Below are positions 1 through 36,467 of a stretch of DNA of 36,467 nucleotides, piece by piece. The notes beneath the pieces were generated by a model. It saw only the letters and a list, made by a program, of their open reading frames with translations, did not search any database and had not been told where the DNA came from. A program made the position numbers and the translations under genes. The stretch is from positions 1 to 36,467 of the forward strand of contig JACCXX010000019.1 in NCBI GenBank assembly GCA_013696805.1, written 5' to 3'. This DNA is from Actinomycetota bacterium (lineage in GTDB: Bacteria > Actinomycetota > Thermoleophilia > Gaiellales > Gaiellaceae). The stretch's first letter is position 1; the number at the start of each line of letters is the position of its first letter.

Positions 1-9
1 GGGGAGACG

Positions 10-281
10 CTAGGCGTCGTACTGGCCGCCGAGCTCCGCCGCCTGGGGCCTACCTTTGTGCCCGGCTTCTTGAAGGATCGCCGGGACCTCGGGGTCGGAG
101 ACGAAGTTCTGCCAGCCCTCCTCATCCCAGTCGAAGAGCACCCAGACCCGGTCGTCCTCATTGGGATCGCGAAAGACGGTCGAACCCTTGGACCCGTGCT
201 GCCTTCGCTTCCAGCGCCTTTGGTTGAGAAGATTTTCACGAAGCGGTCGAAATCCCCGACCTTCGTCGTTGCCAGGATCAA
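10..281 (-). pseudogene. Frameshifted small protein (possibly ABM/ferredoxin-like-fold family), about 90 aa when repaired
   Basis: Minus strand: AGGAGG-like SD then TTG at 281 reads LILATTKVGDFDRFVKIFSTKGA; the downstream part KRRQHGSKGSTVFRDPNEDDRVWVLFDWDEEGWQNFVSDPEVPAILQEAGHKGRPQAAELGGQYDA is in another frame. The switch is near 208-214; one inserted base restores a single 91-codon ORF ending at TAG (10-12). Confidence 0.6.
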
Positions 282-532
282 CTCTCTCCTCCTCTGTAGT
301 CCTCAGCGCCGCCGCTCGACGCTGATGGTGAAGCGAGTATGAACCCCGAACGCCCACGCCGCATCGGGCGAATGCCCTATCCGCTGCGAACGAGGTCCCA
401 AGCCGTGCCCAATCCGTGCCCAAACGTCTCGAAACCGGCTCATGGAGGTAGCGCTGATTCGGTACTGAAATAGATTGCAGACCGCGTAGCCGAGCCACTT
501 CGCGGCACCTCTCGGGACATCCCGCCGTTTCC

Positions 533-578
533 TCTGAGGGGACAAGAGGTCCCCGGTTCAAATCCGGGCGCCCCGACT
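533..578 (+). repeat. tRNA 3'-end fragment (T-arm plus 3' acceptor strand), possible att-site relic
   Basis: CCCGG-TTCAAAT-CCGGG T-arm at 552-568 followed by CGCCCCG-A (569-576); no matching 5' acceptor (CGGGGCG) upstream. Near-copy at 3448-3474. Confidence 0.6.
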
Positions 579-794
579 GAAATCCGTTCGGCTGCGGGCC
601 CAATAGGGGCCTAAACCGTCGGCGAGGACAAGAGCAAGTCGCAGGAAACGAGCGCCACGTCTGCGCCCGCGGCGACGAGCCGGGGACACGCCCCTAGCGA
701 GAAGCGGATTAAAGGCTTGACGCCGCACATTCGCGCCTAGAACTGCGAGGGGGCCTTTCAGCCCCCTCGCGAGCGACGTCTGGAGTCAGACGTT

Positions 795-2480
795 TCAGTC
801 CTGGACGGCGGCGAGTGCGTCGACGATGCCGTGCCCGTAGAAACCGTTGAAAGCGGGCGTTCCGTCGCAGTAAGCGTCGTACGCCGGCGACCGACCCTTG
901 TCCGCGTAGCTGTGCAAGCGCGGCTCCGGGCAGGCGTGGTCGGTTGCCGTGTCCTGGAGAATCTGCTGCACGGCGTCGGGATCCATTCGGTTTCCGTGAC
1001 CGTGGGCGCTGACGATGAGGGCCGCGACACCGGTTGCGTGCGGCGAGGCCATCGATGTGCCCTGCAGGTACTGGTAGTAGGCGCACTTGCGTCGTCGACA
1101 GTCACGGAGCACGAAGGGCGTGTTCGGCGTTCCGTCGGGGTTGATCTCGCCGAACTCCCGGGCGACGTTCTCGGGGTACGCCGCGAGGATCAGGTTCGGG
1201 ATCCCGACCTCGACCGGGTCGCCGGGATCCCACGGGTCGTCGCGGAAGAAGCCGCCGGGTGCGGCGACGGTCGTCTGCTCGACGCCGTAGTTGGAGTAGT
1301 CAGCCTTCCTCGTGGTCGGCCCGATCGACGAGATGCTGAGGACGTTGTTACCCTCGGTCGGCAGGTCGAGGCAGCTGTTGTCCACGATCCTCGTGTATTC
1401 CTGCCCTGGCGGGAAGTTCGGACTCTGGGTATCGACCTTGGTGGCCGCGCCCAGGTCCTCGTGGCTATTGCCCGCCGCTGCGATCAGCGTGACGCCGCGT
1501 GCGTGCGCATAGTCGAGCGCCCGCTGCGTCGCCTCGATAATCGTCCGCTGCTGCTGCTGCGCCTCTGGCGAATCGAGCGGGTGGTTCGTGCAGTTGTAGA
1601 GCCACGGGTCGATGAAGTAGCTCATGTTGACGACGTCGATCCCGCGGTCGCCCGCATAGGTCAGCGCGTCGACGCTCGCCTGCAGGAAGAAGTAACCCGA
1701 GTCCTGTCCCGCGCGCAGGTTCACAAGCGAGACGTGGGGCGCGACGCCGGCGACGCCGAGCTTGTTGATCGGCGAGCCGACGATGCTTGCGACATGCGTC
1801 CCATGCGAGTTCTCGTCGACGTCGGCCGCGTCGGAGCACGATTGATCGGGCTCGTCCTCACAGGGTCCGTCGACGAGCGGAATGTCGGTCGTGAAGTTCC
1901 GGCTCAGGTTACGGTTGAAGTTGGGAGCGATGTCCGGATGCGCACCGTCGATACCCGTGTCGATGATGCCGATCTTGATTCCGTGGTTTCCCCGCTCCTC
2001 ACGGTACGACCCGTCGGCGGTTGCATGGATCATCTGCATGCCCCACTGCAGCGGGGCGAACGGCTCGGCGCCGCGGGTGTTCGCGCTGTTTACATGGAGC
2101 GAGCCGGAGCTCTGCCCGCGGGATGCGCGGCGAAGCGAAGTGAGCCGCTCGATGTCCTGCTTGCGGCGCAGCTCCGGAAAGGCACGGCCGATCGGCCGGT
2201 TGCGAGCCGCGCCGTAGAGCGACTGTTGACGCGCCACCGCGGCCAGGAAACGCGGGTTGGACGAGCGAACCGTTGCGACGCCGATGCGGCGGTTCTCCCG
2301 GACGATCGTCCCTCCGGCGGCCTTGATCGCCGCACGGGCAGCCGCCCGCGTGACCTGCTTGTCGTACACGACGACATACCTGCCCGCCCGACTCGACGAG
2401 GCCGATGGAACCGCCGCCGCCAGCGTGGCGAGCCCGAGAGCAACCAAGACCGCAGCGGTCAGAGACAGTGTTTTACGCAA
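795..2480 (-). CDS. Secreted S8 family serine peptidase (subtilisin-like) with signal peptide and I9-like propeptide
   Basis: Catalytic triad motifs GIIDTGIDGAHPD, SHGTHVASI, GTSMASPHATGVAAL; TTG start preceded by GGAGGAGG; N-terminal signal peptide; propeptide-like GRYVVVYDKQV region. Confidence 0.95.
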   Translation of the reverse strand: MRKTLSLTAAVLVALGLATLAAAVPSASSSRAGRYVVVYDKQVTRAAARAAIKAAGGTIVRENRRIGVATVRSSNPRFLAAVARQQSLYGAARNRPIGRAFPELRRKQDIERLTSLRRASRGQSSGSLHVNSANTRGAEPFAPLQWGMQMIHATADGSYREERGNHGIKIGIIDTGIDGAHPDIAPNFNRNLSRNFTTDIPLVDGPCEDEPDQSCSDAADVDENSHGTHVASIVGSPINKLGVAGVAPHVSLVNLRAGQDSGYFFLQASVDALTYAGDRGIDVVNMSYFIDPWLYNCTNHPLDSPEAQQQQRTIIEATQRALDYAHARGVTLIAAAGNSHEDLGAATKVDTQSPNFPPGQEYTRIVDNSCLDLPTEGNNVLSISSIGPTTRKADYSNYGVEQTTVAAPGGFFRDDPWDPGDPVEVGIPNLILAAYPENVAREFGEINPDGTPNTPFVLRDCRRRKCAYYQYLQGTSMASPHATGVAALIVSAHGHGNRMDPDAVQQILQDTATDHACPEPRLHSYADKGRSPAYDAYCDGTPAFNGFYGHGIVDALAAVQD

Positions 2481-2633
2481 GATCTCCTCCTCCCCTTGGG
2501 GGCGCGCGGACCGCGCCCACTCACAGATCGCCTAATTCTTTCAGGTTTTCGTGAAACAAACCGCGCACAGGCGAAAGAACTAAGCCAAACCAGGAGCCAC
2601 ACGCGACCTACAGGTGGCGCGAATAGGGCCGGA

Positions 2634-2659
2634 GCGGCGCCGCGCCGGGGCGGCGCCGC
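2634..2659. repeat. Two copies of 10-bp palindrome GCGGCGCCGC
   Basis: GCGGCGCCGC at 2634-2643 and 2650-2659, in the region upstream of the S8 protease. Confidence 0.6.
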
Positions 2660-2852
2660 ACACCGCCCCAACTCCCCCAACCCGGCGCCGCAAACCGCCC
2701 CGACCCGTATCTGTAATACGGTTCAGCCTGCCGTCGGCCTTACAAAGCTGCACCGCGATTAGGCCGCAAATTGCGCAAGGCGCGTCTGCTCGCACCCTTG
2801 CTCGTACACCGCAACGCTGTCATGGTGCCTGCCTTCCCGCCCCTCTTTGGGC

Positions 2853-2910
2853 GCCGGAAGTGGGTCCCCGGCCCGGCCGCAGGGTCGGGGGGCCCACTTT
2901 CGTAGCCGGC
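2853..2910. repeat. Long near-perfect hairpin in intergenic DNA
   Basis: AAGTGGGTCCCCGGCCC (2858-2874) / loop GGCCGCA / GGGTCGGGGGGCCCACTT (2882-2899), with outer GCCGG (2853-2857) / CCGGC (2906-2910). Confidence 0.65.
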
Positions 2911-3036
2911 ACGGACGTCCGTCAGTGTCCACTTCGCTAGCAGTCCACCGCTTGAGGATCACTCCAGGTAGTGACGAAAGTGAACGACGGGTGAAAAGGC
3001 CGGCGAGGACGGAGCCTTCCGCGCTCGGCGGAAAGC

Positions 3037-3267
3037 TCATTTAGACCCGAAGGCGACGACGAACGCCATCGCTAGCCAGGCACCGCCAACAATGGCGAGC
3101 GTCTGGTACTGGCCGGTGAACAACAGGCCAAACATGAACAACAGGCCAAACATGAACAGGGCGAGCACGATCGTCCAGACGTCTGACAGGATGCGCCTGA
3201 GGGTGATGGCGAGCGCGGAGAAGACCCCGCCGCCGTGCGCCCTAGTCAGCCTCTTTTCTTGCCCCAC
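3037..3267 (-). CDS. Small putative membrane protein
   Basis: 76 aa with two hydrophobic segments; contains an in-frame 18-bp tandem duplication. No family recognised. Confidence 0.45.
   Translation of the reverse strand: MGQEKRLTRAHGGGVFSALAITLRRILSDVWTIVLALFMFGLLFMFGLLFTGQYQTLAIVGGAWLAMAFVVAFGSK
3119..3154. repeat. 18-bp tandem direct repeat (AACAACAGGCCAAACATG x2)
   Basis: Exact copies at 3119-3136 and 3137-3154, then a partial third copy AACAGG; gives FGLLFM-FGLLFT in the minus-strand ORF. Confidence 0.9.
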
Positions 3268-3429
3268 CTGGCTAGGCAGAGCTTATCTAGGGTAAGGGAC
3301 CGAGGATCATCCAATCCTGCGAATGTGCTTACGGAGGAAGGCGGTCGCGCTAGTCTGCGAGTGGCGCGAATGCGCGCAACGAAGCTACTTGAAGCCCCGC
3401 GCCGGACCGGTCGCCAGCCCCTAGAACAG

Positions 3430-3474
3430 TCTGTGGGATCAGAGCTACCCGAATCAAATCCGGGTGCCCCGACT
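3430..3474 (+). repeat. Second degenerate tRNA 3'-end fragment (direct repeat of 533-578)
   Basis: CCCGAATCAAATCCGGGTGCCCCGACT versus CCCGGTTCAAATCCGGGCGCCCCGACT: 24/27 identical, same orientation. Confidence 0.6.
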
Positions 3475-3480
3475 CAGTAG

Positions 3481-4188
3481 ATGCCGGCGAAGCGCGATGT
3501 CGACGGGCTCTACGGCCTGCCTCGGGAGGAGTTCACGAGTGCGCGCAACGCTCTCGTCCGCGAGCTGCGGCAGGCCGGGCGCAAGGACGACGCGGAGGAG
3601 GTGCGCGCGCTCAAGAAACCGTCCATCTCGGCCTGGGCGGTGAACCAGCTTGCGCGCAGCCACCCTGAGGAGGTGGCGCGACTCGTGAAAGCCGGACACG
3701 CCCTGCGAAAGAGCCAGCGAGACATGCTCGCCGGCAAGAAAGGGGCGGATGTACGAGCGTTCAGCCGGGCCCAGCACGAGCTCACCGACGAGCTCGTCGG
3801 CGCCGCGCGCGAGATTCTGGAGGACTCGGGGACCCGCGCATCGTCTTCCGTCGTCCAGCGCATCTCGGGGACGCTGCGTGCAGCCTCGACAGATCCCGCC
3901 GCCTCCGAGGCGCTACGCAACGGCCGCCTCGCGGACGACGTCGAGTCGGTGGGCTTCGGCCCGCTCTTGCACGTCGCACCGCAGCGGAAAGCCCCTTCGA
4001 AACCGACGCGCGACCGCACACGGAAACGGGCCGCGGCAGAGAGAATGCGAAAGCGGGAGGCCCTGTCCCGAGCGCGGAAAGAGGCCGCTACGGCTCGCCA
4101 GGTGGCCGACGCGGCCGAGCGGCAGGCAAGACGCGCCCGGGAGGAGGCGGAAGCCGCGGAGAAGCGAGTGGCCTCGCTGGAGCGCTGA
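3481..4188 (+). CDS. Hypothetical protein, Lys/Arg/Ala-rich coiled-coil C-terminus
   Basis: 235-aa ORF with coding-like composition (DVDGLYGLPREEFTSARNALVRELRQAGRKDDAEEVRALKKPSISAWAVNQLAR). Confidence 0.75.
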   Translation: MPAKRDVDGLYGLPREEFTSARNALVRELRQAGRKDDAEEVRALKKPSISAWAVNQLARSHPEEVARLVKAGHALRKSQRDMLAGKKGADVRAFSRAQHELTDELVGAAREILEDSGTRASSSVVQRISGTLRAASTDPAASEALRNGRLADDVESVGFGPLLHVAPQRKAPSKPTRDRTRKRAAAERMRKREALSRARKEAATARQVADAAERQARRAREEAEAAEKRVASLER

Positions 4189-4202
4189 GCTAGGCTGAAG
4201 GA

Positions 4203-4523
4203 GTGCGGAGCTGGGATCGGGCCTCGTTCGCGCTGAACACGCGGTCGCCGAAAGTGCGGCGGCGGGTACGACAGCGAGACCTCCTTCTTCCGGCCCACCA
4301 CAACCCCCTGAGGTTGCTTGGGGCCTGCGTGGTCTGCGGCATCTGTGCGTCGATCCTCTACGTCTGGATGCCCTTGTTGTTCGTGACCATCGCCTTGAGT
4401 CGGCCGATCGGGCCGCGTATCTGGCTGATCGTCCTCGGTGCAGCCTTCGTGATCAGCCTTGTGCTCTACGCATTCGCTTCCAGGCAGATGGAGAGGTACC
4501 GTGAATACGCAGCCGAGATCTAG
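4203..4523 (+). CDS. Small putative membrane protein
   Basis: GTG start; about two hydrophobic helices; no overlapping competitor. Confidence 0.45.
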   Translation: MRSWDRASFALNTRSPKVRRRVRQRDLLLPAHHNPLRLLGACVVCGICASILYVWMPLLFVTIALSRPIGPRIWLIVLGAAFVISLVLYAFASRQMERYREYAAEI

Positions 4524-4561
4524 GGCCGTCCTTTTTTGTTTTCGACCCTATCCTCCGGAGC

Positions 4562-5458
4562 ATGCCGCAGCGCGTAGCCATCCTAGGAGCCCCACTCGAC
4601 CTCGGCGCCGGCCGGCGCGGGGTCGACATGGGGCCGTCGGCGATCCGCTACGCGGGGCTTCGTGAGCGCCTGGCCCGCGCAGGCATCGAGGTCGAGGATC
4701 GGGGAAACGTGCGGGCCGAGCTGGCCGAGACTCGTGGGGGCGGCTCCGAGCGGGCTCGTTTTCTCGCCGAGATCCTCGAGACCTGCGCACGCGTAGCCGA
4801 GAAGGTCGCGCAGGCCCGAGCAGATGGGCTCCTGCCGCTCGTCCTCGGGGGCGATCACTCGATTGCCCTTGGGACACTGAGCGGGCTGGCCGCCACTTCG
4901 GGGCCCGGCGGCGTCCTTTGGTTCGATGCGCATGGCGACATGAACACTCCCCAAACGACGCCGAGCGGCAACGTCCACGGGATGCCGCTCGCGGCGGCCC
5001 TCGGGCTTTGCGGCGCGGAGTTCACACGCGACGGGCTCCACCTGCCTGCGCTCGATCCGCGGCACGTCGCGCTGATCGGCGTCCGGTCCCTCGATGCGGG
5101 CGAGCAGGCTGCGGTCCGCCAGCTCGGGGTGGCGGTCTACACGATCAGCGATCTCGATCGGCGTGGAATGGAGCCCATCGTGGGCGAAGCCCTCGAACGT
5201 GCGAGCGGCGCCGGATTTCTCCACGTGTCGCTCGATGTCGACGTCGTCGATCCCGAGTACGCGCCGGGCGTCGGCAATCCGGTTCGGGGCGGGCTCTCGT
5301 ATCGCGAGGCTCACCTGGCGATGGAGCTCGTTGCAGAGCAGGCAGAGATCGACTCGCTCGAAATCGTGGAGGTCAACCCGATCCGCGACAACGAGAACAC
5401 GACCGCCGCCCTCGCAGTCGAGCTCGCAGCGAGCGCGCTCGGCGCGCGCATCATCTAG
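4562..5458 (+). CDS. rocF: Arginase family protein (probable arginase)
   Basis: GAPLDLGAGRRGVDMGPSAIR, GGDHSIA, WFDAHGDMN, SGNVHGMPLA, SLDVDVVDPEYAPGVGNPVRGGLSYRE, EVNP motifs. Confidence 0.9.
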   Translation: MPQRVAILGAPLDLGAGRRGVDMGPSAIRYAGLRERLARAGIEVEDRGNVRAELAETRGGGSERARFLAEILETCARVAEKVAQARADGLLPLVLGGDHSIALGTLSGLAATSGPGGVLWFDAHGDMNTPQTTPSGNVHGMPLAAALGLCGAEFTRDGLHLPALDPRHVALIGVRSLDAGEQAAVRQLGVAVYTISDLDRRGMEPIVGEALERASGAGFLHVSLDVDVVDPEYAPGVGNPVRGGLSYREAHLAMELVAEQAEIDSLEIVEVNPIRDNENTTAALAVELAASALGARII

Positions 5459-6459
5459 CTGAGCACGTCGGCCGAGCAGCTCATGACGAGAGCGGCGAAG
5501 ACGTCGCCCTCGATGCCGGCGAGGGTTGGATGGCCGGTGTCGATGTGCACCTCTTCCCAAGTGTCCAGACCGAGCGCGGCGGCCCCTTCGTCCGACCCGA
5601 AGCACAGGAGCGTGCCCGCCGAGATGACACCGCGCGCAAGCGTCCTGCGCCGAGCAATGCCTTCAAGCTCACGCAGCTCTTCGAGAGGGTCGACGCGGAC
5701 GTTTGAGTCCGAGCCGATGCACAGTCCGATACCGCGTTCGCGCACCGCCTCGACCCGGAGGAAGCCGTCGCCGAGGTTCGCCTCGGTGGTCGGGCACACA
5801 CAGATTCGGGCGCCACTCTCGGTGAGGAGATCAAGCTCGGCGTCGTCCGCGTGCGTGGCATGCACAATCGTCGTGCGCGTTCCGAGGCACCCGGTTCGGG
5901 CCAGGAGCTCGATGGGACGGACTCCGTGCTCGGCGAGGCACTCCTCGATCTCACGCGGCTGTTCGTCGGCGTGGACATGCAACACGAGCTGCTCGCGCTC
6001 GGCGTGACTGGCGATCGCCTCGAGCCAGTCCGGTGGGCAGGTGCGGACGGAGTGGGGGGCAACCCCGACCGTCAGACCGCGCGCGCGCAGGTCTTCCACC
6101 TGTCGGAGGTATTCCTCGACCGAGGCTTGGCGGAAGCGATCGGTGCCTCCTCGAGCGTAGGCGCCGTAGAGAAGCACGAAGCCGATCCCCGCGGCCTCGG
6201 CCGCTTCGGAGGCAGCGAGTGCCTCGTCGAAGCCGAGATAGTGGAACTCGCCCACGGCGGTGTACCCCGCGGCTCGCATCTCCCGGTAGGCGGCCTCGTA
6301 CTCATGGCGGACGGTTTCCCGCGTCTGCCGTTCCGCGTGCGCGATCATGCGGTCTCGCCAGCCCCAGAAATCCGGGCCATTCTCGTACCCGCGAAGCGCA
6401 CGCTGGAAAGCGTGGCTGTGGGCATTGACGAAGCCGGGAATCGTCAGAAGCTCCGCCAC
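5455..6459 (-). CDS. hutF: Amidohydrolase similar to formimidoylglutamate deiminase (HutF), short form
   Basis: VNAHSHAFQRALRG, AGYTAVGEFHYLG, HVHADEQPREIEEC, VHATHAD, STEANLGDG-like TTEANLGDGFL, GSDSNV motifs; lacks the N-terminal beta strands and last C-terminal strands expected for the family. Confidence 0.75.
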   Translation of the reverse strand: MAELLTIPGFVNAHSHAFQRALRGYENGPDFWGWRDRMIAHAERQTRETVRHEYEAAYREMRAAGYTAVGEFHYLGFDEALAASEAAEAAGIGFVLLYGAYARGGTDRFRQASVEEYLRQVEDLRARGLTVGVAPHSVRTCPPDWLEAIASHAEREQLVLHVHADEQPREIEECLAEHGVRPIELLARTGCLGTRTTIVHATHADDAELDLLTESGARICVCPTTEANLGDGFLRVEAVRERGIGLCIGSDSNVRVDPLEELRELEGIARRRTLARGVISAGTLLCFGSDEGAAALGLDTWEEVHIDTGHPTLAGIEGDVFAALVMSCSADVLS

Positions 6460-6591
6460 AGCACCCCATTAAATAGGTTGCCCCGGCCTCCTCCCGTTGA
6501 CAATCGTATCGGCGAAAAGCGCACCCGCCTGTCGCGAAAGACGAGCAAATCACGCGCACCAGCGCTCTCTTGCGCGCTCTATCCTTGAGCT

Positions 6592-7146
6592 ATGTCCGCC
6601 TCCGCGGCGCCTGCGCCGCTCGCAGCTCTTCCAAACGCGCTCACCCTGCTGCGGCTACTCCTCATTCCACTGTTCGTCCTGCTGCTCGTACCGGCCGATG
6701 ACGGGCACAGCGTGGCAGCAGCGCTGGTCTTTGCCGTCGCTGGGGTCAGCGACTACCTCGACGGGTGGCTCGCGCGACGCTTGAACGTCCAGTCCGAGTT
6801 CGGCCGCGTGGCCGACCCGCTCGCCGACCGCCTGATGATCGACGCAGCAGTTGTGCTGCTCGTCCTCGTCCATGACCGGCTCCCATGGGCCGCTCTCGCG
6901 ATTATCTTCGCCCGGGACATTTTGCTCATCGCCGGGTACAGGTTGCTCATGCCTCGCGGTTACGAGCTCAACGTGAACTTCCTCGGGAAGTCAGCGACGT
7001 GGGTCCTCTACTGCGCGCTCTTCCTGATCCTTCTCACCGAGTCGAGCGCGGACTGGCCACTCTGGATCTTCTGGTTCGGCGTCGGCCTTGCGCTCGCGGC
7101 CGGCGGCCAGTACCTCCTGACCGCGTTGCGCGGAAGCCGCGCGTGA
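6592..7146 (+). CDS. pgsA: CDP-alcohol phosphatidyltransferase (PgsA-like)
   Basis: [23 protein letters not shown] matches DG(x)2AR(x)8G(x)3D(x)3D; multiple TM helices. Confidence 0.9.
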
Positions 7147-9668
7147 AAGCCGTCGTCATGGCCGGCGGCGAGGGCACGCGCCTCCGCCCGCTGACCTCGA
7201 ACCAGCCGAAGCCGATGGTCACCATCGTCGGCAAGCCCTGCATGGAGCACATCGTCGAGCTCCTCCGAGAGCATGGCTTCGAGGACGTGATCGTGACGGT
7301 CGCGTTTCTCCCGCAGGCCATCCGCTCGTACTTTGGAGACGGATCGACCCTGGGGCTCAACATGGAGTACTCCGTCGAGGAGACGCCTCTCGGCACGGCC
7401 GGCTCCGTCGGCCTGGCCGCGGACAAGCTCGACGACACCTTCCTGGTCATCTCGGGCGACGCGCTCTGCGACTTCGACCTGACGAAGCTCGTCGAATTCC
7501 ACCAGGAGCGTGGCGCGGCGGTGACCATCGGCCTGAAGTCGGTCGAGAACCCGCTCGAGTTCGGAATCGTCGTCACCGATGAGGACGGACGGGTCGAGCG
7601 TTTCCTGGAGAAGCCCTCGTGGAGCCAGGTCTTTTCGGACACGATCAATACCGGCGTCTACGTCGTCGAGCCCGAGGTGTTGCGCCACATCCCGACCAAC
7701 CAGCCGTACGATTTCTCCAAGGAGCTCTTTCCCCTCCTGCTCGAGATGGGCCGGCCGCTTTACGGGCTGCCGATGGAGGGCTACTGGCAGGACATCGGCA
7801 ACCTCGACCAGTACCGGCAGGCCAACTTCGATGCGCTCGAGGAAAGGGTCCGCCTGAATGTCCCCGGCGTTCGTCTGCGGGGCAACATCTGGGTAGGGGA
7901 GAGCGTCGACGTCGACGACATCGACCGACTCGAGGGCCCGGCGTTCCTCGGGAACTACTGTCGCGTCGCGCGCGAGGCGACCGTCGGCCCGTATGCCGTC
8001 CTCGGCACGAACGTCACGCTTCGAGAACGCGCCCGGACTTCGCGATCCGTGATCGAGGCCTCCACGCACATCGGCCGCGGCGCGCTCGTCGAGGGCGCCA
8101 TCGTCGGGCGCTCCTGTGACATCCGGGCCCACGCGCGCCTGCATGAGGGCGTAGCGCTCGGAGACGAAGTCACGATCGGTGCGGAGAGCGTCCTCATGCC
8201 CGGTGTGCGCGTCTACCCGCACAAGGAGGTGGACACCGGCACGCAGATCTTCGAGAGCCTGATCTGGGAGTCTCGCGCCTCCTCCAGCCTCTTCGACAAG
8301 GACGGCGTCTCCGGGCTGGTGAACGTCGATCTCACGCCGGAGGTCGTCACCCGGCTCGCGGTCGCGTTCGGCACTGCCCTGCCGCGCGGGGCGCACGTCG
8401 TCGCCAGCCGGGAAGCCGCCGCTGCATGCCGGCTCGTGGAGCGGGCCATGATCGCCGGCCTCAACTCGACGGGGGTGAACGTGGCCGACCTGCGCGTGCT
8501 GCCGAGCGCCGTGGGGCGCCATCTGCTGAAGAAGCACGACTACGACGCGGGCTTCCACGTCGGCCTCAGCTCGCACGACCAGGAGATCGTGATCATCCGC
8601 TTCTTCGAGCAACCCGGGATCCAGCTGACGCCGGCGATGCAGAAGGAGGTCGAAAAGCATTTCTCCCGTCAGGAGCTGCGACGTGCAGCGGCCGCTGACG
8701 TCGGGACGGTCGACTACCCGGTGCGGGCTCGCGAGAGCTACGCCGAGGACCTCTTGGCCACCCTCGACGTCGAGGCCATTCGCCGGCGCGGGCATCGCAT
8801 CGTCGTCGACTACGGCTACTCGGCGGCCTCGCTCGTGCTCCCACTCGTGCTCGGTCCGTTGGGGGTCGAGGCCGTCTCCGCGCATGCGTTCTCCCCTGCT
8901 CAGGCTGGCAACGGCGACGCGACCCTGCGCAGCCTGATCGGCCAGACGAAGAAGCTCGTCGCCGCGGTCGGCGCGGACTTCGGCGCCGTCGTCGACCGCT
9001 CGGCGGAGCGGCTCTACCTGATCGACGAGAAGGGCCGCGAGATCCCCGTCGAGCAGACGCTCCTCCTTTTTTTGCGCCTTCTCGGCTCGGACGGCCGGCG
9101 CGGAAAGCTCGCTTTCCCGGTCACCGTGACCAGCGAGGTTGACCGCATCGTGAAGGCGAGCGGCCTGGAGATCATCCGAACTCCGGCCTCGCATAGCGAG
9201 CTCACCAAAGCTGCCGCCGCCGACGGCGTGATCTTCGCTGCGGCGGTCGGCGGCGGGTATGTGTTTCCCGATTTCCTGCCGGCCTACGACGCGACGGCAA
9301 GCCTGTGCAAGCTTCTCGAGCTCCTGGCGCCGGTCAACGATCCGCTCTCGTCTCTGGTCGCCGACCTTCCGGTGTCGACCCTCGTGCACCGGCAGCTGCC
9401 GTGCCCGTGGTCGCAGAAGGGGCTGGTGATGCGCGTGCTGACAGAGCGTCTCAAAGACCGAGACCTGGATCTCCTCGACGGCATCAAGGTCAACGACCGT
9501 CGCGGGTGGGCGCAGCTTTTGCCCGACCCCGACGAGCCCCTGATCCACATCTACGCAGAAGGCTCGAGCGACGAGGCGTCGAACGAACTGGAGGACGAGC
9601 TCCGTGCCCTCGTCGAGGACGTCCTACAGCGCGAGGTGGGGGAGACTGAGGCTCCAATCTCAAGCTGA
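7143..9668 (+). CDS. Fused sugar-phosphate nucleotidyltransferase / left-handed beta-helix / phosphomannomutase-like domain protein
   Basis: [22 protein letters not shown] pyrophosphorylase motif; hexapeptide region; C-terminal phosphohexomutase fold with degenerate motifs. GTG start at 7143 overlaps the pgsA stop (GTGA). Confidence 0.9.
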
Positions 9669-9735
9669 GGTTGAACCTTGTAGCTGCTGCTGCTTTACTG
9701 GCACCGGCCAACAACGACAGAAAGGCGCCGCTTCC

Positions 9736-9984
9736 GTGGAACCGTTCCCCGATCTCGCTGCAATGGACGACTCCGACCTCAAGAAGCTCATCGACGAGCT
9801 GACGCACGACGAGCAGGAGATCTCGTACCGGCGGCGCCTTCTGCACGGGCGGATCGACATGCTGCGCACCGAGCTCGTTGCCAGGCTCCAGAAGTCGGAG
9901 GGGCGAAGCGTGCTCGAAGAGGTTGACGTCGACCGCCTGGCGGACATCCTCGCCGGCAAGGCCGCGCCACCGTCTGAGGCTTGA
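9736..9984 (+). CDS. Small helical protein, candidate RsiG-like c-di-GMP-binding anti-sigma factor
   Basis: DDSDLKKLIDELTHDEQEISYRRRLLHGRIDMLRTELVARL contains E-x3-S-x2-R-x3-H-x3-D, close to the RsiG motif E(X)3S(X)2R(X)3Q(X)3D. Start GTG 9736 or ATG 9763. Confidence 0.6.
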   Translation: MEPFPDLAAMDDSDLKKLIDELTHDEQEISYRRRLLHGRIDMLRTELVARLQKSEGRSVLEEVDVDRLADILAGKAAPPSEA

Positions 9985-9985
9985 T

Positions 9986-10453
9986 TTGAGCCACGTGTAC
10001 TGCCCCGAGTGTGGGTTTCAGAACCCGGAGGCCGCCAATTACTGCACGAAGTGCGGAGCCTTGCTCGTTCGTGACGAGTCGGGCTCGGACACGACGATGA
10101 GCTTTACGCCGGAGGAGGGCGATGAGGAGGGCGCAGAGATCCTGGATGAGCTGAAGGCCGAAGGGCCTGCCCTCGTCGTCCGCTCCGGAGGGGGGCGCGC
10201 GGGGGAACACTTCCTCCTCGAGCAAGAGAGCACGACGGTTGGCCGCTCGCCCGATTGCGAGATCTTCCTCGACGACGTCACCGTGTCCCGACGCCACGCC
10301 CTCGTCAAGCGCACGGACAACCAATTCTTCATTGAGGACCAGGGCAGCTTGAACGGCACGTTCCTGAACCGGCGGCGAATCGAGTCCGGGGCGCTGGAAG
10401 ACGGCGACGAGGTGCAGATTGGCAAGTACAAGCTCACCTTTCTGACCCCGTGA
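9986..10453 (+). CDS. Zinc-ribbon plus FHA domain protein (GarA/OdhI-like)
   Basis: CPECGFQNPEAANYCTKCG zinc ribbon; FHA motifs VGRSPDCEIFLDDVTVSRRHA, DQGSLNGTFLN; TTG start at 9986. Confidence 0.85.
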   Translation: MSHVYCPECGFQNPEAANYCTKCGALLVRDESGSDTTMSFTPEEGDEEGAEILDELKAEGPALVVRSGGGRAGEHFLLEQESTTVGRSPDCEIFLDDVTVSRRHALVKRTDNQFFIEDQGSLNGTFLNRRRIESGALEDGDEVQIGKYKLTFLTP

Positions 10454-11148
10454 GCGCGCTCCGCGAAGCCGAGCCCGCCGCGCGCCTACTTCACATCGGC
10501 GCGGTCTGCCGAGCGCTACAGGACGAGTTTGCGGACGTCTCGATCTCGAAGATCCGCTACCTGGAGGATCAGGGGCTGCTCAAGCCAAAGCGGACGAAAG
10601 GCCGTTACCGGCTCTTCGACGAGGACGACGTCGAGCGTCTCCGCACGATCCTCCGACTCCAGCGAGACGAATTCCTCCCGCTCCGCGTGATCCGGCAGGA
10701 ACTCGCCGATCCGGGCGCGGCGAAGGGAAAGCGCAAGCGGCGTTCCGCCGGCCTGGTGGGCCCGGAAGAGGAGATCGATGCTCGCGAGCTGTCCGAGCGC
10801 TCGGGAGCGACCCCGGCTCTGGTGCGGGAGCTAGAGGAGTTCGGGCTGCTCTCGCCGCGGACGGATGGTCGGGACAAGCGCTATGGCGCCGCCGACGCTG
10901 ACGTCGCGGCAGCCTGCGTCAAGCTCTCGGCCTACGGGATCGACCCCCGGCACCTGCGCGCCTTCCGCACGGCAGCCGACCGCGAGGCGAGCCTCCTCGA
11001 ACAGTTGCTCGCGCCGGGCCTGCGCTCGCGCAATGCGGAGCGACGCGAGGCTGCTCTCGACGATCTGCAGGGACTCTCGGAGATCGCCCAGGAGCTGGGG
11101 CAGGTCCTGTTCGCCCGTGCGCTCCGTAGAGTTGCCGCGCACTCATGA
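10450..11148 (+). CDS. MerR-family transcriptional regulator (FtsR/Rv1828-like)
   Basis: IRYLEDQGLLKPKRTKGRYRLFDEDDVERLRTILRLQ MerR HTH; position after an FHA gene matches actinobacterial garA-merR order. Confidence 0.85.
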   Translation: MSALREAEPAARLLHIGAVCRALQDEFADVSISKIRYLEDQGLLKPKRTKGRYRLFDEDDVERLRTILRLQRDEFLPLRVIRQELADPGAAKGKRKRRSAGLVGPEEEIDARELSERSGATPALVRELEEFGLLSPRTDGRDKRYGAADADVAAACVKLSAYGIDPRHLRAFRTAADREASLLEQLLAPGLRSRNAERREAALDDLQGLSEIAQELGQVLFARALRRVAAHS

Positions 11149-11666
11149 GCGCCGACGAGCTGAAAGCCAAGATCAGGGACGTTCCCGACTGGCCCGAGAA
11201 AGGCGTGATCTTCCGAGACATCATGCCCCTGCTGGCCGACCACGAGGCGCTGAATGAGACGATTGATCACATCGCCGCCTGGGCAAAGCCGAAGAAGCCC
11301 GACATCGTCGTGGGTGGCGAAGCCCGCGGGTTCTTCATCGGCTCGGCTGTGGCCTACAGCCTGGGTTGCGGCTTCGTGCCCGCGCGCCGGCCCGGGAAGC
11401 TGCCCTTGGCGACGATCGGCGCCGAATACGCGCTCGAGTACGGGACAAATGCGCTCGAATTACAGGCCGATGCCTTCGAGGGCGGCTCGCGCGTCCTCAT
11501 TCACGACGACGTCCTGGCCACCGGAGGAACGTCCAAGGCGATGGCAGGCCTCGTGGAGCAGCTCGGCGGCGACGTCGTCGGGATGGCCTTCATCATTGAG
11601 CTGGACTTCCTGAACGGCCGAGAACAGATCTCCGACTACGACGTCTTTTCCCTGATTCACTACTAA
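11145..11666 (+). CDS. apt: Adenine phosphoribosyltransferase
   Basis: DIVVGGEARGFFIGSAVAYSLGCGFVPARRPGKLP and VLIHDDVLATGGTSKA (PRPP site); ATGA overlap with upstream gene. Confidence 0.95.
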   Translation: MSADELKAKIRDVPDWPEKGVIFRDIMPLLADHEALNETIDHIAAWAKPKKPDIVVGGEARGFFIGSAVAYSLGCGFVPARRPGKLPLATIGAEYALEYGTNALELQADAFEGGSRVLIHDDVLATGGTSKAMAGLVEQLGGDVVGMAFIIELDFLNGREQISDYDVFSLIHY

Positions 11667-11685
11667 TGATTTCCTGCCAGGGCTC

Positions 11686-11701
11686 GCGAAGAGCGCTTCG
11701 C
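11686..11701 (+). terminator. Hairpin downstream of apt
   Basis: GCGAAG-AGCG-CTTCGC, 20 nt after the apt stop; no U-tract. Confidence 0.4.
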
Positions 11702-11846
11702 AGTTCAACTTGAGTCGCACCCGGACGCGGACCGCTTTGCCGGGGCTTTTCCCTAGCCAAGCGCGCGGAACATCCGCCGCAGAGTTCACTATTGAGAAGG
11801 TCTCGGGCCTAGCGAATGAGGCCGATGAACGGCGTAAGAGCCTCAG

Positions 11847-12446
11847 ATGTACGACGCACTCACGACTCACTACAGCTTTCCGTGCCCCTCGCGGGGGGAA
11901 GCCAACGTGCGCCTGTCCTCGTTCCGGACGATCGAGCGGCTTCCCGGCGCTACTCACCCCGCCGTGTATTGCGTGCTCTTCGAATGCCGGTGCGGGGAAG
12001 AGCACCTGGGTCTGGTGTCGGACGACGAGCTCGACTGGGCACCTCTCGGCCTGGGGGAGGGACAGTTCATCAACCTGATGACCGCTCGACTCGAGCCCGC
12101 AGCCGTGGAACTGGGCGACCTGGCAGCGCGCCAGATCCAAGCCGGTGGATGGCCGTGGAGCTTCTTCTGCTACCCGGAAGGCAGGCCGCGCCCGGTGTTT
12201 CCGTCGTCGTTCTTCGTGCTCACGCCCGGGGACGCCTCGCTCGGCCTGGCGGTGCGCTGTCCCGTCTGTACCAAGATCTCGGTCAACCTCGTCTCACCGG
12301 AGCACGTGGACCTGCCGTTCCACAACGACGCTGAGGTCGGTGTGGTGCCGTTTCTCTTTCCCGAGGACGCCGAGGCGATCGTCTCGGAGTTCCGCTCCGA
12401 GCTCGATTCGGCCAGCTTCGACGCACGTCGACTGTTCTTGGACTAG
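11847..12446 (+). CDS. Hypothetical protein with CxC...CxxC putative metal-binding pairs
   Basis: 199-aa ORF with CRCGEEH and CPVC motifs; no family recognised. Confidence 0.65.
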   Translation: MYDALTTHYSFPCPSRGEANVRLSSFRTIERLPGATHPAVYCVLFECRCGEEHLGLVSDDELDWAPLGLGEGQFINLMTARLEPAAVELGDLAARQIQAGGWPWSFFCYPEGRPRPVFPSSFFVLTPGDASLGLAVRCPVCTKISVNLVSPEHVDLPFHNDAEVGVVPFLFPEDAEAIVSEFRSELDSASFDARRLFLD

Positions 12447-12472
12447 GAAGTGCCTGAGCGGGCAGGACCCGC

Positions 12473-13087
12473 GTGGAGGTGGTGCGTATGTACGGCTTGA
12501 CCAGGGCGACAACGACACTCATCAGTGTCGCCGTCGCCGGCTTCCTCATGTGGCTCGGAAGCCGGATCTACATCGATCGACTCGACTTCTCTGGCGGAGG
12601 CTCGGAGGCCTGGCGGTTCTGGACGTTCATGGGGCTTCTCGCCCTAGCTGGTTTCACGATGGCGCTCGCGCAACTGCTCGGCGGCTGGACGAAGTGGGGG
12701 TGGCCCCGCGTTTCCGGGGCCGTGTTCCTGATCGGGTTCCTGCCCGCGTTGCTCCTAGGAGGCTGGGTCCTGAGTACGGTGCAGCCGGGGGAGAACTGGG
12801 TCGCCAGGCACACGCGTCAATGGACCGATGACGTGGGGCTCGACTCCGTCGTTGGGCACCTCGGGTTCTCGACTGCGGCGATTGCGTTTGCCATCGGGCT
12901 CCTGTTCGGCTTCTCGTTCGACACCACCGGACCTCGAGCGCGTCGCGCCGAGCCAATCGTCGACGAGCCGCGAGCAGATGCTCCGCCGCACGACGAAGAC
13001 GACCGGCGGGTGCGTATCCACGGGGGCGGCGCGCCGGTGTCCCCGCAACCGGAGCCACCGCCTCGCGAAAGCGAGCCCGACCGCTAG
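12473..13087 (+). CDS. Hypothetical membrane protein with acidic/Pro-rich tail
   Basis: Four hydrophobic segments then a charged Pro-rich C-terminus; likely start ATG 12488. Confidence 0.65.
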   Translation: MEVVRMYGLTRATTTLISVAVAGFLMWLGSRIYIDRLDFSGGGSEAWRFWTFMGLLALAGFTMALAQLLGGWTKWGWPRVSGAVFLIGFLPALLLGGWVLSTVQPGENWVARHTRQWTDDVGLDSVVGHLGFSTAAIAFAIGLLFGFSFDTTGPRARRAEPIVDEPRADAPPHDEDDRRVRIHGGGAPVSPQPEPPPRESEPDR

Positions 13088-13100
13088 TCGACAACAAACG

Positions 13101-13138
13101 GGCGTCCGCTCACTCCCGTCAGGGATCGAGCGGACGCC
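13101..13138 (+). terminator. Strong GC-rich hairpin, probable terminator
   Basis: GGCGTCCGCTC ... GAGCGGACGCC (11-bp perfect stem) with nested TCCC-GTCA-GGGA; starts 13 nt after the stop at 13087. Confidence 0.6.
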
Positions 13139-13168
13139 TGCTTGCGGCCGATACCGAAGGCCAGAAAG

Positions 13169-13351
13169 ATGGACGACGCAACGTCACATCCCAGCCGCGG
13201 GCTCAACCTGATCCTGGAGCATTGCGCCCGCCTCGGCGAAGGCCGGCCCCCGATTGCCTCACGCCTCGAGCAACGCGCCGGCCGAGAGCTTTCCCGCCTG
13301 CTGCTGAAAGCGCTCGCAGGCGACCACCGCGCCCGCGCGCGCCTCGTCTAG
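13169..13351 (+). CDS. Small hypothetical protein
   Basis: MDDATSHPSRGLNLILEHCARLGEGRPPIASRLEQRAGRELSRLLLKALAGDHRARARLV; stop shared via CTAG with a convergent small ORF. Confidence 0.45.
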   Translation: MDDATSHPSRGLNLILEHCARLGEGRPPIASRLEQRAGRELSRLLLKALAGDHRARARLV

Positions 13352-13527
13352 GCCCCCTGCGTACGGACGAAAAGAAAGATCGCGCAGGCGCCCAGGACGG
13401 CGAGGATGAACGCCACGCCGGCGGAGACGCCGACCGACACCATCCCGAGCCAGAGAAAGAGCCCTAGCCCGATTCCCCAGGCCCCGGCAATGGTTCCCTT
13501 GTCGATGCTAGGCGGCCGTAGATGCAT
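13348..13527 (-). CDS. Small two-TM membrane protein (59 aa), absent from the ORF track
   Basis: Manual translation: MHLRPPSIDKGTIAGAWGIGLGLFLWLGMVSVGVSAGVAFILAVLGACAIFLFVRTQGA*; two hydrophobic helices. Confidence 0.55.
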   Translation of the reverse strand: MHLRPPSIDKGTIAGAWGIGLGLFLWLGMVSVGVSAGVAFILAVLGACAIFLFVRTQGA

Positions 13528-13784
13528 GCCAGAGAAATGCTACTGCCACACGAGGGGTCGACTCGTCGCGGATCTCGAGTTCCCGTCAGGGACCATAAAA
13601 ATTCGCCGAGCCGGTTTCGCTTTCGTCTGCGACTCCCGCCAACTTTCGGCTTCCGCCTACGGTCGCCGGGTGTCGCTTCGACCTACTTGCGTTCCGTGCT
13701 CGGCGCAATGGGGACACTAGGGGCCCGTCGAGATCGTTTCAAGAGCGCCAAAACCACTTCTGCCGCAATTTGCAGAAAGTTCAT

Positions 13785-13825
13785 TTATGCACATTATCCA
13801 CAGCACTTCGTGCTTTTTGTTCACA
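13785..13825 (+). promoter_or_regulatory. DnaA-box cluster upstream of sigma factor gene
   Basis: TTATGCACA (13785-13793) directly abutting TTATCCACA (13794-13802); TTGTTCACA (13817-13825). The first two match TTWTNCACA exactly. Confidence 0.5.
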
Positions 13826-14104
13826 TCTGTGGGGAAGTGACAGACAATCCCTGCAATGTCGGCAGAAGCGTCTCGGGCCGACCTGTTGAGACTGGTTGTG
13901 CGGAAACCCTAACCCAGCTCGGCGATCGTCGCCCCGGGACCAGCCGCTACCTGAGACGGGGGGCTGAAGGAGCCCCGGTTCCAGATGCCAACTTGACATA
14001 ACACGCGTTATCGTGCAGCAACATTCCAGCCCGAACTGGATTGATGCGCGCCATCCGGGTATGGTGTTTGGTCTGCCGAGTGTCCAGGGAAAAACACTAC
14101 GGCG

Positions 14105-15154
14105 ATGACTGTCGAGATTGATCACGTTCTAGCTGCCGAGGACGTCCGCCAGTTCATCGACACTGCCGAGCAACACGGATCGGTGCGCGTCAGCGAGCTC
14201 ACAGACCTGTTCGAGACGCACGAGCTGGCACCGCTCGAGGCCGAGGCCCTCCAGCGGGAGCTCGAGCAGCGCGGAATCGAGATCGTCGAAGGAGAGAAGG
14301 AGCCGCAGCCTCCCGCTCCGCAGCCTCAGGTTTACGAGACGACGACCGATGCGCTGCAGCTCTTCCTGCGCGAGGCCGGCCGGCATGCTCTGCTGACCGC
14401 AGCCCAGGAGGTCGAGCTCGCGAAGAAGATCGAACGCGGGGACATGCAGGCCAAGCAACGGATGATCCAGTCGAACCTCCGCCTCGTCGTTTCGATCGCC
14501 AAGAACTATCGCAACCAGGGCCTCCCGTTCCTCGACCTCATCCAAGAAGGGACTCTTGGGCTCATCCGCGCCGTCGAGAAGTTCGACTGGCGCCGCGGCT
14601 TCAAGTTCTCGACCTACGCCACCTGGTGGATCCGCCAGGCCGTTGCCCGTGCGCTGGCCGACAAGGCGCGCACGATCCGGATGCCTGTCCACATCGTCGA
14701 GCGCCTGCAAAAGATGAACAAGGCCGAGCGGATTCTGTGGACTCAGCTTGGCCGCGAGCCGACGCTCGCAGAGATCGCCGAAGAGGCCAGCCTTCCGGTC
14801 GACCAGGCGCGCGAGGTGCGCGCGGCAGCCCGTGCTTCGACCAGCCTCGACCAGCCGGTCGGCGAGCAGGAGGACGCGGTCTTCGGCGACTTCGTGGCCG
14901 GCGACGGACCGTCACCCGAGGACGAGGTCGAGACCTCGCTTCGAAGCCAGGCGCTGATTCGCGGGCTGGCCGCTCTCTCCGAGCGCGAGCGCAAGGTGCT
15001 CGCCCTTCGCTATGGGCTGGGCGAGGCTGAGCCGAAGACCCTGGAGGAAATCGGTCGGCGCCTCGGGCTGACGCGAGAGCGCGTCCGCCAGATCGAGGTT
15101 CACGCCCTTAGACGCCTGTCAAAGCTGCGCGAGATGGAGTCTGTTGCCGGCTGA
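14105..15154 (+). CDS. rpoD: RNA polymerase sigma factor, RpoD/SigA family, with region 1.1-like N-terminus
   Basis: [61 protein letters not shown]; region 4 [27 protein letters not shown]. Confidence 0.9.
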
Positions 15155-15845
15155 GGCCGAGCGCGGACCCGTCGAAGAAGCCTGGCGCCCTCTCCCCTAG
15201 CCTTTCGCGAACCCGGTCGTAGGCGGCGTCGAGATACGGCGGCCGTGTCGTGCGGTGCCCGTCGGAGGCCACGAGAGAGGCCTGTCGAGTCTCGAGGAAC
15301 CGCCAGGCGAGCTCCTCCGGGCCCGGCCCGTGAAGGCCGAGGACGCTCGTAGCGTTCACCTGCAGCAGCCAGCCACGCGCGGACAGCTCTTCGGCGATCG
15401 CAGGGTCGTCCAGCACTGTCTCGGTGCGCTCTGGGTGAGCAATGACGGGCCGGAGGCCGGAGGCCTCGATGTGCTCTCCCATTCGCAGGAGGACGTTGAT
15501 GCCACCTGTGAACGGCACCTCGACGAGAACACAGCCAGTTCCTTCGAGCTCGTACCGGGAGATGTCCTCACGAAGCAGGCGCGAGGTAGGCGTTAGCTCG
15601 AAGCCGAGCCGCAGCTCGAGGCCAGCGTGTGGCTGCATCTCGTCGTAGGCCCGGCGGACGGCCACCTCACGCTCGGCAGTGAGCGGCAGGTGAGGCCAAA
15701 CGTGCGGAGTGGCGAAAAGAATCGCCGTCCCGCGCTTGGCAGCCTCCCGGCAGAGCTCGATCCCCTGCCGCAATGACTTAGCGCCATCGTCACCGGACGG
15801 GATGACGTGCGAATGGCAGTCGACGAAAAAGGCGGAATTCCTCAC
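15108..15845 (-). CDS. PHP-domain protein, CpsB/CapC-type tyrosine phosphatase
   Basis: [60 protein letters not shown] start at 15845. Confidence 0.85.
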
Positions 15846-15879
15846 TAGTCCAGCGTAGCGACAGGTGCTCGCAGAGGAC

Positions 15880-16842
15880 CTACCCCTCGTCCAGGTACAG
15901 CTGCAAGCCGGGCGCGACGTTGCGCAGCTCGCGCAGAGCGCGGGCCTCCAGCTGGCGAACGCGCTCGCGGGTGATGCCGAGGCCGACACCGACCTGCTCG
16001 AGTGTGTGGGGCGTATGCCCGTCGAGACCGAAGCGCAGGGCGAGCACCCGGCGCATGCGCGGGTTGAGCCCCTCGAGCGCGCCGGCGAGCTCCTTCGAGC
16101 GCAGACCCTTGGCGGTCACGGCGTCCGGGCGATCGGACTTCGTGTCCTCGATCAGGTCGCCGTAGAGGCTCTCGCCGTCACCGACCGGGGTCTCGAGACT
16201 GACCGGGTCCTCGACGAGGTCGAGGAGCTCCTGAACACGCTCTGGCGTAAAGCCGCTCTCCTTCGCGATCTCCGTGACGAGCGGATCGCGATTCAACTTC
16301 TGGGTCAGGATGCGCCGCGCACGCAAGACTTTTCGCGCCGCGTCGGCGACGTGGACGGGCAGCCTGATCGTGCGACCCTGGTCGGCGAGAGCACGGGTCA
16401 CCGCCTGGCGAATCCACCAGGTGGCGTAGGTCGAAAGCTTGAAGCCGAGCTTGTAGTCGAACTTCTCGACCGCTCGGATGAGACCGAGGTTTCCCTCCTG
16501 GATCAGGTCGAGGAGAGGAACGCCCGCTCTTGTGTAGTTCCGCGTGATCGACATCACGAGGCGCAGATTCGATTCGATCAGCTTCCGCTTCGCTGCCTCG
16601 TCGCCTTCGTCCTTGCGTCTGGCGAGCTCACGCTCCTCCACTGGGGTGAGCAGGCGGCCGTCACCGATCTGGCGCACGTAGAGCTTGAGTGGATCCTGGG
16701 TCACCGCGGCGACGGCCTTGTCAGGCGCGTCTTCTTTCTCCTCCACCTCCTCGGTGGGGTCGCCGAGCGCGCCGGAAATGACCTCGAGCTTGGGCTCGAA
16801 GTGATCGGGCTCGGGAGGTGGCTGGTGGAGCGGCCGCGCCAT
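15880..16842 (-). CDS. Second RpoD-family sigma factor
   Basis: [61 protein letters not shown]; region 4 [27 protein letters not shown]. Confidence 0.9.
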
Positions 16843-16865
16843 CGAGCCTGTGTATCGGCGTGCCT

Positions 16866-16917
16866 TTCCCGATTCGGGAACCCTCGAACGAGGGAGGGAT
16901 GGAGTCCTGCGAGGACT
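16866..16917 (-). promoter_or_regulatory. Three consecutive dyads in the leader of the second sigma gene
   Basis: TTCCCGATTCGGGAA (16866-16880), CCCTCGAACGAGGG (16881-16894), AGTCCTGCGAGGACT (16903-16917). Confidence 0.5.
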
Positions 16918-17127
16918 TGGGCAAAGTGCTGCTCCACTCTCCGCGGCTTAGCGCACAACCCGCGTGAGGCAGGCACCCCAGACCCTCGAACGGAGGCCGC
17001 CGCCGCATCGTTCTCGGCCGACCCAAGTAAGGATGCTGTAAGGGCGCCTAACTAGGCGCACACCCGCGCGTCGATACCTAGTAGGAGCCTTCCACGCTGT
17101 CTGGAAGAGCACTTAGCATCACCTGAT

Positions 17128-17922
17128 ATGTGTGGAATCGCCGGATATAGCCTGGATCGCTCGAGCCGCGTCTCGCGGACTCTGGCTGCTCAGGCGCTCC
17201 TGGCGGCGATCGCCGAGCGTGGCGCCGATGCTGTCGGCTATGCGCACCGGGGAATTGACGGAGCCGTTGTCGTCCACAAGCAGCGCACCGGGGCGAGCGC
17301 CTTTCTCGACCGCATCTCAATGCCGTGGGAGACCACGCAGGCGCTCATCCACGTGCGCGACTACACCAAAGGCCATCCGACGATCGGGGCGAACAACCAT
17401 CCCGTTCGCCACGGAAGCGTCGTGGGAGTCCACAACGGCATCATCCTGAACGACGAGGAGATCTTCGCGCGGCACAGGTTCGAACGAGCCGCCCCTCGCA
17501 TGACCGTGGACACCGAGGCGATCTTGGCGGTTGCGGAGGAGTCGGACTCGAGCGCCGAGGCGCTCGAGGAGCTTTGTGGCTCCATGGCAACGGCCTGGCT
17601 CGATGAGCGCCGACCCGACACGCTCTTCGTAGCGCGCGGCGTCGGCCGGCCCATCTGGGTTGGAACCGGCTCACGTGAGACCTTCTTCGCGTCGACGAAG
17701 CACGCGCTCGAGGTGCTGGAGAAGTACCTGGGCCTTCGACTTCGGAAGCGCGAGGTCGGAGAGGGCACGTTGCTTGCCCTCGAGCACGGGAAGCTTGTTC
17801 GCACCGACCGGTTCCAGCCTAATCGCGAGTTCGAGGAGACCGCTCTCCCCGCTGTGCGCGCCCCGCAGGAGCGCGTCGCGTGCCTGCGCCGTCTAGCCGC
17901 GATTGCGGCTGCGCTTGGCTAG
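17128..17922 (+). CDS. Stand-alone class II glutamine amidotransferase (Ntn-type glutaminase) domain protein
   Basis: N-terminal MCGIAGY nucleophile Cys; GANNHPVRHGSVVGVHNGIILND; no synthetase domain in 264 aa. Confidence 0.85.
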   Translation: MCGIAGYSLDRSSRVSRTLAAQALLAAIAERGADAVGYAHRGIDGAVVVHKQRTGASAFLDRISMPWETTQALIHVRDYTKGHPTIGANNHPVRHGSVVGVHNGIILNDEEIFARHRFERAAPRMTVDTEAILAVAEESDSSAEALEELCGSMATAWLDERRPDTLFVARGVGRPIWVGTGSRETFFASTKHALEVLEKYLGLRLRKREVGEGTLLALEHGKLVRTDRFQPNREFEETALPAVRAPQERVACLRRLAAIAAALG

Positions 17923-18600
17923 CCGCCCTTCAGGTGACACCTTCACACCCTGCTCGCCCAGCCGCTCCGACACCAGGTACTGAAACGTCGACCATGCCCC
18001 GGGACCGGGCTCGAGCATCCGGTAGACCTGCCACTCGGTAAGCATGGTCCCGTCTCCCCCACGCCGGGCCTCCCCCCAGTCGGCGAACTTCGGCAGCCGG
18101 CCAAGCCTCTTTGCCAACCCGGCGCCCTGTTCGATCGCGCGCTCGAGGCGCTCTTCGCCGACCGGCACGTCGAAGCCGGCCTCACGTAGGGCCGCCGTCA
18201 ACGATCCGAACGTGTGCCAGTAGAGAGACTTGGAAGGCATCGAAGCGCGGTGCTCGTCGAGGTCGCGGGCCGTCGGCGTTCGTTTGAGCTCCTCGCCGAG
18301 CTCCCGTAGGAGCCGTACGAGGTCCTCCCGCGTAGCGAACCGGCGAGGGACGAGCCCTGCCTGGCGCTTGGCCTTGTTCCAGCTCCCGAAGTGCTGGATG
18401 ACGGTCTGCGGGTGCACCGTGGTCTGCGCGTCAGCCTCGAACTCGCGCATCGTCGGCGAACGGCCGAGCCGCTCGGCGCATTCCGCGAGCTGCTCGAGGA
18501 TCTGCTCGTCCGAGTAGCGGCGTCGAATTCCTGACTGGAACTCGGCTAAGCGCTCACGATCGATCTTTGCGAGGGCACGGTAGGCCCCCTTCCGGGGCAT
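17893..18600 (-). CDS. Homing-endonuclease-associated repeat (HNH_repeat-like) protein without a nuclease domain
   Basis: Two clear repeats (LAECAERLGRSPTMREF...HFGSWNKAKRQAGL; LRELGEELKRTPTARDL...TFGSLTAALREAGF) and a third divergent copy. Confidence 0.7.
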   Translation of the reverse strand: MPRKGAYRALAKIDRERLAEFQSGIRRRYSDEQILEQLAECAERLGRSPTMREFEADAQTTVHPQTVIQHFGSWNKAKRQAGLVPRRFATREDLVRLLRELGEELKRTPTARDLDEHRASMPSKSLYWHTFGSLTAALREAGFDVPVGEERLERAIEQGAGLAKRLGRLPKFADWGEARRGGDGTMLTEWQVYRMLEPGPGAWSTFQYLVSERLGEQGVKVSPEGRLAKRSRNRG

Positions 18601-18657
18601 GGCAAATAGAATAGAGCAGAGTACGCCGTTTGCAAAGGGGTCGTAAGAAAGTGTCTT

Positions 18658-21408
18658 CTATGAGGCTGCTGCGGCCAAGTCGAGCCGTGCCTGCTCGTCC
18701 GCCAGGATCTCCGGCGGCAGCACGCCCTCCAGAGCGTCCACGCAACGCGGGCAGAACTGTGTTCCCGCGGCCTTCTTGAGCTCGTCCATCGCCTCCAGCG
18801 CGGGTCGGGCCGCGCGGTAGATGCGGGTTGTCAGCATGGAGTCGAGCGCATCAGCGACGTGGATGATCCGTGCGCCGAGCGGGATCTCCTCCCCCTTCAG
18901 CGCATCTGGATAGCCGGTGCCGTCGAAGCGCTCGTGGTGATGGCGAATCGCAGGCACGGCGTCGTTCAAGAACCCGAGGCGGTCGATGATGCGTGCGCCC
19001 TCGTCCGAGTGGCGCTGCATGAGCGTCCATTCCTCTTCCGTCAACACGGCCGGCTTCAGCAGGATCGCGTCTGGAACGGCGAGCTTGCCGATGTCGTGGA
19101 ACAGAGCCGCGTGACCGAGGAGGTCGAGCTCGCCCCGCGAAAGCCCTAGCTTGCTGCCGATGGCCAGAGCGAGCTGCTGCACGCGGCGTGAATGGCCGGC
19201 AGTGTAGGCATCGCGCGCGTCGACCGTGGCCGAGAGGCTCTCCATGGCAGCCGTCGAGCGTTCCTTCAAGAGCTTGTTGGCGCGCTCGAGAGAGACATTC
19301 TGCGTCTGAATGGTTTCCGCTGCTTCTCGAAGCTTCTGGGCGCTCTTCTGCGTGTGCCGCAGGTATGTCTCCTGTGTCCTGCGCATCAGCAGGAGAGGCA
19401 CTGCGAAGACGGCGAGGGCGTAGAGACCCGCTGCGTGGTAGGCGATCGCCATGACGCCGCCGACGAAGCCGTAGACGACCCAGTGCGGCGCCAGCCAGGC
19501 AAAGCGTTCGTGCCAGGCGGCCCACCAGCGCTGGTGACCCTCCATGGCCATCGCCAGGCTCGTGAGACCCGTATTGACGGCGAAGTAGGTGAGGCCGGCT
19601 GCGAGGCCCGCAGCGGCGGTCACGAACTCACCGAGGGGCCCCTCGAAGCCCAGGGCAAAAACTCCTGCGGCCGCGAGCGAGGCTAGACAGAGCGAGCCGA
19701 TATTGAAGAGCACGTAGTGACCCGGGTAGCGTCGCGCGCTCCAGTGCACCGCTGCCGTAGTCACAGCCAGCGGTAGCGCAGCCCGAGGTCCGAAGAGGGC
19801 TGCTCCCGCTAGCGCGCCCACGGCGCTGACCGAGATCGAGCCGTCATCAACCTCGAGGGCCAGCGCCTCTCCAAGGCCGACGAGCACGACGAGCGCGACC
19901 AGGGCGAAAAAATGCTGGTTGCTTCCGAAAGCGAGCCCGAAGGCTCCCGCGCCGATGCCGACCGCCGTCACGAGTGAGACGACGGCTGCCAGTGGACGTG
20001 ATTGCAGGAAGCTCGGCCCGTGCACGACGTGCGCCCGCGGATGACGCCGCTCCTCGGGCGGAATCGCCTCGACGGCCGGGGGCAACGGAGTGGTGTGGTT
20101 ACCTGCCTGAGGTACCGCTACGAGCCGTGGCTTGCGGTCGACCGGGACCGCGAGGGGCTCCGAGCTCGCGTCGAGCACGCGGTTTCGGCCCTGGAGCTTG
20201 GCCCGGTAGACGGCAAGGTCTGCCTGGTGGATGAGCTCGTTGGCGTCTCCCCCGTCTCGCGGGAAAGTGGCGACGCCGAGCGAAATGGTCACGCGAATCG
20301 GCTGGCTTGACGTTTCGACGTCGATGGCGCGCGCGGCAACTGCCGCACGGATGCGCTCTGCGATCTCGAGCGCCTCCTCCGTGTCCGTCTCGGGAAGCAG
20401 GATGCTGAACTCCTCGCCACCGAACCGCGCCGGCACGTCGTAATGGCGCAGTTCCAGGCGGAAGGTCTCGGCGATCCCCTTGAGCACGGCGTCGCCGGCG
20501 AGGTGTCCATAGGAGTTGTTGATGTCACGGAGCAGGTCGAGGTCGGCCATGAGCAACGCGAAGGGTCGGTCGAAGCGACTCGCTCGCGCTATTTCCTCCG
20601 CCAGCGCGACGCCGAAGTGGCGCGCGTTGAAGAGCCCTGTCTTGGGATCGACCCGCGCCTCGGCTTTGAGTTGAGGCACGCTCAGCGACCGGTGGATGAG
20701 GAGCACCGGGGCGATCGCGAAGGGGATCAGCCACGGGTTGAGGTTCCAGAACGTCGCGAGGACGACACCGAGGGCGGCCAGCACGAGCTCCGTCGAGAGG
20801 CTGTGGAACGAGAAGAGCCCCGAGTCCTTGATCGAGTGCCCACGGGCCAGCATGAGCATCGGAGCGAGTAGCGCGTGGTTCAGTCCGACGAGCACGAGCG
20901 ACGCGGCGCAGCCGGCAAGGGCGAAGCGCAGCTCGCCGTTCGCGACCAGCTCGTCGCCGCGCAAAACGAGTCGCGCACTTCCCCACGCTGCAAGCGTCGC
21001 GAGGATGTAGTTCGAGATGTTGAAGGACTCGATATACCAAGCCGTTCGGTTCTTCAACCAGGCCGGGATGTGTTGAACGATCGCGACCAGCGCGACCAGC
21101 TCCGGCGGAAGCAGGAGGACGGCGGGGACGAGGAACACATTCGTCGCGTGGTACGACTGGTTCCTCGGCGTCTTGACGAGGAGCACCTGAGCCAGCGCCG
21201 TCGCCGTGGCGAGCAAGAGGAACGTCGCCCACAGACGCACGGGCTGCTGCTCGTGCTGGAGTCGACTCAGCACCGGGATAGCCACGGCAGCAGCCGCCAG
21301 GGCGATCGCGATCAGGTACGCGCGAGCAGGCGTCGAGAGGCGGGTTTTTCTCCCGTCGCGCGACCTAGGCCCACGGCCGAGCGCAAGCTCACTCGGAATC
21401 GCGCTCAA
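18658..21408 (-). CDS. Membrane c-di-GMP enzyme: TM module-GGDEF-TM module-HD-GYP
   Basis: RFGGEEFSILLP with I-site RHYD five residues upstream; FHDIGK and HHERFDGTGYP; two multi-TM regions. Confidence 0.9.
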   Translation of the reverse strand: MSAIPSELALGRGPRSRDGRKTRLSTPARAYLIAIALAAAAVAIPVLSRLQHEQQPVRLWATFLLLATATALAQVLLVKTPRNQSYHATNVFLVPAVLLLPPELVALVAIVQHIPAWLKNRTAWYIESFNISNYILATLAAWGSARLVLRGDELVANGELRFALAGCAASLVLVGLNHALLAPMLMLARGHSIKDSGLFSFHSLSTELVLAALGVVLATFWNLNPWLIPFAIAPVLLIHRSLSVPQLKAEARVDPKTGLFNARHFGVALAEEIARASRFDRPFALLMADLDLLRDINNSYGHLAGDAVLKGIAETFRLELRHYDVPARFGGEEFSILLPETDTEEALEIAERIRAAVAARAIDVETSSQPIRVTISLGVATFPRDGGDANELIHQADLAVYRAKLQGRNRVLDASSEPLAVPVDRKPRLVAVPQAGNHTTPLPPAVEAIPPEERRHPRAHVVHGPSFLQSRPLAAVVSLVTAVGIGAGAFGLAFGSNQHFFALVALVVLVGLGEALALEVDDGSISVSAVGALAGAALFGPRAALPLAVTTAAVHWSARRYPGHYVLFNIGSLCLASLAAAGVFALGFEGPLGEFVTAAAGLAAGLTYFAVNTGLTSLAMAMEGHQRWWAAWHERFAWLAPHWVVYGFVGGVMAIAYHAAGLYALAVFAVPLLLMRRTQETYLRHTQKSAQKLREAAETIQTQNVSLERANKLLKERSTAAMESLSATVDARDAYTAGHSRRVQQLALAIGSKLGLSRGELDLLGHAALFHDIGKLAVPDAILLKPAVLTEEEWTLMQRHSDEGARIIDRLGFLNDAVPAIRHHHERFDGTGYPDALKGEEIPLGARIIHVADALDSMLTTRIYRAARPALEAMDELKKAAGTQFCPRCVDALEGVLPPEILADEQARLDLAAAAS

Positions 21409-21587
21409 CGAAGCCTCACAGTCGCTCGCTCACACCGCATGTGTCCGATATCTCCTTGTCCCTCTTTGAAGGGGCCGCAGAAGTAAGACCTGATCTCAAG
21501 GTAGGCAGACGGCATGTGACTGCCATCCCCCATCCGAGTGAGACCCGGGGCCGGCCACAAGGGCAGACCCCGAATCACATGGTCGGA

Positions 21588-23429
21588 TTAAGGGAGTGCG
21601 GGTGGTGCCGGCGGTTCCAACAGGGCCGGGATGTCGAGGTCTGGGTCGGCGGCCGCAGCCGCCTCTCCTTCCGGAGTCAGGACGTAATCACCCGTCGGAG
21701 CTGCGACTTCGCCTTCGGCGTTGTCCTCGAAGCTGACATCAGCAGCCGCCAGGGCGTCGCTCCAGGTGACGTCGTGCCAGGTGACGTCACTCCAGGTCAC
21801 GTCACTCCAGGTCACGGACGACCAGGATGCGTCGCTCCAGGTGACGTCCGACCAGGAAGCCGAGTCCCAGGAAGCGTTCGCCTTGGCCACGTCCGACCAG
21901 CTCGCCGCGTCGAACACAGGCGCCTTGACGCCGGTCGCATCGGGCACGACGAACCGGTTCAGCGCCAGGTTCGGGTTGCCGGGCATGGTGACCACAGCGG
22001 ACCGAGAGGCGTTGACCTCGCCCACGCCGGCCGCGCCGGTCAGGCCTTCTTCGCGCACGAAGCGAGCACGCTGCATGAGAGCACCCTTCACCTGGTCAGG
22101 AGTCCAGTTCGGCTTCCTGGCCAGGATCTGAGCAGCCGCGCCCGCGACGATCGGAGCCGCGAACGACGTCCCCGAGAGCCGCATGTAGGTGGGAGCGACG
22201 ACGTTGTCGGGCTTCGCCAGCTTCAGCGTTCCATTCGCCGGCACCGGGCCGATCATGTAGCGGCCAGCCGCCGAGATCTCCGGCTTGCGGAAACCGTCGA
22301 GAGTGGAGCCGTAGGCCGACCAAGACGGAGCCTCGTGCTTCCTCGGGTTCGTTGAGCCCTCGAGGTCGATGGCGCCGACCGTGATCACGAAGGGGTCGTT
22401 GCCGGGTGCGTACGGAACGCCGCTCGGCCCATCGGTCCTGCCGTAGTTACCGGCAGCCACGACGACGACCACGTTGCTGAACCAAAGTTTCTCGACCGCC
22501 TTGTCCAGCGGATCCTTGGTGAAGTTGCTCGGCGTCGTCGAATGGAGCGAGAAGTTGACTACGCGGATGTTGTATTCCGTGCGGTTGTCAGAGATCCACT
22601 CGGCAGCCGCGATCACGTCGCTCGTCCGTGCCATTCCGCTGTCATCCATGACGTCGAGCGAGATGACATTCGCCTGAGGAGCGGAGCCGGCGTAATCGGG
22701 CGCGCTACCCGCTGCGATGCCAGCCACAAACGTTCCGTGCCCGCGGCCATCGCCCGCCGAGTTGTTCGGCAAGCTCGTCAGGGTCACGTCCCTGATGACG
22801 CGGGCACCCATGTCGAAGTCGGCCCGGTTCTTGTCGATGCCGGAGTCGACGATCGCAATCGTCGGCGTGTTCGCCGTCGTGATCTGTTCCTCCGACCAGA
22901 ACGGACGGACGCCCGACGCGGTCGGCCACAGCTGCTTCGAGCTCAGCACGGAGCCGGACAGCTCGACCTTCGAGTCGTGCGTGATCGTCAAGCCCGGAGT
23001 CTTCGCCATCGTCGAGATCTTCTTCGCCTTGACGGTCACGGCAACCGAGTTGATGAACTTGTACGAACCCGTGAGGCCTTCTCGATCGAGGCTGCTGTCC
23101 ATTCGGTCGGCGTGCCCGAACGCATTTTGAGCGTCGTTCACGCCCTCCGAGCTCTGAATAATCGCCTTGACCAGCTTATTCGGCTCGGTAATCGCCATGC
23201 CCTCGAGGTACGGATCAATGTAGCTCGCCGCCGGCGGCGGTTTCCCCTGGTTCTCCCCGGCACCTGCGAGCGGCACAGCGGTCGCAACCAGAACGAGCAT
23301 GAACGCAGCGAAGCCCCGTCCGCCCTTGCCCCAGAGGGCATTGGCGCGCGAGTCCCCGCCGCGGTTCCCCGTTCCCCACAAGGCACTCGACCGGCCCTGC
23401 CCGCCAGTGCCGCCAGTTTCTCTAGACAT
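21588..23429 (-). CDS. S8 family serine peptidase with C-terminal Trp-pentad (WSDVT) repeat tail and N-terminal ALWG motif pair
   Basis: Triad motifs AIVDSGID, GHGTFVAGI, LSGTSFAAPIVAGAAA; start ATG 23429 with GAGGAG upstream; ASWSDVTWSDASWSSVTWSDVTWSDVTWHDVTWSD. Confidence 0.9.
   Translation of the reverse strand: MSRETGGTGGQGRSSALWGTGNRGGDSRANALWGKGGRGFAAFMLVLVATAVPLAGAGENQGKPPPAASYIDPYLEGMAITEPNKLVKAIIQSSEGVNDAQNAFGHADRMDSSLDREGLTGSYKFINSVAVTVKAKKISTMAKTPGLTITHDSKVELSGSVLSSKQLWPTASGVRPFWSEEQITTANTPTIAIVDSGIDKNRADFDMGARVIRDVTLTSLPNNSAGDGRGHGTFVAGIAAGSAPDYAGSAPQANVISLDVMDDSGMARTSDVIAAAEWISDNRTEYNIRVVNFSLHSTTPSNFTKDPLDKAVEKLWFSNVVVVVAAGNYGRTDGPSGVPYAPGNDPFVITVGAIDLEGSTNPRKHEAPSWSAYGSTLDGFRKPEISAAGRYMIGPVPANGTLKLAKPDNVVAPTYMRLSGTSFAAPIVAGAAAQILARKPNWTPDQVKGALMQRARFVREEGLTGAAGVGEVNASRSAVVTMPGNPNLALNRFVVPDATGVKAPVFDAASWSDVAKANASWDSASWSDVTWSDASWSSVTWSDVTWSDVTWHDVTWSDALAAADVSFEDNAEGEVAAPTGDYVLTPEGEAAAAADPDLDIPALLEPPAPPALP
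21757..21930. repeat. 15-bp-period coding repeat array (Trp pentads)
   Basis: Repeated CCAGGTGACGTC-type units; nine Trp codons in 5-residue phase on the minus strand. Confidence 0.8.
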
Positions 23430-23613
23430 GCCACTCCTCATCCGCGCCGCAACGCGCAAATCCGCAGTACCCAAATCAGAATTTGGGCTGACCGTAGGTT
23501 CGCGGGAGTAGCGCACCATCACCCTTTCAGGGGAGAGCCGACCTGAAAACGAGCAAAGATCACTCGACAGAGGGATCTGGCGCTCTCCCTCAATTTCGGG
23601 ATACGCTCAGGCC

Positions 23614-24990
23614 GTGCGTCCGCACGTCCCCCTGGTAGCGGGAATTGCCGCTGCGCGCGCCGCTGCGGGACTGTCCAGGCTCGTGGGTGCGGGCGGCGGA
23701 ACGACGGTGCCCGGGAAGCTGCTCGCCCTGATCGATCCGAGCGCGGTTGACCGGCTCGCGGCTCGGCTCCCACTAGGGACGGCGCTCATCTCGGCCACGA
23801 ACGGTAAGACGACCACGGCGGCGATGACAGCGAAAATCCTCGCGCCTCGCGCGCGGCTCGCCTACAACCGCTCTGGTGCCAACCTCGTGTCAGGGGTGGC
23901 CTCTACGCTGCTCGCCGAGAGCGGCGCCGAGCTCGGGCTCTTCGAGGTGGACGAAGGTGCCTTTCCCGAGGTCGCGCAACGTGTCCGGCCGCGCGCGGTT
24001 TGTCTCGGGAACTTGTTTCGGGATCAGCTCGATCGTTACGGCGAGCTGGAGCTGATCGCGGAGCGCTGGCGGGCGGCGGTGCGCGATCTCCCCGAGACCA
24101 CCGCTCTCGTGGCGAACGGCGACGACCCTCAGGTGGGCGATCTCGCTCGCGAGCGCTCCGGCGCGGTCCTTTTCGGCCTCGACGATCCCAGACACGGCGC
24201 CACTGGCCTCTCGCACGCCGCCGACTCCAAATGGTGCCTCGTGTGCGGCCGGCCGTACCGCTACACCGCTGCGTATGTCGGCCACCTCGGCGATTACCAC
24301 TGCGAGAGCTGCGGACATCAGCGACCAGGGCTCGACGTGGCGGCCCGCTCGATCGAGCTCGACGGCCTGGAGAGCGTGGCGTTCGATCTAGTCACCCGCG
24401 AGGCGACTCGGCGAATTCGCCTGCGTCTGCCCGGTCTCTACAACGTCTATAACGCCGTCGCGGCCGCCACCCTCTCGATCACGCTCGGAGCGACCCTGGA
24501 CGAGGTTGAAGTAGGCCTCGAGAGCTTCAGCGCGGCTTTCGGACGCTTCGAACGCATCGAAATCGGCGACAGGCGGCTCCTCGTCCTCCTGATCAAGAAC
24601 CCGGCGGGCGCCAACGAGGCCGTACGCACGCTGGTCACCGGCGGGCCGCCCCGGCTGGCCGTCATCGCCCTGAACGACGCGATCGCGGACGGCCGCGATG
24701 TGTCCTGGATCTGGGATGTGGACTTCGAGCCGCTCTTCGACGGCCTCGATCGGCTCGTAGCGAGCGGTGACCGGGCCGCCGAGCTAGCTCTACGAGCCAA
24801 GTACGGCGGGGTCCCGGCCGATGTTGTGGAGCTGGAGACGGACTTGGGACGTGCTCTCGACCGGGGGCTCGCACTGACTGAGCCAGGCGGAGAGCTCGTC
24901 GTTCTGCCCACGTACACGGCGATGCTGGCCCTGCGAAAGATCGTCACCGAGCGCGGCTTCGTCCGCCCCTACTGGAAGCAGGCCGCGTGA
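23614..24990 (+). CDS. murT: Lipid II isoglutaminyl synthase, MurT subunit
   Basis: Mur ligase motif SATNGKTTTAAM; zinc ribbon CLVCG...CESCG; adjacent to gatD. Confidence 0.92.
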   Translation: MRPHVPLVAGIAAARAAAGLSRLVGAGGGTTVPGKLLALIDPSAVDRLAARLPLGTALISATNGKTTTAAMTAKILAPRARLAYNRSGANLVSGVASTLLAESGAELGLFEVDEGAFPEVAQRVRPRAVCLGNLFRDQLDRYGELELIAERWRAAVRDLPETTALVANGDDPQVGDLARERSGAVLFGLDDPRHGATGLSHAADSKWCLVCGRPYRYTAAYVGHLGDYHCESCGHQRPGLDVAARSIELDGLESVAFDLVTREATRRIRLRLPGLYNVYNAVAAATLSITLGATLDEVEVGLESFSAAFGRFERIEIGDRRLLVLLIKNPAGANEAVRTLVTGGPPRLAVIALNDAIADGRDVSWIWDVDFEPLFDGLDRLVASGDRAAELALRAKYGGVPADVVELETDLGRALDRGLALTEPGGELVVLPTYTAMLALRKIVTERGFVRPYWKQAA

Positions 24991-25736
24991 AGGTCGTCAT
25001 CGGGCACCTCTATCCGGACTACCTGAACATCTACGCCGACCGGGGCAACATCGCCGTCTTCGAGCGGCGTGCCGCCTGGCGTGGGATCGAGCTCGAGGTG
25101 GACGAGGTCGGGCCCGGAGACGAGGTGCGCCCTGGCGCTCACGATCTGCTCTACATCGGCGGCGGCCAGGACCGGGAGCAGGCGCTGATCGCACCGGATC
25201 TCGCCGCCAAGGGCGAGAGCGTGATGGCGGCCGTGCAGCGAGGAGCAGCCCTCCTTGCGGTCTGCGGCGGGTATCAGCTGCTCGGGCGGTTTTACCGCGA
25301 CCGTTCCGGAGCCGAGCTGCCGGGCGTCGGCCTCTTTCCCCTGTACACGGTGGCCGGCGAGCGGCGCATGATCGGAGACGTCCTGCTCGAGTGCGAGCTG
25401 GAGCCCGGGGCTCGGCGCACGCTTGCCGGTTTTGAGAATCACGCAGGCCGCACGTACCTCGACGAGGGAGCAGAACCGTTGGGGCGCGTGGTCGCGGGCT
25501 TCGGGAACGACGGCGAGAGCGGCCTCGAGGGCTGTCGTGTCGGGAGGGCGCTCGGGACGTATCTCCACGGCCCGCTGCTCCCGCGCAATCCGTGGCTCGC
25601 GGACTGGCTGCTCGCACAAGCTCTCCGGCACCGCCTGGGCGAGGCGCTCGCTCTTGAGGAACTGGAGGATTCGCTCGAGGCGGAGGCGCACGCAGTCTCG
25701 TCAGCCCGCGCGCACGAGCGCGGCGGCCGCTATTGA
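24987..25736 (+). CDS. gatD: Lipid II isoglutaminyl synthase, GatD glutaminase subunit
   Basis: LYIGGGQDREQ, LAVCGGYQLLG nucleophile Cys, GTYLHGPLLPRNP; GTGA overlap with murT. Confidence 0.92.
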   Translation: MKVVIGHLYPDYLNIYADRGNIAVFERRAAWRGIELEVDEVGPGDEVRPGAHDLLYIGGGQDREQALIAPDLAAKGESVMAAVQRGAALLAVCGGYQLLGRFYRDRSGAELPGVGLFPLYTVAGERRMIGDVLLECELEPGARRTLAGFENHAGRTYLDEGAEPLGRVVAGFGNDGESGLEGCRVGRALGTYLHGPLLPRNPWLADWLLAQALRHRLGEALALEELEDSLEAEAHAVSSARAHERGGRY

Positions 25737-25783
25737 CACCGAGGGTCAGGAGAGCTCGTCTATGACGTGGAGTGCATTTGGTC

Positions 25784-25832
25784 GCGGAAAGTGCGAAGCA
25801 CTTTGCGCGAGTCCCGGCCCGTGGGCCGGGAC
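25784..25832. terminator. Two tandem hairpins between convergent gatD and nudix genes
   Basis: AAAGTGC-GAA-GCACTTT (25788-25804) and GTCCCGGCCC-GT-GGGCCGGGAC (25811-25832); the second abuts the nudix stop codon. Confidence 0.6.
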
Positions 25833-26291
25833 CTATGGCGCCCAAAGAGGACCGAGGTAGACCACAGGATCCCCCGGTCGCCATCGCGTCAAGAAGCGCT
25901 GAATCGGCGGATGGAGCACAACGTCGTCGAGCTCGCCGACCTCGAAGAGCCGGTGACCTCGTACGGCTGCGTCCTTCGAGGTCACTCGCTCCAGCGATCG
26001 CCCCTCGAGGTCGCCCGAGAAGATGATGTGCACGACGTGCTTCTGCGCGAAGCTCCGCTGCGGCGCGATTGAGTCGACGATCGCCACCGGGCCTTCGACG
26101 GGGATGCCATTCGAGATGCCGATCTCCTCGGCCAACTCGCGATGGAGCGCGCTCACCAGGCTCTCGCCCGAGTTCACGCCTCCGCCGGGCAGGAGCCAGT
26201 ACTGGCGCTCGCCCTTCTCGTGCCGGCAGAGCAGAATGCGACCGCCCCACCGAAGGATGGCGGAAACTCGGATGCGGGGCTCGGTCGCCAT
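25833..26291 (-). CDS. NUDIX hydrolase
   Basis: Nudix box GGVNSGESLVSALHRELAEEIGI. Confidence 0.9.
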   Translation of the reverse strand: MATEPRIRVSAILRWGGRILLCRHEKGERQYWLLPGGGVNSGESLVSALHRELAEEIGISNGIPVEGPVAIVDSIAPQRSFAQKHVVHIIFSGDLEGRSLERVTSKDAAVRGHRLFEVGELDDVVLHPPIQRFLTRWRPGDPVVYLGPLWAP

Positions 26292-26726
26292 CTAGGCTCG
26301 TGAAGAGCCAAAGCCCCGCGCGCCTCGCTCACTCTCTTCGAGCTCTCTCAGCTCCTCGGGCTCGACCGTCTCGACCGCCTGGACGACGAGTTGCGCGATT
26401 CGCATGCCAGGCTCGACGACGAACGTTTCCGCCCGGTCCGTGTTCAGCAGGATTACGCGGACCTCCCCTCGATAACCGGAGTCGACCAGACCGGGGCTGT
26501 TCAAGATCGTGATCCCGTGCTTGGCGGCGAGCCCAGATCGCGGTTGGACGAAGCCCGCGTATCCCGGGGGAATCTCCACGGCCAACCCGGTTCCGACGAC
26601 GGCTCGCTCCCCCGGCCCCAGCTCGTGCCGCTCGTAGGCGGCGAGGTCTAGGCCCGCATCTCCCTCGTATGCCCGATCCGGCACCACGGCGTCCTCACGC
26701 AGCCGCCGGATCCCGAGGCGCGTCAC
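26292..26726 (-). CDS. dut: dUTP diphosphatase
   Basis: EGDAGLDLAA, PRSGLAAKHGI, GLVDSGYRGEVRVILLN, GARGFGSS motifs. Confidence 0.95.
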   Translation of the reverse strand: MTRLGIRRLREDAVVPDRAYEGDAGLDLAAYERHELGPGERAVVGTGLAVEIPPGYAGFVQPRSGLAAKHGITILNSPGLVDSGYRGEVRVILLNTDRAETFVVEPGMRIAQLVVQAVETVEPEELRELEESERGARGFGSSRA

Positions 26727-28030
26727 CCTGCTGCCCTATCCGGCGTGTGCTTCGCCTCTGCGACGAGGTAGGCGGCGAAACGGCGAAGGTCGCGCCTGGG
26801 GAGCCGCGCGAGCACCAGGACCCCGTCGGGGCCATCCTCTCGCTCGTCAATCGGCGCGCCGAGCGAGTACAGCTCTGCCAGCTTGCCGCCCTCCTCGTAG
26901 GGCAGGAGCAGCCGGACGGCCTCGAAGCGCTCCGCGAAACGTTCGGCGATCTCGACACGCAGCTCGTCTATGCCTTCTCCGGTGTGTGCTGAGACCTGCG
27001 GCGCGTCGGGAAAGCGGTTGGCCAGCCGGCGCCGGGCGGGCTGGGCGACTCGGTCGATCTTGTTCAGGACCGGCACGATCGGCAGTTCGTCGGCGCCGAT
27101 CTCGGCGAGAACGGCGCCGACGGCTTCAGCCATCGCTTCCCGCTGCTCGTCAGGCGCCGATGCGTCGATCACGTGCAGGACGAGATCGGCGGCCAGCGTC
27201 TCCTCGAGCGTAGCGGCGAAGCCTTCGACCAGCTCGTGAGGAAGCCGCCTGATGAAGCCCACCGTGTCGGTTACTAGGTACTTGCGGCCGTCGTGCTCGA
27301 ACCCTCGAGTAGTCGGGTCGAGCGTCTCGAACAGGCGGTCGTTGACAGGCACGCCCGCATCGGTCAGGCGATTCAGCAGAGTCGACTTGCCCACGTTCGT
27401 GTACCCGGCGAGGGCAACTGTCGGAGTCTCGGAGCGTGCGCGCGATTTGCGCCTCGTCGCCCGCTGCTTGCTCAACTCTCGGAGCCGGCGTCGCAGGAGC
27501 GTGACGCGTCGGCCGGCAAGACGACGGTCGGTCTCCAGCTGCGACTCACCCGGCCCGCGCGTGCCGACGCCCCCCCCGAGGCGCTCGAGGTGCTGCCACA
27601 TGCCGCGCATGCGTGGGAGGTTGTACTGGAGTTGCGCCAGCTCGACCTGGAGCTTTCCTTCCGCGCTCCGTGCATGCTGGGCGAAGATGTCCAGGATCAG
27701 TTGGGTGCGATCGATCACGCGTGTCGAGAGAGCATCCTCGAGGCGGCGTTGCTGGGAGGGGCTGAGCTCGTCGTCGACGAGCAACGACTCGGCTCGGACG
27801 TCCGCGTACTGCGCCTGGAGCTCCGTGAGCTTCCCCTTGCCCACGTAGGTGCGCTCGTCAGGCCGGGGGCGGCGCTGGACGAGCTCGCCCACCGGCTCGA
27901 CTCCAGCTGCGCGGGAGAGCTCGCGGAGCTCGCCGAGCTCGTCCGCTTCGTCGACCCCAGGAGCCAGCACGGCGACGATGAATCCCCGCTCAGGCTCCGC
28001 GCCCGGGGCGGGATCCGGCTGGCGTGTCAC
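26723..28030 (-). CDS. hflX: GTPase HflX
   Basis: YVGKGKLTEL, GGGVGTRGPGESQLETDRR, GYTNVGKSTLLN, DTVGFIRRLPHELVEGF, LNKID. Confidence 0.95.
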   Translation of the reverse strand: MTRQPDPAPGAEPERGFIVAVLAPGVDEADELGELRELSRAAGVEPVGELVQRRPRPDERTYVGKGKLTELQAQYADVRAESLLVDDELSPSQQRRLEDALSTRVIDRTQLILDIFAQHARSAEGKLQVELAQLQYNLPRMRGMWQHLERLGGGVGTRGPGESQLETDRRLAGRRVTLLRRRLRELSKQRATRRKSRARSETPTVALAGYTNVGKSTLLNRLTDAGVPVNDRLFETLDPTTRGFEHDGRKYLVTDTVGFIRRLPHELVEGFAATLEETLAADLVLHVIDASAPDEQREAMAEAVGAVLAEIGADELPIVPVLNKIDRVAQPARRRLANRFPDAPQVSAHTGEGIDELRVEIAERFAERFEAVRLLLPYEEGGKLAELYSLGAPIDEREDGPDGVLVLARLPRRDLRRFAAYLVAEAKHTPDRAAG

Positions 28031-28069
28031 GACTGGATTATGGCCGAGGCACCGCTTGCGGTGCCGGTC

Positions 28070-29290
28070 TCAGGACGTGCGCGCTCCGCCCGCGCGTCCG
28101 TCGGAAATGACCGGTCGACCCAATCGACCCGTTTCGCCCTGAGCGACTGATCTGAGCGCAGCGATGCGGTCGACCGCCTCTTCGAGGCGGTCGTCGCCCA
28201 CGGTCAGGGAGATACGGACGAATCCTTCGCCGTGTGGGCCGTAAGCGCCACCCGGTGAGATCACCACGTTCGCGCGCTCGAGCACGAGCTCTGCGAACGA
28301 AGCCGACGTGTGTCCTTCGGGCACACGTGCCCAGAAATACGGAGTCGCTCGCGGCGGCTCGACCTCGAGCCCGATTGCCCGCAGTCCCTCGGCGACGAGG
28401 TCGCGGCGCCGCTGATAGATCTGCGACATCTCCCGTGGAAAGCCGCGCGCCTCGGTGAGCGCTGCGATCGCGGCGCGCTGCACGGCGTCGAACATGCCCG
28501 AGTCGAGGTTCGTCTTCAGGTGACGGTAGCGCTCGACGATCTCGGCGTTCCCGGCTATCCACCCGGCGCGCCAGCCGGTCATGTTCCAACCCTTCGACAG
28601 CGAGAAGATCTCCACGCCCACGTCCTTCGCGCCTTCGGCCTGGAGGAAGCTCGGCGCCGTGTAGCCGTCGAACGTGATCTCCGAGTACGCGTTGTCGTGC
28701 ACGACGATCAGACCGCGGTCGCGCCCGAATGCGACCACGTGCTCGAAGAAGTCGACCTCGACAGTCGCCCCGGTCGGGTTGTTTGGGTAGTTGACGAACA
28801 GGAGCCTGCCCTCGGGCGCGCTCTCGAGATCGGGCAGGAACCCGTTCTCTTCTGCGAGCGGAAGGTAGTGGACTTTCGCTCCGGAAAACAGCGGCCCGGA
28901 TGTGTAGGGCGGATAGCCCGGATCCGGCGCCAGCGCCGTGTCGCCGGGATCGAGGGTCGCCAGCGCCACGTGGGCGACGCCCTCCTTGCCCCCGAGCACG
29001 GGGATGACTTCGGTCTCGGGATCGATCGCCACTCCGAAACGCTCGGCGTAGAACCCGGCTACAGCCTCTCGGAAAGCCGCCGTCCCGCGATTCGAGGGGT
29101 ACTGGTGCGTCGCCGGGTCGCGGATCGCTTCCGCCATGGCCTCGATCACCGCCGTCGGTGTGGGGAGATCCGGATCGCCGATCCCCAGGCTGATGACGTC
29201 GATGCCGGCCAGCTCGCGCTCTTCGATCTTGCGCTCGAGCTCGGCGAAGAGGTATGGCGGGACCGCGTCCAGGCGGCGCGCGAACTTCAC
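28070..29290 (-). CDS. dapL: Class I PLP aminotransferase, probable LL-diaminopimelate aminotransferase
   Basis: SLGIGDPDLPTP, YPNNPTGA, FSLSKGWNMTGWRAGW; GTG start 29290 overlaps the dapF stop. Confidence 0.8.
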   Translation of the reverse strand: MKFARRLDAVPPYLFAELERKIEERELAGIDVISLGIGDPDLPTPTAVIEAMAEAIRDPATHQYPSNRGTAAFREAVAGFYAERFGVAIDPETEVIPVLGGKEGVAHVALATLDPGDTALAPDPGYPPYTSGPLFSGAKVHYLPLAEENGFLPDLESAPEGRLLFVNYPNNPTGATVEVDFFEHVVAFGRDRGLIVVHDNAYSEITFDGYTAPSFLQAEGAKDVGVEIFSLSKGWNMTGWRAGWIAGNAEIVERYRHLKTNLDSGMFDAVQRAAIAALTEARGFPREMSQIYQRRRDLVAEGLRAIGLEVEPPRATPYFWARVPEGHTSASFAELVLERANVVISPGGAYGPHGEGFVRISLTVGDDRLEEAVDRIAALRSVAQGETGRLGRPVISDGRAGGARTS

Positions 29291-30069
29291 AGCTCGAGCT
29301 CCTCCGAGAGCTGGACGCTGCAAATCTCTTCGGCGGGTCCGATCAGACGGGCGTTCATTTCGTCGTCGAGGGCGACCTCGAGGTCGCCGCCGGCCAGGTG
29401 GACGGTGACCGGGCTCTGGCACCAACCGTGACGCACGGCGGCGCTGGCGACGGCTACGGCGCTCGTGCCGGAGGAGAGCGTCTCCCCCGCTCCACGCTCC
29501 CAGACGCCGACGCTCACGTCATGCGAACCGTCGACGCGAACCAGCTGGACGTTCGTGCGCTCGGGGAACCGCTCGTGGTTCTCGACCAGCGGCCCCAGGC
29601 GCAAGAGCTCGTTCCGCCCGGGCTCGCGTCGGATGACGGCATGCGGGTTGCCGACCGACACAGGCACGAGCTCGACGGCCTCGCCGCCGATGTCGATCGT
29701 CTCTGGCTCCCCCACCTCGGCCCTGCCGACGTCCATCTCGACCTGCTTGCCCTCGCGCATGGTCGCGACCACCTCGCGTGACCCGACGGAAATCCGAACC
29801 TCGCCGGAGCCGCTGCGACGCGCGAGCCAGCGGGCTGCGATCCGCGTCCCGTTGCCGGAGAGCTCGGCCGTGGAGCCGTCGGGGTTCCAGATCACGACCT
29901 CGGCGCGATCGCCGTTGGCAGACGTCACCTCGACGATTCCGTCGGAGCCCACGCCGAAGTGGTAATCGCAAAGCTTCCGGACCCGCTCCGGCGTCAGCGG
30001 AAAGGCAAGCTCAGCCCGCTCGACCAGCAGGTAATCGTTGCCGAGCCCGTGCCACTTCAAGAATTTCAT
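29287..30069 (-). CDS. dapF: Diaminopimelate epimerase (DapF) family protein with Cys-to-Ser at both catalytic positions
   Basis: KWHGLGNDYLLVE, AELSGNGTRIAARWL (canonical CGNG), VWERGAGETLSSGTSAV (canonical ETLACGTG); ATG start 30069. Confidence 0.85.
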   Translation of the reverse strand: MKFLKWHGLGNDYLLVERAELAFPLTPERVRKLCDYHFGVGSDGIVEVTSANGDRAEVVIWNPDGSTAELSGNGTRIAARWLARRSGSGEVRISVGSREVVATMREGKQVEMDVGRAEVGEPETIDIGGEAVELVPVSVGNPHAVIRREPGRNELLRLGPLVENHERFPERTNVQLVRVDGSHDVSVGVWERGAGETLSSGTSAVAVASAAVRHGWCQSPVTVHLAGGDLEVALDDEMNARLIGPAEEICSVQLSEELEL

Positions 30070-30922
30070 CGGCGGTCTCGCCCGGAGGGCGATTCGCAGG
30101 CAGGCTAACAAGGTCCGGAATCCGTCGCATCCATTTGCGCTGGTAGGAGGCGTAGCGCCTGGTGCGGCGGATCAGGGCCTCGACCGCCGGCTCGTCGTCG
30201 GAGTGCTCTGCGAGCTCGGCGAGGCCGAGTGCATGCCGAGCCGTGTCCGACATCGGAGCGGAAAGCGCTCGCTCGACCTCGGCGCGAACGCCTTTCGCGA
30301 ACATCTCGCGAGCGCGGGCCTCGATCCGCTGGTCGAGCTCCTCCTTTGCGAGGTCGAGCCCGAATACGACGGTCGGGTGCCGTGTCGCGTCCGTCCAGAG
30401 GCGGCTCTGACCAGCGCGCAACGAGACACCCGACTCGGCCAGCTCGAGCGCACGGACGACTCGCCGCCTGTCGTTCGGATGAACGGTCGCCGCCGTTTCC
30501 GGATCGCTCTCGGAAAGCAGCCCGTGCGCGCGTACGCCGCCCTGTTCGTCGTAGATGGACTCCCACCGCTCCCGTGCACCCGGGGTCGGCGCCGGAGGCA
30601 GATCGAGGTCGGCCAGAGCCGCTCGAAAGTAGAGCCCGGTCCCACCGACCACGATCGGAGCCTTGCCTGCGGCGAGGATCTCGTCGATCGCCTGCTGGGC
30701 CAGGTGCTGGTACTCCCCCACCGACGCGTCGTGATCGAGCTCCCAGACCGCTACGAGACGGGTCGGCCGCTCGGGCTGGGCGGTGAGGATCGGCAAGCCG
30801 CGGTAAACCTGCATCGAGTCGGCGGAGACGATCTCGGCCGGGATTCGCTCGGCGACCGCCTCGGCCACGGCGGTTTTTCCCGACGCCGTCGGGCCGAAGA
30901 GGGCCAGAACCGGTTCAGTCAC
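30011..30922 (-). CDS. miaA: tRNA dimethylallyltransferase
   Basis: FGPTASGKTAVA, SADSMQVYRGL, VGGTGLYFRAA; probable GTG start 30922. Confidence 0.93.
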   Translation of the reverse strand: MTEPVLALFGPTASGKTAVAEAVAERIPAEIVSADSMQVYRGLPILTAQPERPTRLVAVWELDHDASVGEYQHLAQQAIDEILAAGKAPIVVGGTGLYFRAALADLDLPPAPTPGARERWESIYDEQGGVRAHGLLSESDPETAATVHPNDRRRVVRALELAESGVSLRAGQSRLWTDATRHPTVVFGLDLAKEELDQRIEARAREMFAKGVRAEVERALSAPMSDTARHALGLAELAEHSDDEPAVEALIRRTRRYASYQRKWMRRIPDLVSLPANRPPGETADEILEVARARQRLPAGRAG

Positions 30923-31676
30923 GGAGCCGCGCGCGTGCGCGCGCGAGGTCGTCATCGCTCACGCCTGCGGAGCGGAGGTACTCCTCGACGCTTCCGTAGC
31001 GCTGCTCGAGCTCCTCGAACACCCCGGCGATCGACTCGGGGGGCGTCTGCGCGATCCGGTGGAGCCGCTCCAGCTCCGCCTCCGTCTCGGCCTGCGCGAA
31101 CCACTCCTCGTGCCGCGGTCGCAACCGCTCTTCGCTGAGCGCGTAGTCGGCGGCGATCTGCTCAACGTCGACGCCCGCCAGATAGAGCAGGAACGCCGTG
31201 AGCAGGCCGGTGCGGTCCTTGCCGCCCACGCAGTGGACGACGACACCTCCCGCGGACGCGTCGGCGACGGCCCGCACTCCGTTGCCGACGTTCTGCTTGA
31301 AGCGCTCCAGGAAAATCAGGTACACGTCGCGGGTCGCGGTGGCCACATCCGGCGCGGAGGCCGCAGCTGCCTCGACCTCCTCGGTCACCTGCTGGCGGTC
31401 GAAAGGATCCCTCTCCATGAATGGAACGTGGACGACGTCAACGGGAACCTCCGCAGGCGGGTCGTCGGCGAGCTCGTCCTCACTTCGGAGGTCGATGACG
31501 GTCTTCACCCCGTAGTCGACGAGCGCCTGCCAGCCCGTGTCGGTCAGCCGGCGGATGCTGTCAGCCCGAACGATGCTGCCGTACCGAGTCTCGTCACCAT
31601 CTTCGGTGCGGTGTCCACCGAGATCCCTGGCGTTCAGGACGCCGTCCCAGGCAAGTTCGCGCTGATGGAGAGCCAT
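30915..31676 (-). CDS. Tyrosine/dual-specificity protein phosphatase (Y_phosphatase3-like)
   Basis: NARDLGGHRTEDG; catalytic VHCVGGKDRTG (HCxxGKDRTG). Confidence 0.88.
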   Translation of the reverse strand: MALHQRELAWDGVLNARDLGGHRTEDGDETRYGSIVRADSIRRLTDTGWQALVDYGVKTVIDLRSEDELADDPPAEVPVDVVHVPFMERDPFDRQQVTEEVEAAAASAPDVATATRDVYLIFLERFKQNVGNGVRAVADASAGGVVVHCVGGKDRTGLLTAFLLYLAGVDVEQIAADYALSEERLRPRHEEWFAQAETEAELERLHRIAQTPPESIAGVFEELEQRYGSVEEYLRSAGVSDDDLARARARLRD

Positions 31677-32998
31677 CAGGCGGCGACAGCCGCTCGGAGC
31701 GCGCCACGAAGGGTCAGCGACGTGGCGCCGTCGATCTGGACGTCGACCAGTTCGCCCGGAACAGCCGAGCCGGTGAAGTTCACGGTCGTATTACGCCGAG
31801 TGCGTCCGCGCTGGAGCAAGGCGTCTGTGCGGCTGCTGCCTTCGACGAGCACCTGCTCCACACCACCTACGCGCTCCTGGTTCCGCTCGTGTGCGATTCG
31901 CTGCACGAGGTCGACGAGCCGCTCGATCCGCTCACGCTTGACTTCTTCGGGAACCTGGTTCGGCATCGTGGCCGCCTCGGTGCCGCTTCGGGGGGAGTAG
32001 ACGAATGTGAAGGCACCGTCGTAGCCGACCTCCTCCACGACCTCGAGGGTCTCTGCGAAGTCGCGCTCGGTCTCGCCCGGAAAGCCGACGATGATGTCCG
32101 TCGTCAGGGCGAGGTCGGAGATCCCCGTGCGCAGCTCATCGACGAGTCGCAGGTACCGCTCACGGGAGTAGGTACGCTTCATCGCCTTCAGGATGCGTGT
32201 CGAGCCGGACTGAACCGGCAGATGCGCGTGCTCGCAGACCGACTCGGATTCGGCCATCGCGGCGATCACGTCGGGGCGGAAGTCCTTGGGGTGCGGGCTC
32301 GTGAAGCGGATGCGCTCGATCCCGGGAACGGCGTCGCAGGCCCGCAGTAGCTCGGCGAAGCCCGTCTCGAGGTCGGGTCGCAGGTCGCGGCCCCAGGAGT
32401 TGACGTTCTGCCCGAGGAGCGTCAGCTCGCGGACGCCCTGCCCCGCGAGGCGGGTCACCTCGGCCATGATCTCAGCGGGCCGCCGGCTGACCTCCCGGCC
32501 ACGCACCTTCGGGACGATGCAGTACGAGCACACGGAGTTGCAGCCCATCGAGACCTGCACCCACGCCTGGAAGCGCCGTTCCCGATGCGGGGCGAGGTCG
32601 GCGGCGAACGACCGCTCTTGGCCGATACCGAAGCTCGAGCGCGGCGCCTCTCCCCCGGCCCCCAGCCATTCGCCGAGGTGCGCGATCGAGCCGGGCCCGA
32701 ATGCGACGTCAACGAACGGATAGAGGTCGAAGAGCCGCTCGCGCTGCGCCTCGGCGTAACAACCGCCGACGGCGATCACCTTCCCATCTCGTTCCTTGAG
32801 CGCGCGGGCCTGCGCAATGTGGGCAGCGAAGCGCTGATCGGGCTTCTCCCGGATCGTGCACGTGTTGAAGACCAGCACATCGGCCTCGTCCTGCGAGGCC
32901 GCCTCGCCGAGCCCCAGCTCCTCGAGCATGCCCTTGATGCGCTCGGAGTCGTGGGCGTTCATCTGGCAGCCGAACGTCGTGACGTGGTAGCGCTTCAA
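31676..32998 (-). CDS. miaB: tRNA-2-methylthio-N6-dimethylallyladenosine synthase
   Basis: TFGCQMNAHDSERI, radical SAM GCNSVCSYCIVPKVRGREVSR, LPVQSGSTRILKAMKRTY. Confidence 0.95.
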   Translation of the reverse strand: MKRYHVTTFGCQMNAHDSERIKGMLEELGLGEAASQDEADVLVFNTCTIREKPDQRFAAHIAQARALKERDGKVIAVGGCYAEAQRERLFDLYPFVDVAFGPGSIAHLGEWLGAGGEAPRSSFGIGQERSFAADLAPHRERRFQAWVQVSMGCNSVCSYCIVPKVRGREVSRRPAEIMAEVTRLAGQGVRELTLLGQNVNSWGRDLRPDLETGFAELLRACDAVPGIERIRFTSPHPKDFRPDVIAAMAESESVCEHAHLPVQSGSTRILKAMKRTYSRERYLRLVDELRTGISDLALTTDIIVGFPGETERDFAETLEVVEEVGYDGAFTFVYSPRSGTEAATMPNQVPEEVKRERIERLVDLVQRIAHERNQERVGGVEQVLVEGSSRTDALLQRGRTRRNTTVNFTGSAVPGELVDVQIDGATSLTLRGALRAAVAA

Positions 32999-33158
32999 AG
33001 TCCGAGAATCGTATCCGCGGGACTAGCAACTGCGAATTGCCGCCGGAGCCGGGCCTTGCCCGGCGGGAGGCTCACTGTGGAGAGGAAGACAATCGCGCCA
33101 GACCCACCCCTGCCGGCTCCTGATACGTCAGAAGGGCGCTTCTGCCCGAGAGGAGGGA

Positions 33159-33189
33159 GTCACGAGGGAACCAGGGGTTCCCTCGTGAC
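33159..33189 (-). terminator. Perfect 14-bp stem hairpin, terminator of rny
   Basis: GTCACGAGGGAACC-AGG-GGTTCCCTCGTGAC, 11 nt beyond the rny stop on the minus strand; no U-tract. Confidence 0.7.
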
Positions 33190-33200
33190 GAAGAGCGAAG

Positions 33201-34733
33201 CTACTTCGCGAATTCGACAGAGCGGGACTCCCTGATCACGGTCACCTTGATCTGGCCCGGATACTCGAGCTCCGCCTCGATGTCGCGGGCGATCTCGTGT
33301 GACAGGAGCGCTGCTTGGTCGTCGTCGATCTCCGTCGGCTTGACGATCACACGGATCTCACGGCCCGCCTGCAGCGCGTAGGCCTTCTCCACGCCCTCTC
33401 GCTTGGTTGCGAGGTCCTCGAGCGCTGAGAGGCGCTTGATGTAGTTCTCGAGACTGTCGCCCCGCGCACCGGGCCTCGCTCCTGAGGCCGCGTCTGCGGC
33501 GATCAGCAGCACCGCCTCGACGGTCTGGGGCTGCACGTCGTAGTGATGAGCCTCGACGGCGTGGATGACGCCGGGAGACTCGGCATAACGCCGCGCGTAC
33601 TGGGTCGAGATCGCTGCATGCGAGCTCTCGACCTCGTGCGTCAACGCCTTGCCGACATCGTGTAGCACGGCGGCTCGCTTTGCAGTCTTCACGTTCGCCT
33701 GCAGCTCCATCGCCATCAAGCCGGCGAGGTGAACGACCTCCAGCGTGTGCTTGAGCACGTTCTGACCGTAGCTCGTCCGGAAGTTCAGCCGGCCGAGAAG
33801 CTTGACAACCTCATCGTGGAACTCGCCGCAGTTCGCCTCGAAAACAGCCTGCTCACCGGCATGGCGTATGTGATCGTCGATCTCCGCCTTGGAGAGGTAG
33901 TACATCTCCTCGATTCGAGCCGGGTGAATGCGGCCGTCCTCGACGAGCTTCAGGAGCGTCATCTTGGCAATCTCGCGGCGGATCGGGTCGAAAGAGGACA
34001 GCACGACGGCCTGGGGCGTGTCGTCCACGATCACGTCGACCCCGGTCAAGTGTTCCAGCGCCCGGATGTTCCGGCCCTCGCGACCGATGATCCGGCCCTT
34101 CATGTCGTCAGAAGGAAGCTCGATGAGCGATGACGTCGTCTCCGCGGCGTGGCTGGCCGCCACGCGCTGGAGCGCATCCGCGACGAGGTTTCGAGCCCGC
34201 CGCTTCGCTTCTGTCTGGGCCTCTTCCTCGAGCTGACGCACCCGGCGGCCAAGTTCGTGCTTGACCTGCTCCTCCGAGCGCTCGAGGAGGGCCGCCTTCG
34301 CCTCGCTCAGCGTCATGCGGGCGATCCGCTCGAGGCCGGCGAGCTGATCGTCCTTCGAGGTCTTCAGCTCCTCCTGAAGCTCCCTGATGTGCTTCTCACG
34401 GTCGCTCAGCCCCTGCTCGCGACGCTCGAGCTCCTTGAGCCGCGTTCCGACCTCATCCTCCCGGGCCAGTGCGCGCTCTTCGATGCTCGTGATGCGGGCG
34501 CGTTGCTCTTTGATCTCCTGCTGAAGGTCGGAGCGCTGGCGCATGACCTCCTCGCGCGCCTCGATTCCGGCCTCGCGCTTGATCGTCTCGGCCTCATGGT
34601 TGGCCTCGGTGAGCAGGACCGCGCGTTCCCTATGCGCGGCACCCAGGCGTGAGGCGCCGAGGAAGCGTAGGGCGAGGACGGCGGCTGCGGCGGCAACGAT
34701 AAGTCCGATGAGAAGTGCCGCGACCATGAGCAT
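33201..34733 (-). CDS. rny: Ribonuclease Y
   Basis: N-terminal TM, coiled coil, KH (GRIIGREGRNIRALEHLTGVDVIVDDTP), HD (AAVLHDVGKALTHE), C-terminal IKVTVIRESRSVEFAK. Confidence 0.93.
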   Translation of the reverse strand: MLMVAALLIGLIVAAAAAVLALRFLGASRLGAAHRERAVLLTEANHEAETIKREAGIEAREEVMRQRSDLQQEIKEQRARITSIEERALAREDEVGTRLKELERREQGLSDREKHIRELQEELKTSKDDQLAGLERIARMTLSEAKAALLERSEEQVKHELGRRVRQLEEEAQTEAKRRARNLVADALQRVAASHAAETTSSLIELPSDDMKGRIIGREGRNIRALEHLTGVDVIVDDTPQAVVLSSFDPIRREIAKMTLLKLVEDGRIHPARIEEMYYLSKAEIDDHIRHAGEQAVFEANCGEFHDEVVKLLGRLNFRTSYGQNVLKHTLEVVHLAGLMAMELQANVKTAKRAAVLHDVGKALTHEVESSHAAISTQYARRYAESPGVIHAVEAHHYDVQPQTVEAVLLIAADAASGARPGARGDSLENYIKRLSALEDLATKREGVEKAYALQAGREIRVIVKPTEIDDDQAALLSHEIARDIEAELEYPGQIKVTVIRESRSVEFAK

Positions 34734-35002
34734 GCGCGCTCCAAGTTGGGATCGGTTGACCCGCCCGAAACCGAGCGGGGCTCCCCGCCACCCTTGCGAG
34801 CGCGGCGTCATTTCCGAATCGGCGGACGGCGACAGAGCCCGCCGTGAGCACGGCTACTTACCTCGCCGTCAGCGCTGCTGTCGAGCTCCTCTTTCGTCTG
34901 CCATGTGTGGTCGCAAGTCGGTTTGTACGCTCAGTTGGATTCGGAAAAAACGCTTAGTGCAGGCAAAAAGTTTCGGATGAAGCTCACGCAGTCTAGCTCG
35001 CG

Positions 35003-35548
35003 TCAACCACCCTCGCCAACGTAACCGTCGACCGCGGTCTCGATAGCGTCTCGGTCGAAGCCTTTTCGGGCGAGATAGCGTGCCGTTGCCGGGCCCTCCC
35101 CCCGGGCAGTGACGATCTTGCGGGCGCGCTCGTCCTCGTGGTCGAGCCCCTCGAGTGCTCGGCCGACAAGACGCGGATCGAGGCCGCGCGACTCGAGGTC
35201 GGCTCGAATCAACGCGTCACCCGCGCCTCGAGCTGCCAGCAGTTCGGCGCGCCGAGTCGCCAGGCGCTCGTCGTTGACCGCGCCCGCTGCAAGCAGCCGC
35301 GAGATTGCCTCACGTCGTGCGGCGGGCGGGACCCGGCGCTGCTCCAGCTCAGCACCCAGGCCCTGTTCCGAAAGGTCGCCCCTGGCAAGGAGTCGCGCTG
35401 CTTTCGAGAGAGCCTCCCGGGAACGAAGCTCTCGTCGTAGGATTCGCAACCGTTCGCGGTCCAGCGTCAAGCCGACGTGGAGCCCCGCAGCCAGGACGAC
35501 GTCGACGGGGACGGTCCGCCAAGGCGCACCGTCGAGCTCAACCTTCAC
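35003..35548 (-). CDS. recX: Regulatory protein RecX
   Basis: RecX-like repeats (RILRRELRSREALSKAARLLARGDLSEQGLGAELEQRRVPPAARREAISRLLAAGAVNDERLA) directly downstream of recA; start uncertain (GTG 35548). Confidence 0.8.
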   Translation of the reverse strand: MKVELDGAPWRTVPVDVVLAAGLHVGLTLDRERLRILRRELRSREALSKAARLLARGDLSEQGLGAELEQRRVPPAARREAISRLLAAGAVNDERLATRRAELLAARGAGDALIRADLESRGLDPRLVGRALEGLDHEDERARKIVTARGEGPATARYLARKGFDRDAIETAVDGYVGEGG

Positions 35549-35597
35549 TCGCCCGCGGGGCGCAGCCCGTAGCGCGGTGACCTCGGGCCGGCTGCCG

Positions 35598-36467
35598 TTA
35601 GGCCTTGGCAGCGACCTCTGCGACGACAGCTTCCTTCTCCTTCTTCTCAGCCACGTCGGGCTTGGATACCGGCAACAGCCGTGCCGAGGCAATGTTCTCC
35701 GGCCCGAGCTGCGTCTGGATGTCGCGCACGATGTTGTCCGAGACGTCGGGATGCTCACGCAGGAACGCTGCCGCGTTCTGGCGCCCTTGCCCGAGGCGTT
35801 CGTCGCCGAAGCTGAAGTACGAGCCCGACTTCTGGACGATCTTGCGCTCGAGCGCGGCCTCGAGGACCGTGCCTTCCCAAGAGATCCCGGAGCCGTAGAT
35901 GATGTCGAACTCGGCCTGCTTGAAAGGCGGTGCCACCTTGTTCTTCACGACCTTCACGCGGACGCGATTGCCGTACGCCTCGACACCGTCCTTCAGCGTC
36001 TCGATGCGGCGGATGTCGAGCCGGACCGAAGAGTAGAACTTCAGCGCGCGGCCGCCGGGCGTGGTCTCAGGGGAGCCGAACATGACCCCGATCTTCTCGC
36101 GGAGCTGGTTCGTGAACAGGCAGATCGTGTCGGTGCGGTTGAGGGTTCCGGCCAACTTGCGCAGGGCCTGGCTCATCAGGCGGGCCTGGAGACCGACGTG
36201 GCTGTCCCCCATCTCGCCCTCGATCTCGGCCTTCGGCGTGAGCGCTGCTACCGAGTCGACCGCGACGACGTCGAGCGCGCCGGAGCGGATCAGGAGCTCC
36301 GCAATCTCGAGCGCCTGCTCGCCGTGATCGGGCTGGGAGACCAGGAGCTCGTCGATGTTGACACCGATGCGGCGCGCGTACTGCGGGTCCATCGCATGCT
36401 CGGCGTCGATGAAAGCGCAGATGCCGCCTCGCCGCTGCGCCTCGGCGATGACGTGGTAGACGAGCGT
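35598..36467 (-). CDS. recA: Recombinase RecA, 5' end truncated by window edge
   Basis: [94 protein letters not shown]; reading frame open to window end. Confidence 0.97.

What the first reader, a model, noticed from the sequence alone, without database searches (positions are those of the whole stretch)
9736..9984. Single-motif RsiG-like c-di-GMP anti-sigma candidate, inserted beside an FHA-MerR pair
The 73-82 aa ORF contains DEQEISYRRRLLHGRIDML, i.e. E-x3-S-x2-R-x3-H-x3-D. Established: Streptomyces RsiG binds c-di-GMP with E(X)3S(X)2R(X)3Q(X)3D repeated on two helices, and a deep-branching Rubrobacter RsiG has one copy and homodimerises. Here there is one copy with Gln replaced by His. Inference: an ancestral-type RsiG, or a related ligand-binding helical hairpin. 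The same window encodes a GGDEF/HD-GYP enzyme (18658-21408), so the organism makes c-di-GMP.
Basis: partly seen in the sequence, partly recalled or inferred. Interest (0 to 1): 0.72.

Follow-up and report, generated by a model that had tools for sequence, protein, structure and literature searches.

The report
Single-motif RsiG in an FtsR operon
This small gene encodes a genuine member of the known RsiG family, a protein that holds a sigma factor inactive when it binds the messenger c-di-GMP; the unreported part is that single-motif rsiG genes across the phylum sit in one operon with a metabolic switch protein (OdhI/GarA type) and the cell-division regulator FtsR, behind a promoter that carries an FtsR-like binding site.

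Summary
Window 9736-9984 (+) encodes an 82-aa RsiG: Pfam RsiG E=7e-19, over cut-off; PDB relatives are RsiG of Streptomyces and Rubrobacter. It has one motif, E26-x3-S30-x2-R33-x3-H37-x3-D41. The Gln-to-His change is not new: Conexibacter RsiG has it and binds c-di-GMP. The cognate sigma is a WhiG on another contig that keeps the c-di-GMP-contacting residues; the two sigma genes in the window are RpoD-like.

rsiG was not 'inserted' beside the FHA-MerR pair. The pair is odhI/garA-like plus ftsR, and rsiG-FHA-ftsR is an old operon: FHA in 110/110 and FtsR in 107/110 Thermoleophilia loci, and in 24/25 single-motif loci from other families of the phylum. It is absent at 31/31 twin-motif loci outside the class. 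The rsiG promoter carries a conserved inverted repeat matching the published FtsR site; the repeat also occurs upstream of most relatives' ftsZ genes examined and is gone in a lineage that lost ftsR.

Best reading: a homodimeric, c-di-GMP-armed anti-sigma of WhiG, made from an operon probably controlled by FtsR. The protein is a new member of a known kind. The operon link to division control appears unreported; binding and FtsR control are inferred, not shown.

The parts
9736..9984 (+). rsiG: single-motif c-di-GMP-responsive anti-sigma, 82 aa, GTG start
   Evidence: Pfam PF22802 E 7.4e-19 over cut-off; PDB 6pfj, 7lq2-4; AlphaFold2 helices 12-54 and 62-73, pLDDT 86, best PDB fold match 7lq4 RsiG, prob 0.91 but E 0.23
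9811..9858 (+). c-di-GMP motif helix E26-x3-S30-x2-R33-x3-H37-x3-D41
   Evidence: Only match in six frames of the window; E, S, R, D invariant in 41 homologues
9655..9679 (+). FtsR-like box, CAATCTCAAGCTGAGGTTGAACCTT, inverted repeat TCAA-N7-TTGA; begins inside the end of the upstream manB-like gene
   Evidence: Conserved upstream of rsiG in most Thermoleophilia loci; matches the published FtsR site; only hit in the genome, control 0
9671..9699 (+). probable sigma-A-type promoter: -35 TTGAAC (9671-9676), 17-nt spacer, -10 TTTACT (9694-9699)
   Evidence: -35 and -10 elements conserved at this place in relatives; the strict consensus scan did not call it
9720..9725 (+). probable ribosome-binding site GAAAGG
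   Evidence: Sequence and conservation in many relatives
9986..10453 (+). zinc-ribbon plus FHA protein, OdhI/GarA-like, TTG start 1 nt after rsiG
   Evidence: FHA 5.7e-22 and Zn_Ribbon_1 2e-7; NCBIfam OdhI 1.9e-37 but 128 bits, below the 200 cut-off
10450..11148 (+). ftsR: MerR-family division regulator, 4-nt overlap with the FHA gene
   Evidence: NCBIfam FtsR equivalog, 211 bits against a cut-off of 150
11145..11666 (+). apt: adenine phosphoribosyltransferase, 4-nt overlap with ftsR
   Evidence: NCBIfam equivalog over cut-off
7143..9668 (+). upstream neighbour: nucleotidyltransferase/phosphomannomutase-like fusion (ORF 6885-9668, start probably GTG 7143 by sequence)
   Evidence: Homologue upstream of rsiG in many relatives; function name from reading the sequence, not from a profile search
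6592..7146 (+). upstream neighbour: CDP-alcohol phosphatidyltransferase-like (pgsA-like)
   Evidence: Homologue upstream of rsiG in 71 of 80 named loci; function name from reading the sequence
18658..21408 (-). GGDEF plus HD-GYP protein: a likely maker and breaker of c-di-GMP
   Evidence: Pfam GGDEF 3e-44, HD_5 2.3e-35; motifs intact

Best explanation
The gene encodes a single-motif RsiG. Two copies form an antiparallel coiled coil; each helix gives one E-S-R-H-D motif, and together they clamp two c-di-GMP molecules onto the sigma factor WhiG (contig C178 of this genome), keeping WhiG off RNA polymerase while c-di-GMP is high (identification shown here; binding and dimer inferred from the solved Rubrobacter complex and the tested Conexibacter protein). 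The gene is first in an operon rsiG - zinc-ribbon/FHA (OdhI/GarA-like) - ftsR - apt (gene order shown; co-transcription inferred from the 1-nt gap and 4-nt overlaps). The operon has its own sigma-A-type promoter whose -35 is covered by an FtsR-like site, so FtsR probably controls its own operon and with it the supply of the anti-sigma factor (inferred from motif and co-loss).
For: Profile, PDB and motif. RsiG of C. woesei with His binds c-di-GMP, Kd 25 uM alone and 1.7 uM with WhiG (PMC8325347). Own WhiG: NCBIfam WhiG 353 bits over its cut-off of 343; keeps K57, G61, R62 of S. venezuelae WhiG, the residues that touch c-di-GMP. RsiG and FliA/WhiG co-occur in 148 of 199 class genomes, RsiG alone 8, WhiG alone 7, neither 36. 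Operon conserved within and beyond the class and absent at twin-motif loci outside it. FtsR box: best match to the 25-bp C. glutamicum site averages 15.5 of 25 upstream of rsiG against 12.2 in shuffles; a matrix built from rsiG sites picks out 70% of relatives' ftsZ upstream regions at a 1% control rate. Three loci lacking ftsR keep the -35 and -10 but have no FtsR-like match above the shuffled level, and G114, one of those genomes, has no FtsR hit at all.
Against: No binding, dimer or regulation was measured. The window's own box matches the C. glutamicum site at only 14 of 25. The Conexibacter affinity of 25 uM without WhiG is weak. The strict promoter scan found no promoter. Sites resembling WhiG promoters in the genome are no more frequent than in the control (18 against 15), so the WhiG targets here are unknown. 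The FHA protein misses the OdhI cut-off. The genome is 72% complete.
Confidence: 0.85

Rival explanations
1. The protein is an RsiG-fold helical protein that no longer binds c-di-GMP, or acts on another partner such as the neighbouring FHA or FtsR protein instead of WhiG.
For: In single-motif lineages rsiG stays with FHA and ftsR, and in this genome it is not next to whiG; eight class genomes show RsiG without a WhiG hit.
Against: All five motif positions kept with E, S, R, D invariant; strong co-occurrence with WhiG; seven of the eight exceptions are at most 90% complete. Tested single-motif relatives bind WhiG and c-di-GMP (PMC8325347).
Confidence: 0.07
2. The conserved repeat at 9655-9679 is simply the -35 region of a strong promoter, or the site of some other regulator, not of FtsR.
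For: The right arm TTGA is part of the -35; the window's site matches the published FtsR motif only 14 of 25.
Against: The left arm CTCAAG lies outside the -35 and is conserved; the same matrix finds ftsZ upstream regions, the known FtsR target; three loci that lack ftsR keep the -35 and -10 but not the repeat.
Confidence: 0.2
3. The match is a chance coiled coil with a motif-like run.
For: One charged helix of about 40 residues.
Against: Curated profile at E 7e-19, PDB relatives, conserved position and neighbours in more than a hundred loci.
Confidence: 0.01

Closest known systems
RsiG of Conexibacter woesei (Thermoleophilia), PMC8325347
   Same: Single motif with His at the fourth place; same class; binds c-di-GMP and WhiG in published tests
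   Different: The published paper's main text does not mention the neighbouring genes
RsiG of Rubrobacter radiotolerans (PDB 7lq2, 7lq3, 7lq4)
   Same: Single-motif RsiG; solved as antiparallel homodimer with (c-di-GMP)2 and WhiG; a close relative (2e-35) sits in the same FHA-ftsR-apt operon (L180)
   Different: Gln instead of His; controls type IV pili there; output here unknown
RsiG (AmfC) of Streptomyces venezuelae (PDB 6pfj, 6pfv)
   Same: Same motif, ligand and sigma partner family
   Different: Two motifs in one chain, acts as a monomer; twin-motif loci outside the class lack the FHA-ftsR neighbours (31 of 31)
odhI/garA - ftsR cluster of Corynebacterium and other actinobacteria (PMC6683498)
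   Same: FHA gene followed by ftsR; FtsR site upstream of ftsZ
   Different: There followed by a bifunctional nuclease and a second MerR gene, with variable genes in front; here rsiG in front and apt behind

Membership tests
RsiG (single-motif) | Match to the curated RsiG profile | tested here: met
   PF22802 67.6 bits against a cut-off of 27
RsiG (single-motif) | E-x3-S-x2-R-x3-[Q/H]-x3-D on the long helix, one copy | tested here: met
   One copy, E26 S30 R33 H37 D41; helix 12-54 predicted
RsiG (single-motif) | WhiG partner encoded in the genome with the c-di-GMP-contacting residues | tested here: met
   C178, NCBIfam WhiG equivalog; K, G, R kept in PLVKYVAGR
RsiG (single-motif) | Antiparallel homodimer | not testable with these tools
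   Only single chains can be modelled; monomer model matches 7lq4 RsiG, prob 0.91, E 0.23
RsiG (single-motif) | Binds c-di-GMP and sequesters WhiG | not testable with these tools
   WhiG binding known for five published relatives; c-di-GMP binding measured for two, one of them with His
FtsR | NCBIfam FtsR equivalog, gene directly after odhI/garA | tested here: met
   211 bits against 150; 4-nt overlap with the FHA gene
FtsR | Binds its inverted-repeat site upstream of ftsZ | tested here: inconclusive
   Boxes upstream of most relatives' ftsZ genes examined; own ftsZ site weak, 15 of 25; binding not testable
OdhI/GarA | NCBIfam OdhI equivalog cut-off | tested here: not met
   128 bits against 200: OdhI-like FHA with an extra zinc ribbon, so not filed as OdhI

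The most novel reading that the evidence does not exclude
The single-motif RsiG switch began, and still works, as part of the division-control operon: FtsR reads an unknown growth signal and sets the level of the c-di-GMP anti-sigma factor, the FHA metabolic switch and itself together, so that WhiG output (surface structures or dispersal) is tied to division and nitrogen/carbon state. Duplication into twin-motif RsiG happened at least three times, and in the branch leading to Streptomyces the gene left this operon.
Probability: 0.45. Interest if true: 0.7.

Novelty: new member of a known kind. Interest (0 to 1): 0.5.

Why it matters
The protein itself confirms a known family. The surroundings give a testable lead: the ancestral c-di-GMP anti-sigma gene is in one operon with the regulator of ftsZ and an OdhI/GarA-like protein, in Thermoleophilia, a Rubrobacter-like family and about a dozen other families. 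This shows that single-motif and twin-motif rsiG differ in context as well as in form, broadens the published range of single-motif RsiG, and suggests a role for RsiG in bacteria that do not sporulate. It also bears on the published open question of what links FtsR to its OdhI/GarA neighbour.

Tried and rejected
NCBIfam has no RsiG model that hits. WhiG-type promoter scan (TAAA-N15-GCCGATAA, two mismatches) gave 18 hits against 15 in the reversed control, so no target is claimed. The two sigma genes in the window were considered as partners and rejected: region 1.2 present, best matches RpoD-type models, FliA/WhiG scores 107 and 84 bits against a cut-off of 190. 'Inserted gene' rejected by synteny. 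Flagellin was not found in the 72%-complete genome; one T2SSE-type ATPase was, so type IV pili are possible but not shown to be WhiG targets. A strict sigma-70 scan called no promoter; the promoter rests on conservation. Several early calls failed on wrong FHA coordinates.

Full report
Observation. The ORF at 9736-9984 (+) starts with GTG behind GAAAGG and gives 82 residues. It holds the motif E26-x3-S30-x2-R33-x3-H37-x3-D41, the only match to E-x3-S-x2-R-x3-[QH]-x3-D in six frames of the window.

Identity. Pfam has a curated RsiG family, PF22802, and the protein matches it over residues 2-72 at E 7.4e-19, far over the cut-off. In the PDB the relatives are the S. venezuelae RsiG (6pfj, deposited as AmfC) and Rubrobacter RsiG (7lq2, 7lq3, 7lq4). 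AlphaFold2 gives helix 12-54 and helix 62-73 (pLDDT 86), and the best PDB fold match is RsiG of 7lq4 (prob 0.91, though E 0.23). In 41 homologues E, S, R and D are invariant and His is at least 90% conserved.

The His. Schumacher et al. 2021 (PMC8325347) report that the Gln of the first motif is often His, that His can make the same stacking contact, and that single-motif RsiG of Conexibacter woesei with His binds c-di-GMP (25 uM; 1.7 uM with WhiG). So the change is ordinary.

Partner. The two sigma genes in the window have region 1.2 and score best against RpoD-type models. The FliA/WhiG-family sigma is on contig C178 (289 bits), passes the NCBIfam WhiG cut-off (353 against 343), and keeps K, G and R of the helix PLVKYVAGR that contacts c-di-GMP (alignment; residues). 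Across 199 genomes of the class, RsiG and FliA/WhiG occur together in 148, RsiG alone in 8, WhiG alone in 7, neither in 36 (Fisher p 8e-25; genomes are related, so the p-value overstates). The c-di-GMP enzyme at 18658-21408 has intact GGEEF and HD-GYP motifs.

Surroundings. rsiG is followed after 1 nt by a zinc-ribbon/FHA protein (best NCBIfam model OdhI, below its cut-off), then by ftsR (NCBIfam FtsR equivalog, over cut-off) with a 4-nt overlap, then by apt with a 4-nt overlap. In 80 named loci from a scan with RsiG, from Thermoleophilia or from MAGs titled only as actinobacteria (one title, L098, says Bifidobacterium and looks mislabelled), FHA is present in 80, FtsR in 79, a pgsA-like gene in 71, apt in 66. 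With 30 further loci and profile searches the count is FHA 110/110 and FtsR 107/110. These two sets overlap in part (some loci are the same contig), so they are not fully independent. Twenty more loci chosen from other families of the class (f3, f4, f5, f6, f8) all show FHA and FtsR. The window's own family contains records named Gaiellaceae (the contig of G009 has the same length as that of L125), so the organism is probably a Gaiellales bacterium.

Beyond the class. In 25 single-motif loci from other families of the phylum, 24 have FHA and FtsR nearby; the exception, L257, is a second copy on a fragment cut by its contig end. One such family, f23, is very probably Rubrobacter-like: its RsiG matches the R. 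radiotolerans structure at 2e-35. In 31 twin-motif loci outside the class, none has FHA or FtsR in the fetched stretch, some of which are cut by contig ends. The gap between rsiG and FHA is larger in some of these families.

Promoter. Upstream of rsiG in the class lies a conserved stretch CTCAAG-YTSAG-STTGACC followed by TATACT or TTTACT. In the window this is 9655-9676 with -35 TTGAAC 9671-9676 and -10 TTTACT 9694-9699. FtsR of C. glutamicum binds AACCCTAAAGTAAAGGTTGAGGGTA upstream of ftsZ (PMC6683498). The best match of rsiG upstream regions to this site averages 15.5 of 25, shuffles 12.2, and 60 scrambled versions of the consensus average at most 12.5. A matrix made from rsiG sites exceeds the 99th percentile of genomic controls in 70% of 30 ftsZ upstream regions of relatives. 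In the window's own genome the pattern hits once, at rsiG, with 0 control hits.

A natural experiment. Loci L011, L022 and L107 have no ftsR between FHA and apt; genome G114 (L022) has no FtsR hit at all, and its ftsZ upstream region has no clear box. In all three the rsiG promoter keeps TTGACC and TTTACT, but the best FtsR-site match falls to 11 of 25, the shuffled level. The three are close relatives, so this is one event. Two loci of the same kind (L026, L093) keep a diverged FtsR and also have an altered box, which fits but does not prove the link.

Duplications. Inside the class, five genomes of one genus (g2) and three of family f11 carry two RsiG motifs in one frame, still in front of FHA in all eight and of FtsR in seven; the eighth, L038, is cut by its contig end. 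In a tree of 138 motif units, the two units of g2 fall together with one single-motif sequence (support 0.88), those of f11 with five single-motif sequences (0.74), while units 1 and units 2 of the 31 outside twin-motif proteins form two separate clades (0.93, 0.97). This points to at least three duplications; the units are short and support is moderate. The g2 protein is predicted with two long helices and best matches S. venezuelae RsiG.

Mechanism, with status. Shown by sequence: RsiG identity, WhiG present, operon order, conserved promoter repeat. Inferred: homodimer, c-di-GMP-dependent binding of WhiG, co-transcription, FtsR control. Unknown: WhiG targets here; the WhiG promoter scan did not exceed its control.

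Novelty. The protein is a new member of a known kind. The rsiG-FHA-ftsR operon and FtsR box were not found in the literature held: no paper contains both RsiG and FtsR, the RsiG paper's main text does not mention FHA or MerR neighbours, and the FtsR paper's main text does not mention RsiG. Subscription papers and supplements could not be searched.

Noticed in passing
L037-L041 (genus g2 of the window's family), L042-L044 (family f11): Twin-motif RsiG still in the FHA-ftsR operon inside Thermoleophilia, apparently from duplications independent of the Streptomyces-type one.
   Followed up: partly
L043, L044, L100: In f11 the two RsiG units share one frame, and in L043 and L100 a GGGAG-like site and ATG stand before the second unit, so one gene might give both a twin and a single protein.
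   Followed up: no
L178-L195, L197, L214-L217, L256: Single-motif RsiG in many families of the phylum beyond Thermoleophilia and the Rubrobacter-like family, wider than the published range.
   Followed up: partly
L011, L022, L107: A lineage that lost ftsR also lost the FtsR-like box before rsiG while keeping -35 and -10.
   Followed up: partly
G000:C98:8813-9742 and G000:C81:8324-9247; most relatives: Two ftsZ-type genes per genome in this group, both over the family cut-off.
   Followed up: no
14105-15154 (+) and 15880-16842 (-): Two RpoD-like sigma genes facing each other, both below the RpoD equivalog cut-offs; possible group 2 sigmas.
   Followed up: partly
17893-18600 (-): Protein made of homing-endonuclease-associated HNH repeats (Pfam PF18780), beside the GGDEF/HD-GYP gene.
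   Followed up: no
G000:C43:25443-25469 (-): One-mismatch WhiG-type promoter 36 nt before a 212-aa proline-rich ORF; the only close match in the genome, but scan totals are at chance level.
   Followed up: partly
L098 (CAMCUD010000013.1): A MAG record titled Bifidobacterium breve carries the Thermoleophilia-type operon, so its title is probably wrong.
   Followed up: no
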